Positions 1 to 64,000 of a stretch of DNA of 64,000 bases are shown in pieces. The position numbers and the translations under genes are program-made. Every line of letters starts with the position of its first letter. Positions within the stretch are counted from its first letter, which is position 1. The stretch lies in the NCBI RefSeq assembly GCF_003668575.1, contig NZ_RCVZ01000006.1:62001-126000 (forward strand), written 5' to 3'. Below the pieces are notes generated by a model. The model was given only the letters and a program-made list of their open reading frames with translations. It was not told where the DNA came from and did no database searches. The stretch is from Falsibacillus albus. Its GTDB lineage: Bacteria; Bacillota; Bacilli; Bacillales; DSM-25281.

Positions 1-21
1 TTTATTAGATTTTTTATTAAA

Positions 22-58
22 ATTAGCAACAAAATATGAGAAATGGGCCTAACGAAAA
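22..58. repeat. Solo end of dispersed repeat family
   Basis: The stretch AGCAACAAAATATGAGAAA followed by GGGCC resembles the outer end (GCAACAAACTTTACGAAAA then a GCC-type terminus) of the intergenic repeat found many times in this window. Only the end is present, so this is a remnant upstream of the first gene. Confidence 0.45.
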
Positions 59-132
59 GAGCTTCTGAGAATCATAGTTACAATTAGATTCAGATAATAA
101 TATTATGTTAACCAAAATAGGGGGGCTTTAAA

Positions 133-1020
133 ATGGGTTATCTATTTGTATATGGGACTTTCCGTAAAAAAGAGAGTAATCATTCATTCTTAAAGGACGC
201 TGTACTCATAGCAAGCCAGGCATGGTTGAAAGGCACTTTATATGATACTGCAAAAGGCTATCCAGCCCTTGATTTAAACGGTGATTCGGCAGTATATGGT
301 GAACTTTACGAGATTGACCAAGATATTTTATCAGATTTGGATGAGGTGGAGGGATTCAAAGAGGGAAGGGAATCCAATCTTTTTGTTCGAAGAACAGGAA
401 TCATCCATACTGACTTGGGAGAAAAAGAAGCAAGCTATTACACAGCTGGAAATCGTGATTTTCTGATAGAAGAAATCAAATCCGGTGACTGGAGAGTACA
501 TAAATTCATTCAAAATCCTCCGGAAGAATTATATTATTTTGCGTATGGTTCATGTATGGATAATGAACGCTTCAAGAAGGCAAAGGTAGATCATCTCTTT
601 ACTGATATCGTTGGCGGAGGAAGGTTGAAAAATTTCTCGATGAAATATACGTTTTGTGTCCATGATGGCGGCAGGGGAGATATTGTCGAAGATTTTGGGG
701 AAACAGAGGGTGTTCTCTATAGAGTGAACTGGGATGCTTTTGACTACCTATTTGAAAGGGAAGGAGTAGCGCCCGGATGGTACCGCGCCGCATTGGTGGA
801 TATAGAAACATCATATCGTACATATGATGATGTTCTTACTTTTATCGTGATTGCCAAGCATCAAGAGTCTCGACCTCCTTTGCATTATGCAAGGGAAATC
901 CTGCGAGGAGCCAACCCGCATGTGAGCAAAGATTATATGAACAAATTATATAATCAACTTGTGGAATTGAAATTGGAAGAAAAGCAATTACTAGAGTTAA
1001 AAACGATCTTACAACAATGA
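133..1020 (+). CDS. ykqA: Two-domain gamma-glutamylcyclotransferase-like protein (YkqA type)
   Basis: The protein has 295 residues and two copies of the gamma-glutamylcyclotransferase (AIG2/GGCT-like) fold. Each begins with the diagnostic Y/F-G-T/S strand motif: YLFVYGTFRK at residues 3-12 and YYFAYGSCMD near residue 135. The family releases 5-oxoproline from gamma-glutamyl amines or dipeptides in the cytosol. The substrate here is not known. B. subtilis YkqA has the same double-domain form and similar length. A G-rich ribosome binding site (AGGGGGGC) precedes the ATG by about eight bases. The gene appears monocistronic and ends in a 13-bp perfect hairpin. The biochemical role is inferred from the family only. 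Confidence 0.8.
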   Translation: MGYLFVYGTFRKKESNHSFLKDAVLIASQAWLKGTLYDTAKGYPALDLNGDSAVYGELYEIDQDILSDLDEVEGFKEGRESNLFVRRTGIIHTDLGEKEASYYTAGNRDFLIEEIKSGDWRVHKFIQNPPEELYYFAYGSCMDNERFKKAKVDHLFTDIVGGGRLKNFSMKYTFCVHDGGRGDIVEDFGETEGVLYRVNWDAFDYLFEREGVAPGWYRAALVDIETSYRTYDDVLTFIVIAKHQESRPPLHYAREILRGANPHVSKDYMNKLYNQLVELKLEEKQLLELKTILQQ

Positions 1021-1027
1021 AATAGTT

Positions 1028-1066
1028 AAAATTACCCATAAACTTTTGAAGTATATGGGTAATTTT
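1028..1066 (+). terminator. Hairpin terminator after ykqA
   Basis: AAAATTACCCATA pairs perfectly with TATGGGTAATTTT (13 bp), eight bases after the stop codon. The 3' arm itself supplies the T-run. Confidence 0.8.
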
Positions 1067-1071
1067 GATTA

Positions 1072-1085
1072 TGATAACGTTTTCT
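1072..1085. promoter_or_regulatory. cre box (CcpA site) upstream of pullulanase
   Basis: TGATAACGTTTTCT reads AGAAAACGTTATCA on the other strand and matches TGWAARCGYTWWCA at 13 of 14 positions. It lies about 50 bp before the pullulanase start, where CcpA would repress a starch-degrading gene when glucose is present. The regulation is inferred. Confidence 0.65.
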
Positions 1086-1133
1086 TTTATTTGGTAAAAT
1101 GGAAAAGAATAGAATGATAGGGGAGGAAACTGA

Positions 1134-4037
1134 ATGAAATTAAGGATGTTGAAGGTTGTTTTTTCATTATTGGTCATGAGTGTTATGCTGTTGGGGAATT
1201 TTTTTAACCCAATTATGCAAGCGGTTGCACAAACCGATTCCACAAAAATAATTATTCATTACCAAGAAGCTCCGGATAATCAAAAAGATTGGAATCTATG
1301 GGTATGGCCAGAAGGTGGAGATGGAGCAAAATATGATTTTACTGGTGAAGATGCCTATGGTAAAGTGGCGGAGGTCGAAGTCAGCGGCATCCATCAAAAA
1401 ATTGGATTCATTGTCCGTACTGACAGCTGGGATAAGGACGGCGGGGACAGATGGATTGATACATCCAGCGGTGTTGGTGAAGTATGGGTTAAAGCAGGGG
1501 ATGACCAAACATACACCGCCCCGCCTGATGGGGAATATCGTGATATCCCAAGCTATCAGCATATTAAGGTCAAGATTCACTACCATCGATATGACCAAAA
1601 TTATGATGGATGGAACTTATGGGTATGGAATCCGGAACATGATGGCCAGAAAGTAAATTTTGATGCCATGGATGATTACGGCAAAGTAGCTGAAGTGGAA
1701 TTGAACGATCCGGATGGTATTGAAAAGCTGGGATTCATTGTCAGAAAGAGTACCGAAGGGAATGATTGGGCATCCAAGGATATAGATCACGACCGTTATA
1801 TCACAAGGTTTGATGCTGATGGAACAGCAGAAGTATGGCTCGTCCAGGGGCAGGAGACGATATATGAAAATCAAGGGTTTGTGAATTTGAACCCTGCAAT
1901 TACGCATGCGTCGATAGATGCTTTCAATCAAATTACATTGGAGACAAACGTTCCTTTTTCATTAAAGGATGCAGCCGATCAAATCAAAATAGAAGGTGCT
2001 GATATTGAAAGAGTTGCCTCTTTTGATGATAATTTAACAGATCTGACTAATAAAATCAAAATATTCACAAAGGAAGATCTTGATCTTACCAAGTCGTACA
2101 CTCTTTTATTTAATGATTTTGGTACTAGGGCGATTACGGTCGGAAAAGTGGTACGCTCTGATGAATTTGATCAAAAATATTTTTACGATGGATGGCTTGG
2201 CAATCAGTATGACAAAAAAGAAACGAAATTCACGCTTTGGGCTCCCACTGCTTCTGAAGCAATGCTTGCCGTTTATCCTGATGCTGCATCTGCGGAAACC
2301 AAAGAAATCCCAATGTCTTCAGGCGAAAATGGGACATGGAAAGCAGCTTTAAAAGGAAATCAAGATGGGCTTGTTTATACCTATAAGGTGAAAATCGGCG
2401 GTGTATGGACAGAAGCCGTCGACCCCTATGCGAGGGCAGTAACCATAAATGGCGATCGTGGAGTTGTCGTAGATTTATCAAAAACAAACCCAGATCATTG
2501 GAACAATCATAAACCTGAATTGATTCATCCTGAGGATGCCATCATTTATGAAGCGCATGTGAGGGACTTATCGATTTCACCAAACAGTGGGATTCAGCAT
2601 AAGGGGAAATTTTTAGGTGTTGCCGAAAAGAACACGAAAGGGCCAGATGGAGTCAAAACAGGATTGGATCATATTAAGGCATTAGGTGTTACACATGTCC
2701 AATTCCTGCCAATATTCGATTTTAACAGCATTGATGAAACCAAGCTGGATCAATCGCAGTACAATTGGGGATATGATCCTAAAAATTATAATGTGCCGGA
2801 AGGATCTTATTCAACGGACCCTGCCGATCCTTATGATAGAATCATTGAACTGAAGACAATGATACAAACACTCCATGATAGCAAGCTCAGGATAATCATG
2901 GATGTAGTCTACAACCATGTATTCAGTGCAAGTCAATCCAATTTCCAAAAGTTGGTCCCAGGCTATTATTTCAGGTATAACGAAGACGGAACATTGGCCA
3001 ATGGAACTGGTGTGGGAAATGACACAGCTTCCGAAAGAAAAATGATGAAAAAATTCATTGTCGATTCTGTATCCTATTGGGCCAAGGAATATCATATGGA
3101 TGGATTCCGATTCGATCTAATGGGAATTCATGATACGGGAACGATGAATGCAGTGAGGGACGCATTGAATAAAATCGATCCAAGCATCATTATTCTTGGA
3201 GAAGGCTGGGACCTAAACACACCTTTGGATCCATCCTTGAAGGCGGACCAAAAAAATGCAGAAGATATGCCAGGAATCGCACACTTCAATGACAGTATCC
3301 GTGATGCATTAAAGGGAAGTGTATTCAATGACTTGGATACAGGGTTTGTCAATGGAAAACAAGGGGTAGAGGAGATCATGAAGGAAGGCATACAAGCGGG
3401 CATCAGCTATCCTGATGACATTGCCACTTACCGCGATCCCGAACAAGTAATTAACTATGTCGAAGCCCATGACAACCTGACACTATGGGATAAACTGAAG
3501 CTTACCAACCCAGAGGCTGATGAGGAGACCTTGAAGCAGATGCATAAGCTTGCATCATCCATCCTATTGACATCAGAGGGGATTCCTTTCATTCATGCTG
3601 GGCAGGAGTTCATGAGAACGAAGTATGGGGATCATAATAGCTATCAATCACCAGATTCCATAAATCAACTTGATTGGAGCAGGTGCAGAGAATTTAGTTC
3701 GGAAGTAGACTATGTAAAAGGCCTAATAGAGCTCCGGAAGCACTATAAATCATTCCGTATGACGACTGCAGGAGAAATAGAGAAACAATTGAAATTCATC
3801 CCTGCATCAAAAAATATTGTTGCATACTCATTAAATGCAAAAGCATTGCATGATAAGGCAAATGAGATTGTGGTCATTCACAATGCCAACCAAGAAGAGA
3901 AGACGGTAACACTTCCGTATAGCGGAACCTGGCATCTTCTCGTGAATGGAGAAAAATCAGGAATCCGAACAATAAAAATCATCCACGGCAATAAAGTGAA
4001 TATTTCACCACTATCCACTTTTGTACTGAAAAGGTAA
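1134..4037 (+). CDS. pulA: Secreted type I pullulanase with two CBM41 modules
   Basis: This 967-residue glycoside hydrolase of family GH13 cleaves alpha-1,6 branches in pullulan, amylopectin and related alpha-glucans outside the cell. An N-terminal signal peptide (hydrophobic residues 6-31, cleavage near AVAQ) is followed by two CBM41 starch-binding repeats, each with an NLWVW motif (residues about 35-135 and 145-250), then a CBM48 region (FTLWAPTAS) and the catalytic barrel. The type I signature YNWGYDPKNY starts at residue 543. The expected catalytic residues are Asp661 (FRFDLMG), Glu690 (LGEGWD) and Asp780 (EAHDN). The ribosome binding site AGGGGAGG is seven bases from the ATG. A near-perfect cre box upstream suggests carbon catabolite repression. 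No other starch gene is adjacent. Confidence 0.93.
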   Translation: MKLRMLKVVFSLLVMSVMLLGNFFNPIMQAVAQTDSTKIIIHYQEAPDNQKDWNLWVWPEGGDGAKYDFTGEDAYGKVAEVEVSGIHQKIGFIVRTDSWDKDGGDRWIDTSSGVGEVWVKAGDDQTYTAPPDGEYRDIPSYQHIKVKIHYHRYDQNYDGWNLWVWNPEHDGQKVNFDAMDDYGKVAEVELNDPDGIEKLGFIVRKSTEGNDWASKDIDHDRYITRFDADGTAEVWLVQGQETIYENQGFVNLNPAITHASIDAFNQITLETNVPFSLKDAADQIKIEGADIERVASFDDNLTDLTNKIKIFTKEDLDLTKSYTLLFNDFGTRAITVGKVVRSDEFDQKYFYDGWLGNQYDKKETKFTLWAPTASEAMLAVYPDAASAETKEIPMSSGENGTWKAALKGNQDGLVYTYKVKIGGVWTEAVDPYARAVTINGDRGVVVDLSKTNPDHWNNHKPELIHPEDAIIYEAHVRDLSISPNSGIQHKGKFLGVAEKNTKGPDGVKTGLDHIKALGVTHVQFLPIFDFNSIDETKLDQSQYNWGYDPKNYNVPEGSYSTDPADPYDRIIELKTMIQTLHDSKLRIIMDVVYNHVFSASQSNFQKLVPGYYFRYNEDGTLANGTGVGNDTASERKMMKKFIVDSVSYWAKEYHMDGFRFDLMGIHDTGTMNAVRDALNKIDPSIIILGEGWDLNTPLDPSLKADQKNAEDMPGIAHFNDSIRDALKGSVFNDLDTGFVNGKQGVEEIMKEGIQAGISYPDDIATYRDPEQVINYVEAHDNLTLWDKLKLTNPEADEETLKQMHKLASSILLTSEGIPFIHAGQEFMRTKYGDHNSYQSPDSINQLDWSRCREFSSEVDYVKGLIELRKHYKSFRMTTAGEIEKQLKFIPASKNIVAYSLNAKALHDKANEIVVIHNANQEEKTVTLPYSGTWHLLVNGEKSGIRTIKIIHGNKVNISPLSTFVLKR

Positions 4038-4153
4038 TAGAAAAAAGTTGAGCAGGATTTTTTAGATGCGAATTCGTAAAGATTGTTGTTAAAAATCTTA
4101 CTGCACATTTTAACGCCTAAATAGATGTTTAGCTCGTTGAAATATAGGATCCC

Positions 4154-4249
4154 GGCTCTTTTCTCGCTTATTCGGCCATTTTAAAGTTTAAAAATTAAAT
4201 GGACAATCCTTTTTTAGTTGTTAAAGCAACAAAGTTTGAGAAAAGAGCC
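4154..4249. repeat. 96-bp mini-element with 12-bp inverted-repeat ends
   Basis: GGCTCTTTTCTC (4154-4165) and GAGAAAAGAGCC (4238-4249) are perfect inverted repeats flanking an AT-rich core that includes GTTAAAGCAACAAAGTTTG. It looks like the two ends of the dispersed repeat with the GC-rich middle lost. No ORF is inside. Confidence 0.6.
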
Positions 4250-4257
4250 TTTCAGAA

Positions 4258-4290
4258 AAACGGCTGTGCACCATTGGAGCACAGCCTCTA
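4258..4290 (-). terminator. Terminator of the small secreted-protein gene
   Basis: Read on the minus strand, AGGCTGTGC pairs with GCACAGCC and is followed by GTTTTT. The hairpin starts directly at the stop codon of the 4291-4638 gene. Confidence 0.75.
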
Positions 4291-4638
4291 TTATGTATTA
4301 GACTTATCCAGCAAGTCCGTATTTTTTTCGACGATCGGTATATATTTGCCGCAAAACCCAAATGCCTTAATGATGACCTGGTGCCCGTCAATGGTTTCAA
4401 AGGTTTTCTCCACTGTATTAAAAATCAAATAACCGTTTTCTATGAAGCTGCTAGTTTGTATGATAGGCACACTATTATCCTCTGAGATAACTTGAGAACA
4501 CTCATCATTTTGGCAGCTGACATGATAGTTGTCGGATAGCCAATGGTCAAAATCGGAGAGGGTAGGTCTAAGGTATATTGAAAAAATGAAAAAAATCAAG
4601 AGACAAAAGCCTATTATTTTTTTTGGCCAACGATTCAT
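4291..4638 (-). CDS. Small membrane-anchored or secreted protein, unknown function
   Basis: This is a 115-residue protein that I do not recognise. Residues 1-7 are basic (MNRWPKK) and are followed by a hydrophobic segment of about 16 residues (IIGFCLLIFFIFSIYL), then a soluble domain with three cysteines (two in SCQNDEC, one in FGFCGKY) that could form disulfides outside the cell. The start is set by GGAGG eight bases upstream of the ATG at 4638. A longer frame beginning at 4653 would place its first codons on that ribosome binding site. The gene is monocistronic with its own terminator. A DUF4359-like assignment is possible, but I cannot test it. Confidence 0.6.
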   Translation of the reverse strand: MNRWPKKIIGFCLLIFFIFSIYLRPTLSDFDHWLSDNYHVSCQNDECSQVISEDNSVPIIQTSSFIENGYLIFNTVEKTFETIDGHQVIIKAFGFCGKYIPIVEKNTDLLDKSNT

Positions 4639-4783
4639 GGGATGTACCTCCAACTATGTACTTATAAAAAAATAACATAATTGAAAGAATTTCTCTATCA
4701 TTCCCGTAATAGATTTCACTTATCATTCTTTTGTCCTATGTGATAGTTTTTTATTTCAATGTGCAAAAAGTGAAGGAGCTTCT

Positions 4784-4838
4784 AAATAAGAAGAGGGTAA
4801 CCCAAAAATAGATCATTTGGGCCACCCTCTTCTTATTT
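4784..4838. terminator. Long bidirectional hairpin
   Basis: AAATAAGAAGAGGGT (4784-4798) pairs with ACCCTCTTCTTATTT (4824-4838) over 15 bp, with an inner CCCAAA/TTTGGG stem. No gene ends right beside it. The nearest is the aldehyde dehydrogenase terminator 200 bp away. Confidence 0.55.
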
Positions 4839-4849
4839 ATGCCATTCTA

Positions 4850-5035
4850 ATCAATGGAATTGCTGAGAAAGATTAAATCTACTCCTTCCGCGGACGAATT
4901 GGTAAGCTTCCTCGCCTCGCTGAAGGGAGCTTGCAGGACATAGAATAGATTTCCTTAAATCAACACTGCACGAAGAAAATACGAATGTATTTTCGAGGAG
5001 TCTCGTAGATTCCCTCACAATCACCCAAAATCAAA
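4850..5035. repeat. Degenerate copy of the dispersed intergenic repeat
   Basis: This gene-free stretch carries CTTCCGCGGA, CTCGCCTCGCTGAAGGGAGC, and a hairpin GAAAATAC-GAAT-GTATTTTC followed by GAGGAGTC. The same hairpin context recurs near 21990, with a compensatory base change. No coding potential is evident. Confidence 0.5.
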
Positions 5036-5045
5036 ATTCGAAAAT

Positions 5046-5108
5046 AAAAAGAGAAGCTGACTAGAAAAGGTCATTGACAAATGCCTTTTGAGTCAGCTCC
5101 TTCTTTTT
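5046..5108 (-). terminator. Terminator of the aldehyde dehydrogenase gene
   Basis: AGCTGACT (5055-5062) pairs with AGTCAGCT (5091-5098), extended by purine/pyrimidine runs and an inner AGAAAAGG/CCTTTT stem. It lies a few bases after the stop codon on the minus strand. Confidence 0.7.
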
Positions 5109-5114
5109 ATATTA

Positions 5115-6599
5115 TTACTTCATTCCGACCCAGACACTCTTGACTTCTGTATAATTGTCTAATGCATAGGAGCCCATTTCACGTCCGATGCCGGATTGTT
5201 TATAGCCCCCGAATGGAGAAGCTGCGTCAAATGCGTTGTAGCAATTGACCCAAACCGTACCTGCGCGGAGCTTGTTGGCAATGTAGTGGCCTTTGGCAAT
5301 ATCACGTGTCCAAACGCCTGCCGCTAATCCATATTCACTATTATTAGCGCGTTCGATCACTTCATCCAAATCTTCATAAGGCATTGCAGAAATGACAGGA
5401 CCGAAGATTTCTTCCTTGGCAATCGTCATTTCGTCATTTACATCTGCAAAAATGGTTGGAGCAACAAAATAACCTTGTTCGGAAGGTTTAACCCCACCAG
5501 CCAATAGTTCTGCACCTTCGCTTAAGCCTTTTTCGATATAGCTCATGACCCGATTTTGCTGTTCTTGGGAAACTAGTGGTCCCATTTCAGTATCTTCATG
5601 CAGTCCGAAGCCTTGTTTAATGTTTTTAGCATGTGAAGCCATATCTGCAAGAACATTATCGAAATGTTTCTTTTGGATGAATACGCGAGACCCCGCACAG
5701 CATACTTGACCTTGGTTGAACATGACCCCGTTCAACGCACCAGGAATGGCTTTGGACATATCAGCATCTGGCAGGATGATGTTTGGAGATTTTCCGCCAA
5801 GTTCCAAAGTGACGCGCTTTAAATTTTTTGATGCGCGGCTCATGATTGTCTTTCCGACTTCAGTGGAACCGGTGAAGGCGATTTTATCCACAAGTGGATG
5901 ATCGACCAATGGTTGTCCGGCAGTTTCGCCGAATCCAGGAACCACATTCAGTACGCCAGGCGGGAATCCAGCTTCTTCAGCTAATTCTGCAAGATAAAGT
6001 GCAGAAAGAGGAGTCTGTTCAGCTGGTTTTAAAACTACTGTACAGCCAGTAGCAAGTGCAGCACCGAGCTTCCACATCGCCATCAACAATGGGAAGTTCC
6101 ACGGGATGATCTGGCCAACCACACCAACTGCTTCATGTCGAGTGTAGTTGAAGAATGGACCGGAAACAGGAATCGTTTGTCCCACAATTTTCGTTGACCA
6201 TCCAGCATAATATCTCATATGTTCAATCGCTAATGGAATATCTGCGTTGGCAGTTTCACGGATCGGCTTTCCGTTGTCCAACGTTTCAAGTTGTGCTAGT
6301 TCATCTTTGTTTTCTTCCATTAAGTCAGCCAGCTTGTACATGATTCGACTGCGTTTAGCTGCACTCATTTTAGACCAAGGGCCTTCATCGAAAGCCTTTC
6401 TTGCAGCTTTTACGGCGCGATCGATATCTTCTGGGCCAGCTTCATATAATGTTGCCAGTACTTCCCCTGTGGCAGGGTTAGGGGTATCAAATGTTTTTTG
6501 ATTTGCACTTTCGACAAATTCACCATTAATATACAATTTTTTTGTTCCTTGTAGAAACTCTTCAACCTTTTTGTTTACGTTCACCATTAATTGACTCAT
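5115..6599 (-). CDS. dhaS: NAD-dependent aldehyde dehydrogenase (DhaS type)
   Basis: This 494-residue class I aldehyde dehydrogenase oxidises an aldehyde to the carboxylate with NAD(P)+ in the cytosol. The Rossmann cofactor site is visible in IIPWNFP (about residue 164) and FTGSTEVGK (about 242). The general base is Glu266 in LELGGKSP and the nucleophile is Cys300 in GQVCCAGSR. The sequence, including the N-terminal FLQGTKKLYI segment, closely follows B. subtilis DhaS. GGGAGG precedes the ATG. A perfect cre box lies about 70 bp upstream, so glucose repression is likely. The physiological aldehyde is unknown. Confidence 0.88.
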   Translation of the reverse strand: MSQLMVNVNKKVEEFLQGTKKLYINGEFVESANQKTFDTPNPATGEVLATLYEAGPEDIDRAVKAARKAFDEGPWSKMSAAKRSRIMYKLADLMEENKDELAQLETLDNGKPIRETANADIPLAIEHMRYYAGWSTKIVGQTIPVSGPFFNYTRHEAVGVVGQIIPWNFPLLMAMWKLGAALATGCTVVLKPAEQTPLSALYLAELAEEAGFPPGVLNVVPGFGETAGQPLVDHPLVDKIAFTGSTEVGKTIMSRASKNLKRVTLELGGKSPNIILPDADMSKAIPGALNGVMFNQGQVCCAGSRVFIQKKHFDNVLADMASHAKNIKQGFGLHEDTEMGPLVSQEQQNRVMSYIEKGLSEGAELLAGGVKPSEQGYFVAPTIFADVNDEMTIAKEEIFGPVISAMPYEDLDEVIERANNSEYGLAAGVWTRDIAKGHYIANKLRAGTVWVNCYNAFDAASPFGGYKQSGIGREMGSYALDNYTEVKSVWVGMK

Positions 6600-6668
6600 T
6601 TTTTTACCTCCCGATTGTGAAGTTTTATGTACGGCCTTAAGATGAATCGTACAAAATGCATAACGTTT

Positions 6669-6682
6669 TGATAACGCTTACA
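6669..6682 (-). promoter_or_regulatory. Perfect cre box upstream of dhaS
   Basis: On the minus strand the site reads TGTAAGCGTTATCA, matching TGWAARCGYTWWCA at all 14 positions, about 70 bp before the dhaS start. CcpA control is inferred from the match. Confidence 0.75.
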
Positions 6683-6782
6683 TATTCCATCGTACTATTA
6701 ATATTCGCAAAATTCAATGAATTTTTTTCGTCTTTATTAGCCAATACCCGATAAATTTTGAATATTTTCGACGAGAAAGCAT

Positions 6783-6812
6783 AAAAAAACAGGCAAAAAG
6801 AAGCTGCCTGTT
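6783..6812 (-). terminator. Terminator of the zinc-ribbon gene
   Basis: On the minus strand ACAGGCA pairs with TGCCTGT and is followed by a run of seven T residues. Confidence 0.75.
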
Positions 6813-6825
6813 GGTCCTTTTTCTA

Positions 6826-7029
6826 TTAGCCAAAAAATAAATCGAGGATATTTGACGCTGTGCTGGAATCTTTATTATAAAATTCACAGTACCCGCATTT
6901 TTTGCAATATACGACAAGGAATCGATTATTCTGAACATCGAACATTTTTGAAAGCCCGGTTCCGGTGGTTGCAATTTCCTTTTGGCCAGCGTCCTTGCTT
7001 CCACACTTAATGCACCCTTTTTCCGTCAT
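6826..7029 (-). CDS. Small zinc-ribbon protein
   Basis: This 67-residue protein has two CxxC knuckles, GCIKCG near the N-terminus and YCKKCGY in the second half, which should bind one zinc ion. It ends in the conserved block SNILDLFFG. Proteins with this layout are common in Bacillus and are usually annotated as zinc-ribbon or nucleic-acid-binding proteins, but I know of no tested role. AAGGAGG is eight bases from the ATG at 7029. The longer frame starting at 7047 would begin on the ribosome binding site itself. It is monocistronic and faces away from the next gene. Confidence 0.75.
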   Translation of the reverse strand: MTEKGCIKCGSKDAGQKEIATTGTGLSKMFDVQNNRFLVVYCKKCGYCEFYNKDSSTASNILDLFFG

Positions 7030-7170
7030 TGTCATTTCCTCCTTCATAAGTCTGTAGTAAACTATACGAACAGCCTATGAAAAAGTTTCATTTATATTGC
7101 TATAGGTTGCTTGGAGTGAAAAAAGTAATTATACTAACAATTACAAAATGAAAAGAGAGGAAGTCATCAA

Positions 7171-7374
7171 ATGATTCATTACGATTGGACAGAAAGACCA
7201 ACATTAAAGAAAGTCAAATGCGTACATACAAATGCAGAAAAATATATGGTTAATAATGTATTGACAGAAGGAAACCTTTATGAAGTGAAAAATGAAACGG
7301 ATGAATATTATTTCGTCATCGATAATAGCGGGAAAATAGGCGGTTTCTATAAGGAATATTTCCAGGACGCATAG
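7171..7374 (+). CDS. DUF6501-like conserved small protein
   Basis: This 67-residue protein carries the blocks VKCVHTNAEKYMVNNVLT and YFVIDNSGKIGGFYKEYF. I recall these from a conserved Bacillaceae family (DUF6501) of unknown function. The sequence suggests a small beta-rich cytosolic domain with no membrane segment. A purine-rich ribosome binding site (AGAGAGGAAG) precedes the ATG. The next small gene starts about 85 bp later. Confidence 0.7.
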   Translation: MIHYDWTERPTLKKVKCVHTNAEKYMVNNVLTEGNLYEVKNETDEYYFVIDNSGKIGGFYKEYFQDA

Positions 7375-7460
7375 AAATTATTAATAAATAGGAATAAACG
7401 GAGCTTTCTTGTCAAATCTTATTACATGTAAAAAGATAAGGTTGAATGGAGGAAGTCCAC

Positions 7461-7769
7461 ATGACAAATGCACAACAAGCAATCCAACAGGCTAAACAAG
7501 CACTGCAGCAAGCCCAGCAAAATACTTTTGGCTCTGTAGATCAACTTGAACGAGCAACAGCAGCCTTGAAAGAATGCATGAACTCAACTGAAGCAGGAGA
7601 AAAGGCAGATCAGCTAAGAGATATCCATAATGCTGTGCAGCAAGCCTGCAATGCATGCAAGGAGCCGCATAATCAACAAGCAATTGAAAATTCTGTACAG
7701 CAGGCGATGCGAGCTTGTGAACAAGCCGATACAATCGGCGGACAAGAAGGCAGCGAAACAACAATGTAA
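7461..7769 (+). CDS. Gln/Ala-rich helical small protein, unknown function
   Basis: This 102-residue protein is rich in Gln and Ala, with repeated helical segments (AIQQAKQALQQAQQ, AVQQACNACKE, VQQAMRACEQ) and four cysteines. It is likely an all-alpha, possibly bundled protein. I do not recognise a named family. GGAGG sits six to eight bases before the ATG at 7461, and the ATG at 7446 overlaps that site. A hairpin follows the stop. Function cannot be inferred. Confidence 0.65.
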   Translation: MTNAQQAIQQAKQALQQAQQNTFGSVDQLERATAALKECMNSTEAGEKADQLRDIHNAVQQACNACKEPHNQQAIENSVQQAMRACEQADTIGGQEGSETTM

Positions 7770-7772
7770 AGT

Positions 7773-7807
7773 AAAGAGACTGGTCCATTTATCCTGGGCC
7801 AGTCTTT
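7773..7807. terminator. Shared terminator between convergent genes
   Basis: GACTGGTCC (7778-7786) pairs with GGGCCAGTC (7796-7804), with one G-T wobble. A T-rich tail lies on both sides, so it can serve the Gln-rich gene and the facing 3-hydroxybutyrate dehydrogenase gene. Confidence 0.7.
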
Positions 7808-7821
7808 ATTTGTTCTTTTAG

Positions 7822-8601
7822 TTATTGTGCAGTATATCCTCCATCCAAAACAACTGCCTGTCCAGTCACGCCTTTCGCCTGATCACTGCATAAAAAGAGA
7901 GCGTAGTCCGCAATCTCTTTTGCAGAAATCAGTCTCTTTTGGGGAACCAACGGGTAAATCACTTCTTCGAAAACTTTCTCAACTGAGATTTTTCGGGTAT
8001 CAGCAATTCCTTGCAGCTGCTTTTGGACGAGTGGTGTGTCAACATAGCCGGGGCATAGAGCATTTACTGTAATCCCGTTTGGTGCGCTTTCAAGAGCAGC
8101 AACCTTCGTTAACCCGATCACACCATGTTTTGCACTGTTATATGCGGCTTTTCCAGCAAAGCCAATCAGACCATTTATTGATGCCATATTGATGATTCGG
8201 CCGAAGCCTTGTTCTTTCATGACAGGAAGAACGTTTTTTATTGCTATGAATGGAGCCGTCAGCATGATTTTGATCATTTGTTCAAATTTTTCTGTTGGGA
8301 AGTCTTCAATGTCCGCTACGTATTGCAAGCCGGCATTGTTGATTAGCAAATCAATGGTTCCGTACGTTTGTTTGGCCATTTCCAATGCATTGATTATTTC
8401 TTCTTCTTTCATGACATTGCAGGCGATCCCTATCGCTTTAAATCCATCTGATTGTAAATCATTTGCAGCCTTAATCGCTGCTTGCTCGTTAATATCAGAA
8501 ATCACCACATTAGCACCTGCGATTGCAAATTCTTTAGCGATTTCATAGCCGATTCCACTGGCAGCCCCCGTGATAAAAGCTGTTCGGTCCTTCATGTTCA
8601 T
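7822..8601 (-). CDS. yxjF: 3-hydroxybutyrate dehydrogenase (SDR)
   Basis: This 259-residue classical short-chain dehydrogenase should interconvert 3-hydroxybutyrate and acetoacetate with NAD. It has the cofactor motif TGAASGIG (residues about 11-18), NNAG (about 88), the catalytic serine in MASINGL, the catalytic YNSAK, and the C-terminal GQAVVLDGGYTAQ. The block LQYVADIEDFPTEKFEQM is typical of the 3-hydroxybutyrate dehydrogenase branch, which includes B. subtilis YxjF. GGGGG precedes the ATG by about seven bases. No ketone-body CoA-transferase genes are nearby, so it may act in general short-chain hydroxyacid turnover. Confidence 0.82.
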   Translation of the reverse strand: MNMKDRTAFITGAASGIGYEIAKEFAIAGANVVISDINEQAAIKAANDLQSDGFKAIGIACNVMKEEEIINALEMAKQTYGTIDLLINNAGLQYVADIEDFPTEKFEQMIKIMLTAPFIAIKNVLPVMKEQGFGRIINMASINGLIGFAGKAAYNSAKHGVIGLTKVAALESAPNGITVNALCPGYVDTPLVQKQLQGIADTRKISVEKVFEEVIYPLVPQKRLISAKEIADYALFLCSDQAKGVTGQAVVLDGGYTAQ

Positions 8602-8717
8602 TTTTATTCCCCCAAAACATTTATTATTGACTTATACAAGTGTAATCCTAAGAAAAATATAAGTAAAATACATATAATAAATACCAATGATAACTGTTAG
8701 TTATAGGAGTGATAAAA

Positions 8718-9611
8718 ATGGACATCAAACATTTAACATATTTTATAGAGGTGGCAAAGCAAAAGAACTTTACAAAAGCTTCTCATATCCTGCATATTTC
8801 CCAACCAGCATTAAGTAAAATGATCAAAAACCTAGAGGCGGAACTTGATGTGACTTTAATCGACCGTACATATAAGAAAATGGAACTGACCGATGCCGGC
8901 AAAGTGGTTTATGAGAAAGGAGTGAAGGTTGTTCAATTTATGGCTGATTTGGACCAATCCTTATATGATGTCATCAATTTGAAGAAGGGAACCATAAAAA
9001 TCGGTCTTCCTCCAATCATTGGCTCACTTTTTTTCCCTGGGATCATGGCTGATTTTCGAAAGAAATATCCGGATGTAGTGATAAAGATTATGGAATTTGG
9101 TGCGAAAAAAGTAGAGGACAGCATTGAAGAGGGCCTGATTGATATCGGAGTCGTCCCTCTGCCTGTTAAGGATGATATTTTTGATCAAATTCCATTTCTG
9201 AAGGAAGGGATGAGCGTTATTGTCCATGAGTCACATCCACTATCAAAAAGGGATTTCATCCATTTGAAGGAAGTTTCACATGAGAATTTCATCTTATTCA
9301 ATGAAGATTTTGCATTGCATGATTTAATTATCCAGGCATGTATCAAAGAAGGTTTTTATCCAGAAATCGTGCTTGAAAGTTCGCAGTGGGATTTTCTTGT
9401 AGAAATGGTTGCGGTAAATATAGGGATTACTATCCTTCCGAATTCCATTTCTGAAAAGATTGATCTCCCTGCCATTAAAATAGTTCCTTTAAAGCCAGCT
9501 TCTCTTCTCTGGGAACTATCTGTAATCATGAAAAAAAACAGGTATGTTCCTTACGTAGGTAAAGCATTTATAGAAGAAATCAAGAATTGGAAACAAGGAC
9601 TGCCATCATAG
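8718..9611 (+). CDS. cidR: LysR-family regulator of the cid locus
   Basis: This 297-residue protein begins with a LysR winged helix (MDIKHLTYFIEVAKQKNFTK, then ISQPALSKMIKNLEAEL), followed by an effector-binding domain. B. subtilis CidR (YwbI) has the same size and sits beside cidA and cidB, as here. In that organism it activates the holin-like genes in response to overflow metabolism. AGGAG lies eight bases upstream of the ATG at 8718. The GTG at 8709 overlaps that site. It is divergent from the dehydrogenase gene at 8601 and parallel to the cid genes. Confidence 0.8.
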   Translation: MDIKHLTYFIEVAKQKNFTKASHILHISQPALSKMIKNLEAELDVTLIDRTYKKMELTDAGKVVYEKGVKVVQFMADLDQSLYDVINLKKGTIKIGLPPIIGSLFFPGIMADFRKKYPDVVIKIMEFGAKKVEDSIEEGLIDIGVVPLPVKDDIFDQIPFLKEGMSVIVHESHPLSKRDFIHLKEVSHENFILFNEDFALHDLIIQACIKEGFYPEIVLESSQWDFLVEMVAVNIGITILPNSISEKIDLPAIKIVPLKPASLLWELSVIMKKNRYVPYVGKAFIEEIKNWKQGLPS

Positions 9612-9708
9612 CCTAAAGTTATAATAATGATAAAGAATATATATTTTACTCATCTTTAATCCCAGGTGTATAGTATGAATTGCATCAAGATATAAGGAGG
9701 AGTCGGAA

Positions 9709-10119
9709 ATGAATAACGACAGATATCAAAAAGGATTAAATAAATTAATGGAATATACAACAGAAGGAAATGAAAAAGTTTCGACGCATTTGAAAATTGT
9801 CGATGATCTAAAAGACCTTGCCCCTGATGTCGGAAACTTTATCATTGAATTCGCATATGGTGAGATTTATACAAGACCTGTACTGGATAATCAACAACGG
9901 GCATTGATCGTGATTTCTTCCCTTGCCACACAAGGGACAGAACCGCAGCTGGAGCTCCATATCAATACAGGCTTAACATCGGGATTATCTCCTAATATGA
10001 TAGTGGAATCTATTATACAATTAATTCCTTATACTGGTTTCCCAAGAGTTTTGAATGCATTGCGCGTTGCTAAAAAGGTATTTGCTGAAAGAGATCTGTA
10101 TCAAGCAAAAGAAGCCTAG
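9709..10119 (+). CDS. Carboxymuconolactone decarboxylase-family protein in the cid operon
   Basis: This 136-residue protein belongs to the carboxymuconolactone decarboxylase/AhpD-like all-helical family. It has the block DNQQRALIVISSLATQGTEPQLELHINTGL split over residues about 64-93 and a PRVLNAL segment near the end. It lacks the AhpD CxxC pair, so it is not an obvious peroxidase and is closer to the gamma-carboxymuconolactone decarboxylase branch. It has a strong AAGGAGGAG ribosome binding site, and its stop lies five bases before cidA. Its place between cidR and cidA suggests co-transcription under CidR. The reaction is unknown. Confidence 0.75.
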   Translation: MNNDRYQKGLNKLMEYTTEGNEKVSTHLKIVDDLKDLAPDVGNFIIEFAYGEIYTRPVLDNQQRALIVISSLATQGTEPQLELHINTGLTSGLSPNMIVESIIQLIPYTGFPRVLNALRVAKKVFAERDLYQAKEA

Positions 10120-10124
10120 TATCG

Positions 10125-10499
10125 ATGAAAAGTGTATGGATGATCATACTTCAGATCATTTTCATCAATTTCTTTTATCTGAGCGGTATTTCTTTGTCAA
10201 GTTGGCTGCGTTTACCGATTCCTGGTAGCATGGTTGGCCTGGTCTTACTGTTTGTCTGTTTGAAAATGAAAATTATCAAGATGAAATGGGTTGAAAAAGG
10301 GGCTAAATGGCTTGCGGCAGAGCTCCTTTTATTTTTTATCCCATCTTCCGCTGCAGGGATTGCCGGATTTCCGGATGCACTAAGCCTATCTAGTCTGAGG
10401 ATTATATTCATTATCTTATTAAGCACCTTAATGGTCATGGGAGTTACAGGTGTAGTTGCTGAATTCATTCACAAGAAGAGGAATAGGAATCTTTTATGA
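10125..10499 (+). CDS. cidA: Holin-like protein CidA
   Basis: This 124-residue CidA/LrgA-family membrane protein has about four hydrophobic segments and the family signature LPIPGSMVGLVLLF near residue 31. CidA acts like a phage holin, or exports overflow metabolites, and works with CidB. It starts five bases after the preceding stop codon and has no strong ribosome binding site of its own, so translation is probably coupled. Its stop overlaps the cidB start as ATGA. Confidence 0.85.
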   Translation: MKSVWMIILQIIFINFFYLSGISLSSWLRLPIPGSMVGLVLLFVCLKMKIIKMKWVEKGAKWLAAELLLFFIPSSAAGIAGFPDALSLSSLRIIFIILLSTLMVMGVTGVVAEFIHKKRNRNLL

Positions 10500-11167
10500 T
10501 ATGGTTCGTTCTCGCAATCACTTTATACTATTTGACAAAAAGTATATATATAAAGTATAAAAATCCTTTATTAAATCCACTTATACTTTGCCCAAGCATA
10601 CTTGCTTTTGTCATTATGATGTCTTGGGTTCCCGCTAAGGAATTCAGCACTGGGACAAAGTCGATCAGCTACTTGCTCGGACCGGCAACAGTATCTTTTG
10701 CCGTGCCTGTATATAGGCACTTGGACTTGATCAAGAAATATGCAATTGAATTGATGCTGAGTGTTGCAGCAGGTTCGATCACTGCGGTTATGACCTCTTT
10801 TCTCTTAAGCAAGTGGATCCATTTTTCCAGTCAAATGGAGAGCACCATGATTCCCCGATCCATAACGACACCTATTGCCATGGATGTTTCAAAGACGTTA
10901 GGCGGCATTCCCACTTTGACGGCCGCTTTCGTCATTTGCACTGGAATCATAGGTTCCATTGTTGGTCCTATTGTCATTCGCATGTGTGCCATTAAAACCC
11001 CCATTGCAAAAGGTGTACTGCTAGGGATGGGCGCCCATGGAGCCGGTACATCAAAGGCTTTTGAAATAGGGACAGTGGAAGGGTCAATTTCGAGTATTGC
11101 CATGATCCTCGGCGCCCTTGCTACCATTGTCTGGGCATATATTTGGATTCCATTGCTGCTTTCATAA
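10496..11167 (+). CDS. cidB: CidB/LrgB-family membrane protein
   Basis: This 223-residue protein has six to seven hydrophobic segments and the LrgB family blocks SITTPIAMDVSKTLGG and GAHGAGTSKAFEIG. It is the partner of CidA in controlling murein hydrolase activity or pyruvate/acetate-linked lysis. The ATG overlaps the cidA stop by four bases, which indicates translational coupling. No clear terminator follows before the next gene. Confidence 0.87.
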   Translation: MIWFVLAITLYYLTKSIYIKYKNPLLNPLILCPSILAFVIMMSWVPAKEFSTGTKSISYLLGPATVSFAVPVYRHLDLIKKYAIELMLSVAAGSITAVMTSFLLSKWIHFSSQMESTMIPRSITTPIAMDVSKTLGGIPTLTAAFVICTGIIGSIVGPIVIRMCAIKTPIAKGVLLGMGAHGAGTSKAFEIGTVEGSISSIAMILGALATIVWAYIWIPLLLS

Positions 11168-11233
11168 TCATTTACACTGGAAGAATTTCAGATGTTATTA
11201 TAATAGAAGAAATAACTTTCAGGAGGGAAACCA

Positions 11234-11482
11234 ATGCTTGATATTAAATTGCCGAAAGAGCAAAAACAACTTCTAATCGGGAGGATTCAAACCTATTTTT
11301 ACGAAGACCGGGGTGAAGAAATAGGCGATCTTGCTGCAGAGAACTTTTTTCATTTCATCCTTAAGGAGTTTGGTCCATTTATTTATAATCAGGGAGTACA
11401 GGATTCAAAGTTCGTCCTTGAACAAAAAATGGAGAACCTAGATGAGGACCTGGAAGCTTTGAAAAGAATTCCAATGCGATAA
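11234..11482 (+). CDS. DUF2164 family protein
   Basis: This 82-residue acidic helical protein carries the family blocks IKLPKEQKQLLIGRIQTYF and GEEIGDLAAENFFHF. The family is widespread in Bacillaceae and uncharacterised. AGGAGGGAAACC precedes the ATG. A strong terminator follows directly, so the gene stands alone or is read from cidB. Confidence 0.75.
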   Translation: MLDIKLPKEQKQLLIGRIQTYFYEDRGEEIGDLAAENFFHFILKEFGPFIYNQGVQDSKFVLEQKMENLDEDLEALKRIPMR

Positions 11483-11494
11483 TGAAGACTTGGT

Positions 11495-11537
11495 AAAAAC
11501 GTTTGGTTCACAAAATGTGATCCAAACGTTTTTTTTG
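11495..11537 (+). terminator. Strong terminator after the DUF2164 gene
   Basis: AAAACGTTTGGTTCACA pairs with TGTGATCCAAACGTTTT around an AAA loop, and the 3' arm runs into eight T residues. Confidence 0.88.
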
Positions 11538-11683
11538 TGGTCAAAGCAAAAGAAAGAGGAAAAATGACGAATCATGTCGAATATTTTAGTAAGGACTTAA
11601 AGAAAGGAGGAATGAATTAAAGGTATACGTAGACCCCATTTTTTAATCTTCTTGAACACACATTGAATAGTGGAGGGATCAAT

Positions 11684-12067
11684 ATGGAATCCTTGCCGAC
11701 TGACAAAATGCCCCCAGTGACACCGTATACAATCAACCCGGAATTTTTCAACCCTGACCTCGCTAGTGCCTTTTACCGCCGAATCATTGAAATGATCCAT
11801 ATGTTTGAAGCTGAATTGGATGAAACGGAGGAAATCGGAATCAGGCTTGTATCATTCGGCCATTCGATCCAATTTCATATAGAGGATGTCAGCTATTACA
11901 ACCCAAGCCTGATTACGTTTATCGGCAAGCTCGGGGATGGGGCGAAAGTAAAACTCGTTCAGCATGTAAGCCAAATAAGCTTCCTGTTGATGGCATTGCC
12001 GAAGCGCACAGAAAATGCAGCACCGAGAAGGATAGGATTTACTTTGAAAGAAAGTTTGGAAGAATAA
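11684..12067 (+). CDS. DUF6173-like conserved protein
   Basis: This 127-residue cytosolic protein has the blocks FYRRIIEMIHMFEAELDE, GIRLVSFGHSIQFHIEDV and QHVSQISFLLMALPK. I associate these with the DUF6173 family of unknown function. GGAGGG is six bases from the ATG at 11684. An earlier TTG at 11663 lacks a ribosome binding site. A repeat remnant follows the gene, and there is no obvious operon partner. Confidence 0.68.
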   Translation: MESLPTDKMPPVTPYTINPEFFNPDLASAFYRRIIEMIHMFEAELDETEEIGIRLVSFGHSIQFHIEDVSYYNPSLITFIGKLGDGAKVKLVQHVSQISFLLMALPKRTENAAPRRIGFTLKESLEE

Positions 12068-12084
12068 GAAGAGGTGGGATTAAG

Positions 12085-12245
12085 TGGTGGGAGCGAGACT
12101 CGAGTCTCAGAACTGAACCGTTGGTCATTTCGAAAAACCCCGGACCAAAGCGAAGAGGCTCACCGGCCGTCCCTCCGAAAGCGAGCATCCTTCCGCGCCG
12201 ATTAACATGGCACAACCTTTGATGAATAGCAACAAAAAACGTTAG
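12085..12245 (-). repeat. Degenerate dispersed-repeat copy
   Basis: The stretch contains AGCGAAGAGGCTCACCGG, CGAAAGCGAGCATCCTTCCG and the terminal ATGAATAGCAACAAAAAACG. These are the reverse-oriented landmarks of the repeat family. No ORF is credible. Confidence 0.6.
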
Positions 12246-12259
12246 ATAAGATCCATAAA

Positions 12260-12289
12260 AAAAGAGAATGGAAAGATCCATTCTCTTTT
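12260..12289 (-). terminator. Terminator of yidC2
   Basis: AAAAGAGAATGGA and TCCATTCTCTTTT form a perfect 13-bp stem with a four-base loop, 18 bp after the yidC2 stop. The A-run on the plus strand becomes the T-run of the transcript. Confidence 0.88.
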
Positions 12290-12307
12290 GCATATCATCA
12301 CAGTTAA

Positions 12308-13069
12308 TTATTTTGAAGTAGTCGTTTCTGGCTTATTTTGATATATCTTCTTGGCAATCAACGTTTGTGCTACCAAGAAAACCCCTCCTACTGCCCAATA
12401 GAGTGCAAGGGCTGCTGGAGCACTGAAGGATATGACCAAAATCATGATTGGGGAAAGCAATGTCATGAACTTCATTTGTTTTTGCTGTTCCTCTGTCATA
12501 CCGACCATCGTCACTCGGGACTGGAAGAAGTATGCAATTCCTGCCAGGATGGCCATCGGAATATCAGGTTGTCCAAGGTTGAACCAAAGGAAACTATGTG
12601 TAGCAATTTCATGGGAGCTTCGGATGGCATAATATAATCCCATCCAGATCGGCATTTGGATCAGGATAGGCAAACAGCCCATATTTAATGGATTGACGCC
12701 GTGCTTTTTATAAAGTCCCATCATTTCAGCTTGAAGCTCTTTTTGCTTGGCTGGGTCTTTTTCCTGTTTCAGTCTCTTTTGAACCTTATCCAACTCAGGC
12801 TTCATGACTGCCATTTTGTCTTTCATCTGCTGCTGGTTTTTATAGGTTTTCAATGTAAGCGGCAAAAGTATAGACCTAATCAAAAGAGTAATGATGATGA
12901 TGGCAATTCCATAGCTTCCTGCTGTAAAGTCTGCAATCATCTTGATGGCTTCAGCAAATGGGGAAACCAATGATTTATGAAAGAAGCTATCATTATTGGT
13001 AGCTGCTGAGCAAGCTGATAATAAAAATGTAGATCCTGCTAACATTAAAATAGTAATAAGACGTTTCAA
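12308..13069 (-). CDS. yidC2: Membrane insertase YidC2 (YqjG type)
   Basis: This 253-residue Oxa1/YidC-family insertase helps membrane proteins enter the bilayer. It has a lipoprotein signal (lipobox LSAC, Cys near residue 20), five transmembrane segments, the conserved membrane arginine in LLIRSILLPL, a charged hairpin loop (KPELDKVQKRLKQEKD), and NPLNMGCLPILIQMPIWMGLYYAIRS. The last block is closer to B. subtilis YqjG than to SpoIIIJ. It starts with TTG preceded by GAGGAGG. That site is complementary to the end of the upstream mifM ORF, 31 bp away, which points to arrest-controlled expression. A second, housekeeping YidC is expected elsewhere in the genome. Confidence 0.88.
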   Translation of the reverse strand: MKRLITILMLAGSTFLLSACSAATNNDSFFHKSLVSPFAEAIKMIADFTAGSYGIAIIIITLLIRSILLPLTLKTYKNQQQMKDKMAVMKPELDKVQKRLKQEKDPAKQKELQAEMMGLYKKHGVNPLNMGCLPILIQMPIWMGLYYAIRSSHEIATHSFLWFNLGQPDIPMAILAGIAYFFQSRVTMVGMTEEQQKQMKFMTLLSPIMILVISFSAPAALALYWAVGGVFLVAQTLIAKKIYQNKPETTTSK

Positions 13070-13075
13070 AATATA

Positions 13076-13120
13076 TCCTCCTCAAATTATCTTTCAGTTG
13101 TTAGTATGAGTAGAGAAGGA
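13076..13120 (-). promoter_or_regulatory. Hairpin hiding the yidC2 ribosome binding site
   Basis: On the minus strand TCCTTCTC (13120-13113, inside the last mifM codons) can pair with GAGGAGGA (13083-13076, the yidC2 ribosome binding site) over eight bases with one wobble, leaving a 29-nt loop. A ribosome stalled on the mifM Asp codons just upstream would block this pairing and free the site. Confidence 0.75.
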
Positions 13121-13391
13121 GCAAATGATCATCTTGATCATCATTCGGCCGCTCTTTCCTTTTAACCGTTTTCAATATCCACATAATAACAGGCGTATAA
13201 ACCGTTGATTTCAGGTTCTCAGTCTTGGATTCCGATTTGAATGAACCAGAAACTGTTGGACGTACGCCATCTTGTGTGATAGGTTGATCAATAAACCAAC
13301 GCCATGTTTTAAAGACGGTGAAGCTAAAAATAATACTTACATAAAAGGAATACACGACCGGATCACTTGTCAATTCGAACAAATAGTCCAT
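13101..13391 (-). CDS. mifM: MifM-like arrest peptide controlling yidC2
   Basis: This 96-residue protein has an N-terminal membrane segment (about residues 12-28, acting as substrate for insertion) and a C-terminus WILKTVKRKERPNDDQDDHL. As I remember it, B. subtilis MifM ends WIRKVFRMNSPVNDEEDAGS plus LLL, with W-I and an acidic DEED stall region at the same spacing. In B. subtilis, poor insertion leaves the ribosome stalled near the acidic residues, which unfolds the downstream hairpin and turns on yidC2. Gene order, size, membrane segment and acidic tail all fit. The overall sequence is otherwise diverged. A modest AAGGTGG ribosome binding site precedes the ATG. Confidence 0.8.
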   Translation of the reverse strand: MDYLFELTSDPVVYSFYVSIIFSFTVFKTWRWFIDQPITQDGVRPTVSGSFKSESKTENLKSTVYTPVIMWILKTVKRKERPNDDQDDHLLLLYSY

Positions 13392-13527
13392 TTCCGTTCG
13401 CCACCTTCAATCTTGTCTGTTTGAGTATAGCTTATTTTTATTCCATTCTCAAATTCTTTTTCAACAATCATACGAAAAATTCATATAAAAGTTTCAAGTA
13501 TTTCATAATTTCTTCAATATTGGCTCT

Positions 13528-13803
13528 GTTAAACACCGCTGTTAATTTCCAGGCAAGCCCTCCTCGATTGGCTGCGGGGCATCACCTGTCTTGCTCTGGG
13601 GCTTAGGGGCTCGAGGTCATAAGCCGATTCTGTCAAAAAGGCAAAGGATGCCTTTCAGTCAGATTGGTCTTATGCTTGTCGCCCCTAGGCAAAGCCCCGC
13701 CGCTTTTCGAATTGTCCCGCTAATCCCGCCGGAGTCTTCGTCTTGCACTCCAATCAACAGCTGGAAACAGGCTAATATCAACACCAAGCTTTAACAGAGG
13801 CTC
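13528..13803 (+). repeat. Full-length dispersed repeat with inverted ends
   Basis: The element runs from GGCTCTGTTAAACACCGCTG to CAAGCTTTAACAGAGGC. Its outer ends are inverted repeats (GGCTCTGTTAAA and TTTAACAGAGGC). Inside are CCGGAGTCTTCG, ATCAACAGCTGG and a nested GC-rich palindrome beginning GGGGCTTAGGGGCTCGAGG. It has no coding capacity and lies in the gap upstream of the 13957 gene. Confidence 0.75.
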
Positions 13804-13956
13804 AATATTATTAATAAAATACTTTTTTCATAAGGAGTGTTGTTTTCAAAAATTTTTCTTAATGATAATACATCACCTAGTATTGATTGATGGACCAGCC
13901 TGCAGCGAGAATCAACTGTGAAAAAGCTTAATAATAATGTAAGCGGAGTGAGAGCG

Positions 13957-14370
13957 TTGAGCCAAAAAAATCATTTGATTTATCCCATATTGGAAAACGA
14001 AGCAAGCATCGAGTTTCAAATTGTAAGCAAGAATAACATCTTGTCCAAACATGCGGTCCGATTCACTGTGAAATTTAACGAAGAACGCGACGGTGATCGG
14101 TATAAGAGTACTATTTTCCTTAATAATCTACATTTAAAAATCGAAAAAAACAAAAATTCCTTTTTGATACATATTGTTCCGAAAGTCGATTTAGAACCAA
14201 AACTGATTAAACAACGAAGTCTAATCTCAAATCCTTCTTTCTTTTTGCCCTTGGCATATTCCTGCAACGTCTCGATGGCCATCATGGGCAAACGACAAGT
14301 TGATCAATATATGGCTGCGGTTTCTGAAGCATTAAAAACATTTATTAAAGAAACGATAATGAATAACTAG
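13957..14370 (+). CDS. Hypothetical protein
   Basis: I do not recognise this protein. It has about 137 residues if it starts at the TTG at 13957, which has GGAG nine bases upstream. The frame extends back to a GTG at 13918 without a clear ribosome binding site. It appears to be a soluble, beta-rich, lysine-rich protein (RFTVKFNEERDGDRYKSTIFL), with a helical C-terminus (AAVSEALKTFIKETIM). It is followed 80 bp later by yojN in the same orientation, so they may be co-expressed. Confidence 0.5.
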   Translation: MSQKNHLIYPILENEASIEFQIVSKNNILSKHAVRFTVKFNEERDGDRYKSTIFLNNLHLKIEKNKNSFLIHIVPKVDLEPKLIKQRSLISNPSFFLPLAYSCNVSMAIMGKRQVDQYMAAVSEALKTFIKETIMNN

Positions 14371-14450
14371 TCCGTAAGGTTTGCATTGAAAACGGTTAAC
14401 AAGATAAAATACCCCATGTCAATAATGAATCGTAGAGAGGAATAGGATTT

Positions 14451-15320
14451 ATGAATATACAAACAGAAATTCAAGAATTAGTAAATGATAGAAGAAAAAA
14501 ATTCAGCCAATCCATTGATAATGGCCTGGTTGGAAATAGTGGATATAAAGCTGCCGAAGAATCCATTTTGATCGATGCCATCACTGCATTGGCTATCGGG
14601 AAGAATGTCCTTTTGAAAGGGCCGACGGGTTCCGGGAAAACCAAATTAGCCGAAACATTGTCCAATTTATTCAAGCAGCCGATGCACAGCATCAACTGTT
14701 CGGTGGATTTAGATGCAGAAGCGATGCTGGGTTATAAGACAATCAGTCATAAGGAAGGGGTAAGCGGGATAGAGTTTATCGAAGGTCCTGTCATCAAAGC
14801 GATGAAAAAAGGCCATCTTTTATATATAGATGAAATCAACATGGCCAAGCCTGAGACTTTGCCTATATTAAACGGTGTCCTCGATTACCGCAGGACAATC
14901 ACCAACCCATTCACCGGGGAAGTCATTACAGCAGACGGAAGCTTTGGAGTAGTTGCAGCCATCAATGAAGGTTATGTTGGAACAGTTCCGTTAAATGAAG
15001 CGCTTAAAAATAGGTTTGTCATTATCGAAGTGCCTTATATTCAACGGGAAGTGCTTAAGGAGGTTCTTCAACAGCAAAGCAGGCTGCAAGATCCCAAACT
15101 GATTGATAAGTTCGTCACCCTGTCCAGTGACCTGATCATCCAAGTCAATAATGGACAAGTTTCAGAAGAGGCCGCATCCATCCGCGCCTTGATCGACGCA
15201 TGTGATTTAGCGGTATACCTTCCGCCATTAAGGGCCATCCAACGTGGAATCGTTGATAAGGTGGAGGATGAAAGAGAAAGAGCAGCCATCTATAATATTG
15301 CCCAGACGCTGTTTGAGTGA
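14451..15320 (+). CDS. yojN: MoxR-type AAA+ ATPase (YojN)
   Basis: This 289-residue MoxR/NorQ-type ATPase has Walker A GPTGSGKT (near residue 59), Walker [11 protein letters not shown], sensor 1 AINEGY, and an arginine-containing NEALKNRF segment. MoxR ATPases work as rings with a partner carrying a von Willebrand A domain to remodel or insert metals into target enzymes. The partner gene follows ten bases later, as in the B. subtilis yojN-yojO pair. The target is unknown. Confidence 0.82.
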
Positions 15321-15330
15321 GGGAATGGCC

Positions 15331-17247
15331 ATGCAGCGATTCATACAATTCAATGATGAAAAAATAGATTCCATGCTATTCATGGAATTGACCGATTTGG
15401 CAAAGACGTTGGCAAAAGACGAAGAATATGAAGTTGAGTTCGGTGTGCAGTCATATTTGGATTTAATTGGTAAAAAAGTATATGTAAGCCACTTCTGGAA
15501 TCATCGGACGCAAGATGAAATTTGGGCAGGAATGAAGAGCGATGTATTCTTGAGGACAGTCGGAAACTTGAAGTATACAGATTTCAATGAAGTGATTGCA
15601 TTTATTTCAAAATTGAAGAAGACGGGGCTGTCTAGCCTAGGAAAACAATTATTTGTCGTTTTTGAAGACTTGAGAATAGAAGAAATGATCAAACGGGAGA
15701 GGCCGGGGACAACGAAGGCATTTCAGGTGAGGCGTTCCATTTATCGGAAACACTTTGAAACCCAGCAAAATGTGAATTTAGTTAAAAGCGTCTTTACTGA
15801 TGCATTGTTCAATACCATATATTTGCTGATTCATTCTACGTCCCCGCTAGAAGAAGTTCCGACGATCACCGAAAAGATTGAGCTCGCACTTCCATTCATC
15901 AGACAGCAACTAATGAAGGTTTATGAATCAAAGTCAACGAAGGAAAATATAAATATTTGTTTGGAATTGATTGATGTCTTGGATGAAATTGTGGAAAAGG
16001 ACATGTTAAACGAATATTTCCATCTTCCCGAGAAAGTTTATTTTAAGGAAGAGACCTCGGAAACCTTTGATGACTTAAAGCGTAAAGATCCTTTGAAAAA
16101 TAGGGATGTCCAAGAAAAGGAGAAAGAAGAAAACGAAGAAGTTTTTGAAGAAGAAATGAAAACTTGGCATCGGGAAACAAAAGACATGAGCAAAAGCTTC
16201 CTGCAGTTCGATCTTGACCAAGGCACACAAACTGACCTCCTCGGTGAAGGAGTCAGGGAGGGGGATGCTGGAGACCAGGCACTCGGAATCGTTCAGGGAT
16301 CTTCCAAACAAACATCACGGAATGATTATTCGCAAATGGAAGCAGTGGAAAAAAGTGATGCAAAGGAAGGAAAGGAAGGACTTGAATTCGGCAAGGAAAA
16401 TCGATATGCCTACCCTATCTTCCTCAAGCCTGATCCTCCGGCACCGGAGGAAATCAAAACATACAATCAACTTGTTCAATCAATCAGCACGTATCAGAAG
16501 AAATTGAAGAAAATGATTGAAAAGACCCTTGAGCACAAACGCATACAGCCAAGGACTGATTTGCATTTTGGAAGATTAAGCAAAAGGCTTCTTCGTTATT
16601 TTACAGATGATGCACCAAGATTATTTTACAAAAAATCAGAGCCATCCAGAGAAATCGATGCCGTTTTCAGCTTACTGGTCGATTGTTCCGCTTCTATGTT
16701 CGACAAGATGGATGAAACCAAAATCGGTATCGCATTATTTCATGAAGCCTTAAAGGGAGTGGCAGTCCCACATGAAATTGTAGGGTTCTGGGAAGATACA
16801 AACGATGCAACAGAGACGAGTCAGCCCAATTATTTCAAGACCGTCATCGACTACACATCTTCCACCTTGAAGCGAAGCGGCGCAGAAATCATGCAGCTTG
16901 AGCCCGAGGAGGACAATCGGGATGGATACGCGATAAGGATCACAATGGAGAAGCTTCTTCAAAGACATGAAAAGCAGAAATTCCTGCTTGTTTTTTCGGA
17001 TGGAGAACCTGCTGCAATGGGATATGAACAGAATGGGATCGTTGACACTCATGAGGCGGTTTTGGAAGCACGCAAACAAGGGATTGAAGTCATCAATGTA
17101 TTTCTTTCCAACGTTGAAATCGAAGAAAGCCAGAAGAAGGTCATCCAAAATATGTATGGCAGGTTCAGTCTTTTCGTTTCCAATATCGAGGATCTGCCTG
17201 ATATTCTCTTCCCATTGTTGAGAAAATTGCTGTATAAAAGCCTTTGA
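15331..17247 (+). CDS. yojO: VWA-domain partner protein (YojO)
   Basis: With the ATG at 15331 (GAGGG seven bases upstream) the protein has 638 residues, as I recall for B. subtilis YojO. The N-terminal half is helical and the middle is highly charged (residues about 250-350). The C-terminal third is a NorD/CobT-like von Willebrand A domain with the metal-ion site VDCSASMFDKMD (a DxSxS motif), the FSDGEP segment, and a final helical tail. It should bind YojN and act as the substrate-recruiting half of a MoxR chaperone pair. The frame reaches back to 15244, but that would overlap yojN needlessly. Confidence 0.82.
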   Translation: MQRFIQFNDEKIDSMLFMELTDLAKTLAKDEEYEVEFGVQSYLDLIGKKVYVSHFWNHRTQDEIWAGMKSDVFLRTVGNLKYTDFNEVIAFISKLKKTGLSSLGKQLFVVFEDLRIEEMIKRERPGTTKAFQVRRSIYRKHFETQQNVNLVKSVFTDALFNTIYLLIHSTSPLEEVPTITEKIELALPFIRQQLMKVYESKSTKENINICLELIDVLDEIVEKDMLNEYFHLPEKVYFKEETSETFDDLKRKDPLKNRDVQEKEKEENEEVFEEEMKTWHRETKDMSKSFLQFDLDQGTQTDLLGEGVREGDAGDQALGIVQGSSKQTSRNDYSQMEAVEKSDAKEGKEGLEFGKENRYAYPIFLKPDPPAPEEIKTYNQLVQSISTYQKKLKKMIEKTLEHKRIQPRTDLHFGRLSKRLLRYFTDDAPRLFYKKSEPSREIDAVFSLLVDCSASMFDKMDETKIGIALFHEALKGVAVPHEIVGFWEDTNDATETSQPNYFKTVIDYTSSTLKRSGAEIMQLEPEEDNRDGYAIRITMEKLLQRHEKQKFLLVFSDGEPAAMGYEQNGIVDTHEAVLEARKQGIEVINVFLSNVEIEESQKKVIQNMYGRFSLFVSNIEDLPDILFPLLRKLLYKSL

Positions 17248-17370
17248 TGCTCCTTCTGAAGGGAATAAGAAAATCATTCTGCAGCCCGAATCCAAATCAT
17301 TCCACTAGCCAATGTGGAAATCCCTTATTGTTTCTATAATGAACTTATAAGCGATAAGGAGTGATCAAAC

Positions 17371-17535
17371 ATGGATATTGGATGCTATATGATGATGGCT
17401 GCCAATGTGAATGAAATAAAAGCAAGACAGAAATTTATTGATGAACAGGGATGGAAGTATCAATCATCTCGTTCTGAAACAGCCAAAAGGTATGATTTTA
17501 TCTTCCGGAAAAAAAGAAGAAAAAGCTTAGCTTGA
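17371..17535 (+). CDS. 54-residue small protein, unknown
   Basis: This short gene is well framed. ATAAGGAG lies eight bases before the ATG at 17371, 54 codons follow to a TGA, and a strong terminator comes eight bases later. The product begins MDIGCYMMMAANVNEIKARQ, continues with an aromatic/polar segment (FIDEQGWKYQ) and ends very basic (FIFRKKRRKSLA). I do not recognise it. The size and basic tail would suit a small nucleic-acid- or ribosome-associated protein, but that is a guess. Confidence 0.65.
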   Translation: MDIGCYMMMAANVNEIKARQKFIDEQGWKYQSSRSETAKRYDFIFRKKRRKSLA

Positions 17536-17542
17536 GCATCTT

Positions 17543-17585
17543 GGGTTGAAATGAGGGAAAAGGGCCACTCATTTCAACCCTTTTT
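17543..17585 (+). terminator. Terminator after the 54-codon gene
   Basis: GGGTTGAAATGA (17543-17554) pairs perfectly with TCATTTCAACCC (17569-17580) and is followed by TTTTT. Confidence 0.88.
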
Positions 17586-17798
17586 GATTTTCTGGAGATG
17601 CAGGTTAAGGAGTTGAATGATGCTGCTTTGCAAAAAACAAACAAATATTAATGAAAATCGAGGAAAAAACTAGTAAAATGTATGGAAGATACTCTTACCA
17701 TAAAACTTAATAAAATGGACAATCTAATATACATACTGGGCAGGTCCATCCCTTGATTGGTAATTGTAAATGCACAGCTACAAGAGGAGGCATTTTAC

Positions 17799-19376
17799 TT
17801 GCACAAACTTGATCCACATTATGTGTTTGAACTTGGACTATTATTAGTGATGCTGGCAGCTGGAATAACTGCTGTAGCCAAGAAATTTCGCCAGCCCTAT
17901 CCCATAGCATTGGTGATTGTCGGTGCGGTCATTGGGACGTTTGATATCCCGGGTCTGGAATCATTAAAGCTTTTTATTACAAAAGGGGAAATTTTTAATT
18001 TCGTCGTGATTACATTATTTCTACCTGCATTATTAGGTGAAGCCGCTCTGAAACTCCCTTATCCACATTTAAAGAATAATAAAGAACCAATTGCTGCGCT
18101 GGCTTTCGGAGGAACTTTAATATCATTTCTAATCATCGGGTTTTCCATCCATTATCTTTTCGACTTTCCGATCCCAGCTTCATTTGTCTTTGCTGCTCTG
18201 ATGAGCGCAACCGATCCGGTCAGTGTTCTTTCGATTTTCAAAAGTTTGGGTGTGAAAAAAAGATTGGCCATAGTCGTTGAAGGGGAAAGTCTTTTCAATG
18301 ATGGTTTGGCGGTTGTACTGTTCAACATTTCTGCCTTTTACCTTCTTTCGTACATCGATGCAGGATGGGCTGGGCTTGGGAACGGGATTTGGGAATTCAT
18401 AAAGGTCATCTCCCTCGGCTTGATGGTTGGTGGAGGTTTAGGTTATGCATTTTCCATATTGACTAAGTTCTATGATGACTATCCTTTGGAAATCATGTTC
18501 AGCGTCATTTTGTTTTATGGATCTTTCCTGCTGGCAGAAAGCCTGCATGCATCAGGGGTAATCGCTGTAGTCACTGCTGCCATCATCTTTGGAAATTTCG
18601 GTGCACGAATCGGGATGAGCCCTACTACCAAATTGAACATAAGCAACTTCTGGGATGTTGCTGCATTGTTGGCCAATTCGCTTGTATTCTTGATGGTCGG
18701 ACTGGAAATTACAAGGATTAATCTCATGGATAAATGGGGATTGATCGTAGGGGCGATTGTCCTCGTTTTGATTGCCAGGACCATTGCAGTATACTCAAGT
18801 CTGGCTTTCATCAAAAGCTTTCCGACTAAATGGAAGCACATCATCAACTGGGGTGGATTGAAGGGCTCTTTATCCATCGCCCTTGTATTAAGTTTGCCGC
18901 ATGATTTTGAAGGAAGAGAAGATATCCTGATTTTGGCATTCAGTGTGGTCCTGTTCTCCCTTGTGGTGCAGGGGCTATCCATCAAACCATTGATCGGCAA
19001 GCTCGGGATCAAGCAAAAGAGTGAGGCCATGATCGAGTATGAAGAGCTGCTGGCACAGCTGCACCGGTATGAAACAGCCATACAGGAAATACACCGGATC
19101 AAGCAAAAGCTGTTTATCACTGAGCACGTCTCAACAGAATTAATTGAAACATATGAAAAGAGAATCGACATGGTCAAAGCTCAGCTGACCCATATATTTG
19201 AAACGAATCCGGAATTTAAAGAAGATCAATTATCAACTTTGCAAAAGCACGTTCTATATGCCGAGCACGAAGCAATTGATAAATTATTGCGTGAGGACAT
19301 CATTTCAAATGAAGTGGCTGAAAAAGAGCATGAAGATGTGACTGATTCAATCGTCAAAATTGGAGAAAAGCACTAA
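17799..19376 (+). CDS. CPA1-family cation/proton antiporter
   Basis: This 525-residue antiporter has about 12 transmembrane segments and a cytosolic helical tail (last 120 residues, rich in Glu and Lys). The CPA1 ion-site motifs are present: SATDPVSVLSIFK (about residue 141) and VVEGESLFNDGLAVVLF (about 159). The WGGLKGSLSIAL segment is also typical. It probably exchanges Na+ or K+ for H+ at the cell membrane. GAGGAGG lies eight bases before the TTG at 17799. The frame from 17757 lacks such a site. The gene stands alone. Confidence 0.83.
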   Translation: MHKLDPHYVFELGLLLVMLAAGITAVAKKFRQPYPIALVIVGAVIGTFDIPGLESLKLFITKGEIFNFVVITLFLPALLGEAALKLPYPHLKNNKEPIAALAFGGTLISFLIIGFSIHYLFDFPIPASFVFAALMSATDPVSVLSIFKSLGVKKRLAIVVEGESLFNDGLAVVLFNISAFYLLSYIDAGWAGLGNGIWEFIKVISLGLMVGGGLGYAFSILTKFYDDYPLEIMFSVILFYGSFLLAESLHASGVIAVVTAAIIFGNFGARIGMSPTTKLNISNFWDVAALLANSLVFLMVGLEITRINLMDKWGLIVGAIVLVLIARTIAVYSSLAFIKSFPTKWKHIINWGGLKGSLSIALVLSLPHDFEGREDILILAFSVVLFSLVVQGLSIKPLIGKLGIKQKSEAMIEYEELLAQLHRYETAIQEIHRIKQKLFITEHVSTELIETYEKRIDMVKAQLTHIFETNPEFKEDQLSTLQKHVLYAEHEAIDKLLREDIISNEVAEKEHEDVTDSIVKIGEKH

Positions 19377-19384
19377 AGCTTGGC

Positions 19385-19560
19385 TTTTTTAAACAACGCT
19401 GTTGATTTCCGCGCAAGACTTCGCTATCCGCGGCCGGGGAGCCTCCTCGGCTATCGTCTCCGGGGTCTCCCTGACTCCCCTTTTCCCGCCGGAGTCTTCG
19501 ATTTGCCCTCCAATCAACAGCTGGGGAGAGCTTATACAACAATAAGCTTTAACAAAGCCT
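19385..19560 (+). repeat. Full-length short copy of the dispersed repeat
   Basis: The ends GGCTTTTTTAAA (19382 on) and TTTAACAAAGCC (to 19560) are imperfect inverted repeats. Inside are GCTGTTGATTTCCGCGCAAG, GCCTCCTCGGCTATCG, CCGCCGGAGTCTTCG and CCAATCAACAGCTG, so GTTGAT and ATCAAC also face each other. It is about 180 bp long with no gene. Confidence 0.78.
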
Positions 19561-19589
19561 AAAGTTTAAAAGCTAAAGGAGGAAATCCA

Positions 19590-19910
19590 TTATGGATTTC
19601 CTCCTTTCTCATCAAAAATGGTAATGACAAATCGTTCATGGTCTTCGTCAACCAAAATACAATATTCACTTAAAGGGGAAAGGCCGATAAGGTTTTGGAT
19701 TTCTTTTGGTATGAGGACGGCTCCTTTTTCAGATACCATCCTTATATTATGCACTGTAGGATTGTCAGGGCTTTTGATGATGATTGAACCGTCATAATAA
19801 AATATTTCAGCCTGGTTCCCGGGTTTCAGGTCGAATTCATCCAGCCATCTGCGTGGCAGCTTGACATACCCCGTTTTATTGAAGTCTTTGCATTTATACA
19901 GTTTAGTCAT
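19590..19910 (-). CDS. AbrB/SpoVT-like DNA-binding-fold protein
   Basis: This 106-residue protein appears to hold two swapped-hairpin AbrB-type segments. The first is TGYVKLPRRWLDEFDLKPGN followed by a short strand pair (EIFYYDGSIIIKSP). The second is RMVSEKGAVLIPKEIQNLIG. This is the fold of MazE/AbrB/SpoVT regulators, which bind DNA as dimers. AGGAG is eight bases upstream of the ATG at 19910. The longer frame from 19955 has no support. No toxin partner is adjacent. The TelA-like and XpaC genes lie upstream in the same orientation. Confidence 0.65.
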   Translation of the reverse strand: MTKLYKCKDFNKTGYVKLPRRWLDEFDLKPGNQAEIFYYDGSIIIKSPDNPTVHNIRMVSEKGAVLIPKEIQNLIGLSPLSEYCILVDEDHERFVITIFDEKGGNP

Positions 19911-19961
19911 GATACCATCTCCTAGTATTCTATATACCCAGAGGATGGAGATCAAACGTTT

Positions 19962-20747
19962 TTAAGGGGAATTTTTTGCTTGTTCTTGAATCATCTCATG
20001 GAGGCTTGAAATAAATTGATTATGGATATGGTCAAATCTCAGGCATTCTGTTTTTAATGAAACGCTGCCTTCTTGAACCAAATGAAGCATGTCTTTTAAT
20101 TGTTCCCTCCAGCGGGGGATTGCTTCATTCAGATTGAATTGAATAAATCGTATCAAAACTTTCATGGAATGATGAAGCGATTCCAATTTCTGCTTTGTTT
20201 CCTGAAAAATGACCAATCTCACATTTAACTCAATTATGCAATCCGCAAGCCTTTTTTCAGTGCCTCCATCCAAGGTGGGGGCCATTCTTTTTTGAAGAAT
20301 TGATAATGATTGAATGAATTCCTTTATTTTTGCGTTGTGGTACTCGTAATCGTCTTCCAATTTCGCAAGTGTTGTTTTCTCTTCATTCAATAAAGTATCA
20401 AGAATTCGACCAAGCTTAAGTTGTAGCCTTTCCACTTGAGCTTCAACCTGCAAGCACTTTGAAAGGAGGGGGCGCGGACTGTTTTTCAATCCAAAAAACC
20501 ATTTTCGGGACGGGCTTTTTTGAATATTCCTTAAGTCTCGAAAGTCTATGCTTTCCAATTTGGTCAATATTTCTGACAATAATTGATGAACGTGTCTCAT
20601 CTCACTTGAATGGATGTGATTCAATAAATGGGAGTCGAAGAAATTAAGTTTGGAATAGTGACGCCTGCATTCATCCTCGATTCCTGAGATATCGGGGATA
20701 TTCTTCCCGGCTATAGGCATCTCCTTACTAAAGTTACTGTTTGTCAT
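19962..20747 (-). CDS. Short TelA-like coiled-coil protein
   Basis: This 261-residue, strongly helical, charged protein has heptad-like stretches (for example LQVEAQVERLQLKLGRILDT). It starts just six bases after the xpaC stop. In B. subtilis xpaC is followed by yaaN, a TelA-family (tellurite/toxic anion resistance) protein of about 386 residues. The position and helical pattern suggest a shortened TelA relative, but sequence similarity is weak to my eye and I put this forward as inference. No signal peptide or membrane segment is visible. Confidence 0.5.
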   Translation of the reverse strand: MTNSNFSKEMPIAGKNIPDISGIEDECRRHYSKLNFFDSHLLNHIHSSEMRHVHQLLSEILTKLESIDFRDLRNIQKSPSRKWFFGLKNSPRPLLSKCLQVEAQVERLQLKLGRILDTLLNEEKTTLAKLEDDYEYHNAKIKEFIQSLSILQKRMAPTLDGGTEKRLADCIIELNVRLVIFQETKQKLESLHHSMKVLIRFIQFNLNEAIPRWREQLKDMLHLVQEGSVSLKTECLRFDHIHNQFISSLHEMIQEQAKNSP

Positions 20748-20753
20748 ATGAAA

Positions 20754-21365
20754 TCACCAATGTTTTTGTTTTACGTACTCGATTTCCACCTGAAGGTCAT
20801 GGAGGTCACCCGAATGGAGCTTGATTAAATCATCATTCAATGATTGATTGATTAAGCTCAAAGCCTCCTTGGCTTCGCCCATCGTTTTGCGAAAGGATGG
20901 ATCATTTAAGCCATTGGCAGATAGTGCAGCATATTTTTCTGTGATTTCAACAGCCGAATCGAGATGCTGATAAAAAAATTGCTCACAGGAAAAAAACAAT
21001 TGAGGTTTTAGTTTTACAGTATGAAATATTTGTTTGGATAATTTTTGGGTTTCATAGAACTGTCTAAAGGCAGAAATGGATTTTAATTGAAATATTGATT
21101 TATTCAGCTTCTTTATTTTTTGTTTGGATTCTTTTAATTGTTGCCGTATGTATGCATACTCTTTACGGTCGAGGCCATATTGCTTATGGATATTGGCTGT
21201 TTGCATCCACTTGATGATGAAGTAAATGGCGATTGAAGAACTTATTGCAAGAACGCTAGTAAGGGAAAATGGGATATTCCATGAAAAAAAGCTCAAAAGC
21301 CAAATAAAGATCCCGGATAGAGTTGAAATGCAGCTTCTTATGATATAGCGCATGAAAGATTTCAT
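20754..21365 (-). CDS. xpaC: XpaC-family membrane protein
   Basis: This 203-residue protein has two N-terminal membrane segments (about residues 8-50) and a cytosolic helical domain with blocks such as KLSKQIFHTVKLKPQLFFSC, EQFFYQHLDSAVEITEKYA and LHDLQVEIEYVKQ. It matches the XpaC family, named for hydrolysis of an indolyl phosphate dye, though the true role is unclear. GAGGGAG lies nine bases before the ATG at 21365. It forms a two-gene unit with the TelA-like gene. Confidence 0.72.
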   Translation of the reverse strand: MKSFMRYIIRSCISTLSGIFIWLLSFFSWNIPFSLTSVLAISSSIAIYFIIKWMQTANIHKQYGLDRKEYAYIRQQLKESKQKIKKLNKSIFQLKSISAFRQFYETQKLSKQIFHTVKLKPQLFFSCEQFFYQHLDSAVEITEKYAALSANGLNDPSFRKTMGEAKEALSLINQSLNDDLIKLHSGDLHDLQVEIEYVKQKHW

Positions 21366-21486
21366 CGTCTTTGGCTCCCTCAATTTGGTAACTCCATCTT
21401 ATAATATTGACTTCCGGCAAGCAAGTTGTTCACCTACATGGATGGTGCATCTTTTTCTTTGGTGTCTTCAAAATCCATTCTGTGCA

Positions 21487-21515
21487 CAAAAAAAGGAGTG
21501 CATTTGCACACCTCC
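21487..21515 (-). terminator. Hairpin after the acylphosphatase gene
   Basis: On the minus strand GGTGTGCA pairs with TGCACTCC (seven of eight) and is followed by a run of T residues. It lies ten bases past the stop. Confidence 0.6.
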
Positions 21516-21524
21516 AATTTTTTC

Positions 21525-21803
21525 CTAATATAAAATATCAAAAGATGAAAATTCTTTTTCTGTTGCCTTCCATGTCCATTGTACATCCCTTACCTTTGAA
21601 AAGGGAGTGGGGTTATCCTTCAGTTTGTCGATGAAAGGATAGATGACTTTCTCATCACCTTGTACGAAAACTTCCACTGATCCATCTCCCAGGTTCTTGA
21701 CCCACCCGTATAAACCATTTTCCATGGCGATTTTTTGGACAGTGAACCGGAAACCGACACCCTGTACTTTGCCCGTTACAAAAATATTAGCGCTTTTGAT
21801 CAA
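21525..21803 (-). CDS. acyP: Acylphosphatase
   Basis: This 92-residue protein is the usual length for the family. The substrate-binding loop and catalytic arginine are in GKVQGVGFRFTVQ, and the catalytic asparagine is in GWVKNLGDGSVEV. It hydrolyses acyl phosphates such as acetyl phosphate or carbamoyl phosphate in the cytosol. GAGGTGAGG precedes the TTG at 21803, which gives the standard N-terminus. The frame extends to 21833 without support. Confidence 0.88.
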   Translation of the reverse strand: MIKSANIFVTGKVQGVGFRFTVQKIAMENGLYGWVKNLGDGSVEVFVQGDEKVIYPFIDKLKDNPTPFSKVRDVQWTWKATEKEFSSFDILY

Positions 21804-21894
21804 TGCAGCCTCACCTCGATTTATCTTTGGCAAGGATTATAACATTCACATATCACCATGTAAAAAATATGAATGTTTCATTACTCTAAAAAGT

Positions 21895-22035
21895 GTGATT
21901 TCCGCTGGAGGATGCTCGTTTTTTGAGCGGCGTCCGGTGATCCCTCAGGACATTGCATTCACTTCTTCGAGCCTAACATCGCACGAAGAAAATGCGTATG
22001 CATTTTCGAGGAGTCACCCACCTTCCGACCATTAA
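21895..22035. repeat. Degenerate dispersed-repeat copy with hairpin
   Basis: It contains TTTCCGCTGGAGGATGCTCG and the hairpin GAAAATGC-GTAT-GCATTTTC followed by GAGGAGTC. The same hairpin occurs near 5003 with an A-T pair instead of G-C. No gene is present. Confidence 0.5.
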
Positions 22036-22160
22036 TATGATTAATTCGGGACCAGAAAACCTGTTCAAAAATAATCTTTGTTTCGTTAATAGCCAAAAAA
22101 TCCTTTCGATTTGAAGGCAATCTCAAACACATTGCTTGTCTATCATCTGAAAATGATGAC

Positions 22161-22964
22161 CTATAGGGATTTGATAAAATTGGCGACAGATCGATTAAAT
22201 TCATCTGGTTCTTCCAAGAAAGGGCAATGGCAGCTGTTTTCGAATATTTGTAAAACCGATCCCGGAATTGAATGATAAAGATGTTCGCCGGCAGCTACAG
22301 GAATCAGTTTTTCGTCCCGTCCGAAACAGAGAAGAGTCGGGGTGGCGATTGACGGAAGAAAATCTCTATAGTCGACGATGGATTGATCGAATAAAATGGC
22401 ACTGGCGATGGATTCTGGCACCTTATTCACTTCTTCATTCATCCACTTTGCATCCTCTGACGATAAAGGTTCCTTAAACATCAGGGGGATGAATTCGGAA
22501 ACAAACTGCTCTCTGTTCGTTTGGATTTGCCGCATAAAATGAATAAGCGTAGGTAAATCAAACGCTCCGATATCAAAATCGGACCATTTAAAATCCGAAG
22601 CTAACTCATCGACAATAACTGTGCCCTTGACTGATTGGTTTCCGAAAGACTTTAAATATTCCCATACAACAAAAGCACCCATCGACCACCCGACTAGAAT
22701 GACTTCCTTTAATTTCAGTTTGTTTATAAAGGAGTGGAGGTCAGCGGCATACGATGAAACTGTATGTCCAGAGGGGACTTTGGATGACTTTCCGTGTCCC
22801 CGCAGATCAATCGTGATTGTCCGGAATTGCTTTTCAAAAAAAGGAATTTGCTTTTGGAAGAACTTACTGCTCATCCAAACTCCGTGAATGAAAATGATGG
22901 GAGTGCCTGTTCCACTGTCCGTATAAAAAAGGATGGTATCATCATTCAGCTTAAATTCCGCCAT
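22161..22964 (-). CDS. Alpha/beta-hydrolase
   Basis: This 267-residue alpha/beta-hydrolase has the oxyanion segment HGVWMSS (residue 27 on), the nucleophile elbow GWSMG (Ser94), an acidic residue in FGRDEKLIP (about Asp218) and the catalytic histidine in NSCHCPF (about His247). It could be an esterase, lactonase or haloperoxidase-like enzyme. The sequence alone does not give the substrate. AGGAGG precedes the ATG. It is 21 bp downstream of the cupredoxin gene and probably in the same transcript. Confidence 0.78.
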   Translation of the reverse strand: MAEFKLNDDTILFYTDSGTGTPIIFIHGVWMSSKFFQKQIPFFEKQFRTITIDLRGHGKSSKVPSGHTVSSYAADLHSFINKLKLKEVILVGWSMGAFVVWEYLKSFGNQSVKGTVIVDELASDFKWSDFDIGAFDLPTLIHFMRQIQTNREQFVSEFIPLMFKEPLSSEDAKWMNEEVNKVPESIASAILFDQSIVDYRDFLPSIATPTLLCFGRDEKLIPVAAGEHLYHSIPGSVLQIFENSCHCPFLEEPDEFNRSVANFIKSL

Positions 22965-22985
22965 TGATATTTGCCTCCTAATCGA

Positions 22986-23435
22986 TTAATCAACAACAAT
23001 ATAGCCAATCATCGGCCCTTGATGGGCATAATCTTCGTGCATATTACAGATGATGCGATATACGCCTTCTTTCGTGAATTTTAATGGTACTATTGTTTCT
23101 TTTCCTTTCTTCACAGTCCCTTTAATGTTAGTACCTTCAATATAAAAAGGGTGTTCATCACCATTGACCCCATATATTTTCAGATTGACCTTTTCATTTT
23201 TTTGCAGGACGATCGTACCGGGATCCCATCTGTATGCCTCGATCATCTTACCATCCTTCGTCGTAGATTTAAATTCTGCAGTGATCATATTGATCGTACG
23301 AACCCCTTTATCAGCATCTACTATGGTTTCCACACTATCAGGCTTTAAAGTAAACCATGCTGCGGCACCGATGATCGCCAAGAATAATAATAGAATTGCG
23401 ACAATATTCTTCTTTTTGATGACAATGAAATTCAA
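22986..23435 (-). CDS. Membrane-anchored cupredoxin-like protein
   Basis: This 149-residue protein has an N-terminal membrane anchor (residues about 10-30), then a beta-rich domain. Candidate copper ligands are His95 (GDEHPFY), Cys130 and His133 (IICNMHED), His138 and Met142 (AHQGPM), a type 1 copper arrangement on the outer face of the membrane. It may carry electrons or store copper. The C-to-M spacing is longer than in plastocyanin, so a CuA-less oxidase-type fold or a copper chaperone is also possible. It starts with TTG behind AAGGGGG. It is divergent from the pyruvate-kinase-like gene. Confidence 0.72.
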   Translation of the reverse strand: MNFIVIKKKNIVAILLLFLAIIGAAAWFTLKPDSVETIVDADKGVRTINMITAEFKSTTKDGKMIEAYRWDPGTIVLQKNEKVNLKIYGVNGDEHPFYIEGTNIKGTVKKGKETIVPLKFTKEGVYRIICNMHEDYAHQGPMIGYIVVD

Positions 23436-23588
23436 ATCTCTTCCCCCTTCAATATCAAATTACTTAACTATATGCAGACAAGCCTGTAATTTTTCCGTTT
23501 TTTTCCCTTTTGAAAGGAGCTTGCTAAAATGGCACAACTTTTGAACGAAGGAATATATTATAAGCATCTTTAGGCTGGGGTGACAGTC

Positions 23589-25394
23589 ATGTCCGTATAT
23601 CAAAACCAAAATGTGGTTAATAGATTGAAATTAGCAAGATGGCTTCAAGTAATATACGAAGAGACGATAGAGAATGAAGGAAATTGTTTGAATGAGATAG
23701 ATTTCAGCATTCGTAATTTGTATGCGTACCTAAAGCTGAGAAGGTTACGGCTGCATCATCTGGAATCAAAGATGCTATCGGAAGGCCTCGGGTCATTCAA
23801 ACAGTCAGAAGAACACGTAGAGCACTTTTTACAAAAGAGCATCGAAAATTTAACAAACCGTCCTATCGGAAGCGAAGGAAGATATGACTGGTGGAAAGCC
23901 ACGCGGTTAAGAAAGGAAAGGGCAACATGCCTATTCGGTGCATACGATTCGGAGAAAACAGTAAAAAAAATGGTCACCATGGATATGAATATGAGTAATG
24001 AAACAATTGAGAGGCTTCTCAAGTGCGGGATGGATTTGGCAAGGATTAATTGCTCCCACGACAGTCCAGGAGAATGGATCAAAATGATATATAAAATCAA
24101 ACAGATTGAGGCTGCCATCGGCAATGATGGATGTCAAATATTCATGGATCTCCCTGGGCCAAAGATTCGTGTAAAAAATATATTATATAATCCATATACG
24201 ACGAAGGTTTCCGTCAATTCTGATGAAGCCAAGCAAGGAATGGTGGCAGAAAGGAAGATGAACGATGTCGAGGATGTCAAAGCAAGTTTTATGATAGAAA
24301 TCAAGGGAAGGGACCATTTTCAATCGATTGAAGGAAATGAAGTGCTGGAAATTAAACAAGGGAATGAACAGAAAGCTAAACTGAACATTATTAAGGTATT
24401 GGATGACCACAGCTTATTGGTTGAAACGCATGAGTCATTCGAAGTCAACCAGAATTGTAAGCTGTTTATCGGAAACACTGGAATTGATATTACAAATGTA
24501 CAACTTGATCCGATGCAGATGAGACTGAAAAAAGGGTATAAAGTAAGAATTTATCTAGATGAAAACAATTTCAAACGAATCAGGGGAAACAGCCAATGCG
24601 CTTGTATTTCTGTTTCACATCCAAAGGCATTGAGAAATGTGAGGCTGAAAGACAGGGTCTACTTTGATGATGGCCAAGTCGAGGGAAAGGTGATGCGCAT
24701 AACCCCTGATTTTATTGAGCTTTTGATTCTCACTCCGTCTGAAAAGGCAAAAAAGATAAAGGCTGGAAAGGGAGTGAACTTTCCCGATTCCTTTGTTCAT
24801 TTAATGATGCCGAATTTGACGAATCAAGATCTAAAATACCTGCCTGTCATCATTGAACATGCAGATATCATCGGGTTATCTTTTGTCAATCATCCTCAAG
24901 ACGTAAAAAAGCTAAAGGATATACTTGAAGATTATGGGAGAACCGATATTGGCATCGTCGCAAAAATTGAAACGAAGGAAGGTGTCAATCAACTTTCCAG
25001 CATTTTGGAGGAAGGTCTTCAATATCCAAAATTCGGTGTTATGATTGCCAGGGGTGATCTAGCAGTCGAAATCGGCTTTCAAACGATGATTTCAATTCAG
25101 CAGCATATTATCAGTATGTGCAACGCTGCACATGTGCCTGTGATTTGGGCAACAGAAGTACTGGAGCTGTTAACCAAAAAAGGTCAGCCAAGCAGGTCTG
25201 AAATCTCAGATGTCTTTTTAGGGAGCAAATCAGATTGCATCATGTTAAATAAAGGACCTTATATTTCAGAGTCATTAAAGATGCTCGATATGCTCCTTCA
25301 AGGCGAAATAACATCCAATGTCTTTTATCGCAGCGATACCCGCAATTTTTTTCAATCGCAGTTTGAAATAATGAATATAAGGAGAACTACTTAA
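23589..25394 (+). CDS. Pyruvate kinase-like protein with extra N-terminal domain
   Basis: This protein has about 601 residues. After roughly 115 residues of unrecognised, charged helical sequence come pyruvate-kinase landmarks: MVTMDMNM plus LARINCSHDSPGEW, MDLPGPKIRV, IIGLSFVNHPQDV, IVAKIETKEGV, GVMIARGDLAVEIGF and VPVIWATEVLELLTKKGQPSRSE. The catalytic-lysine and acidic metal-site segments are kept, but the substrate loop reads ATEVLE where classical enzymes have ATQMLE. The allosteric C-terminal domain is missing. It is likely a divergent paralogue, not the main glycolytic enzyme. The ATG at 23589 is chosen over the GTG at 23580. The 51-bp repeat array begins about 50 bp after its stop. 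Confidence 0.72.
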   Translation: MSVYQNQNVVNRLKLARWLQVIYEETIENEGNCLNEIDFSIRNLYAYLKLRRLRLHHLESKMLSEGLGSFKQSEEHVEHFLQKSIENLTNRPIGSEGRYDWWKATRLRKERATCLFGAYDSEKTVKKMVTMDMNMSNETIERLLKCGMDLARINCSHDSPGEWIKMIYKIKQIEAAIGNDGCQIFMDLPGPKIRVKNILYNPYTTKVSVNSDEAKQGMVAERKMNDVEDVKASFMIEIKGRDHFQSIEGNEVLEIKQGNEQKAKLNIIKVLDDHSLLVETHESFEVNQNCKLFIGNTGIDITNVQLDPMQMRLKKGYKVRIYLDENNFKRIRGNSQCACISVSHPKALRNVRLKDRVYFDDGQVEGKVMRITPDFIELLILTPSEKAKKIKAGKGVNFPDSFVHLMMPNLTNQDLKYLPVIIEHADIIGLSFVNHPQDVKKLKDILEDYGRTDIGIVAKIETKEGVNQLSSILEEGLQYPKFGVMIARGDLAVEIGFQTMISIQQHIISMCNAAHVPVIWATEVLELLTKKGQPSRSEISDVFLGSKSDCIMLNKGPYISESLKMLDMLLQGEITSNVFYRSDTRNFFQSQFEIMNIRRTT

Positions 25395-25407
25395 TCCATA
25401 CAGAACC

Positions 25408-26463
25408 GTGGAGGGGATTTCCACTGCACGCTGGCGGAATTCATTCTTGATGCCCTTAAGGCGCGGAAAACTATATAATGGTCACCAGAATCGAGATCTG
25501 ATGCCCGTCAAGTGCGGAAAACTCTATAACGGTCACCAGATTCGGGGTCTGATGCCCTTTAGGCGCGGAAAACTATATAATGGTCACCAGATTCGGGGTC
25601 TGATGCCCTTAAGGCGCGGAAAACTCTATAACGGTCACCAGAGTGGAGATCTGATGCCCTTTAGGAGCGGAAAACTATATAACGGTCACCAGATTCGGGG
25701 TCTGATGCCCTTAAGGCGCGGAAAACTATATAATGGTCACCAGAGTGGAGATCTGATGCCCTTTAGGCGCGGAAAACTCTATAACGGTCACCAGAGTGGA
25801 GATCTGATGCCCTTTAGGCGCGAAAAACTCTATAACGGTCACCAGAGTGGAGATCTGATGCCCTTTAGGCGCGGAAAACTATATAACGGTCACCAGATTC
25901 GGGGTCTGATGCCCTTAAGGCGCGGAAAACTCTATAACGGTCACCAGAGTGGAGATCTGATGCCCTTTAGGCGCGGAAAACTATATAACGGTCACCAGAT
26001 TCGGGGTCTGATGCCCTTAAGGCGCGGAAAACTATATAATGGTCACCAGAATCGAGATCTGATGCCCGTCAAGCGCGAAAAACTATATAACGGTCACCAG
26101 AGTGGAGATCTGATGCCCTTTAGACGCAGAAAACTATATAACGGTCACCAGATTCGGGGTCTGATGCCCTTAAGGCGCGGAAAACTCTATAACGGTCACC
26201 AGAATTGGTGTCTGATGCCCTTAAGGCGCGGAAAACTCTATAACGGTCACCAGAGTGGAGATCTGATGCCCTTTAGACGCGAAAATCTATATAACGGTCA
26301 CCAGAATCGAAATCTGATGCCCTTTAGGCGCAGAAAACTTTATAACGGTCACCAGAATCGAGATCTGATGCCCGTCAAGCGCGAAAAACTATATAATGGT
26401 CACCAGAATCAAAATCTGATGCACTCCAAGCGCGTAAATCTTAAACAGGTGTTCAAATTCTAA
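25408..26463 (+). CDS. Open frame made of 19 tandem 17-residue repeats
   Basis: A single frame of 351 codons runs from a GTG at 25408 through 19 units of 17 residues, ending in a short unrelated tail. The unit is LMPxRRGKLYNGHQ plus a variable triplet (SGD, IRG or NRD), very basic, with no signal peptide. The core LYNGHQ is unchanged in all 19 units, and its only base changes are silent (CTA/CTC/CTT and AAC/AAT). Against translation, no ribosome binding site is properly placed for the GTG: AAGGAG lies about 25 bases away, inside the preceding gene. It may be a repeat protein or a non-coding array that happens to be a multiple of three. Confidence 0.4.
   Translation: MEGISTARWRNSFLMPLRRGKLYNGHQNRDLMPVKCGKLYNGHQIRGLMPFRRGKLYNGHQIRGLMPLRRGKLYNGHQSGDLMPFRSGKLYNGHQIRGLMPLRRGKLYNGHQSGDLMPFRRGKLYNGHQSGDLMPFRREKLYNGHQSGDLMPFRRGKLYNGHQIRGLMPLRRGKLYNGHQSGDLMPFRRGKLYNGHQIRGLMPLRRGKLYNGHQNRDLMPVKREKLYNGHQSGDLMPFRRRKLYNGHQIRGLMPLRRGKLYNGHQNWCLMPLRRGKLYNGHQSGDLMPFRRENLYNGHQNRNLMPFRRRKLYNGHQNRDLMPVKREKLYNGHQNQNLMHSKRVNLKQVFKF
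25447..26415 (+). repeat. 51-bp tandem repeat, 19 copies
   Basis: Nineteen head-to-tail units of exactly 51 bp cover 969 bp, with no length change between units. Each holds TATAAYGGTCACCAG, with the dyad GGTCACC, and many hold AGATCT at the junction. Units fall into subtypes by CCCTTTAGG, CCCTTAAGG or CCCGTCAAG, and by AGTGGAGAT, ATTCGGGGT or AATCGAGAT. The mixed order of subtypes suggests past exchange between units. Confidence 0.95.
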
Positions 26464-26474
26464 TTCTAGTCACC

Positions 26475-26535
26475 TTTCTGAGCGAGGGGCAAGCAGCTTG
26501 CTTGCTCCGGTTGACATCTTCCGAGGCTAAGAATA
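26475..26535. repeat. Short fragment of the dispersed repeat
   Basis: GAGCGAGGGGCAAGCAGCTT and CCGGTTGACATCTTCCGAGG recall the interior of the repeat family. The rest of this 280-bp gap holds only the hairpin that follows and the next gene's promoter region. Confidence 0.35.
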
Positions 26536-26537
26536 GG

Positions 26538-26578
26538 ACCAAAGGGGATCGAGAGGATATTCTCTCGATCCCTTTGGT
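26538..26578 (+). terminator. Stable hairpin after the repeat array
   Basis: ACCAAAGGGGATCGAGAG (26538-26555) pairs with CTCTCGATCCCTTTGGT (26562-26578), one bulged G and a six-base loop. No T-run follows, so it may stabilise a 3' end and not terminate transcription. Confidence 0.6.
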
Positions 26579-26742
26579 GTACAAACTGAAAAGTAAGTAA
26601 TTTTTACCATGTTTTTTTCAAAAACCGCTTTAGCATGTCATCGCTGTTTCATTTTCTTAACAATCACTACTTTTTTCCCGTGCTTATGAATGTGAATGAT
26701 AAAATATGGCTTAGAATGTAGGAAGATAGGTTAGGTGGATGT

Positions 26743-27909
26743 ATGATTAGAAGATGGACAATGATGATTTTTGCATTGATTTTTGTTTTAAGCAATTCGT
26801 ACCATACTTTTGCAAAGGACAAAGATGAATCTTTAACGATTAGAAGTCAAGCAGCAGCGGTATTGGACTCGACCACTGGTACAGTACTATATCAGAAAAA
26901 CGGAAATAAAAAAATGTACCCGGCTAGTCTTACAAAGATTGCGACGGCGATATATGCAATTGAAAAAGGAAAGCTGGATGACAAGGTGACCGTGAGCAAA
27001 AACGCGGCTTCCGTTGATGGAACGCGGGTTTACTTAGATGAAGGAGAAGTTGTGACTTTGAAGCACCTCCTCCAAGGTATGCTGATCAACAGCGGAAATG
27101 ATGCAGCAATTGCAGTTGCGGAACACATTGATGGAAGCGTTCCAAAATTTGCTGAACACATCAATGCGTATTTGAAAAAGCAGATTGGTGTCAAACACAC
27201 TCATTTTGTAAATCCTAATGGACTTTATGATCCAGAACATTACACAACTGCAAATGATCTGGCCAAGATTACAAATTATGCAATGAAGAATGAAACGTTC
27301 CGCCAAATTTTTGGTACAAAACAGCTTAAGTGGAATGGAGAATCGTGGAATACAACCTTATATACCCATCATCGGATGCTCAAAGGTGAAATACCTTACA
27401 AGGGCATTACAGGAGGCAAGACGGGTTTTGTGAATGAGTCTGGCCACACTCTTGCCACGACAGCACAAAGTTCAAATATCCATTTGACGGTTATTACAAT
27501 GGATGCCATATATAAAAAAAATGCATACAAGGATACGAAAACTCTCCTTGACTACGGGTTTTCCCACTTCAAAACGATTAAAGTCCCAAAAGGCAGTATG
27601 TTTACGAAAGGAAAGAAAAAATACGAAGCCAACAAGGATTTATTTTTCACAAAAAATTTAAGTACTTCTGTCAAAGAAGAAGTGGAGAAAAACGGACTAT
27701 TAAAAATAGTGGATAAAACCGGGGATGTAATTGACGAATTCCCTTTATCAGAGAAGAAAGTGCATGCGGCACAAGGGGATCTTCCACACAAGGGTAAGAA
27801 AGAAGATTCTGATCTGCATTCTTCAATAATGGTCAGTGCGGTGTCAATTATGTTATTCTTCATGACCACGCTTTTCATCAGGAAACTCATCAGGAAAATA
27901 AAACGCTGA
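26743..27909 (+). CDS. D-alanyl-D-alanine carboxypeptidase (PBP5/DacF type)
   Basis: This 388-residue low-molecular-weight penicillin-binding protein trims the terminal D-Ala from peptidoglycan stem peptides. It has a signal peptide (residues 1-24), the active-site SLTK (Ser62), the SGN motif (about residue 121), and KTG in GGKTGFV (about 227). It ends with a C-terminal membrane segment (ILFFMTTLFIRKLIRKIKR region) instead of the usual amphipathic helix. AGGTGG precedes the ATG. It could be the sporulation enzyme DacF or a vegetative paralogue. The gene is monocistronic with its own terminator. Confidence 0.82.
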   Translation: MIRRWTMMIFALIFVLSNSYHTFAKDKDESLTIRSQAAAVLDSTTGTVLYQKNGNKKMYPASLTKIATAIYAIEKGKLDDKVTVSKNAASVDGTRVYLDEGEVVTLKHLLQGMLINSGNDAAIAVAEHIDGSVPKFAEHINAYLKKQIGVKHTHFVNPNGLYDPEHYTTANDLAKITNYAMKNETFRQIFGTKQLKWNGESWNTTLYTHHRMLKGEIPYKGITGGKTGFVNESGHTLATTAQSSNIHLTVITMDAIYKKNAYKDTKTLLDYGFSHFKTIKVPKGSMFTKGKKKYEANKDLFFTKNLSTSVKEEVEKNGLLKIVDKTGDVIDEFPLSEKKVHAAQGDLPHKGKKEDSDLHSSIMVSAVSIMLFFMTTLFIRKLIRKIKR

Positions 27910-27921
27910 ATCATTTCAGGC

Positions 27922-27964
27922 GAGGCTGCCCCATAGGTGATATGACTATGCGGCAGCCTCTTTT
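27922..27964 (+). terminator. Terminator after the carboxypeptidase gene
   Basis: GAGGCTGCC pairs with GGCAGCCTC, with an inner CATAG/CTATG stem, followed by TTTT. Confidence 0.85.
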
Positions 27965-28051
27965 GCATCCTCCAATACTTCATTCTTTCGGTCGCTGGTA
28001 AACAATGCTATAGTAGAAGCAATCATTTAGATGAAAAAGGGGGGACAGCTC

Positions 28052-29065
28052 ATGAATGAAGCAGCTATTGATCAATATTCCCGTCCATTGAAGGATTTAA
28101 GAATTTCGGTAACAGACAGGTGCAATTTTCGCTGCCGATACTGTATGCCGGCTGAAATATATGGCCCTGATTTCCCATTTTTAAAGCACTCGGAAATATT
28201 GACCTTTGAAGAAATCGAAAGAATTGTGAATGCATCAGCCCAGCTTGGCGTTGAAAAAGTGAAAATCACTGGAGGAGAACCGCTTCTTCGAAAACAGCTG
28301 CCTGAATTGATCCACAAGCTGTTCAATATAGAAGGCATCCGGGATATAGGATTGACAACGAATGGGATGCTCTTGCCCAATTTGGCAGCTAAATTAAAAT
28401 CAGCAGGATTAAAAAGAATAAATGTCAGCCTGGATGCAATAGATGAAGAATTATTTGCAAAGATGAATGGAGTGGGCATCAGCCCTGAAAATGTTAAAAA
28501 GGGCATTCGTGCTGCTCAACAGGCAGGATTGCAAGTGAAAGTGAATATGGTCGTCCAGAAAGGCATCAACGAATCAGAAATCGTTCCAATGGCTGATTAT
28601 TGTCGTGATAACAATTTGACCTTAAGGTTTATCGAGTTCATGGATGTTGGAACTTCTAACGGATGGAATTGGGATCAAATCGTCACCAAAAAAGAAATCA
28701 TGGCGAAATTGATTGAACATTTTGAATTTAACCCTTTGGATGCCAACTATTATGGAGAGGTAGCAAAACGCTATCAATATGATGATCAAACAACAGAAAT
28801 TGGCTTTATTACCTCTGTTTCTGAATCATTCTGCTCCACATGTACGCGAGGCAGATTATCTGCCGATGGAAAGATCTATACTTGTTTATTTGCTGAAAAC
28901 GGGCATGACATAAAAAGTTTTTTGCGCAGTGGATCGACGGATGCACAATTGAGGGAATTCATTGCGGGAATATGGGAAAAACGAAATGATCGATATTCGG
29001 ATGAAAGAACGGAAGAGACCGTGAAAAATAAGAAAAAAATCGAAATGTCCTATATAGGCGGCTGA
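28052..29065 (+). CDS. moaA: GTP 3',8-cyclase MoaA
   Basis: This 337-residue radical SAM enzyme starts molybdenum cofactor synthesis by converting GTP to 3',8-cyclo-GTP. The radical SAM cluster is bound by CNFRCRYC (N-terminal), and the second cluster by CSTC with a further Cys in GKIYTCLF. It ends in the usual Gly-Gly (SYIGG), required for activity. AAGGGGGG is about eight bases from the ATG at 28052, so the ORF start at 28031 is not used. moeA follows 26 bp later. moaB, moaD, moaE and mobA must be elsewhere. Confidence 0.93.
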   Translation: MNEAAIDQYSRPLKDLRISVTDRCNFRCRYCMPAEIYGPDFPFLKHSEILTFEEIERIVNASAQLGVEKVKITGGEPLLRKQLPELIHKLFNIEGIRDIGLTTNGMLLPNLAAKLKSAGLKRINVSLDAIDEELFAKMNGVGISPENVKKGIRAAQQAGLQVKVNMVVQKGINESEIVPMADYCRDNNLTLRFIEFMDVGTSNGWNWDQIVTKKEIMAKLIEHFEFNPLDANYYGEVAKRYQYDDQTTEIGFITSVSESFCSTCTRGRLSADGKIYTCLFAENGHDIKSFLRSGSTDAQLREFIAGIWEKRNDRYSDERTEETVKNKKKIEMSYIGG

Positions 29066-29091
29066 ATCCAGTCGTACGGGAGGGGAGAAAT

Positions 29092-30354
29092 GTGAGGAAT
29101 CGAACACCTAAACTTATTAAAGAAGCCATCATGCAAGTGATGACTTATAAAACAAAGGGAGTAATTGAATATGTCAACATCGAAGAGTCTGATGGAAGGT
29201 ATTTAGCCGAACCGTTAGCTGCCGATCATGATATCCCACTTTTCGATCGTTCACCATATGATGGATTTGCCATAAAGGCATCTGAAAATGATGTCAGCGG
29301 CGTCAACCTCTTGATCGTTGATGAAATCGGTGCTGGTGAAGTCAGTCCCCATATTCTTCAGGAAGGGGAGGCAATCCGGATCATGACCGGTGCACAAATC
29401 CCCAACGGTGCGGATTGTGTCATTATGCTGGAAGATGTTGAGGAAATTACATCCGGCGGGTACAGATTCATTAAACCTAAGATCAATGTCAAGAAAGGGG
29501 AAAATATTTCTTTCCGAGGGGAGGAATTGAAAAGTGGCCATCACCTCGTTGATAATGGTACTGTGGTAACTCCCGGTGTGAAAGCTTTGTTGGCGACATT
29601 CGGATATGCCAAGGTTCCCGTTGTCCGAAAGCCGGTAGTATCGATCATAGCAACCGGTACTGAGCTTCTTGACATCCATGAGCCGATTCAACCTGGAAAG
29701 ATCAGGAACAGCAACGGATATATGATCGAATCCCAAGTGATCAAAGCTGGAGCAATCCCATATAGAATCTCTGTTAGTGAAGATAGACTTGAAACGATTC
29801 TGGAAAAAGTGGAAGAATCATTAGTATCATCTGACATTCTCATCACAACGGGCGGAGTTTCTGTAGGCGATTATGATTTGCTCCCAGAAATATATGAAAA
29901 ACTAGGAGCGAATGTATTATTCAATAAAATAGCGATGAGGCCTGGCAGTGTTACGACTGTAGCAGAATTAAACGGTAAGCTTCTGTTCGGTCTTTCCGGA
30001 AATCCATCAGCGTGCTTTGTCGGCTTCGAGTTGTTTGCCCGTCCGATCTTGCGCCATTGGCTTCATTCAGATAAACCATTTCTTCAACAAAGGCAGGCAT
30101 ATCTATGCTCGAGCTTTGAAAAACCGAATACTTTTACAAGATTCATAAGAGGCAGATACATATATGACGACGGGAAAATCAAGGTGTCAACAGTCGGTCT
30201 CGATAAATCAAGCACTGTCTCTTCACTTGCTTGGGCCGATTGTTTAATCTGTCTGCCTGGAGGGGATTCAAGCTTCAAGGTAGATGAACTTATCGATACA
30301 ATCGATTTAAATGATCAAATTGGGAGTGTTCACCCTTGGACAGAAGTAAAGTAA
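29092..30354 (+). CDS. moeA: Molybdopterin molybdenumtransferase MoeA
   Basis: This 420-residue enzyme inserts molybdate into adenylylated molybdopterin. The family blocks are visible: PLFDRSPYDGFAIKA, IMTGAQIPNGADCVIMLED, the substrate-binding TTGGVSVGDYDLLPE, and FGLSGNPSACFVGFELF. It starts with GTG behind AGGGGAG. The N-terminus (RTPKLIKEA) aligns with known MoeA starts. It is the second gene of the moaA-moeA unit and ends in its own terminator. Confidence 0.93.
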   Translation: MRNRTPKLIKEAIMQVMTYKTKGVIEYVNIEESDGRYLAEPLAADHDIPLFDRSPYDGFAIKASENDVSGVNLLIVDEIGAGEVSPHILQEGEAIRIMTGAQIPNGADCVIMLEDVEEITSGGYRFIKPKINVKKGENISFRGEELKSGHHLVDNGTVVTPGVKALLATFGYAKVPVVRKPVVSIIATGTELLDIHEPIQPGKIRNSNGYMIESQVIKAGAIPYRISVSEDRLETILEKVEESLVSSDILITTGGVSVGDYDLLPEIYEKLGANVLFNKIAMRPGSVTTVAELNGKLLFGLSGNPSACFVGFELFARPILRHWLHSDKPFLQQRQAYLCSSFEKPNTFTRFIRGRYIYDDGKIKVSTVGLDKSSTVSSLAWADCLICLPGGDSSFKVDELIDTIDLNDQIGSVHPWTEVK

Positions 30355-30379
30355 GCATCCTATAAGGGTGCTTTTTTTG
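30353..30379 (+). terminator. Terminator after moeA
   Basis: AAGCATCC pairs with GGGTGCTT (one wobble) around a short loop, then a run of T residues. The stem begins in the moeA stop codon. Confidence 0.85.
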
Positions 30380-30498
30380 GGAGATCATCAGAGGCGATTG
30401 ACAAAGACCGTCCATTAAACAGCATGAAAGAACATTGCTTTGCAAATAGAAGGGATTTCGATACACTAGTAGTACTTATTAATACAGGAGTGGTTTTA

Positions 30499-30831
30499 GT
30501 GTCTTTAGGATGGCGTGTCATTATTATGAAAGGTGAAAATGAACCTTGGTGGTTCTTTGAAGATTGGGAAGAGGATATCGTCCTTGAAAAATCATTTGAT
30601 GATAAGGAAAAGGCTATCTCATTCTTTAATGAAAAAGCAGAAAAATTTAAGAGTGTATATCAGCGAATGAGACAGAAAAAAACAATCATGGCAGCATTTT
30701 GGAATGAAGGGGAACGAAATTTTTGCGAAGGCTGTGATGATGACCTTCAAATTTATCTTGGCTTGATGCTGATGTATGGAAATGAGCCATATGATGTAAA
30801 GGAAGAGGAAGAAAAGCTATTCCATTTATAG
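30499..30831 (+). CDS. DUF1033 family protein
   Basis: This 110-residue acidic protein has the DUF1033 hallmark GENEPWWFFEDWEEDI near its N-terminus, plus a CEGCDDDLQIYLGLML segment. The family is conserved in Bacilli with no known function. AGGAG seven bases ahead of the GTG at 30499 sets the start. The upstream part of the frame from 30424 has no ribosome binding site and unlike composition. The epimerase gene follows 33 bp later. Confidence 0.72.
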   Translation: MSLGWRVIIMKGENEPWWFFEDWEEDIVLEKSFDDKEKAISFFNEKAEKFKSVYQRMRQKKTIMAAFWNEGERNFCEGCDDDLQIYLGLMLMYGNEPYDVKEEEEKLFHL

Positions 30832-30864
30832 TGTGAGCAATTTACGGGGGATGGGGGAAAACTG

Positions 30865-31878
30865 GTGAATATCTTAATCATCGGAGGAACTAAGTTTGTT
30901 GGGAGAAGTATTGCTGCTGAAGCATTAGAAAGAAACCATGATGTGACATTGTTCAATAGGGGTATAACGAACCCTGATGCATTTCCGGAAGTACCTGTCA
31001 TGATCGGGAATCGGGACAATGTAAATGACCTTGAACAAATTGCCCGGAGCCACTGGGATGTCATCATTGACACATGCGGCTACCAGCCTCATTCGGTGCA
31101 AAAAGCAATGGATATCCTTAGAAACTCTACTGGTAAATATGTGTTCATCTCTACATGTTCAGTCTATAAAGACGCGTTTAAAGCAACAGGGGTGACTGAA
31201 GAATCTGAAACGTTGAAGCTTTCAGAGGGTGATGAATCTCGATTGCATGAAGAAGGTTCACTGCCTGTGGAAAGGTATTATGGAGAACTGAAACAATTAT
31301 GCGAATGCGAGGTCATGAATACGTTTGGAAAGGATGCATTGATTATTCGTCCAGGTTTGATTGTCGGACCCTATGATCCATCAGACCGCTTTACCTATTG
31401 GGTAGAGCGAATTTCAAGAGGGGGCAGTACGCTGGTACCCGACAACCTGGATTGTCTCATTCAATTTATTGATGTAAGAGATTTGGCATCCTGGGTGTTT
31501 ACCATGATCGAAGAAAGCCTTAATGGCATATGGAATGTGGTCGGTCCGACAGAACCGCTGAGATTTGGCGACTTTTTAACCGAATGCAAACAAACTCTGA
31601 ATTCACACGCAGAATTTGTGCAGGTGTCCGACCAGTTTTTATTGGAGAATGAAGTACAGCCATGGATGGAACTCCCCTTGTGGATTCCTCAGATAAATAG
31701 CTATGGGCTGGATATTCGCAAAGTCAAGGAATTCGGATTGAAGACCCGGCCTTTGAAAGAAACGATCAAAGAAACGTATGAGTGGGCATCTTCTCGTGAT
31801 CAGGAACTCAAAAGAAACGCAGGGCTGGATAAAGAGAAAGAAAAACGCTTATTAAACCTGAGGGTGAATAGCCATTAA
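30865..31878 (+). CDS. NAD-dependent epimerase/dehydratase-like protein
   Basis: This 337-residue extended short-chain dehydrogenase opens with the NAD site MNILIIGGTKFVGRSIA. It has a VFISTCSVY segment and a YYGELKQLCE motif containing the Tyr-x3-Lys pair. The family includes nucleotide-sugar epimerases and related reductases. The exact substrate is not evident, and no sugar-nucleotide genes are adjacent. It starts with GTG behind a G-rich ribosome binding site. A spacer of about 80 bp separates it from the ykuS terminator. Confidence 0.75.
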   Translation: MNILIIGGTKFVGRSIAAEALERNHDVTLFNRGITNPDAFPEVPVMIGNRDNVNDLEQIARSHWDVIIDTCGYQPHSVQKAMDILRNSTGKYVFISTCSVYKDAFKATGVTEESETLKLSEGDESRLHEEGSLPVERYYGELKQLCECEVMNTFGKDALIIRPGLIVGPYDPSDRFTYWVERISRGGSTLVPDNLDCLIQFIDVRDLASWVFTMIEESLNGIWNVVGPTEPLRFGDFLTECKQTLNSHAEFVQVSDQFLLENEVQPWMELPLWIPQINSYGLDIRKVKEFGLKTRPLKETIKETYEWASSRDQELKRNAGLDKEKEKRLLNLRVNSH

Positions 31879-31962
31879 TTAAGTGGAGGAGCTCGGCCAG
31901 CACAGTGAAAGCGAGAATTTGCACGCAAAACAACTGAGGGATATAACAGAACCGAAATGAAA

Positions 31963-32000
31963 AAGGCTGTCAAAAGTATAAACACTTACGGACAGCCTTT
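31963..32000 (-). terminator. Terminator of ykuS
   Basis: AAAGGCTGTC (31963-31972) pairs with GACAGCCTTT (31991-32000). On the minus strand the arm continues into five T residues. Confidence 0.85.
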
Positions 32001-32009
32001 CTTGCATGA

Positions 32010-32255
32010 TCAATGAAATTTGCTTTCAACCTCTTGACAAATTTGGTCGGCAGTCAATCCATGAGCATTGATGACAGAACCTTGAGTAGTGACATTTTGA
32101 ATGCCCATTACGTTTTGATCTTGCCCGGTGATTACACAGCAATCACAGTTAGTCGCATCATTTTCATTCTTTAAATCCACCACTTCATAACCTTTTTCCC
32201 GAAGGACTTGAGAAACATCAGAAAGAGACTGTTCTACACCAATTCTTTTTGACAT
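32010..32255 (-). CDS. ykuS: UPF0180 protein YkuS
   Basis: This 81-residue protein has the UPF0180 blocks [41 protein letters not shown] and [12 protein letters not shown]. The CDCC cluster could bind a metal or be redox active. The function is unknown. AGGAGG lies nine bases before the ATG. It is monocistronic. Confidence 0.87.
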
Positions 32256-32377
32256 AAAAAAACACCTCCTATAATAATTTTATCATCACCAAATATCGCG
32301 TTATTATGCGAAATTCATGTGGATAAAACAAGGCAGGAAGGTTAGGTATAAACTACCATTTTTACAAAAAGAACAAC

Positions 32378-32391
32378 AGAACGTTTGTTCG
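32378..32391. promoter_or_regulatory. LexA (SOS) box over the toxin promoter
   Basis: AGAACGTTTGTTCG contains GAAC-N4-GTTC, the core of the Bacillus LexA site CGAACATATGTTCG (11 of 14 identical). It overlaps the -35 region (TTGTTC) of the promoter below, where bound LexA would block RNA polymerase until DNA damage. No other LexA-type gene is nearby. Confidence 0.65.
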
Positions 32392-32412
32392 TATAGAAAA
32401 ATGTGCTAAAAT
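32385..32412 (+). promoter_or_regulatory. Toxin promoter
   Basis: A -35 TTGTTC and a -10 TAAAAT (32407-32412) are 16 bases apart, and the -10 is extended by an upstream TGC. Transcription should start near 32419, giving a leader of about 58 nt before the toxin ATG. Confidence 0.6.
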
Positions 32413-32432
32413 GGGGTTGTACAGTTACATAG

Positions 32433-32575
32433 CAGGGTGGGCAGTGGCTACTCCCGGGAAGGGAGGTGGTCGCTTAATGATTCCAATTGCTGAAACGATG
32501 CAGTTAATGATTGCTTTTGGTTCATTAATCATTGCCATTGTGGCGGTTACACAAAAAAAGAAGTAACCCACCCTG
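32433..32575 (+). promoter_or_regulatory. 5'-3' pairing in the toxin mRNA
   Basis: CAGGGTGGG in the leader (32433-32441) is exactly complementary to CCCACCCTG just after the stop codon (32567-32575). Such end-to-end pairing is known to hold other Bacillus type I toxin mRNAs in a folded, poorly translated state. The second arm also takes part in the 3' hairpin (32561-32573 with 32591-32603), so the two folds compete. Confidence 0.55.
32477..32566 (+). CDS. 29-residue holin-like toxin
   Basis: This 29-codon ORF encodes a single hydrophobic helix (LMIAFGSLIIAIVAV) after a short polar start (MIPIAETMQ) and ends in a basic tail (TQKKK). That is the layout of the putative holin-like toxin family found in Bacilli, whose members insert in the cell membrane. 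GGGAGGTG lies eight bases before the ATG. The gene has a LexA-box promoter, and its 3' end is covered by an antisense RNA with its own signals, as in type I toxin-antitoxin pairs such as bsrG/SR4. Toxicity is inferred from the family and layout. Confidence 0.78.
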   Translation: MIPIAETMQLMIAFGSLIIAIVAVTQKKK

Positions 32576-32696
32576 TTGCTCTCTAAAAAAGGGTGAGTTA
32601 CTTCTCTCTTACTTAGGGCTGCTGCACTTCTTGCAGTGATAGCTGTACCTGGAGTTCTGGTTGCCGCCAGAACTCTATAATAACTTATGCTCCTTG
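32552..32696 (-). ncRNA. Antisense antitoxin RNA (predicted)
   Basis: On the minus strand a sigma-A promoter (TTTACG, 17 bases, TATAAT at 32726-32731 and 32703-32708) points at the toxin. A 5' hairpin GAGTTCTGG/CCAGAACTC (about 32651-32675) is followed, 50 nt on, by the stem AAGTAACTCACCC/GGGTGGGTTACTT and then CTTTTTTT, a good terminator inside the end of the toxin ORF. The RNA would be about 145 nt and overlap the toxin mRNA over its last codons and 3' region, allowing duplex formation and RNase III cleavage. Confidence 0.7.
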
Positions 32697-32702
32697 TATT
32701 GA

Positions 32703-32731
32703 ATTATAACCGTTTTATGCGGACACGTAAA
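32703..32731 (-). promoter_or_regulatory. Promoter of the antisense RNA
   Basis: The minus-strand TTTACG and TATAAT hexamers are 17 bases apart. The promoter lies just past the HD-GYP stop codon, where no other minus-strand gene follows. Confidence 0.65.
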
Positions 32732-32749
32732 GGAGATGCCCTTTTTTAA

Positions 32750-34315
32750 CTAAAAGTTTTTTACCTGTCCGACGCGGGGATATATCATTTCTTCTGCATG
32801 ATCATTCGAACTGGACCTGCTGCCCATTATTTCCAAGAAGATTCCTGCATAATGTTCATCCCATTGAGTTCCGCGGCCATCATTTATGATGGCAAGGGCT
32901 TTGTCTGGATTCATACCTTTTCTATATGGTCTGTTGGAGGTCATGGCATCATAGGCATCTGCTATGGCAATGATCCTTCCAAATACGGGGATGTCTTTTC
33001 CTGCAAGCCCAGAGGGATACCCTTTGCCATCCACTCTTTCGTGGTGATGCTTGATCCCCGGGAGAAGCTGTCGCATATTTTCAGGAAGATTGACCTCTGA
33101 AAGAATTTGGGCACCAATCAAAGGATGCTCTTTAATTTGATTGAACTCTTCATTGGTTAATTTACCATCCTTCAGAAGGATATCATCTTTGATCCCGATT
33201 TTCCCGATATCGTGCAGCAGAGCTGATTTTACCAGCCAATTCAATTGATCTGCAGACAATTGTGCTTTTTCACCAATTAATAAAGAATAGTCAGCCACCC
33301 TTTGTGAATGACCTGCCGTATAAGGATCCCTCGCATCCAACGCAGCTGCAATGACCGTGAAAAAACTATCGAGCAGCTGAGAGTTTTGCTTATCCCGAAG
33401 TTTGATCGATAGGATCATATGGTTGAAGCCATGGATTAATTCAGCGAATTCATCCGTATGGTGATTTGGCAGCATTGAAATACTGCCCTCTTGCACTTCT
33501 TTAAATCCTAACTGCATTTCGAGCAGCGGCTTTTGAATGCTTTTATAAAGCAAGATTGCCCCGGTGATGCTGAAAAGGATGATAACAAAGATGATGATGG
33601 CTGCCCAGCTCAAATATTCATTTGAGACAACGATGGATGACTCAACGAATCTAACCTGTGTGGCGAGACTGAAGAGGAGCACTGGAAACAAAGATAAAAA
33701 CAATGCTCCGATCAGCAGCTTCCTTTTAATGCTGAAAAAATAATGTTGATCGGACGCTAGCGTCGACTGATACAGGCTCATGGACCTCTCCTGCAAATCC
33801 AATATGATCGCTCTGATGGATTGTTGGGTTAAAAAAAACTCAATTAAAGCATGCATAGAAGCGATGAGCAAAGCACCGATAAAAGCCAAAATAATAAACG
33901 AATACGGAATTTTCAATATCCCGATTCGGATGAAAATCAGCGTCAATACAATTGATGGGATAGCCAACCCAAGAAAGTGGGGGAGCAATATCCTCTTAAC
34001 AGTCAAGTAAGGGAACTGCAAAATCACTTTGTATGCTGTAAGCAGCTGATTTTTTGATATTTGCCCCTTTACATAAATTTCATAAAGAGGTTTCAAATGC
34101 AATCGATAGACGATCATCTCCGAGGACAGCATGACGCATAAAGAAAATGCCAAGATGAACCAGATTGCTTTTACTTCTGTGGCCGACAGATTCAATGTCT
34201 GAAAGATAAATATCGACCCGATCCCCAATACTGCGACAAGTGAACCTATCAGATAATTGAACAGCATTCTTTTTTTGAATTGAGTATATATTGACAAAGG
34301 TTTTTTACTCCTCAT
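32750..34315 (-). CDS. Membrane HD-GYP domain protein
   Basis: This 521-residue protein has about six membrane segments in its first 260 residues, a HAMP-like linker (YKSIQKPLLEMQLGF), and a C-terminal HD-GYP domain with LLHDIGKIG and HHERVDGKGYPSG. HD-GYP proteins hydrolyse cyclic di-GMP or related dinucleotides. The metal-site histidines and aspartates and the GYP loop are intact, so the domain is likely active. The membrane part may sense an external or membrane signal. The ATG at 34315 has no good ribosome binding site, so the exact start is uncertain. Confidence 0.82.
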   Translation of the reverse strand: MRSKKPLSIYTQFKKRMLFNYLIGSLVAVLGIGSIFIFQTLNLSATEVKAIWFILAFSLCVMLSSEMIVYRLHLKPLYEIYVKGQISKNQLLTAYKVILQFPYLTVKRILLPHFLGLAIPSIVLTLIFIRIGILKIPYSFIILAFIGALLIASMHALIEFFLTQQSIRAIILDLQERSMSLYQSTLASDQHYFFSIKRKLLIGALFLSLFPVLLFSLATQVRFVESSIVVSNEYLSWAAIIIFVIILFSITGAILLYKSIQKPLLEMQLGFKEVQEGSISMLPNHHTDEFAELIHGFNHMILSIKLRDKQNSQLLDSFFTVIAAALDARDPYTAGHSQRVADYSLLIGEKAQLSADQLNWLVKSALLHDIGKIGIKDDILLKDGKLTNEEFNQIKEHPLIGAQILSEVNLPENMRQLLPGIKHHHERVDGKGYPSGLAGKDIPVFGRIIAIADAYDAMTSNRPYRKGMNPDKALAIINDGRGTQWDEHYAGIFLEIMGSRSSSNDHAEEMIYPRVGQVKNF

Positions 34316-34390
34316 ATGGAAATTTATACTTAAAGTATATCATTTTCTGACATGACCGAATATACTCCTACATCAAGGAAAGCTCTCAGT

Positions 34391-34418
34391 TTGACATTCT
34401 CTTTCAGTGTTGTATAAT
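34391..34418 (+). promoter_or_regulatory. cspD promoter
   Basis: TTGACA (34391-34396) and TATAAT (34413-34418) are 16 bases apart. The start point near 34425 gives a leader of about 147 nt, typical of cold-shock genes. Confidence 0.75.
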
Positions 34419-34458
34419 TATTTAAAAGAATAAACATTTTACAAATAATGAGTTCGCT

Positions 34459-34514
34459 ATTCACATATTATAAAGAGTGATCACAGGAAGCGGTACTTTT
34501 TATAATATGTGAAT
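34459..34514 (+). promoter_or_regulatory. 16-bp perfect hairpin in the cspD leader
   Basis: ATTCACATATTATAAA (34459-34474) pairs perfectly with TTTATAATATGTGAAT (34499-34514) and is followed by TTTTTTATTT. It has the form of an intrinsic terminator lying between promoter and gene. It may act as a temperature- or factor-dependent attenuator. Confidence 0.65.
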
Positions 34515-34571
34515 TTTTTATTTATAAAATTGAAGCATATTAATATTTTTGATTGTAATGGAGGATTTACC

Positions 34572-34772
34572 GTGGAAAAAGGAACTGTAAAATGGTTTAA
34601 CGCAGAAAAAGGCTTTGGATTCATCGAAGTTGAAGGCGGAAATGATGTATTTGTTCACTTCTCAGCTATCACTGGCGAAGGCTTCAAAACATTGGAAGAA
34701 GGCCAACAGGTTGAATTCGAAATCGTAGAAGGCAATCGTGGCCCACAAGCAGCTAACGTTGTAAAATTATAA
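34572..34772 (+). CDS. cspD: Cold-shock protein CspD
   Basis: This 66-residue single-domain RNA chaperone has RNP1 KGFGFIEV and RNP2 VFVHFSAI. It is close to B. subtilis CspD, sharing [20 protein letters not shown] and [14 protein letters not shown]. It binds single-stranded RNA and DNA and keeps mRNAs unfolded in the cold. GGAGG lies seven bases ahead of the GTG at 34572. A long leader with a hairpin precedes it. Confidence 0.92.
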
Positions 34773-34925
34773 TCAGCAGATTCTGGTTTATTGAATAGCT
34801 ATCCTAACATGGGTAGCTATTTTTATAAAAGGCTATTTCCGAAGGATTGCTGTTCGAAAATTACAGCAATGACTCCGAAAACAGCTTTATCAAATATAAA
34901 TACTACCAATGGAGGTAAGTTCCAT

Positions 34926-35129
34926 ATGGCATTTGGAAGAAAACCTGAAGAAGAGATTATTACAGCCGAAACAAAGATTTGGGAATGTACATCCGATTCC
35001 TGCAAAGGATGGATACGAGATAATTTCAAAAGCAGCGAAGATCCTCGCTGTCCTCTTTGTGGTAGTGAAATGGAATCTACGACAAAAGTACTTCAAGTTG
35101 TCGATAACAACAGTCCGATTAAAGACTAA
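34926..35129 (+). CDS. YdjO-like cold-inducible protein
   Basis: This 67-residue protein has the YdjO pattern WECTSDSCKGWIRDNF followed by CPLCGSEM, giving two pairs of cysteines for a zinc site. The family is described as cold inducible in B. subtilis, which fits its place after cspD. GGAGG precedes the ATG at 34926 at a slightly long distance. It shares the strong terminator downstream. Confidence 0.78.
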   Translation: MAFGRKPEEEIITAETKIWECTSDSCKGWIRDNFKSSEDPRCPLCGSEMESTTKVLQVVDNNSPIKD

Positions 35130-35140
35130 TATGATTCTTT

Positions 35141-35186
35141 GAAAAGGCTGTCCCTAAGGTGAGAAAACTTATGGGACAGCCTTTTC
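35141..35186 (+). terminator. Terminator after the cspD/ydjO region
   Basis: GAAAAGGCTGTCCC (35141-35154) pairs perfectly with GGGACAGCCTTTTC (35173-35186). Confidence 0.85.
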
Positions 35187-35227
35187 TCGATGGGATTTTT
35201 AACTTTGCAATAATGAGGATGATTAAA

Positions 35228-35872
35228 GTGGCTCCAATTGTTTCGAGAGAATATAAAGAAAAAATGAAAAAAAAAATAATGGAAACTGCTTTTTTGTGCT
35301 TTGCTGAAAAGGGATTTCAGGTCGCCACGATGGATGATATTGTCAAAAATTCCGGCATGAGCAAGGGAGCGATCTACAATTATTTTAAAAGTAAAGATGA
35401 CATTTATATTGCCTTGATGGAGGAAAGAACAAAGACAAGCATTGGACAGCTTAAAGACAAGCTCTCAGCCATTCCTTCAGCCAAAAAGCAAATGGAATTC
35501 TTATTAAATGTATATAGCCTTCAAGCTGAAAAAAATCCGGAGTGGCAGAACAATATTCGAGTCCATATCGAATTTTGGCTTCAATCTTCAAGGGATGAAA
35601 AATTAAAACTACTCCTTGAAAAGAGAATGAAAGAAATTTATCAACAATTGATTTTTGACATTCTCGAAGAAGGGAAACGCACGGGGGAGTTCTCCAAAAG
35701 TCTCGATTCAACCTTAATTTCCATCTTGTTCTGGTCAATCATCGATGGTATTTCCACCTATTATGGTGTGATGAAAGATGATTATCCATACCGTAAAGTG
35801 ATGGAGAAGGCAGGGGAAATGATTTTAAAAGAAATAAATCACAAATCCGAGTATCATAAGGAGGATATTTAG
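35228..35872 (+). CDS. TetR-family repressor
   Basis: This protein of about 214 residues has an N-terminal TetR helix-turn-helix (CFAEKGFQVATMDDIVKNSG then MSKGAIYNYFKSKDDIY) and a helical ligand-binding domain. GAGG precedes the GTG at 35228. The frame continues back to 35159 across the upstream terminator, which argues against the longer form. It is followed by a palindromic operator and a GNAT gene, so it probably represses that gene. The ligand is unknown. Confidence 0.78.
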   Translation: MAPIVSREYKEKMKKKIMETAFLCFAEKGFQVATMDDIVKNSGMSKGAIYNYFKSKDDIYIALMEERTKTSIGQLKDKLSAIPSAKKQMEFLLNVYSLQAEKNPEWQNNIRVHIEFWLQSSRDEKLKLLLEKRMKEIYQQLIFDILEEGKRTGEFSKSLDSTLISILFWSIIDGISTYYGVMKDDYPYRKVMEKAGEMILKEINHKSEYHKEDI

Positions 35873-35891
35873 TTTTTTTATAGAATAAAAT

Positions 35892-35909
35892 AAACCGTAC
35901 AGTCGGTTT
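35892..35909. promoter_or_regulatory. TetR-type operator
   Basis: AAACCGTACAGTCGGTTT has perfect AAACCG/CGGTTT arms around a six-base centre. It lies between the TetR gene and the GNAT start, just after a possible -10 (TAGAAT at 35881). Binding by the adjacent TetR protein is inferred. Confidence 0.6.
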
Positions 35910-35937
35910 TGATAAAACAAATAAAGGGGTGTTAAAT

Positions 35938-36867
35938 GTGGCATTAATGAAAAGGCTCTTTCAATGTACCCTAGAAGAATCAGTCACTGCTTGGAACAAA
36001 GGCTTTGAAGGGTATTATTTTGATGCGTCTACCGATGTCGATCGATTTACGAAAAGAATGATCTCCGACGGACTGCAGCCATCCATTTCCATAATCGCCT
36101 TTGAAGATGGATCACCTGTTGGGCTCGTGCTTAGTGGGAAGAGAAAAGTTAGAGGAGTCACGATGTCGTGGAATGGGGGGACAGGTGTCGCCACAGAATA
36201 TCGCCGACATGGAATTGGAAAGGAATTAATGGCTGAGGCTATGAGCATCTATCAAGAAGAGAATGTAGATGTTGCCACATTGGAAGCGATTTCCCAAAAT
36301 GAGAAAGCAATTAAACTTTATGAAAAAATGGGGTATCGAATTGTAGATGGAATCAATCACTATACTTTGAAAGGTGAATGGCAGGAAACAGATGACGGAA
36401 AAAGATTCTTCAATATCAAAAAAGGAAGTATCACAGACATAAAACAATTTGCTCTATACCAGGATAAGGGGCCTTGGCAGGCGCAATGGGAGCATATCGC
36501 GGATGCGGAGGCATGGATATCTATTAATGAAGAAGGAAATGTAAATGGATATGCCATTTATAAGAACCACTTTAATGAAGAAGGTACCTTACAGGCAGTT
36601 ACGCTATTTCAAGCAAATACCGCAGCTGATCAAGAAGGGGGTAGCCTCCTTCAGGCTTTGGTCAGGAAGGTATTCCAGCCCGAAGTCGAAAATCTTAAAC
36701 GAACGGCTGCATTTATTCCGGTTTCCAACAAAAATCTCGTTGCCTTGCTTTTAGAAAATGGCTTCGAAACTAGTGTTGAACAGGTTTATATGGTCAAACC
36801 ATTGACGGATAAAGGGGATGCATTTGTTCAGGAATATTATGCATTTTCCAAACAGGATGCGCATTGA
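35938..36867 (+). CDS. Tandem GNAT N-acetyltransferase
   Basis: This protein of about 309 residues has two GNAT-like halves. The first carries the acetyl-CoA loop GVATEYRRHGIGKELMAEAM and the NEKAIKLYEKMGY helix. The second half (residues about 155-309) is degenerate, without a clear Q/RxxGxG/A loop. It transfers acetyl groups from acetyl-CoA to an unknown amine. AAAGGGGTG precedes the GTG at 35938. A palindromic operator upstream links it to the neighbouring TetR gene, hinting at resistance or detoxification. Confidence 0.75.
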   Translation: MALMKRLFQCTLEESVTAWNKGFEGYYFDASTDVDRFTKRMISDGLQPSISIIAFEDGSPVGLVLSGKRKVRGVTMSWNGGTGVATEYRRHGIGKELMAEAMSIYQEENVDVATLEAISQNEKAIKLYEKMGYRIVDGINHYTLKGEWQETDDGKRFFNIKKGSITDIKQFALYQDKGPWQAQWEHIADAEAWISINEEGNVNGYAIYKNHFNEEGTLQAVTLFQANTAADQEGGSLLQALVRKVFQPEVENLKRTAAFIPVSNKNLVALLLENGFETSVEQVYMVKPLTDKGDAFVQEYYAFSKQDAH

Positions 36868-36925
36868 AAATGATTGACAGAGCTGGCGTGAAATTAATTT
36901 CATTCATTCTCTATTTTAAGGAATG

Positions 36926-36949
36926 GAAACAAACTTTACGAAAATAGCC
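36926..36949 (-). repeat. Solo end of the dispersed repeat
   Basis: GAAACAAACTTTACGAAAAT followed by AGCC matches the outer end of the repeat family (ACAAACTTTACGAAAA then GCC). No body of the element is attached. Confidence 0.45.
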
Positions 36950-36954
36950 ATAAG

Positions 36955-36990
36955 AAAAAGACTGCAAGTAAATTCCTGCAGTCTTTTTTT
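36955..36990 (-). terminator. Bidirectional terminator
   Basis: AAAAAGACTGCA pairs with TGCAGTCTTTTT around a ten-base loop, between the GNAT gene and the facing ABC-F gene. Both sides carry the needed A/T runs. Confidence 0.85.
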
Positions 36991-38607
<1,617 letters not shown>

Positions 38608-38719
38608 CTAGCAAATTATATCATTATACAGCGGAGATTGCGAACAAGATTTCGCAGTGGTTTTCTAGACTGCCATGATATAAATTCACAGATATTTTCG
38701 ATGCTGAAAAAACAAAAAA

Positions 38720-38744
38720 CTGAACTTCCATTTTCGAAGTTCAG
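38720..38744 (-). terminator. Terminator after the small membrane-protein gene
   Basis: CTGAACTTC pairs with GAAGTTCAG around a seven-base loop. On the minus strand a T-rich tail follows. Confidence 0.82.
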
Positions 38745-38748
38745 CCCG

Positions 38749-39024
38749 TCACGATTTCATTCTCCATGTCGTCAGTGTTGTTTTAAGTGAAGAATAGGTG
38801 CCAATGGCTGCATATCCATAAAAGTATCCCATGAAAAGCCCGGCTATCAGGTGTCCTTTGTGGCTGTAAAAGATTGAAATCACCAATCCTAAAAATAACG
38901 CCAGCGCCGGAACATATTTCCTGGGGAGCTTTCCTGTTAATTTAATAAATTGGGTCGCGGCAATAATGACAGGTATGGCTAATACTGCATCCCAAAAGTT
39001 TGTGTGTATGGTTGGGAACTCCAT
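38749..39024 (-). CDS. Small three-helix membrane protein
   Basis: This 91-residue protein has three hydrophobic segments (AVLAIPVIIAATQFIK, YVPALALFLGLVISIF, LIAGLFMGYFYGYAAIG). The short loops and size resemble small holins, but I cannot name a family. It stands at the edge of a GerP-like spore gene cluster, and its own terminator follows. A role in sporulation or in lysis of the mother cell would be speculation. Confidence 0.6.
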   Translation of the reverse strand: MEFPTIHTNFWDAVLAIPVIIAATQFIKLTGKLPRKYVPALALFLGLVISIFYSHKGHLIAGLFMGYFYGYAAIGTYSSLKTTLTTWRMKS

Positions 39025-39080
39025 TTTATCCCTCTTTTTTGTCGTTTTTCATAGAATGGTTCGTTTGCCTTGTTTTTATC

Positions 39081-39437
39081 CTACCGAATATTGATTTTCG
39101 GACCCTCTTTCGGCTTTTCCTGTACTTTGGAACGAGTTTTATCTTCTTCAATTGATCGTTCTTCTTCATTTTTTATCAATGACGAATATCCTTCGCCGTA
39201 AGTTGCGCCAATATAAAGCTTTCCTTTTAATTCTTTGATCCCGAGCTGGCCGAGGTGGTTATTTGTTTCATATTTATCGATCATCAGCTTTTCGATGTTT
39301 ACATGTTCAATCACGACCGATTGTTGATGTTCCTTGATATCTTTAAGCTCTTTCCTTAATTTTTTGATTTCTTTCGTTAAGACGGAAACATTCTTCTCAT
39401 ATTTCTTTTTTTGTTCGAATAATTTTTTAAAAAACAT
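39081..39437 (-). CDS. GerPC-like spore protein
   Basis: This protein of about 118 residues begins MFFKKLFEQKKKYEKN, then has a coiled-coil stretch (residues about 12-40), the segment IEHVNIEKLMIDKYETNNHL, and GIKELKGKLYIGATYGEG. This is the GerPC pattern (coiled coil followed by LxGxLxIG). GerPC is part of the GerP system that lets germinants pass the spore coat. The start at 39437 has only a weak AGGGAT upstream. The longer frame from 39467 has none. It lies beside other GerP-like genes. Confidence 0.65.
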   Translation of the reverse strand: MFFKKLFEQKKKYEKNVSVLTKEIKKLRKELKDIKEHQQSVVIEHVNIEKLMIDKYETNNHLGQLGIKELKGKLYIGATYGEGYSSLIKNEEERSIEEDKTRSKVQEKPKEGPKINIR

Positions 39438-39512
39438 TTTTATCCCTGCTTCATTTTTTGGAATCATGAGCGTTGTCCATTTTTATATGCATATTCGAAA
39501 GGGTGGTTTATC

Positions 39513-39782
39513 ATGAGTTTTTTATCTTCTGGATTGAACATTCAAGGTTTGAAAATCAATAAGGTCGGTGGGGGTTGTGTATTTAATACAGGGACATCCC
39601 ATATATCCAGGAAATTTAGTTCTATCAAAAGAAATGAAGGATTTGGAGAACAAAATGCTGATTATGTTGAATGCATCTTTCCTATTTACATTGTAGAAGA
39701 TGGTGATGAATTTGACAGCGGCTCCTCTAAGGTTAACTATTCTATTTCCACTACCTCACCTTCCAATTCAAGCCTGGAATAA
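39513..39782 (+). CDS. GerPA/GerPF-like small protein
   Basis: This 89-residue protein has FLSSGLNIQGLKINKVGGGC then VFNTGTSHISRKFSSIKRNE, and an NEGFGEQNADY block shared with the two GerP-like proteins downstream. The KxNxVxxGxVFNxG pattern recalls the GerPA/GerPF family of small beta-rich spore proteins, here with an extra C-terminal Ser-rich tail. AAGGGTGG precedes the ATG. Its 3' end overlaps the facing Hsp20 gene by 46 bp. Confidence 0.65.
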   Translation: MSFLSSGLNIQGLKINKVGGGCVFNTGTSHISRKFSSIKRNEGFGEQNADYVECIFPIYIVEDGDEFDSGSSKVNYSISTTSPSNSSLE

Positions 39783-40210
39783 GTGATTTGAAGGATCCCA
39801 TTAATGAACTTTGCAGAAAAATGATCTTTGCTTGCAGGTTCGGGAAGCTTAATTTGTCTTTCAAAAGAACCATGAAATCTTTCTTTCTGTATAAAAGTCG
39901 AGGTATGTTGAAGTGTTTGGGATTGGCCCTGTAAAACTAATGAATCCCCATTAAGGATAATTTTAATCTCCTCTTTTTGAAATCCGGGAAGATCGATCAA
40001 TAAGACATAATGTGAAGGTGTCTTTATGATATCCACCGCAGGAAATGGAGGGGGGGGATTTGAGGCGGCGTGATTATGGATGGGCTGCTGTCTTTGCGTG
40101 TCTCCCATGAAATCTTTCATATTTTCCTGATTCATAATGTTCTTCCAAAAATCCTGGCCATACATCTGCTGGGCAAAATCCATCCAATTTTTAATTTTAT
40201 CAGGATCCAT
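39737..40210 (-). CDS. Spore-type Hsp20 small heat-shock protein
   Basis: This 157-residue protein has a Met/Gln/Asn-rich N-terminal region (residues 1-55) and a C-terminal alpha-crystallin domain with SHYVLLIDLPGFQKEEIKI, the GSFERQIKLPEPA block and NGILQITYSRLE. It should act as an ATP-independent holdase. Position among GerP-like genes suggests use in the spore coat or during sporulation. AGGAGG lies seven bases before the ATG at 40210. The frame to 40255 is not supported. Confidence 0.75.
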   Translation of the reverse strand: MDPDKIKNWMDFAQQMYGQDFWKNIMNQENMKDFMGDTQRQQPIHNHAASNPPPPFPAVDIIKTPSHYVLLIDLPGFQKEEIKIILNGDSLVLQGQSQTLQHTSTFIQKERFHGSFERQIKLPEPASKDHFSAKFINGILQITYSRLELEGEVVEIE

Positions 40211-40287
40211 TTCTACACCTCCTAACGGGTTCAACATATGAGTAGTCCTTTGCACATATAGTTAATAAAAGGAAAGGAGTGAATACC

Positions 40288-40551
40288 ATGCCCGTCGCAA
40301 CTCCTTATGTAAATATTAATATTTACATGATTAAAATTAATTCCTTTGAAAATGCATCTGCTGTAAATATTGGCCAAAACTATTTATCTGATTGGCATAA
40401 TTCCGATAAGAAAAATCAAGGATTCGGTCAAAATTTTGGGGATGGAAGCGGATTTATCGGCACGAGGAATATGGTTGATGATCGGGACCAAATGGATTCG
40501 TTAAGCACATTTGAAGCTGTTAGATCTCATGAACAAGGTGAGGGGGAGTAG
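40288..40551 (+). CDS. GerPA/GerPF-like small protein
   Basis: This 87-residue protein has the segment NASAVNIGQNYLSDWHNSDK followed by KNQGFGQNFGDGSGF. The VNIG strand and NQGFG block are shared with its neighbours, and the first is typical of GerPA/GerPF proteins. AAAGGAG is eight bases ahead of the ATG at 40288. It is translationally close to the next gene: one base separates its stop from the following ATG. Confidence 0.65.
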   Translation: MPVATPYVNINIYMIKINSFENASAVNIGQNYLSDWHNSDKKNQGFGQNFGDGSGFIGTRNMVDDRDQMDSLSTFEAVRSHEQGEGE

Positions 40552-40552
40552 G

Positions 40553-40786
40553 ATGCTTTTTGCCCCGATGGTCGTAAATTTATTGGGATTCAAGGTGAAT
40601 GTAGCTGATCGTTCTGCGGTAGTAAATGTAGGTCCAAACCAACAAATAGATTTGTTTGTCTCGACCAAACAAAACCAAGGATTTGGAGAAGGAAACGGTG
40701 ATTTAGCACCGGTCTATATCCCGATAACCGTTGTGAATGATCCGGATGTCAATGATTCCAACTCTGGAAAATGGAGCCTTATCTGA
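40553..40786 (+). CDS. GerPA/GerPF-like small protein
   Basis: This 77-residue protein has FKVNVADRSAVVNVGPNQQI, then NQGFGEGNGDLAPV, and a C-terminal NDPDVNDSNSG matching the DPDVND ending of GerPA/GerPF proteins. This makes it the clearest GerP relative of the set. The ribosome binding site GAGGGGGAG lies across the end of the preceding gene, so the two are probably made together. Confidence 0.7.
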   Translation: MLFAPMVVNLLGFKVNVADRSAVVNVGPNQQIDLFVSTKQNQGFGEGNGDLAPVYIPITVVNDPDVNDSNSGKWSLI

Positions 40787-40803
40787 TTATTCATAGGAAT
40801 AGT

Positions 40804-40832
40804 TTGACATTTTATATTCAGAAGCATATGAT
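40804..40832 (+). promoter_or_regulatory. Sigma-A promoter of the mutS2-like leader
   Basis: TTGACA (40804-40809), 17 bases, and TATGAT (40827-40832) form a near-consensus vegetative promoter. The start point should be near 40839. Confidence 0.8.
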
Positions 40833-40838
40833 AGTGTT

Positions 40839-41057
40839 GTAATATTCATTATTATCTGCATTCAAAGGAGTAATGTTTTATGATGGGTGTCGTTCTTAAC
40901 TAATCCGTAATTTTATACGGTCATTCCAACAGGCCCGTCCGAAAAAAGCGATTTCGGATATCTATTTGTCATGCCTGAGGAATGAATGTTAAGAACAATG
41001 GTCATAGCTCATTAATTCCTATTTAGGAAAGCTGTGTATCGTGCACAGCTTTTTTTA
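40839..41057 (+). ncRNA. Structured leader RNA or small RNA with seven-codon ORF
   Basis: The predicted transcript begins at the promoter above and ends at an intrinsic terminator (AAAGCTGTG/CACAGCTTT then TTTTTTT, 41028-41057). It holds a seven-codon ORF (40880-40903, MMGVVLN) with an ideal AAAGGAG site. Its last codons GTTCTTAAC (40892-40900) pair with GTTAAGAAC (40988-40996). Inside lie a hairpin 40905-40920 (CCGTA/TACGG) and an arm TCATTCC/GGAATGA (40921-40927 with 40979-40985) capped by AGGC/GCCT and CCGAAA/TTTCGG. GGAATGAATG (40979-40988) can instead pair with CATTAATTCC (41010-41019). I know of no named family with this layout. Confidence 0.65.
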
Positions 41058-41118
41058 TTGTCCATGTACAATATACCTAAATCATTTAATAGCTTTTTGG
41101 CGTTTTTTCGCTGAATGG

Positions 41119-41156
41119 ACCGCAATGAACATTGTTCATTGCGGTTTTATTTTTTG
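41119..41156 (+). terminator. Second terminator in the mutS2-like leader
   Basis: ACCGCAATGAAC (41119-41130) and GTTCATTGCGGT (41134-41145) form a perfect 12-bp stem with an ATT loop, followed by TTTTATTTTTTG. It lies about 50 bp before the mutS2-like start codon. Confidence 0.88.
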
Positions 41157-41207
41157 TTCAATGAAAATTCGTCAAGGGGAAATCCACATTCTTTAGGAGG
41201 AAAAACA

Positions 41208-43142
41208 TTGAATTCTCAAACCTTTGACGTTCTTGATTTTACACGGATCAAGGAAGAAGCTGCACAGTATGTCATTACGGAATCTGGTAGGAAAGCGGTG
41301 CTTGAGATCATGCCATCGGTCAACTTAAAACAGATTAATCGTTGGTTGGATGAAGTGACCGAAGCAAAGGCAATCTTATTAAAATCATCCAGCGTGCCCA
41401 TCCATGGTTTGGAAGGCATCGAACGGCTGATGAAGCAATTGAACAAAGGTGTCCCATTAAGGCCGGAAGCTTTAAGTAAGTTGTATGGTTTTTTGGATAG
41501 CTGCCGGAAATTGAAAAGATTCATGAAGGACAAAGAATTTGTAGCGCCAAGAGTGTCCTCCTATGTATATTCTTATGAAGAAATCCCGCTTTTGGCAGAA
41601 GAAATTCAACGGTGCATCAGAAACGGGATGATCGATGATTATGCAAGCAAGGAATTGCTCAAAGTCAGAAAACAGATTTCAATCAGTGAGGAGCGGTTGA
41701 AAGAAAAGCTTGGCCAAATGGTGAAATCGAAAAAATATGCCCCATATTTGCAGGAATCCATCATCAGTGAAAGGAATGGGAGGCACGTGCTATCTGTAAA
41801 AAAAGAATATAAAGGAAAAATTAAAGGTTCGGTGCTGGATTCATCAGCATCAGGCTCGACGCTGTTTATTGAACCTGCAGATATCACCGGCATACAGGAA
41901 GAAATTTTCTACTTGAAAGCGGATGAAACGGTTGAATGTGAACGAATATTAAGCTATCTAACCGGATTGGTCGAAGCAAATCAACAGCAGATATTTTTGG
42001 CGGTGGAAACAATGATTCATTATGATGTATTGTTTGCCAAAGCGAAATACAGCCGTGCCATTGAAGCGATAGCCCCTGGACTCAATGAAGAACATTTTAT
42101 TTCCCTGATTGGAGCACGCCATCCACTTCTAGGTAATCAGGCAGTCCCTCTTACAATAGAAATGGGAGAAGGAAATGATGCACTAGTCGTAACCGGCCCT
42201 AATACCGGCGGGAAAACCGTTGCACTTAAGACGGTCGGTTTACTTACCCTTATGGTGCAAGCAGGATTCCATATTCCTGCAGAGGAAGGATCTGAAATTT
42301 GTATTTTCCAAAAAGTGCTTGTCGATATCGGGGATGGCCAAAGCATCGAACAAAACTTAAGCACATTCAGTTCAAGAATCGTGAATATCATTTCCATCTT
42401 AAAAGAAGCAAACGAGAGGAGCCTATTATTGATCGATGAAATCGGATCAGGGACCGATCCAAGTGAAGGGATGGGGCTCGCGACAGCCATTTTGGAAGAG
42501 TTGTATAACAAAGGGGCCATGATGCTTGCCACGACACATTATAATGAAATTAAAGAGTTCGCAGATTCTCACGAAGGCTTCATGAATGGGTCCATGGAGT
42601 TTGATCTTGAATCACTTCAGCCTACCTATAGGCTAATTGTCGGAAAAGGCGGAGAGAGCCAGGCGTTCGCGATTGCCCAACGCTTGGGCGTGCATCCAAA
42701 GATCATTCAAAAAGCTCACAAAATCACCTATAAGGAAGAAAAGGGTTATGACGGTGAATGGTTATCGTCCATGGATAGAAGGGAAATGGATAGACAATTG
42801 GCGCAAAACCGCTATATTCGGAAATATGGGAAAAGGAATACGGAAAAGAAGAGGCAAAAAGATACTAGCGTTTATAAGCAAGGGGATAATGTGGAAATCA
42901 TGGCCAGCGGAGAGTATGGGATTGTGTATAAAGGGCCAGATGAAAAAGGCAATTATATTGTCCAAGTCAAAGGAGATAAGCAAATAATCAATCAAAAGAG
43001 AATCAGCCTATACATTGAAGCTGCAGAATTGTATCCCGAGGATTATGATTTTTCCATCATATTTGACAGCAAAGAAAATCGAAAAATAGGCAAACAAATG
43101 AACAAGGGACATGTTGAGGGGATGAGTAAGGATATGGAATGA
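41208..43142 (+). CDS. MutS2-type ATPase lacking the Smr domain
   Basis: This protein of about 644 residues has the MutS2 core and clamp (residues 1-310) and a MutS ATPase: Walker A GPNTGGKT (about residue 330), Walker B LLLIDEIGSGTDPSEG and the switch ATTHYNEIKEF. A KOW-like segment follows (QGDNVEIMASGEYGIVYKG). It ends without the C-terminal Smr nuclease domain of full MutS2 (about 785 residues). MutS2 proteins bind branched DNA and, in B. subtilis, collided ribosomes. This shorter paralogue would keep the ATPase but not cleave. AGGAGG lies seven bases before the TTG at 41208. A long leader with two terminators precedes it. Confidence 0.82.
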   Translation: MNSQTFDVLDFTRIKEEAAQYVITESGRKAVLEIMPSVNLKQINRWLDEVTEAKAILLKSSSVPIHGLEGIERLMKQLNKGVPLRPEALSKLYGFLDSCRKLKRFMKDKEFVAPRVSSYVYSYEEIPLLAEEIQRCIRNGMIDDYASKELLKVRKQISISEERLKEKLGQMVKSKKYAPYLQESIISERNGRHVLSVKKEYKGKIKGSVLDSSASGSTLFIEPADITGIQEEIFYLKADETVECERILSYLTGLVEANQQQIFLAVETMIHYDVLFAKAKYSRAIEAIAPGLNEEHFISLIGARHPLLGNQAVPLTIEMGEGNDALVVTGPNTGGKTVALKTVGLLTLMVQAGFHIPAEEGSEICIFQKVLVDIGDGQSIEQNLSTFSSRIVNIISILKEANERSLLLIDEIGSGTDPSEGMGLATAILEELYNKGAMMLATTHYNEIKEFADSHEGFMNGSMEFDLESLQPTYRLIVGKGGESQAFAIAQRLGVHPKIIQKAHKITYKEEKGYDGEWLSSMDRREMDRQLAQNRYIRKYGKRNTEKKRQKDTSVYKQGDNVEIMASGEYGIVYKGPDEKGNYIVQVKGDKQIINQKRISLYIEAAELYPEDYDFSIIFDSKENRKIGKQMNKGHVEGMSKDME

Positions 43143-43309
43143 ATGGGAGTAGAATAAGGTGGATATGGCGGAGATAATCTATCCTGTGGAATAGCGCCCG
43201 TTTCAGTGAGTGAGTCCGACAAACGGTAGCAATGCCCAAGGATCATCAACAAGGACTGTTTTCTCAAAAATTGTGGTTTTGATCGAAATAAAACAGTCTT
43301 GGTATTTAA

Positions 43310-43530
43310 TTTGAGCGGAAGGTGTGAGACTCCGGAGGGATCAGCGGTCAGATTAGGCCCCTAGTCGAAGCCGAGAGAGGTTGGGCGGATGTTCGATTAA
43401 GTTCGGCACGTCGTGTGCCAACATCGAATGACCTCACTTCGTGTGAGGCCCCTTGGATAGCGAGCATCCTGCAGCGGAAATCAACCTCACTCCCCATTAA
43501 AAAAACAGCAACAAACTTTACGAAATGAGA
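43310..43530 (-). repeat. Long dispersed-repeat copy with nested palindrome
   Basis: Read on the minus strand it has the full landmarks: GGCCTCACACGAAGTGAGGT, the CGATGTTGGCACACGACGTG palindrome, GAACTTAATCGAACATCCGC, and the outer end ACAAACTTTACGAAA. It fills most of the gap between the mutS2-like gene and pepF. The part before it (43143-43300) holds no gene that I can support. Confidence 0.8.
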
Positions 43531-43598
43531 CTTAACAAAAAAGGTTGCAATATACATTCCATTTTTCAATTCCGATGCAAACAAATCTCTACAAAAAA

Positions 43599-43626
43599 GC
43601 ATTGCCGCGAAATAACGCGGCAATGC
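43599..43626 (-). terminator. Terminator of pepF
   Basis: GCATTGCCGCG and CGCGGCAATGC form a perfect 11-bp GC-rich stem. On the minus strand a TTTTTT run follows. Confidence 0.9.
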
Positions 43627-43638
43627 CTTTAATTTCGT

Positions 43639-45453
43639 TTAATGGTAATTGTTCTCGAGCTGATCTATCAAGGATCCGACATAGCTAACTGCTTTTTTGA
43701 TTGGTTGAGGACTTGTCATATCAACTCCCGCATGCTTCATTAGTTCAAGCGGTGATTTGGTTCCTCCCGCCCTTAATACGTCCAGCCAGCGATCCACAGC
43801 AGGTTGGCCTTCCTCTTTTATGAGTTGTGCAGCGGCCGTCGATGCAGTCAATCCAGCAGAATACGTGTATGAATATAGCCCCATATAATAATGCGGCTGG
43901 CGCATCCATGTCATACTGGCACCCTCATCGATTTCCACCGTATCTCCCCAAAATGAGCTTAGAACATCGGCTTTTTGTTCACAGAGGACTTTGGCTGTCA
44001 GTGATTTGCCTTCCTCGGCGAGGCGGTAGATCCTTCTTTGGAATTCGCCCTCCAATAAATGAGTGACGAAATTATGATAGTACGTACCCAATAATTGCGT
44101 AATGATCCAATTTTCCATCCTCGTATCGTTCGTTTCATCCAACATGTGCTGAGAAAGAAGCATTTCATTCATTGTGGAAGGTGCTTCGACAAAATAAGTG
44201 GATGGACGTGTATTGAAAAGTCTTTGCTCTTTATTGGCCAAATAGAAATGCCCCGCGTGGCCAAGTTCGTGAGCAAGGACAAATGCGCCTCGCATCGTGT
44301 CTGTCCAAGTGATTAATATATACGGATGGACATCATATGGGCTTGAACAGAAGGCGCCCGTTGATTTTCCTACATTGTCTGAGATATCGATCCATCTATC
44401 TGACAATGCTTTTGCCATGATGGCGGAATATTCAGGCCCCATCACTTCAAGCGATTTCAGGATCATTTCAGAAGCTTCTTCATATGTGGTCTTAGGATTA
44501 AATTCAGGATCCAGCGGTGCCTTCAGATCACAGAATTTCATTGTATCTAAGCCCAACACCTCCTTTTTCAAGAGCGCAAATCGCTGCATATGTGGAGAAA
44601 GTTCATTTAGGATGGTATCCAGTTGATTGTGATACATTTCCATCGTAACCTTTTGGGGTTTCAATAGCATATGTTCTGCCGATTCATAACCTCTCAGCTT
44701 TGCGAGTGTGACCTGTTTATTCACTTCTGTGGCATAGGTTGCAGCAAATGTGTTTTGATATTGTTTAAGCGTTTTTGTAAAAGAAGCATACGCTTTCCTT
44801 CGCAATTCTGTATCCGGGGAAAGTTCGTAGCGGTCTTCGTATAGACTGAACGAATTCGGGAGCTCGTTCCCATTCTTGTCTTTAATCGAATCAAATTGCA
44901 TATCAGACAGCTTCCCGAGCTGATAAATGGAATATGGCGCTTCATGGACATGCCCTAGAGCTGCCAGAGCTTCTTCCGTTTCTGGAGAAAGCATATGCGG
45001 TTTTTCATCAAGAATTTCCTCAAGTAGTATTTTAAATGGCCATAATTCTTTTTCTTCCTTTAAATATCTTTCAATCGTTCCATCCGGCAGGGAGATGATT
45101 TCTGAAGATGCAAAGGAAAGCTCTGCGTTCACTTGCGACATAAGAGTGGCGACTCGAGCAGAATTCGCCTGATTTTCTGGGTTAGTTCCATCCTCTGCCT
45201 GGCGTAGATTCGAATAGGTGACGACCTTGACCAAACGTTTCCAAATTTGTTCTTGTGCCATTAGACATTTTAATAGAACATCTGCCCCAAGGTGCAGTTT
45301 TCCTTTGTACTGGGTCACTGAGGCAAGATCGCTTGGAATGGATTCCATTTCAAGGGACCAGTCCTCATTGCATTCGAAAAGGTCACCTAGATCCCACGTC
45401 TGTTCAAGAGGAACGTCACTTCTATTCAACCTTGTTTGTTTTGTCTTTTCCAT
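43639..45453 (-). CDS. pepF: Oligoendopeptidase F
   Basis: This 604-residue M3-family zinc metallopeptidase cleaves short peptides (about 6-17 residues) in the cytosol. The zinc site is in LAHELGHAGHFYL (HELGH, about residue 388), with a downstream EAPSTMNEMLLS helix that supplies the third ligand. Length and sequence are typical. GGTGGG precedes the ATG. It is monocistronic, with a strong terminator. Confidence 0.92.
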   Translation of the reverse strand: MEKTKQTRLNRSDVPLEQTWDLGDLFECNEDWSLEMESIPSDLASVTQYKGKLHLGADVLLKCLMAQEQIWKRLVKVVTYSNLRQAEDGTNPENQANSARVATLMSQVNAELSFASSEIISLPDGTIERYLKEEKELWPFKILLEEILDEKPHMLSPETEEALAALGHVHEAPYSIYQLGKLSDMQFDSIKDKNGNELPNSFSLYEDRYELSPDTELRRKAYASFTKTLKQYQNTFAATYATEVNKQVTLAKLRGYESAEHMLLKPQKVTMEMYHNQLDTILNELSPHMQRFALLKKEVLGLDTMKFCDLKAPLDPEFNPKTTYEEASEMILKSLEVMGPEYSAIMAKALSDRWIDISDNVGKSTGAFCSSPYDVHPYILITWTDTMRGAFVLAHELGHAGHFYLANKEQRLFNTRPSTYFVEAPSTMNEMLLSQHMLDETNDTRMENWIITQLLGTYYHNFVTHLLEGEFQRRIYRLAEEGKSLTAKVLCEQKADVLSSFWGDTVEIDEGASMTWMRQPHYYMGLYSYTYSAGLTASTAAAQLIKEEGQPAVDRWLDVLRAGGTKSPLELMKHAGVDMTSPQPIKKAVSYVGSLIDQLENNYH

Positions 45454-45545
45454 ATGTACCCACCATCCTTATCAAACTATTTCGATTCCCTAACTTCTTA
45501 ATTATAAAAGAAATCGAAATTTTTTAATATAAAAATTCAGAATTT

Positions 45546-47336
45546 TTAAAATGATTTTTGGGGATGTATCCATAATTCCTTGAAATCTATCCACCCATTC
45601 CGTTTCAGATGTACGCCTCTAAGGGAGGGATGGTGGGTTGCGGCTATCTTTTTATGGACCAGGAAAAGGACAAGGCATTGATCATGCATGTGTTTCTCGA
45701 TCTCTCTCACTAAATTTTCTCTTATGTCCTTATCCGGCTCAATAATCAATTGGTCTATCTTTTTCTCAATAAAGACTAAATCAGATTGATCCAAATGGAG
45801 CCTGAGAAAGCTATTTTCATATAAAAAGTCTTGAAATTTACTTACTTCACCAAATGGAAAGACAGCTTCGTACAAAATGCAATCCGTTTCAAGGATGGTC
45901 TCCTCCATTTGAAGATCAGCAAGATCGACAATCCGGATTTCCAGATCGATCCCATGCATTTTAGCTTCAGCTTGGATCCAATTGGCATCTTGGGCATGGC
46001 GTTCAAATGTTGTTACGATTATCTGTTCGCCTTTGTAGCCGGAGAGTAGCAATAATTGTTCCACACGCATAGGTCTCTTGGAATCATCTGTGCGATGAAT
46101 TGGATGTGGGGGATGCTTTCGGGTAAATCCATCTGCAGCAGACACCCTTGGGCCTCCTAATTCCTGAACTAGTCTGATACGATCGATCAGGATGGACATT
46201 GATTTTCTAAAATGGATAGTGCTTGCAATCGATTTTTTGCGAAAATTAAACGTCAGCACAAGGCACCCCTCTGAAATCAAATCCATCTCTTCCCAATGAT
46301 CGTTTCGATATGGAATCCCTTCATCATGATTAAAGAAGATCTTTTCGAGTTGAAAGTCCACCGGCTGCCAATACTGGTTCAATCGTATGATCTCGATGCG
46401 ATCGAAGTGCGGCCTTGGCCGAAAGTAATGGTCGTTTACTTCCAAATAAATTTTTTGTTTATTGAATTGTGCTATCCGAAATGGGCCAGTCCCGATTGGC
46501 AGAGGGGACATCGATTCGTTATCACTGTATGGAAGAATGGACATCTGTGGCAAGGAGAGATATTTCAAAAATAAATGGTTTTTCGTTTTCATCTTGAATT
46601 GAACGGCTGTTGAAGTAATGATTTCTATTTCGTTGATAGAAGATGCCAACCACCGGTGCGGGCTTGATTTCAGTCTTTCAAACGAGTGTTTAATGTCTTG
46701 TGCTGTCAGCGCTCTGCCATCATGGAAACGAATACCTTTGTATATATGAAATGTCCAAACCAATCCGTCTTCTGTACATTCCCAATCGTGCGCAAGCATT
46801 GGTTGAAAGCAGTTTGTTTCTGCATCGAAATGCACAAGGGTGTTAAAGACTTGACTGATGATATGGCTGTCAAATTCAAAGAAGGCATATGCAGGATCCA
46901 GCGTAGTAATGGACCTGAAAATTGGAAACCTTAAGCATTCAAATTGAACATCTTCTTTTTTCTCAAAGTGATAGCCGAAATGACTTTGTATAAGTGAAAC
47001 GATTGCATTTTTCATGACACCCGTTTTATCGTATGTATTTGCAAGGTCTGATAAATTCTCCATCTTCCCTTCTGAAATGAGGACCTTTACTTCGGATAAG
47101 AATGCTGTGTTGAAATCCAATGAGAATGTCAGCTGCGAAAAATTCCCTCTTCCTCTGCCCGGTACAAATGTGAGCCATTCATTTGCCTGCATTTTAGCAA
47201 TCAATAGCTTTGCATTACGTGGTGTACAAAAAAACATCCGGGTCAGTTCACCCATCGACACGGAAATCGTCTGCCCATTTGGAATATGTTCATATGATTT
47301 TCGAAGAGAAAGAAAGTCTTCCTTTACTCGATCCAT
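45546..47336 (-). CDS. SgrR-type regulator with solute-binding domain
   Basis: This 596-residue protein has an N-terminal SgrR-type winged-helix domain (RMFFCTPRNAKLLIAKMQ, then WLTFVPGRGRGNFSQLTF) fused to a solute-binding domain of the oligopeptide-binder family (LAHDWECTEDGLVWTFHIYKG split across residues about 190-215). Such regulators sense a small molecule in the cytosol with the binding domain. It is divergent from an MFS transporter gene, the arrangement usual for this regulator family in Bacilli, and probably controls it. It ends 90 bp before pepF on the same strand. Confidence 0.8.
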   Translation of the reverse strand: MDRVKEDFLSLRKSYEHIPNGQTISVSMGELTRMFFCTPRNAKLLIAKMQANEWLTFVPGRGRGNFSQLTFSLDFNTAFLSEVKVLISEGKMENLSDLANTYDKTGVMKNAIVSLIQSHFGYHFEKKEDVQFECLRFPIFRSITTLDPAYAFFEFDSHIISQVFNTLVHFDAETNCFQPMLAHDWECTEDGLVWTFHIYKGIRFHDGRALTAQDIKHSFERLKSSPHRWLASSINEIEIITSTAVQFKMKTKNHLFLKYLSLPQMSILPYSDNESMSPLPIGTGPFRIAQFNKQKIYLEVNDHYFRPRPHFDRIEIIRLNQYWQPVDFQLEKIFFNHDEGIPYRNDHWEEMDLISEGCLVLTFNFRKKSIASTIHFRKSMSILIDRIRLVQELGGPRVSAADGFTRKHPPHPIHRTDDSKRPMRVEQLLLLSGYKGEQIIVTTFERHAQDANWIQAEAKMHGIDLEIRIVDLADLQMEETILETDCILYEAVFPFGEVSKFQDFLYENSFLRLHLDQSDLVFIEKKIDQLIIEPDKDIRENLVREIEKHMHDQCLVLFLVHKKIAATHHPSLRGVHLKRNGWIDFKELWIHPQKSF

Positions 47337-47399
47337 CTATTGATCCCCCATACTTTTAGGCTTGATGAGCAGGATTCTTATTTATTGGCTATATTCTTA

Positions 47400-47668
47400 A
47401 TGTTTGTTGCCATTCATCAAAGGTTGGATAAGGTTGATTTCCACGGCAGGATGCTCGCTTTCCGAGGGGCCTCACTCAAAGTGAGGTCATTCGATGCTGG
47501 CAAACGACGTGCCGAAACTTAATCCAACATCCGCCTTATATCTCCTCGACTTCCTAGGGGGCCTCACCTGACCCGCTAATCCCTAAGGAGTCTCGCACCT
47601 TTAGCTCCAATCAAATGAATGATTTACATGAAAACCTGTAAAAAACAACAATCTTTGCTAAAACAGCC
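47400..47668 (+). repeat. Long dispersed-repeat copy
   Basis: Contains GGCCTCACTCAAAGTGAGGT, TTCGATGCTGGCAAACGACG, CCGAAACTTAATCCAACATC and the outer piece CAACAATCTTTGCTAAAACA. It lies between the divergent sgrR-like and MFS genes and may separate their promoters. No gene is present in 47337-47868. Confidence 0.78.
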
Positions 47669-47868
47669 TATTAATTAAAGAATATCCGCAATATCTATTT
47701 CTAAAATAATCCTATTGACGATGGAAATCCATATATTTTTTCGACAAAACTTTTACATCATTCATGCCTTAAAAAAAGGCGAAAGATGGTGGAGTGTTTT
47801 TACGATTTTTCTTTTTTTGAAAAAGAATACACTAGCGATAAGACACGATTTAAGTTGGAGGGATTGGA

Positions 47869-49101
47869 ATGAATTCGAATGCTGTTTCAGCAACAATTGA
47901 TGAAAAAACGAAAAGTATATGGAGAAGTGTTCCATTTGTTATTTTGCTCTCAAATGGCTTGCTCTTAAGTATAGGAAACAAAATATATGAATTGGTATTG
48001 CCGTTGATGATGTACGAAGTGACCCATTCCTCAGTTGCCATGGGCACAATGCGGACGGCAGAGCTGCTTCCGAATCTCCTGTTTGCTATTTTGATAGGTG
48101 TGATTGTAGACAGGATGAATAAAAAATTATGGGCATTATCGATGATTGGGATTCAAGCTGTACTGTTAATGGCCATGTCGTTGTTGGCTATGGCTCATAT
48201 CCATTTTGTATGGGTATATTATGGGCTTGGATTTATGTTAATGACATTCAATTATGGGTATTTCAACACTCAAGTCAGCCTGATCAAATTATCGGTTCCT
48301 GCTTGTCAATTGACTTCTGCAAATGCAAAATTTTCATTCATTGAATCCATGATAGGGATAATGGGACCGGTGTTTACCGGGCTCCTTTTCCTGCTGGCCA
48401 GATTTTCTGATGGGATCCTCATTGCATCATTTATGTACTTAATCAGTTTTTTTCTCATCAGGATGCTGAATATAATAGAACCTGTTCATGGAAAAAGCGA
48501 TTTTTCAATGTTGGATGAATTGAAGGAGGGATGGACAGCCTTTAGAAAAAATTCAATATTATACAAAACAACGATGGTTACCATTCTATTAAATTCGTCA
48601 TTTGTCGTTGTGAGTACAACGGTCATATATTTTGCGAAAGATCATTTGCATTTGGACAATTCATTGCTCGCCATCCTTTTTTCTTGTGCCGGAATTGGAG
48701 GATTGGCTAGCAGTTTGGTCGCCAATAAATTCAGATCGATGTTCGGGCTTGGAAAAGTCTTAGGAATATCTGCGATTATCAACGGGGTTTCGTACTTCAT
48801 GATGTTTCTTGCAGACTCCGGAGCACTGCTTGCTGCAGCGCTGCTGATCCATGGATTCGCAACAGCCTTGAATAGTGTGTCTGTATATACAATCAGACAT
48901 GAGCAGACACCTACACATTTGATAGGGAGAATTACCGGAATCACAGGAACATTGTTTCGGGTTGGGATGCCATTCACAATGTTCGCATCGGGTTTTGTCA
49001 TCGCATGGCAAGGTGCACCGGTCGTGTTCATCAGTGCAGCCATTTTAAATGGAGTTGTCTTCCTCTCATTTTTGAAATCATCCTTATGGGGATTGGAGTA
49101 G
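47869..49101 (+). CDS. MFS transporter (macrolide-efflux-like)
   Basis: This 410-residue protein has 12 predicted membrane segments and belongs to the major facilitator superfamily branch with MefA-like exporters (ELLPNLLFAILIGVIVDRMN near residue 65 is the loop 2-3 motif). It likely exports a small molecule with the proton gradient. GGAGGG precedes the ATG. It is divergent from the SgrR-type gene, which probably regulates it. The substrate cannot be told from sequence. Confidence 0.8.
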   Translation: MNSNAVSATIDEKTKSIWRSVPFVILLSNGLLLSIGNKIYELVLPLMMYEVTHSSVAMGTMRTAELLPNLLFAILIGVIVDRMNKKLWALSMIGIQAVLLMAMSLLAMAHIHFVWVYYGLGFMLMTFNYGYFNTQVSLIKLSVPACQLTSANAKFSFIESMIGIMGPVFTGLLFLLARFSDGILIASFMYLISFFLIRMLNIIEPVHGKSDFSMLDELKEGWTAFRKNSILYKTTMVTILLNSSFVVVSTTVIYFAKDHLHLDNSLLAILFSCAGIGGLASSLVANKFRSMFGLGKVLGISAIINGVSYFMMFLADSGALLAAALLIHGFATALNSVSVYTIRHEQTPTHLIGRITGITGTLFRVGMPFTMFASGFVIAWQGAPVVFISAAILNGVVFLSFLKSSLWGLE

Positions 49102-49144
49102 TTTTCTGGATATATATAATGTACTACTTATAACATTCACCACT

Positions 49145-49240
49145 TGTTGTTAATTTGAGGGGAAGGCGCGATACCTCGAAGGGCTCACCGCTTGTCCCTC
49201 GTAAAGCGAGCATCCTGCAGAGGAAATCAACCATACGCAC
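49145..49240 (-). repeat. Partial dispersed-repeat copy
   Basis: TAATTTGAGGGGAAGGCGCG, AAAGCGAGCATCCTGCAGAG and GAAATCAACC mark a reverse-oriented fragment between the MFS gene and the DUF4931 gene. Confidence 0.65.
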
Positions 49241-49323
49241 TTTTGCCAAATTAAAAAATTTTTAATAAAGGAATTCAGGGAGATTTACAGAATGTTTTAA
49301 CTGTGAGAAAAGGAGAATGTTCT

Positions 49324-50085
49324 ATGCACGAAAATCATTTGATTTTTAATTCATCCATTGCGGTACAAAAACCTGAAAACATCCTCAGCAAGAATACCTA
49401 CTGTCCCTTTTGCGAAAAGGATGCTCTTACTGGCGTCCTTGCCGAGAAGGGGGAGATCATTTGGTTGAAGAATAAGTATCCCGTTCTCGAAGATACATTC
49501 CAAACCGTGCTGATTGAAACTGCTGATTGTGAAGCTGATTTATCCGAATACAGCAGGCCCCATTTGCACACGTTGTTTCAATTTGCATTTGAAAAATGGA
49601 GGGAACTGGAACAGGACCCAAGGTTCAAATCCGTCATTTTCTTCAAAAATCATGGACCTTTATCCGGTGGTACGATTAAACATCCTCACATGCAGATTGT
49701 CGGATTGGAAAAAATCGATTACCGCCAAAAGATAAAAGTTGAAGATTTTCAAGGGGTATCCATGGATGAAAGAAAAGGGGTTTCTTGGAACGTTTCCAGC
49801 ACTCCGAGGATCGGGTTTTATGAATGGAATGTCAAAATGCAATTTGGTGGAGATGTTTCACAGCTTGCGGACTTTGTCCAAAAGACTGTTTATTACATCA
49901 TGCATCAGTATCAATTCAAATGCAGCAGCTATAATTTATTTTTTTATCATCTTGAATCAAACATATATGTAAAAATCATGCCTAGATTTGTTACATCACC
50001 AATCTTTGTGGGATACTCGATTCCGCAAGTCCCCAACTCGTTGAATGAGGTCGTGAGGGATATTCAAGAAAAACACTGTCATTAA
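49324..50085 (+). CDS. DUF4931 protein (GalT/HIT-like fold)
   Basis: This 253-residue protein has a zinc-knuckle-like TYCPFCEKD near its start and the HIT-superfamily active-site pattern GGTIKHPHMQIVG (HPHxQ), as in galactose-1-phosphate uridylyltransferase. The DUF4931 family is uncharacterised. A nucleotidyl-transfer or nucleotide-hydrolase reaction through the second histidine is plausible. AAAGGAG is eight bases ahead of the ATG at 49324. The acyl-CoA operon begins 80 bp downstream in the same direction. Confidence 0.72.
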   Translation: MHENHLIFNSSIAVQKPENILSKNTYCPFCEKDALTGVLAEKGEIIWLKNKYPVLEDTFQTVLIETADCEADLSEYSRPHLHTLFQFAFEKWRELEQDPRFKSVIFFKNHGPLSGGTIKHPHMQIVGLEKIDYRQKIKVEDFQGVSMDERKGVSWNVSSTPRIGFYEWNVKMQFGGDVSQLADFVQKTVYYIMHQYQFKCSSYNLFFYHLESNIYVKIMPRFVTSPIFVGYSIPQVPNSLNEVVRDIQEKHCH

Positions 50086-50164
50086 ACTGCAGCTGTCTTT
50101 TTGTTTGAACGGCACGAATGTAAGGATTGAAGAAATTAAGTACTTTTAAAAGGCGGTGGATAAA

Positions 50165-50605
50165 ATGAACGCAGCTTCCAACAAGGAAGGGATACGAACT
50201 AAAGAATTTTCATTCACAGTGGAAAGGGGAAAAATAAAGGAATTCGCACAGGCAATCGGCGATCCCAATCCGATCTATTATGAATTAGATGCAGCTTTGG
50301 AACAAGGTTTTCAAGACATCCCTGTCCCGCCGACATTTGCGACAGTGATGGAAATGTGGGGAGGGCTTGATTTTGAACAATTGATTGAGCTTTTAGAAAT
50401 GAATCCATTAAATGTGCTGCACGGAGAGCAAGAATACGAGTACTTCAGGACAATCTGTTCAGGAGAAGTCATTACTGGGCAGATGGTTGTAGCCAAGCAT
50501 TTTCAAAAAGGGAAGATGGACTTTTTCAAGCTTGAAACACAGTTCAGAGATCAATATGGAGAAATCGTGCTCATCGCTCGTTCGACAGTTATCGAACGCC
50601 ACTGA
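50165..50605 (+). CDS. MaoC-like N-terminal hydratase subunit
   Basis: This 146-residue hot-dog fold protein of the FAS1-like dehydratase type (MaoC N-terminal) has EFAQAIGDPNPIYYELDAAL and VPPTFATVMEMWGG. Such subunits pair with a catalytic MaoC subunit to hydrate enoyl-CoA. The catalytic Asp/His pair is expected in the partner, which is the next gene, 19 bp away. AAGGCGG lies eight bases before the ATG at 50165. First gene of a five-gene unit. Confidence 0.78.
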   Translation: MNAASNKEGIRTKEFSFTVERGKIKEFAQAIGDPNPIYYELDAALEQGFQDIPVPPTFATVMEMWGGLDFEQLIELLEMNPLNVLHGEQEYEYFRTICSGEVITGQMVVAKHFQKGKMDFFKLETQFRDQYGEIVLIARSTVIERH

Positions 50606-50624
50606 CAGGAAGGAGGAAATTGAT

Positions 50625-51017
50625 ATGAAGCAGGAGTTGCCGAATATTAATAAGCCGGTAATAACCCATTCACAATTGGTTAAGTATGCTGGAGCATCCG
50701 GTGATTTCAATCCCATACATACTGTTGTCCCAGTTGCGAAGGAAGCTGGATTAAAGGATTGTATCGCACATGGCATGCTTGTGATGGGAATGGCTGGCCA
50801 AGCATTGGGAACATGGTTTCCACGGGAAAGCTTACGGGGGTTTAAAGTCCGCTTTCAAAAGATGACCTACCCAGGAGAAGTATTGACAGTAAAAGGTAGA
50901 TTGATAGAAGGTGAGCTTGACAAAGATGGGTTGGGACTGTCCAGAGGAGAGATCAGCGTCGAAAATGAGGAAGGGGAAGTAAAGCTTTCCGGTAGTTTTA
51001 ATGTTCTTCAAAAATAG
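50625..51017 (+). CDS. MaoC-family enoyl-CoA hydratase subunit
   Basis: This 130-residue (R)-specific enoyl-CoA hydratase has the catalytic motif YAGASGDFNPIHT (Asp and His) followed by GLKDCIAHGMLVMGMAGQA, and the FKVRFQKMTYPGEVL strand. It would act as a heterodimer with the preceding subunit on 2-enoyl-CoA. AAGGAGG precedes the ATG at 50625. The frame extends back to 50532 inside the previous gene, which is not used. Confidence 0.83.
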   Translation: MKQELPNINKPVITHSQLVKYAGASGDFNPIHTVVPVAKEAGLKDCIAHGMLVMGMAGQALGTWFPRESLRGFKVRFQKMTYPGEVLTVKGRLIEGELDKDGLGLSRGEISVENEEGEVKLSGSFNVLQK

Positions 51018-51029
51018 GAGGTTGGGAGT

Positions 51030-51836
51030 ATGCTGGAAAATCAAGTGGCCATCATAACAGGTTCAGGAAGAGGTGTAGGAAGGGCGGTTGCCCTGCAAAT
51101 GGCAAAATCCGGGGCGAAGGTCGTCGTATCCGATCGCGATGAAGCTCCAACGATGGAGGTTGTGGAAGAAATACGCTCGAATGGAGGAGAAGCTTTGGCT
51201 TTTCCTGGAGATGTAACAGATTCTCATTTCGCTGCAGAAATCATGAAAACAGCTGCTGAAACGTTTGGCGGCATTGATATTCTAGTCAACAATGCGGGAT
51301 ACACTTGGGACGGAATGATTCACAAGATGACAGATGAGCAATTTCAGGCGATGCTTGATATTCATCTGATTGCCCCATTTAAGCTCATTCGTGAAGCAGC
51401 GCCATATTTCCGCGAAGCAGGGAAAAAGGACATCGAAAATGGCACCCCGAAGTATCGAAAGATCGTCAACGTTTCATCCGTTGCCGGGGTAATGGGAAAT
51501 GTTGGACAAGCAAACTATTCCTCTGCAAAAGCTGGCCTGATCGGTTTAACCAAAACGGTCGCTAGGGAATGGGGTGCATTCAATGTGAATTGCAATGCAG
51601 TGGCGTTTGGTTTAATTGATACGCGGCTGACACAAAAGAAGGAAATCGGAGAAAAAGTGAATGGCGTTGAAGTGGGGATCCCTGAGAAAGTTAGGACGAT
51701 GTTTGAAAAGTCCATCCCACAAGGAAGAGGAGGCACACCTGACGAGGCTGCACAAGGAATATTTTACTTGGCATCCCCACTATCCAATTATACAAATGGT
51801 CAAGTCCTCCATATTAACGGAGGGTGGTATACGTGA
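51030..51836 (+). CDS. FabG-like 3-oxoacyl reductase (SDR)
   Basis: This 268-residue classical short-chain dehydrogenase has TGSGRGVG (about residue 9), NNAGYTWDG, the catalytic serine in VNVSSVAG, and YSSAKAG. It reduces or oxidises the 3-hydroxyacyl/3-oxoacyl intermediate made by the MaoC pair. AGGAGG precedes the ATG, 12 bp after the hydratase stop. It is in the operon with the two ligases. Confidence 0.82.
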   Translation: MLENQVAIITGSGRGVGRAVALQMAKSGAKVVVSDRDEAPTMEVVEEIRSNGGEALAFPGDVTDSHFAAEIMKTAAETFGGIDILVNNAGYTWDGMIHKMTDEQFQAMLDIHLIAPFKLIREAAPYFREAGKKDIENGTPKYRKIVNVSSVAGVMGNVGQANYSSAKAGLIGLTKTVAREWGAFNVNCNAVAFGLIDTRLTQKKEIGEKVNGVEVGIPEKVRTMFEKSIPQGRGGTPDEAAQGIFYLASPLSNYTNGQVLHINGGWYT

Positions 51837-51962
51837 TTTTATGGGAGGTGATGAACCGGACAAACATCTAAATGTAATATTCATTGACGAATGGACTTGG
51901 AGAAGTTCAAGTGAAAACGAAAATGGAAATCAAATAATAGTGAGTCTTTAAAGGGGGATCCG

Positions 51963-53585
51963 ATGCTTATGATGAACACTCAGCTTACATTGACTTCATT
52001 TATTCAGCGGGCAGAAAAATACTTTCCTCAAAAACAAATCATTTCCCGTACATTATCCGGCATTCACCGCTTTACATACGGACAATATGTAAAAAGAACG
52101 AAGAGGCTGGCTTCTGCACTGACATCCCTTGGGATGGAAAAAGGAATGAAAATCGGGACATTCGCTTGGAACCACCACCGTCATTTGGAGGCCTATTTTG
52201 CTGTCCCTTGCAGCGGGGCTGTTCTCCACATGATCAACATCAGATTGTCGCCTGAACATCTTACCTATGTGATCAATCATGCAGAAGACAAAATTTTATT
52301 AATAGATGAAGATCTGATTCCATTGATTGAAAATATTCAAGATAAACTTGCCACAGTGGAAAAATATATCATCATGACCGATAAGCAAGAACTCCCCGAA
52401 ACTTCATTATCACCAGTTTATTCCTACGAAGATTTATTGCAAAAAAGCGACGAAAACCATCCATTTGATGAACACCTCGATGAAAATGCTCCCGCCGGAA
52501 TGTGCTATACATCAGCGACGACAGGAAATCCGAAAGGTGTCGTATATTCACACCGTGGCATATACCTTCACAGTATGTCGATCGGGCTGGTGGATACGCT
52601 TGGGATCTCGGAAAGGGATACTTGCATGCCGGTAGTGCCGATGTTTCATGCCAATGCTTGGGGCATGCCGTTTGCTGCCGTCTGGTTTGGGGCTAACCAA
52701 GTTTTTCCCGGTCCTGGCATGACACCGGCTATCATCGCTGAATTGATCACACAGGAAAAGGTCACTTTCACCGCTGGGGTTCCAACCATTTGGCTCGGAC
52801 TGTTGAAGGAGCTTGAAAAGGGGGATTATGACATCAGCAGCTTAAGGGCATTGATTTGCGGAGGCGCTGCTGCCCCTAAAAGCGTGATCAGGGCATTTGA
52901 AAACAAATACCATGTTCCTTTCATTCATGGATATGGGATGACGGAAACAAGCCCTGTCGCTACATTGTCCACACTGAAAAGCGGGATGGTGGACGCCTCG
53001 AAGGAAGAAATTATCGAAGTGCGGGCCAAGCAGGGTCTGGTCGTGCCAGGACTGGATATCAAAATCGTGAATGAAAATGGTGAGGTACCATGGGATGGCA
53101 AGACGATGGGGGAATTACTCATACGCGGCCCTTGGGTTGCAGATGAGTATTACAAAGATGATAGAAGTGCTGATGCTTTTAAGGATGGGTGGCTGTACAC
53201 AGGCGATATAGCAGTGATGGACATGGAAGGATGCATCAAAATCATGGATCGGACCAAAGATTTGATCAAAAGTGGTGGAGAATGGATTTCTTCAGTGGAT
53301 TTGGAAAATGCTCTTATGTCGCATGAAGCTGTTTTCGAGGCAGCAGTTGTAGCTGTCCCGCATGAAAAGTGGCAGGAGAGGCCGGTTGCATGCGTCGTTT
53401 TGAAAGACGATTATCATGGCAAGGTTTCAAAGGATGAGCTCCTCGAATATCTGTCCCGCCAATTTGCCAAGTGGTGGCTTCCGGATGATGTTCTATTCAT
53501 GGAAGAAATTCCGAAGACTTCTGTCGGGAAATTTTTAAAAAGAGCGCTAAGAGATCAATTAAAAGAGCAGTATTCAAATAACTGA
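51963..53585 (+). CDS. Acyl-CoA ligase 1 (AMP-binding)
   Basis: This 540-residue ANL-family ligase activates a carboxylic acid to its CoA ester through an acyl-AMP. It has the phosphate-binding loop YTSATTGNPKGV (about residue 181), HGYGMTETSPVA, and WLYTGDIAVMD plus DRTKDLIKSGGEWIS. The catalytic lysine is in KTSVGKFLKR. It resembles medium/long-chain fatty-acid CoA ligases. Start uncertain: ATG at 51963 is four bases from GGGGGA, and 51969 has better spacing. 120 bp separate it from the SDR gene. Confidence 0.82.
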   Translation: MLMMNTQLTLTSFIQRAEKYFPQKQIISRTLSGIHRFTYGQYVKRTKRLASALTSLGMEKGMKIGTFAWNHHRHLEAYFAVPCSGAVLHMINIRLSPEHLTYVINHAEDKILLIDEDLIPLIENIQDKLATVEKYIIMTDKQELPETSLSPVYSYEDLLQKSDENHPFDEHLDENAPAGMCYTSATTGNPKGVVYSHRGIYLHSMSIGLVDTLGISERDTCMPVVPMFHANAWGMPFAAVWFGANQVFPGPGMTPAIIAELITQEKVTFTAGVPTIWLGLLKELEKGDYDISSLRALICGGAAAPKSVIRAFENKYHVPFIHGYGMTETSPVATLSTLKSGMVDASKEEIIEVRAKQGLVVPGLDIKIVNENGEVPWDGKTMGELLIRGPWVADEYYKDDRSADAFKDGWLYTGDIAVMDMEGCIKIMDRTKDLIKSGGEWISSVDLENALMSHEAVFEAAVVAVPHEKWQERPVACVVLKDDYHGKVSKDELLEYLSRQFAKWWLPDDVLFMEEIPKTSVGKFLKRALRDQLKEQYSNN

Positions 53586-53597
53586 GGAGGCTGGATG

Positions 53598-55157
53598 ATG
53601 TATCCTACGATAGGCGATGTATTTGAACAATCCGTCAAAAGATCCCCTAAAAAAGAGGCATTGGTCGATATGACCCGGCAAAAACGGTGGACATTCGAGG
53701 AATGGAACGATGATGTTAATCGTGCTGCCAATGCATTGCTTCAGGAAGGAGTAAGAAAGGGAGATCGTGTGTCTACCTTCTTATATAATGGAAGTGAACT
53801 CGCGATCGTCTTTTTTGCCTGCGCCAAAATTGGGGCAGTGCTGAATCCGATCAATTTCCGTTTGAAATCCGAAGAGGTCGCGTACATCTTAAACGACGCA
53901 GCGCCAAAAGTAGTTCTTTTTGAACCCATGCTCTCGGATCAAATCGAATGCATCCATGAGCGTTTTCCCCATTCTTCCTTTTGGTGTACCGACATAAATC
54001 CTCCTACCTTTGCAAAAGGTTTTTGGGACTTGATTGTAAGCGCTTCAGATGTATTGCCGAAGCAGGACGTAGATGAAAAAGATCTTTACGCCATCATGTA
54101 TACGAGCGGTACGACGGGTAGACCAAAAGGAGTGCTCCATCGCCATCGTGATATGGTAGAGCAAAGCCTCGTTTGCTTGGCTGTTAAGAAGCTAGGTCCG
54201 AACGACATAGGATTAGTGGCAGCACCTATGTTTCATTGTGCCGAGCTGCACTGCTGTTTCTTGCCGAGGGTGCATGTCGGGGCGAAAAATGTGATCATCC
54301 ATCATTTTGACCCGGCCAATGTAGTGGATGTTATAAATAAAGAGGGAATCACAACGATGTTTGGGGCGCCGACGATGTGGAACATGCTCCTACAGCAAGA
54401 TTTCAAAAAGGAAACGATTCCTACATTAAGGGTAGGTCTCTATGGAGCGGCGCCAATGGCTCCTGTCCTTGTCATGGCTGTCAAGGAAAAGCTTGGAATC
54501 GATTTGATCCAAGCATATGGCCAGACGGAGATGGGACCAGCCGTCACCTTCTTGCTTGAAGATGAGCAAATCACGAAAGCAGGATCTGCAGGAAAAGCTT
54601 GTTTCAACCATGAGATAAGAGTAGTCCGGACGAATGAAAAAGGTCCCTCTGAACCAGATGACATTTTGCCACCGGGGGAAGTTGGAGAAATCATCATGAG
54701 GGGCCCTTCGATGATGGCTGGATACTTCAATCGTGAGGAAGCGACAGAAAAGGCTCTTTACAAAGGATGGTATCATTCCAGCGATTTAGGGTTCATGGAC
54801 CATGAAGGCTACTTATACATTGCAGATCGAGTGGACGACATGATCATAAGCGGTGGGGAGAATGTGTACCCTCGGGAAGTAGAAGATTTTCTTCATGAAC
54901 ATGAAGGGATCCTGGATGTCGCGGTTCTTGGCGAACCTCATGAAAAGTGGGGAGAACAGGTGGCTGCCTTTATCGTTCTGAAAGAATCGGTAAGCTTGAC
55001 TGCAGAAGAATTGGACGTTTTCTGTAAGAACAGTTCGAAGCTGGCTGATTACAAGCGGCCAAGGAACTATCGATTTGTGAAAGCCCTTCCTCGAAATGCA
55101 AGCGGTAAAATCCAAAAATTCCTGCTGAGGGAGCAGCTGAACGAGATTCATCAATAG
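53598..55157 (+). CDS. Acyl-CoA ligase 2 (AMP-binding)
   Basis: This 519-residue ANL-family ligase has YTSGTTGRPKGV (about residue 170), QAYGQTEMGPA, WYHSSDLGFMD, and the C-terminal lysine in NASGKIQKFLL. It is only distantly like ligase 1, so the two probably activate different acids. GAGGAGG lies seven bases ahead of the ATG at 53598 (53595 is closer). 12 bp follow the stop of ligase 1. No acyl-CoA dehydrogenase or thiolase is in the unit, so those must be supplied elsewhere. Confidence 0.83.
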   Translation: MYPTIGDVFEQSVKRSPKKEALVDMTRQKRWTFEEWNDDVNRAANALLQEGVRKGDRVSTFLYNGSELAIVFFACAKIGAVLNPINFRLKSEEVAYILNDAAPKVVLFEPMLSDQIECIHERFPHSSFWCTDINPPTFAKGFWDLIVSASDVLPKQDVDEKDLYAIMYTSGTTGRPKGVLHRHRDMVEQSLVCLAVKKLGPNDIGLVAAPMFHCAELHCCFLPRVHVGAKNVIIHHFDPANVVDVINKEGITTMFGAPTMWNMLLQQDFKKETIPTLRVGLYGAAPMAPVLVMAVKEKLGIDLIQAYGQTEMGPAVTFLLEDEQITKAGSAGKACFNHEIRVVRTNEKGPSEPDDILPPGEVGEIIMRGPSMMAGYFNREEATEKALYKGWYHSSDLGFMDHEGYLYIADRVDDMIISGGENVYPREVEDFLHEHEGILDVAVLGEPHEKWGEQVAAFIVLKESVSLTAEELDVFCKNSSKLADYKRPRNYRFVKALPRNASGKIQKFLLREQLNEIHQ

Positions 55158-55269
55158 ACGCCCTACATCCCTGCTCTACGAATGAAGAGCGGGGTGATTT
55201 TTTAATTTAGGATGTTTTCTAAAAGATTGTTTTTTTGTCGTTGATTTTCAAAAATTTTTGTCATCTGAT

Positions 55270-55470
55270 GTTGATTGGAGCAGCAGGTGCGAGAACCCTG
55301 GGGCGAAGCCGAGGAGAGGTTGGGCAGATGTTCGATTAAGTTCGGCAATCCGTGTGCCAACATCGAACGACCTCACTTCGTGTGTGGCCCCTCGGAAGGG
55401 AGCATCCTGAATCGGTAATCAACCTTGCATACATTGATGAATAGCAACAAACTTTACGAAAAGCGCCTTA
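55270..55470 (-). repeat. Long dispersed-repeat copy
   Basis: GAGGTTGGGCAGATGTTCGA, TTAAGTTCGGCAATCCGTGT, CCAACATCGAACGACCTCAC and ATAGCAACAAACTTTACGAA mark a reverse-oriented copy filling the gap between the ligase operon and the MBL gene. Confidence 0.8.
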
Positions 55471-55536
55471 ATTCATAGAAAATTTTGAATATTGTTAAAA
55501 TAATAGAATAAATCATTTTTAAGGGAAGTAGAATGA

Positions 55537-56328
55537 ATGAAAACACATCAGTTTGAAGATCTTCAGATGGCAGAAATAAAAGTAGCTTTTGGCAGGCAGG
55601 CATTGACTGTTTATATGTATATGATCGATGGGATGCTGGTGGACACCGGCCCATATTCACGGCATAAGGAATTGAAGGAATTATTGAAAAACTGGAACTT
55701 CAATAAAGTGGTGCTGACGCATCATCATGAAGACCATACGGGACTGGCACATTGGATACAGGAGAATAAAGATGTCCCTCTTTTCATCCATTCCTCAGGA
55801 ATCGAATTGTGCCAGAAAAAAGCTAAACTTCCGCTTTACCGCCGGGTATTTTGGGGGAGCAGGGCTCCATTTGAACCAATTGAACTTCCAAATCGATTTC
55901 ACAGCGATCATTATGAATGGAGGGCTGTCCATACTCCCGGTCATGCTTGTGATCATGTCACATTGTTCAACCAAGAAAAAGGCTGGATGTTTGGCGGTGA
56001 CCTATATGTATTAGGCAAGCCCAAAAGCATGTTTGCTTTCGAGAGCGCGCCTATGGTCATGGACTCATTAAGGAAAGTCTTATCCTATGATTTCGATGCA
56101 TATATTTGTTCCCACGCCGGCATCCTTCGGAATGGAAAGCAGGATATCAAGAAAAAACTGAATTATTTAGAGGAGATGGAAGGAAAGATTCTCGAGCTGA
56201 ACAAAAAGGGATTTCCCCCTAAAGCGATTTCAAATGAATTGTTCCCTAAGAAACATGCACTGAATTATTTGTCATTATTCGAGAACTCACCCCACCATTT
56301 GGTTAATTCTTTTTTAAACGCAAAGTGA
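55537..56328 (+). CDS. MBL-fold metallo-hydrolase
   Basis: This 263-residue metallo-beta-lactamase-fold enzyme has the dinuclear metal motif THHHEDHTG (about residue 62), a further histidine in HTPGHACDHV, an aspartate in GWMFGGDLYV, and SHAG. It could hydrolyse a thioester, lactone or glyoxalase-II type substrate. Its position next to acyl-CoA genes hints at a thioesterase. AAGGGAAG precedes the ATG. The His-box gene follows 25 bp later. Confidence 0.8.
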   Translation: MKTHQFEDLQMAEIKVAFGRQALTVYMYMIDGMLVDTGPYSRHKELKELLKNWNFNKVVLTHHHEDHTGLAHWIQENKDVPLFIHSSGIELCQKKAKLPLYRRVFWGSRAPFEPIELPNRFHSDHYEWRAVHTPGHACDHVTLFNQEKGWMFGGDLYVLGKPKSMFAFESAPMVMDSLRKVLSYDFDAYICSHAGILRNGKQDIKKKLNYLEEMEGKILELNKKGFPPKAISNELFPKKHALNYLSLFENSPHHLVNSFLNAK

Positions 56329-56353
56329 ATTGAAGGTCTAGGGGGATAACGAG

Positions 56354-56983
56354 GTGAAAAATCTTTACAAGGATTTCTTTTTACATCGTGACCTTGTAAT
56401 CTTGTTTTTAATTACGATTGGACTGTTAAGTGTGGTAACTGAAACAGGGTGGAATTGGGGAAAGGCGGTATCTTACTTGCTTGGATGGATTGTGTTTATG
56501 TTCAGTGAGTATTTGACGCACCGTTTTGTCTTTCATTTGAAAGCACCAAAGAATCCATTCCTGTTGAAGCTGTTGCGCAGACTCCACTATGACCACCATG
56601 TATATCCGAACGAGCTGCATTTGTTATTTCTTCCAATCTGGTACAGCCTCCCAAGCATGGTTGTCCTGACTGCCATTTATTATTTGATCCATCCAATTGC
56701 TTTCGAAACATTTGCTTTTTCTACGGGATTGCTGACCATGTTGATCACTTATGAATGGACGCATTATGTTGCACACCGTCCGATTAAACCAAAGACCAAA
56801 TTGGGGAAGTGGCTGAAAAAGGGTCACATTCTCCATCATTATAAAAATGAGAATTTCTGGTTTGGGGTTTCGAGCCCATTTATTGATGTCTTATTTGGAA
56901 CATTGAAAGATGAAAAGGATGTGGAACTAAGTACGACAGTCAAAGATTTAGAAAAAAGTAAATCTCAAATGGAAGCAAAATAA
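56354..56983 (+). CDS. Fatty acid hydroxylase/sterol desaturase-like membrane protein
   Basis: This 209-residue membrane enzyme has the histidine boxes of the di-iron fatty acid hydroxylase superfamily: LTHRFVFH, RRLHYDHHVYP, HYVAHRP and HILHHYKNE. About four membrane segments surround them. It should use O2 to hydroxylate or desaturate a lipid-like chain at the membrane. GTG start 10 bases after GGGGG. It is probably in one transcript with the MBL gene. Confidence 0.8.
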   Translation: MKNLYKDFFLHRDLVILFLITIGLLSVVTETGWNWGKAVSYLLGWIVFMFSEYLTHRFVFHLKAPKNPFLLKLLRRLHYDHHVYPNELHLLFLPIWYSLPSMVVLTAIYYLIHPIAFETFAFSTGLLTMLITYEWTHYVAHRPIKPKTKLGKWLKKGHILHHYKNENFWFGVSSPFIDVLFGTLKDEKDVELSTTVKDLEKSKSQMEAK

Positions 56984-56993
56984 TCTGGTATGC

Positions 56994-57022
56994 CTGGCAG
57001 AATTGCTCCTGCCAGTTTTTTT
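56994..57022 (+). terminator. Terminator after the His-box gene
   Basis: CTGGCAG pairs with CTGCCAG, then a run of eight T residues. It also faces the end of citR. Confidence 0.87.
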
Positions 57023-57049
57023 TCGTATTCTACACATGTATAGTGTTGG

Positions 57050-57928
57050 TCAAATTCTATATTGCGACAGGAACTCTAAAAACTTTTTTTCCAGTGAGTG
57101 TTCGTATTTTAATACTGCAAATGTTTTGGCAGTTGGCATTTGAAATCCTGTACAGGGGACTTCCAGCAGCCTGCCCTCCATAAGTTCCCTTCTTACGGTG
57201 GAAGACGGGAGGAAGGAAACGCCAAGTCCTTCGACTATGAACCTTTTGGTTACATGAACCTGTGAGACGGTCATCGTTTTCAATCCAGCTGCCTTCGTTC
57301 TGATGGTGCGAAGCAGCTTATCCCAATAATCAGGGTGGTTATGTGTAATCAAATGATAATCAGCCAATAATTCAAGTACATCTAATGGAGGTGCTGTTTC
57401 GCTGTCCCTTCCATCATGCGGAGCTACGAAAATGACTGGGTCTTCATACAATAAGCGGCATATTAAATCAGCGTTTTGAATCTGGAGGCAACTGAGCCCA
57501 ATATCCACTTCCCCTTTGTGGACAGCGCTTTCGATGGCTAGAGATTCGATAATCTGAACCGATATTTCCACCGCTGGAAAGGCATTCATGAATTGCTTCA
57601 AGACAAATGGCATGATTGTATCTGCAATCAATGGGGAAATTCCAAGATTGAGGGATTGCGAATACCCCTGCTTCATTCGATGTATTTCCAATAGGCTTTT
57701 ATCATATTGGTCGATCATCGACACCGCATGGGGGAGGAAGCGCTTGCCTTCTTCAGTCAATAGGATGTTCCGTCCTTTTTTGTTGAAAAGCTTGCAGGAC
57801 AACTCCTCTTCAATAAGTTTGATGTGAATGGAAACCGAGGGCTGCGAGATAAAAAGTTCTTCTGAAGCTTTTCGAAAGTTCTCATGCTTTGCCGCCGAAA
57901 TAAAAGTATGCAGCCATTTCATTTCCAT
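57050..57928 (-). CDS. citR: LysR-type repressor CitR
   Basis: This 292-residue LysR protein (helix-turn-helix in RKASEELFISQPSVSIHIKL) is divergent from citA, as CitR is in B. subtilis, where it represses citA. The effector domain has the usual two alpha/beta lobes. GAGGAG lies nine bases before the ATG. The 117-bp intergenic region holds AT-rich dyads (ATTAAATA/TATTTAAT) that could be its sites. Confidence 0.82.
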   Translation of the reverse strand: MEMKWLHTFISAAKHENFRKASEELFISQPSVSIHIKLIEEELSCKLFNKKGRNILLTEEGKRFLPHAVSMIDQYDKSLLEIHRMKQGYSQSLNLGISPLIADTIMPFVLKQFMNAFPAVEISVQIIESLAIESAVHKGEVDIGLSCLQIQNADLICRLLYEDPVIFVAPHDGRDSETAPPLDVLELLADYHLITHNHPDYWDKLLRTIRTKAAGLKTMTVSQVHVTKRFIVEGLGVSFLPSSTVRRELMEGRLLEVPCTGFQMPTAKTFAVLKYEHSLEKKFLEFLSQYRI

Positions 57929-57954
57929 TTCAATCAGCTCCTCATATCGATTAA

Positions 57955-57998
57955 ATACTTTTATTAAAATAATTAAAAATATTTAATTTTTTAAAATG
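57955..57998. promoter_or_regulatory. Dyad between citR and citA
   Basis: ATTAAATA and TATTTAAT face each other across an AT-rich stretch between the divergent start codons. LysR proteins bind such dyads, so this is a candidate CitR site. Confidence 0.4.
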
Positions 57999-58045
57999 AT
58001 TATACCATATATACTGAAATTATAACGAGGAGAGGGGAAGAGAAA

Positions 58046-59146
58046 ATGATTCAAGGATTAAAGGGTGTCATAGCTGCACAAACATCCATCAGTTTCATTG
58101 ATGGGGAAAAAGGGCAGTTGGTGTATCGCGGGCTGAATGCAAAGAATGTTGCGTTGAACTACACGTTCGAAGAGGCGGCATACCTTTTATGGTTTGGTAA
58201 TTTACCGGACGAGATCCAATATCAAGAATTAAGTGATAAGCTGAAGGCAAACCGTGAAATGCCGGTTTATGTCAAAAAGGTGATTGATGAACTTCCGCTA
58301 GATTTGGACATGATGGGGGTTCTTAGGACGTTAATATCTTCAATGGAAAATGAATTCTTCCAATGGCAGCCGAGCATCGATCAGGCAATCCAATTAACTG
58401 CGATCATCCCGTCGATCATCGCTTATCGCAAAAGAAGAATGAAAGGTTTGAACCCTATTGCTCCCAACAATCAGCTGAATCATGTTGCCAATTATTTATA
58501 TATGCTGACAGGTGAAATGCCAAGTGAAATCCACATAAAAGCTTTGGAAGCATACATGATTCTGACATTGGAACATGGCATGAATGCTTCCACATTTTCA
58601 GCAAGAGTGACGATATCAACACAGTCTGATATGGTTTCGGCCATTACTTCCGCCATTGGCACGATGAAAGGTCCGCTTCATGGCGGCGCTCCATCCGGTG
58701 TTCTCAAAATGCTTGATGAAATAGGTGAAATCGAGAAGGCAGAGGGATGGCTCCGAAATAAAATCAGCAGTGGGGAAAGGCTGATGGGATTCGGTCACCG
58801 TGTATACAAAACAATCGATCCACGAGCTGTTGCGCTTAGGCAAAAGACTTTGGAAGTATCCGGACAGGACCGTTGGCTTGATCTTGCGCTTCATGTAGAG
58901 TCCTTGGCAACTGAACTGCTCGAAGAATATAAGCCTGGCAGACGATTGTATCCAAATGTAGAATTTTATGCAGCCGCTGTCATGAGGGCCATACAAATGG
59001 AAGAGGACCTATTCACCCCTACTTTCACTGCAAGCAGGGTTGTAGGATGGACGGCGCATATTATCGAACAAGGACAAAATAATTCCATATTCCGTCCAAC
59101 CTCCGAATACATCGGAAAAATGCCAGGTGAAGAATCATATAAATAG
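58046..59146 (+). CDS. citA: Citrate synthase CitA
   Basis: This 366-residue citrate synthase condenses acetyl-CoA with oxaloacetate. The active-site segments are present: [19 protein letters not shown] with the catalytic histidine, MGFGHRVYK, and the C-terminal [15 protein letters not shown]. Its length and start ([19 protein letters not shown]) follow B. subtilis CitA, the minor enzyme, not CitZ. The divergent citR gene supports this. A terminator is not obvious after it. Confidence 0.9.
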
Positions 59147-59164
59147 TCTGTTTTCCAAAGGTTG

Positions 59165-59252
59165 TTAATTGAAGCGGGCCACTCGGAAAGCGGGATCCTG
59201 CGGCGGAAATCAATATTACTTAACTCTTATACAACAAACTTTACAAAAAGGG
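59165..59252 (-). repeat. Short dispersed-repeat remnant
   Basis: AAAGCGGGATCCTGCGGCGG and ACAACAAACTTTACAAAAAG are reverse-oriented landmarks. They are separated by only about 40 bp, so the middle of the element is lost. Confidence 0.65.
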
Positions 59253-59398
59253 ACCTGGAATATATTGCTGATAGTCAATAGCGGCGTATTTAGCAGCCTT
59301 GCAACTCTAATGAAGTGCAAGGTTTTTTTGATGAATGAATGTATTCCAAGGATTAATGATAGTATAATAATTTTATAGAAAAGGGAGGGGTGTCAGTT

Positions 59399-60577
59399 TT
59401 GAAAGATGCTTTGATGGAATTAACCGATAAAATGAAAGAAGAGTTTTATGAAATCAGTGAATACATATATCAAAATCCAGAACTTGGTGATAAGGAATAT
59501 AAATCTTCACAAAAGTTGATTACATTTTTAAAAGATCACGGTTTCTACGTTGAAAAGGGTATTGTAAACCGAGAAACTGCATTTAAAGCTGTATTCAAAA
59601 GTGATAAACCTGGTCCTGTAATTGCCTATTTATGCGAATACGATGCATTGCCGGAGATTGGCCACGGGTGTGGGCACAATATGATCGGCACGATGAGCAT
59701 GGCAGCAGGTGTCATCTTAAGCAAGTTCGTTTCGGAAACAGGCGGAGAAATCATGGTACTTGGAACTCCTGCAGAGGAAACAAATGGTGCAAAAGTTGCC
59801 ATGGCTGAGCAGGGGGTTTTTGAAGGTATTGATGCGGCAATGATGGTTCATCCGTCAGGGCAATCTTATGAGAGCGGTGAATCCCTTGCCATGGATGCCA
59901 TTGAATTTGAATATCATGGTAAGACTTCTCACGCAGCTGCATCCCCGGAAAAAGGGATCAATGCCCTGGATGCGGTGCTAATGCTGTTTAATGGGATTAA
60001 TGCTCTCAGGCAGCAAGTGAGGCAGGACGTCCGGATGCATGGAATCATAGCGGATGGTGGAGTTGCGGCAAACGTAATTCCAGATTATGCACGTGCACAA
60101 TTTTATTTCCGTGCAAAGGATCGCGGCTATTTAAATGAAATAGTGGAAAAGGTAAAAGGAATTGCAGAAGGAGCATCCCGAATGACCGGTGCAGAATTGA
60201 AAATGAATAATTACGAATTAAGCTATGATGATATGGTGACAAATCATGCACTGTCTTCAGCATTTACAGCTAACCTTAAATTTGCAGGAGTAGATGAGGT
60301 GAAGCAGGCAAGCAAGGGCCTTGGATCCCTTGATATGGGGAATGTCAGCCATGTTGTCCCAGCAATTCATCCTTACATTGGATTGGATTGTCCCGGCCTG
60401 ATTGGGCATACACGGGAGATGGCACAGTTGACCGTATCGGAACAAGGAAAAAGAGCCCTGATTCAAGGAATCAAAGCGTTGGCACTTACAGGGTATGATG
60501 TATTAACTGACAGGGACCTGCTTGAGAGGATCAAAGCTGAATTTTATGAGAATTCTTCAGGCAGAGTCAATGGCTGA
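59399..60577 (+). CDS. M20-family amidohydrolase
   Basis: This protein of about 392 residues is an M20 metallopeptidase/amidohydrolase, likely removing an acyl or amide group from an amino acid derivative. The metal ligands are in EYDALPEIGHGCGHN, PAEETNGAK and near MVHPSG. The lid domain is in the middle. It resembles AbgB/AmhX-type amidohydrolases. GGGAGGGG precedes a GTG at 59390 and a TTG at 59399. The spacing favours the TTG. Confidence 0.8.
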   Translation: MKDALMELTDKMKEEFYEISEYIYQNPELGDKEYKSSQKLITFLKDHGFYVEKGIVNRETAFKAVFKSDKPGPVIAYLCEYDALPEIGHGCGHNMIGTMSMAAGVILSKFVSETGGEIMVLGTPAEETNGAKVAMAEQGVFEGIDAAMMVHPSGQSYESGESLAMDAIEFEYHGKTSHAAASPEKGINALDAVLMLFNGINALRQQVRQDVRMHGIIADGGVAANVIPDYARAQFYFRAKDRGYLNEIVEKVKGIAEGASRMTGAELKMNNYELSYDDMVTNHALSSAFTANLKFAGVDEVKQASKGLGSLDMGNVSHVVPAIHPYIGLDCPGLIGHTREMAQLTVSEQGKRALIQGIKALALTGYDVLTDRDLLERIKAEFYENSSGRVNG

Positions 60578-60666
60578 GGCAGATTCAGTTTTTCGTCAGA
60601 GAGGATGGGACAAATCTAAATCACTTACTCTAAAGGCGAATCATATCGGAATTAATCATACGTCAT

Positions 60667-60958
60667 TACACCGCTGTTGATTTCCGTGCAGGACTTCGCT
60701 TTCCGCGGGGCCTCACACGAAGTGAGGTCGTTCGATGTTGGTACACGACGTGCCGAACTTAATCGAACATCCGCCTTACTTCTCCTCGCTATGCTGCGGG
60801 GTCTCACCTGTCTAGATCTGGGGCTTAGGGGCTCGAGGTCATAAGCCCCTAGGCAAAGCCCCGCCGCTTTTCTAACTATCCCGCTAATCCCGCCGGAGTC
60901 TTCGTATTGCACTCCATTCAACACCTAGAATATGCTAATAACAACAAATACGCTTTAA
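60667..60958 (+). repeat. Largest dispersed-repeat copy
   Basis: It runs from CACCGCTGTTGATTTCCGTG to CAACAAATACGCTTTAACAT. It includes GGCCTCACACGAAGTGAGGT, GTTCGATGTTGGTACACGAC, the GGGGCTTAGGGGCTCGAGG palindrome shared with the 13.6-kb copy, and CCGCCGGAGTCTTCG. It fills the gap between two convergent genes, with no ORF of its own. Confidence 0.82.
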
Positions 60959-60962
60959 CATG

Positions 60963-61020
60963 AAAAACCCGAACGAATCTGAATTCTATAGGAAGAATTC
61001 GGATTATAGTTCGGGTTTTT
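60963..61020 (-). terminator. Long bidirectional terminator
   Basis: AAAAACCCGAAC (60963-60974) pairs with GTTCGGGTTTTT (61009-61020), with a second inner stem GAATTC/GAATTC. It can end both the amidohydrolase transcript and that of the facing AlaX gene. Confidence 0.85.
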
Positions 61021-61081
61021 ATTCAACTAAAGTACATTTGTCCCAGCCTTTTTGCCTATTTTGCATTTCAATTGCCCAAAT

Positions 61082-62266
61082 TTAATGAATGGTATGATCC
61101 GCCAAAGTCACTGAAATATGATCCATAAAAGAAGTAAGCTCTTCAGTGCTGTTAAAGGAGGCTTGAGCTTGATTTGAGCCTCCACCACCTTTCCCTTCAT
61201 ATAAAGGTAGAGTTTCTTTGAAAAGTTGTCCGCAATGAATATCCATATTCCCACTGTGCATCAACAATACTTTTTTCTCTTGAAGGCTTCCTGCCAATAC
61301 GATGCGCGACCCATCCTTTACCAGCTCTTTAGCGATGACCTGTATCTCACTTAAAGATTTCTCTGAAAAACATTCTTGAATAAAAGAAGAAGTGGTTTCC
61401 TGAATCAGTTTGCGTGCTGTAAATATGGCATTCTCTTCTGAAATTTCCTTGGCGCGCTTTTGAAGGGACTTGTTTTCCTTCTCAAGTTTTTGTATCCTTT
61501 CCAACACTTCATCTTGACCAGTTGAAAAATGAAGGGAAATGTCCCGCAGTGTTTTATGTGCTTGTTGATAATTAGTCAGGGCACGTCTCCCGCAAACAAA
61601 ATAGACCCTCGTGAATTGCTTGTTTTTTTCAGTCTTTAAAATTTTCAGCATCCCCAATTCTCCTGTAGAAGCTGCATGTGTACCACAGCATGCCGAATAA
61701 TCCAAACCTTGGATTTCAACGATGCGTATATTCTCTGTTACTTTCGGTATTTTTCGCAATGGAATCGTATTCAATTGATTTTCTTCCAGATAATAGGTTT
61801 TGATTGGAATATTAGATTGAATATAATGATTCGTCCTGTTCTCGATAGCTTCAATCTGTCCTTCAGATAAAGAAGGCGTATTCAGGTCGATGGCGACATA
61901 CTCTTGACCAAGATGAAAGCTGACCGTTTCAGCATTATAGAGTTCGATGCAAACAGATGAAAGCAAATGCTGGCCGGTATGGTGCTGAGTATGGTCCGAT
62001 CTTCTGTCGGCATCGACTCGACACTCGACAATGCCGGTTTCGGGAAGACGATCGACCTTATGTAGAATTTCATCATTCATTTCAATCACATCGATAACTG
62101 CTGCTTCCGCTATAAAGCCGGTGTCTGCAGGCTGCCCTCCGCCTTCTGGGTAAAAAGCAGTTTCCTCCAGGATGATAAAAAATCCATTTTCATTTGTTAT
62201 TTTTTCCAATATAATTGTGTTCCATGAAAATAGCTCAGGTGCAGAATAATATAGTCTTTCATTCAT
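61082..62266 (-). CDS. Alanyl-tRNA editing protein (AlaX-L type)
   Basis: This 394-residue protein is like the editing half of alanyl-tRNA synthetase, without the ligase part. The editing zinc site is HTQHHTGQH (HxxxH) and CCGTHAAS. A coiled coil and a C-terminal DHHA1-like domain (GKGGGGSNQAQASF) follow. It should clear Ser or Gly mischarged onto tRNA-Ala in trans. GAGAGG nine bases ahead of the ATG at 62266 sets the start. The frame to 62317 is unsupported. Confidence 0.85.
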   Translation of the reverse strand: MNERLYYSAPELFSWNTIILEKITNENGFFIILEETAFYPEGGGQPADTGFIAEAAVIDVIEMNDEILHKVDRLPETGIVECRVDADRRSDHTQHHTGQHLLSSVCIELYNAETVSFHLGQEYVAIDLNTPSLSEGQIEAIENRTNHYIQSNIPIKTYYLEENQLNTIPLRKIPKVTENIRIVEIQGLDYSACCGTHAASTGELGMLKILKTEKNKQFTRVYFVCGRRALTNYQQAHKTLRDISLHFSTGQDEVLERIQKLEKENKSLQKRAKEISEENAIFTARKLIQETTSSFIQECFSEKSLSEIQVIAKELVKDGSRIVLAGSLQEKKVLLMHSGNMDIHCGQLFKETLPLYEGKGGGGSNQAQASFNSTEELTSFMDHISVTLADHTIH

Positions 62267-62417
62267 TTCGGTCATCCTCTCAAAAATCATCATTAATTGG
62301 AGTATATCATGATTCACATATGGCTCTTACTTTTGAGAAATTATTTTTTTCCGTTCATACATATTTTAAAAACCACGGTAAAGACTATGGTTGAAAATAT
62401 GAATGGAGGTAATGAAA

Positions 62418-62939
62418 ATGAAATTAATGAAAATTGTTCTTGCATCAAGTCTTCTTGTCGTTCCTCTTGTCGGCTGTGCCACTAAAAACAATGATAACTT
62501 GAGTAGGAATCAAAAATTTCAAAATGTAAAATACAACCCTGGTACTGTAAACGATACGACTATGGACAACAATCCAAATAACAACATGTATAACAATACA
62601 AATGGCAACTACAGGGTAGCAAATAAAGTCGCTGACAAAGTCAATAGCTTGAATAATGTGAGCAATGCGAATGTATTGGTCACAGATCACACAGCATATG
62701 TCGCTGCTAAATTGAATGGAAAGAAAGAAGGAAACAAAACGAAGGATATGGAACATAAAATTTCCGATATGGTTAAAAAGGCGGATCCAAGCATTAATAA
62801 TGTATATGTATCCACAAACCCTGATTTCGCAGATAGGCTAAAAGGATATGCTGACAAAATACAGGCAGGAAAACCTGTTAAAGGGCTTGGCCAAGAAATT
62901 TCCGAAACATTAAGAAGAATTTTCCCGAACCAGCGATAA
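62418..62939 (+). CDS. YhcN/YlaJ-family sporulation lipoprotein
   Basis: This 173-residue lipoprotein has a signal with lipobox LVGC (Cys at about residue 19), an Asn-rich linker (MDNNPNNNMYNNTNGN), and the YhcN/YlaJ domain (VADKVNSLNNVSNANVLVTD, then YVAAKL). Members are found in the forespore and inner spore membrane. GGAGG is eight bases ahead of the ATG at 62418. The gene is monocistronic and followed at once by a terminator. Confidence 0.83.
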   Translation: MKLMKIVLASSLLVVPLVGCATKNNDNLSRNQKFQNVKYNPGTVNDTTMDNNPNNNMYNNTNGNYRVANKVADKVNSLNNVSNANVLVTDHTAYVAAKLNGKKEGNKTKDMEHKISDMVKKADPSINNVYVSTNPDFADRLKGYADKIQAGKPVKGLGQEISETLRRIFPNQR

Positions 62940-62942
62940 ATG

Positions 62943-62975
62943 AAAAAGGCCGCCACAAAACGTGGCGGCCTTTTT
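62943..62975 (+). terminator. Strong shared terminator
   Basis: AAAAAGGCCGCCAC and GTGGCGGCCTTTTT form a perfect 14-bp stem with a five-base loop, between the YhcN gene and the facing flippase gene. Confidence 0.9.
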
Positions 62976-62987
62976 CATGTCAAATTC

Positions 62988-63926
62988 TTATTTGGATCGC
63001 ATTCTGTCTTTTATCCATTCAACAATAAAAAGCATGGATCCAATGACAAACGGAAATACATAGTAGATCAATCGATAAAGGGCAAGCCCTAATAAGACTT
63101 CTTCCGCTTTGACACCCGCTAATTCTGATCCCATCAAGAATATCAGATCAAATGATCCTACCCCTCCGGGAATCATGGAAATGATCCCTGCGCAGATGGA
63201 GACAAGTGCAATGGGCATCAACACATGAAAGGGCAGCGGCACATGGAGGACGAACATGATGGCCCAAAGTGTCCCCAATACTGAAGTCCATTCTAAAAAT
63301 GAAGTACAAATAAAAGATAAAACATATTTTCTTCTGAAAATGATATTGTTTTGTGATTTTCGAACATAATAGACAACCAGCAATATCGGTGTATATAAGG
63401 CGAATCCCCAAACAACAAACTTAACCCATTTTAATTCAGTAAGCACAGGTGTAAAGAATATATGAAACACAATCGTCCAGCAGATGATCGATAGGCCTGT
63501 CAAATAAAAAAGGGATAGGCTCGCAATGGCCTTTACCAAATGGAACTTATCAAATTTATTTTTTTGATAAAAATAAACCCTCAGCGCTGCGCCGCCCACT
63601 CCTCCAAACCCTAAAAAGTTTGAATAAGAATTTGCTGCATATGCATATCGTAAAGTCCGCAATAGCGGAATCCGAATATGAAAGAACCTGACCAAAGCAA
63701 AATCATACAGGCACATCGGCAGGACTGCCACCATCCCAACCACCAACAAAACAACGATCTGCTGCAGCGTAAGTTCATGGATGTGACGCTCAACCAAATG
63801 AAAATCAAAATTACGGAGCATCTTTCTGGATTCAAAATACAGCAAAAGAATCATTCCAAAAGCGAACAATAACTTTAAACTAAGTGAGACATATTTATTT
63901 TTAATTATTTTCATTATCTTCACCAT
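62988..63926 (-). CDS. Stand-alone MprF-like flippase domain (UPF0104)
   Basis: This 312-residue protein has about eight membrane segments and the blocks NFLGFGGVGGAALRVYFYQK and SICAGIISMIPGGVGSFDLIF, typical of the N-terminal flippase half of MprF. In MprF this half moves aminoacyl-phosphatidylglycerol to the outer leaflet. The C-terminal aminoacyl-transferase half is missing: the frame ends in KDRMRSK, and a facing gene follows. It may be a lipid flippase for another substrate. The start codon is uncertain (63926 or 63914). Confidence 0.78.
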   Translation of the reverse strand: MVKIMKIIKNKYVSLSLKLLFAFGMILLLYFESRKMLRNFDFHLVERHIHELTLQQIVVLLVVGMVAVLPMCLYDFALVRFFHIRIPLLRTLRYAYAANSYSNFLGFGGVGGAALRVYFYQKNKFDKFHLVKAIASLSLFYLTGLSIICWTIVFHIFFTPVLTELKWVKFVVWGFALYTPILLVVYYVRKSQNNIIFRRKYVLSFICTSFLEWTSVLGTLWAIMFVLHVPLPFHVLMPIALVSICAGIISMIPGGVGSFDLIFLMGSELAGVKAEEVLLGLALYRLIYYVFPFVIGSMLFIVEWIKDRMRSK

Positions 63927-64000
63927 CTATCATTATGACCAATAATTAACACGCAGATTCTATACTATCATAATAACAGCTGGATAAACATGTGAATTTT

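Follow-up and report, generated by a model that had tools for sequence, protein, structure and literature searches.

The window analysed here is a 64,000-nucleotide stretch of Falsibacillus albus DNA, in which a gene for a 644-residue MutS2-like ATPase is preceded by a long, structured leader carrying a short upstream ORF (uORF). The features of the locus, as read from the letters or predicted by folding and by comparison with related leaders, are as follows.

40804-40832, + strand: sigma-A-type promoter, TTGACA-17-TATGAT (11/12 match), conserved among leaders
40864-40870, + strand: uORF SD, AAAGGAG, inside the extended anti-antiterminator stem; an SD-like sequence is present in 117/117 leaders
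40880-40903, + strand: seven-codon uORF, ATG ATG GGT GTC GTT CTT AAC TAA (MMGVVLN-stop)
40892-40900, + strand: 5' strand of stem P1, GTTCTTAAC (codons 5-7); all nine positions paired in 112/117 leaders
40905-40920, + strand: hairpin P2, CCGTA-loop-TACGG, directly 3' of the stop codon; covariation, 0/10000 permutations
40921-40985, + strand: arm P3, with an inner hairpin at 40937-40959; from folding and flank covariation
40962-40967, + strand: CTATTT, 3' of the inner hairpin, at the site of a T-rich motif resembling the NusG pause TTNTTT (one mismatch)
40988-40996, + strand: 3' strand of P1, GTTAAGAAC; from folding and comparative alignment
40993-41004, + strand: predicted antiterminator 2, GAACAATGGTCA, pairing with the top of T2 (CATTGTTC at 41130-41137 plus flank)
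41003-41009, + strand: predicted antiterminator 1, CATAGCT, pairing with AGCTGTG (41030-41036) of T1
about 41027-41056, + strand: intrinsic terminator T1, from folding and missed by the pattern scan; in 97/115 leaders
41117-41147, + strand: intrinsic terminator T2, its centre CATTGTTC (41130-41137) complementary to 40993-41000; in 111/115 leaders
41208-43142, + strand: Smr-less MutS2-like ATPase gene, TTG start, SD AGGAGG at 41195-41200

The downstream protein is matched by the MutS2 model TIGR01069 at 612 bits (cut-off 400) over model positions 1-519 of 790 only, and a Pfam search returns MutS_V alone. A C-terminal Smr domain, sought with TIGR01069, with Pfam and by alignment to the genome's own MutS2, is absent, in agreement with the original prediction of an Smr-less MutS2 relative. 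The core/lever, clamp and ABC ATPase domains of MutS2 are present, the motifs GPNTGGKT and DE(I/L)G(S/A)GTDP are retained in 20/20 aligned rows, and identity to the same genome's own MutS2 is 40% over 505 aligned columns. Profile alignment over the KOW segment is weak (E 0.0046, probability 7.6%), and a small five-strand unit is seen at about residues 561-601 in a poor AlphaFold2 model (five sequences, mean pLDDT 55).

Conservation of the promoter and the uORF

The leader is found upstream of 117 of the 118 relatives of the downstream gene that share 48% identity or more and whose upstream DNA was read; ahead of a single MutS-like gene, L081, the uORF is divergent and nine codons long. The near-consensus promoter proposed for the leader holds up on comparison, as a sigma-A-like promoter within the 85 nt 5' of the SD is present in 53 of 61 cluster representatives, against a mean of 6.35 and a maximum of 12 in shuffles. 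Promoter-like sites are no commoner in the scanned stretch than expected by chance (3, with a shuffle mean of 3.5), and thus conservation of the promoter is the real evidence.

A separate promoter for the gene, a possibility raised against the leader from the outset, was looked for between 41057 and the gene, and no promoter-like site was found at the scan's threshold. This result bears on the suggestion that the leader is a small RNA in its own right that stops at T1, the gene being expressed by other means. Retention of the leader 5' of the gene in nearly all relatives also argues against a separate RNA, which in addition would leave unexplained a covarying pairing with T2, which lies downstream of where such an RNA would end. 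Terminated leaders can, nonetheless, accumulate as small RNAs, possibly as a by-product, and the tet(M) leader corresponds to an enterococcal sRNA, Rfam RF02864; as the primary function of the leader, a small RNA is very improbable.

The uORF and its ribosome binding site read as first described. In the leaders of MutS-like relatives the uORF is exactly seven codons long in 117/117, its C-terminal end is V-L-N or I-L-N in 115/117, and codon 7 is AAC in 115/117. Such a fixed end would be compatible with nascent-peptide arrest, whereby V-L-N would cause stalling from within the exit tunnel in response to one drug class, and stalling motifs are used by the tlrB (PMC6851288) and hflXr (PMC6310831) leaders according to the available text of those papers. 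However, the nine nucleotides encoding VLN are also the P1 strand, and base pairing could be reason enough for their conservation. Residues 2-4 are free to vary (27 peptides among the 117 leaders), Tet leaders end in ILK, a second leader type that precedes a distant MutS-like subgroup ends mostly in SK, and both predicted antiterminators are freed in silico by a ribosome footprint at the start codon alone (see below). Peptide arrest is therefore a doubtful explanation.

The distant subgroup (L119-L134, 41-43% identity) was considered as a leaderless negative set and rejected, since 16/16 carry a leader of different sequence with a seven-codon uORF. The covariance model gives weak same-strand matches in 8/16 of these (E 0.0004 to 0.37).

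The junction, the terminators and their competing pairings

The 9-bp stem formed by 40892-40900 with 40988-40996, closing P2 and P3, belongs to both the MFE and the centroid fold, as expected from the initial proposal that the last three codons of the uORF close a three-way junction. The nine pairs stand, whereas as a description of the anti-antiterminator they are too few, because the uORF's own SD and start are also folded over. The fold of 40840-41060 reaches -67.1 kcal/mol (shuffle mean -42.5, z -6.1, 0/200 shuffles as good), and that of 40880-41000 reaches -36.1 kcal/mol (z -4.07).

Alignment with MAFFT followed by RNAalifold recovered P1 alone, owing to the variable length of P3, and duplex tests of own versus swapped strands were used instead. 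By this measure the 5' and 3' flanks of P3 covary (own -14.17, swapped -6.26 kcal/mol, 0/10000 permutations), as does the pairing of the SD and spacer with the 3' side (0/10000). In a wider, diverse set, P1 shows compensatory change in 3/9 pairs, with 98.2% of cells paired and a covariation score reached by 0/500 shuffles. Thus the covariation among homologues by which the junction was to be checked is seen for P2, P3, the SD-covering stem and, in the wider set, P1, and no covariation was found between uORF codons 1-4 and the next 13 nt (1377/10000 permutations). The motif TTNTTT, as in NusG pausing, is present in 49/61 representatives (19% expected), the CTATTT of the window being among the 12 without an exact match.

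A conserved junction would also suit a ligand-binding riboswitch that senses a drug or metabolite directly. In P3, however, pairing is better conserved than sequence, and the most conserved sequence is that of the uORF and its complement. For hflXr, the available text of PMC6310831 states that ErmC-protected ribosomes abolished induction, which argues against direct sensing, and a riboswitch is the least likely of the readings considered here.

The original prediction also included two strong terminators, which are both recovered, T1 by folding and T2 by the pattern scan, and are present in most of the 115 leaders; the search used did not find T1 in 18/115 or T2 in 4/115. Where gene and leader are separated by more than 300 nt, this search was limited to 260 nt after the 3' arm, which may explain the missing T2s. 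The alternative pairing first put forward, 40979-40988 with 41010-41019, can be drawn by eye (9/10 pairs) but is not conserved (8624/10000 permutations as good), and support goes instead to two other antiterminators.

These lie in the 3' strand of the junction. The P1 3' strand when freed, GAACAATG (40993-41000), and the T2 top change together lineage by lineage, one variant being the ACAAGC/GCTTGT pair of the SVV-type leaders. Permutation tests were restricted to leaders that lie within 300 nt of the gene and score at least 8 for the 3' arm, which kept 101/116 leaders in 61 clusters. Over these clusters, the 3' strand scores -9.07 with its own T2 centre and -6.88 with swapped centres (0/20000 permutations); the result is the same over 31 distinct types (0/20000), and four shifted controls are null. 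Covariation of antiterminator 1 with T1 is weaker (64/20000). The pairing of uORF codons 1-4 with T2, intended as a control, is not null (3/5000), the T2 centre being self-complementary.

Folding in silico along transcription, with no ribosome present, gives an antiterminator at none of 19 lengths. When the uORF is kept single-stranded, antiterminator 1 forms first, with 5-7 pairs at transcript ends 41034-41046, followed by antiterminator 2, with 12 pairs at ends 41137 and 41140. At the ends tested, a start-codon ribosome footprint also frees both. At equilibrium, the complete T1 and T2 outcompete the antiterminators, and an attenuator model therefore needs kinetics. Comparison and folding in silico thus point to two arrangements by which an attenuator is recognised, namely a short uORF, predicted to be translated, with its SD inside an anti-antiterminator, and, ahead of the gene, an antiterminator and an intrinsic terminator that cannot form together.

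The same module before resistance-type genes

The module is not confined to MutS-like genes, and is found 5' of a Tet(M) gene (NCBIfam NF012155 above cut-off) and an ABC-F gene (NF000355 above cut-off), as well as 5' of EmrB/LmrB-like MFS, ABC exporter, GNAT, APH-fold, methyltransferase and hydrolase genes. The downstream genes also include BpsA and a beta-lactamase-fold hydrolase, which are not obvious translation-inhibitor resistance genes, and some weak model matches near E 0.001 may be due to chance. The 3' strand matches its own terminator in 21 leaders, 14 before resistance-type genes and seven before MutS-like genes (0/20000). By reading, uORF lengths before other genes are five codons (L141 and L167), six (L140), nine (L160) and fourteen (L198); leaders L158 and L159 were read in part.

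The genes seen downstream are mostly not biosynthetic, which is difficult to reconcile with a trp/his-type attenuator responding to Val, Leu or Asn starvation. A short uORF with a fixed end would be in keeping with such a mechanism, yet the residues differ among leader types and there is no codon run, making starvation sensing hardly credible.

The tet(M)/tet(W) leaders were found with covariance model R1, built from leaders among which there was none of a tet gene. Like the leader in the window, they have a seven-codon uORF (MRQGILK), a P1 formed from the final codons, hairpins after it (by eye) and a 3' strand that complements the top of the terminator; they differ in sequence, in having one strong terminator, and in the tetracycline protection GTPase encoded downstream. 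The tet(M) uORF presumably lies upstream of orf12. The tet(M) locus L161 matches Rfam RF02864 (sRNA_0030, a terminated leader), which is not matched at the gathering score in an Rfam search of the window, where RF01690 is the sole match. Transcription attenuation of tet(M) is reported in PMC9154091, which names orf12 as the leader peptide, and in a table of PMC5418344 citing Su et al. 1992, in the text available. A literature search found no paper naming the tet(M) seven-codon uORF. In the light of this likeness the classic tet(M) attenuator may be read anew: if the two leaders work alike, the sensor of tet(M) would be the seven-codon uORF and not orf12.

A model for induction and its closest known counterparts

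The leader is very probably a ribosome-mediated transcription attenuator that drives the Smr-less MutS2 paralogue. This reading has its direct basis in the anatomy of the leader, its conservation and covariation, the mutually exclusive in-silico folds and the association with resistance genes. The original prediction of an attenuator sensing impaired translation is supported by the fixed-length uORF, the covarying junction, the change of antiterminators with terminators and the occurrence of the module before resistance genes, and the inducers are probably translation inhibitors.

The following course of events is what we infer, and this applies to the drugs that induce as much as to stalling of the ribosome, pausing of RNA polymerase and the activity of the protein. 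Without stress, the ribosome would translate the seven-codon uORF and leave. With RNA polymerase at 40988-41020, the 3' strand would fold back over the uORF and SD (P1 plus its extension, the anti-antiterminator), T1 and T2 would form, and transcription would end before the gene. A ribosome held at the start codon or within the uORF, as an antibiotic acting on ribosomes might bring about, would mask the 5' strand. The 3' strand, now free, would serve as a double antiterminator, CATAGCT pairing with the left arm of T1 while GAACAATGGTCA pairs with the top of T2. Both terminators would be disarmed, and transcription would enter the MutS2-like gene. A possible reason for the fixed uORF length ahead of MutS-like genes is that codons 5-7 are situated at the leading edge of a ribosome stalled at the start codon.

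The paralogue most likely acts on inhibited ribosomes, and probably splits them through its lever, clamp and ATPase core, by analogy with the splitting of inhibited ribosomes by MutS2. HflXr, an HflX-type protein and not a relative of MutS2, is thought to act likewise in Listeria. Relative to the B. subtilis MutS2 described in the available text of PMC10897456 (PDB 7qv3, 8qpp), the protein in the window is without the Smr domain, and its KOW similarity is weak.

We lean, with some reserve, towards an unnamed and widespread class of attenuator, usually with a seven-codon uORF, that is passed on or re-evolved before translation-stress genes of the Bacillota, and whose main client is an inducible, Smr-less MutS2 that splits ribosomes stalled by antibiotics; the freed strand may disarm one or two successive terminators. 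If so, Smr-less MutS2 would represent an inducible factor for resistance or tolerance of a new kind, one that does without Smr, the domain that reads collisions. Regulation would tie to translation stress a paralogue for which no described role was found, providing a testable case that inducible resistance through ribosome splitting extends beyond HflXr. In addition, a single RNA signature leads to genes of the resistance type, among them tet(M), ABC-F, efflux and modifying-enzyme genes as well as unknowns such as BpsA, with no need to know the gene beforehand.

Three known attenuators are close in design, here compared from the available text of the papers cited. The vmlR leader of Bacillus subtilis (PMC9226507) shares a uORF inside an anti-antiterminator, an antiterminator and an intrinsic terminator, and has a NusG pause motif to which the T-rich motif seen here may correspond; it has, however, a three-codon uORF, an extra SD-sequestering hairpin and an ABC-F gene downstream. 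In the case of hflXr/rli80 of Listeria (PMC6310831), a ribosome-dependent attenuator likewise controls a gene whose product is paralogous to a ribosome-splitting factor, whereas the uORF has 14 codons and an RLR motif. The tlrB (yxjB) leader of B. subtilis (PMC6851288) has a leader peptide and a terminator, as the leader in the window does, and NusG-dependent pausing, for which the T-rich motif may be a counterpart; it differs in its nine-codon uORF with an RYR arrest motif and its rRNA methyltransferase gene, and in its case the terminator is considered to be blocked directly by the stalled ribosome. A scan for the leader pattern gave 0 matches in viral contigs and one record among plasmids, from Cytobacillus spongiae (73.4%).

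The leader and its MutS2-like gene

A promoter, a Shine-Dalgarno sequence (SD), a seven-codon upstream ORF (uORF), a three-way junction and two terminators had been proposed for this leader in the original prediction, and each element could be located in the window:

40804-40832, promoter
40864-40870, SD of the uORF
40880-40903, uORF encoding MMGVVLN
40892-40900 with 40988-40996, P1, the stem of uORF codons 5-7 with a 3' strand
40905-40920, junction arm P2
40921-40985, junction arm P3
about 41027-41056, intrinsic terminator T1
41117-41147, intrinsic terminator T2
41208 (TTG) to 43142, MutS2-like gene

The folding energy of the leader lies far below that of shuffled sequences (z -6.1, with 0/200 shuffles as good). 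In an Rfam search of the window the leader was unmatched at gathering score, the only matches being two Bacillaceae-1 RNAs (RF01690), at 43381-43447 (+), just 3' of the MutS-like gene, and at 60712-60778 (-).

The downstream protein is, as predicted, an Smr-less relative of MutS2, with a match to MutS2 model TIGR01069 (612 bits, cut-off 400) limited to positions 1-519 of 790, and MutS_V alone in a Pfam search. The closest solved structures by sequence are of B. subtilis MutS2 (7qv3, 8qpp), and the same genome encodes a separate full-length MutS2 of 800 aa that is 40% identical over 505 aligned columns. The ATPase motifs are retained in 20/20 aligned rows, and a KOW-like segment may, tentatively, be present. 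Because passages of a study on B. subtilis MutS2 assign ribosome splitting to the ATPase, and describe only very modest erythromycin sensitivity in cells with KOW or Smr mutations (PMC10897456), the protein could remain functional without Smr.

Conservation and covariation of the leader

Matches at E <= 1e-130 were found in 173 of 397 genomes of the order, including a distant subgroup of ~40-43% identity, and 1 to 1.5 kb of upstream DNA was examined for 134 genes: a first batch of 34 (30 found by search and four named records) and 100 later. The leader is present in 117 of the 118 genes with at least 48% identity. Its exact motif occurs in 33/34 of the first batch, the 34th being a variant with MLSVVFN, and in 81/84 of the second at this identity, where the match at L072 arose by chance and the genuine leader was located separately. 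Two further second-batch leaders are variants, L089 (MLSVVLD) and L118 (a compensatory P1 change), and the one divergent leader, L081, has a nine-codon uORF. The uORF has exactly seven codons and an SD-like sequence in 117/117 leaders, with 27 different peptide sequences, and all nine P1 pairs are retained in 112/117. Another 15 matches of the same identity group were left out of the upstream reading, and the covariance model R1 has a match in each of their genomes. R1 matches 135/397 genomes of the order and 20/398 of the phylum, and the broader model R2 matches 87/398 of the class.

At L142, L143, L147 and L148 the leader persists although the MutS-like gene is broken in frame; that of L143 was detected by covariance model alone, the exact uORF motif being absent. 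A leader-like stretch, 73.4% identical, lies at 541242-541435 of NZ_CP089998.1, a 690-kb Cytobacillus spongiae replicon in the plasmid collection.

P1 is nearly invariant among leaders whose peptide has the usual VLN ending, with a compensatory change in 1/9 pairs. In 31 diverse leaders, the compensatory changes by which the original prediction was to be judged were found in 3/9 pairs, with 98.2% of cells paired and a covariation score of 0.125 versus a shuffled mean of 0.054 (0/500; slid versions <= 0.023), some bias being possible because the weaker loci came from a model rewarding P1. For the variable parts, each leader's own strand pair was compared with swapped strands in 61 cluster representatives. 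Own pairs were favoured for P3 (-14.17 versus -6.26 kcal/mol), P2 (-4.30 versus -3.12) and the pairing of SD-to-codon-4 with the region 3' of P1 (-12.24 versus -10.35), each at 0/10000 permutations, as was the SD/spacer taken alone. In these representatives covariation was absent between uORF codons 1-4 and the next 13 nucleotides (1377/10000), and in a control region 5' of the SD (1205/10000).

In the case of 16 genes of the distant subgroup (L119-L134, 41-43% identity), the leader differs in sequence, with weak R2 matches in 8/16. The uORF again has exactly seven codons in 16/16, mostly MSGVVSK or VSAVGSK, and its 3' half opposes a downstream strand GAAGATACCTA (15) or GAATACCTA (1). By script, the terminator top reads GGTATC, the exact complement of GATACC, in 8/16 and GGGATC, with one mismatch, in 6/16; the motif search for a terminator-top match returned none in 2/16. 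In 13/16 a uORF-like sequence occurs a second time, as AGGTATCT (AGGTGTCT once), 44-54 nucleotides before the gene, an arrangement that suggests added control of translation.

One strand and two terminators

The P1 3' strand and following nucleotides (AAGAACNNNN...) fit the T2 centre of their own leader better than those of other leaders (-9.07 versus -6.88, 0/20000), for instance:

GAACAATG with CATTGTTC
GAACAAATC with GGTTTGTTC
GAACACAG with CTGTGTTC
ACAAGC with GCTTGT
CAATGAAT with ATTCATTG

When each of the 31 distinct sequence types was represented by a single leader, the count was again 0/20000, and 1/20000 for the variable part alone; a looser initial test of the 3' strand against the whole downstream stretch gave 15/20000. 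Four shifted controls of the T2 test were null (2356 to 4863 of 5000). Pairing of uORF codons 1-4 with T2, meant as a control, was not null (3/5000) because the T2 centre is self-complementary. The T1 left arm gave a weaker signal with the CATAGC region (64/20000). T2 was located in 111 of 115 leaders, whereas T1 was located in 97, and T2 is therefore the more constant terminator.

In growing-length folds with no ribosome, P1 formed and then an SD-covering stem, and antiterminators were absent. When 40866-40916 was held single-stranded in silico, the CATAGC region paired with T1 (AT1) at transcript ends 41034-41046 and the freed P1 3' side with T2 (AT2, 9-12 pairs) at ends 41134-41140, the terminators still being incomplete. 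A start-codon footprint (to 40895) gave the same antiterminators in folds at the ends tested. Timing matters, since finished terminators win at equilibrium. The inner hairpin of P3 is followed by a T-rich motif (TTNTTT in 49/61 representatives, 19% expected; one mismatch in the window copy) that recalls the NusG-dependent pauses of vmlR and tlrB, as portrayed in parts of PMC9226507 and PMC6851288.

The leader is most likely a ribosome-mediated transcription attenuator. For E. coli, sections of PMC12121999 describe ribosomes that tetracycline holds at the start codon and whose leading edge reaches +16 to +18. For the uORF start these positions are 40895-40897, within P1. That the stalled leading edge falls inside P1 may explain why the stem is built from codons 5-7 and why the uORF keeps its length. 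Drug sensing could depend on the VLN peptide or on a generic signal. Ribosome-mediated attenuators are a known class. Full-text searches of open PubMed Central, where subscription papers are mostly missing, gave no description of the leader family, of two successive terminators addressed by one freed strand, or of a link with an Smr-less MutS2, though accounts elsewhere may exist; HflXr, from the relevant passages of PMC6310831, is the nearest known concept.

The same module before other genes

The class search covered 46 places, whose counts are not frequencies because 26 were new loci returned by the search and 20 were picked for diversity: 26 MutS-like genes, 13 BpsA-like polyamine synthase genes, four Tet ribosomal protection genes, and one each of a GNAT, an LmrB/EmrB-like exporter and an APH-fold gene. 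The 21 places of the phylum search comprised 11 MutS-like genes (three by position), six Tet genes, and one each of an ABC exporter, an ABC-F gene, a serine hydrolase and an unclear gene. Ten order-search places, being second copies or lacking a full-length protein match, held GNAT genes in two genomes, methyltransferase genes in two, one alpha/beta hydrolase, one BpsA-like gene in decay and four MutS-like genes with a broken reading frame. Gene labels of the class search were assigned by eye, except for one example per non-MutS type checked by profile. Tet(M) and ABC-F genes exceed NCBIfam cut-offs, and Pfam is the basis for calling genes GNAT, APH-fold, methyltransferase, hydrolase or BpsA.

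Most leaders at these places have a seven-codon uORF, for instance MRQGILK, MIKGVLK, MIMLVLK, MSVFVLN, or KVVVLN after TTG; other lengths are five codons (L141, L167), six (L140), nine (L160) and fourteen (L198). In 21 leaders, 14 before non-MutS genes and seven before MutS-like genes, the 3' strand fits its own terminator centre (-10.85 versus -8.06, 0/20000), and in a Tet(W/O)-like leader this match extends over 14 consecutive pairs.

BpsA-like branched polyamine synthase genes follow the leader at L178-L181, L183, L188, L189, L191, L192, L194, L195, L213 and L215 (L180 being the one checked by profile, with Pfam), a hint that cells may answer translation stress with polyamine synthesis. At L139, L140, L145, L146, L141, L206 and L168 the leader precedes genes of GNAT, methyltransferase, alpha/beta hydrolase, APH-fold and serine hydrolase type, whose products are all candidates for yet unknown antibiotic-modifying enzymes.

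Control of tet(M) by transcription attenuation is credited to Su et al. 1992 in a passage of PMC5418344, and according to parts of PMC9154091 tetracycline or another inhibitor of translation partially relieves it, the leader peptide being named as orf12. The tet(M) leader matches Rfam RF02864, which a section of PMC5593968 describes as an enterococcal sRNA 5' of tet(M). Leaders of tet(M)/tet(W) type with the seven-codon uORF MRQGILK occur at L161 (about 1516-1539), L157 and L202-L205. They share the P1 design with the leader of the MutS2-like gene, and MRQGILK may be their real sensor.
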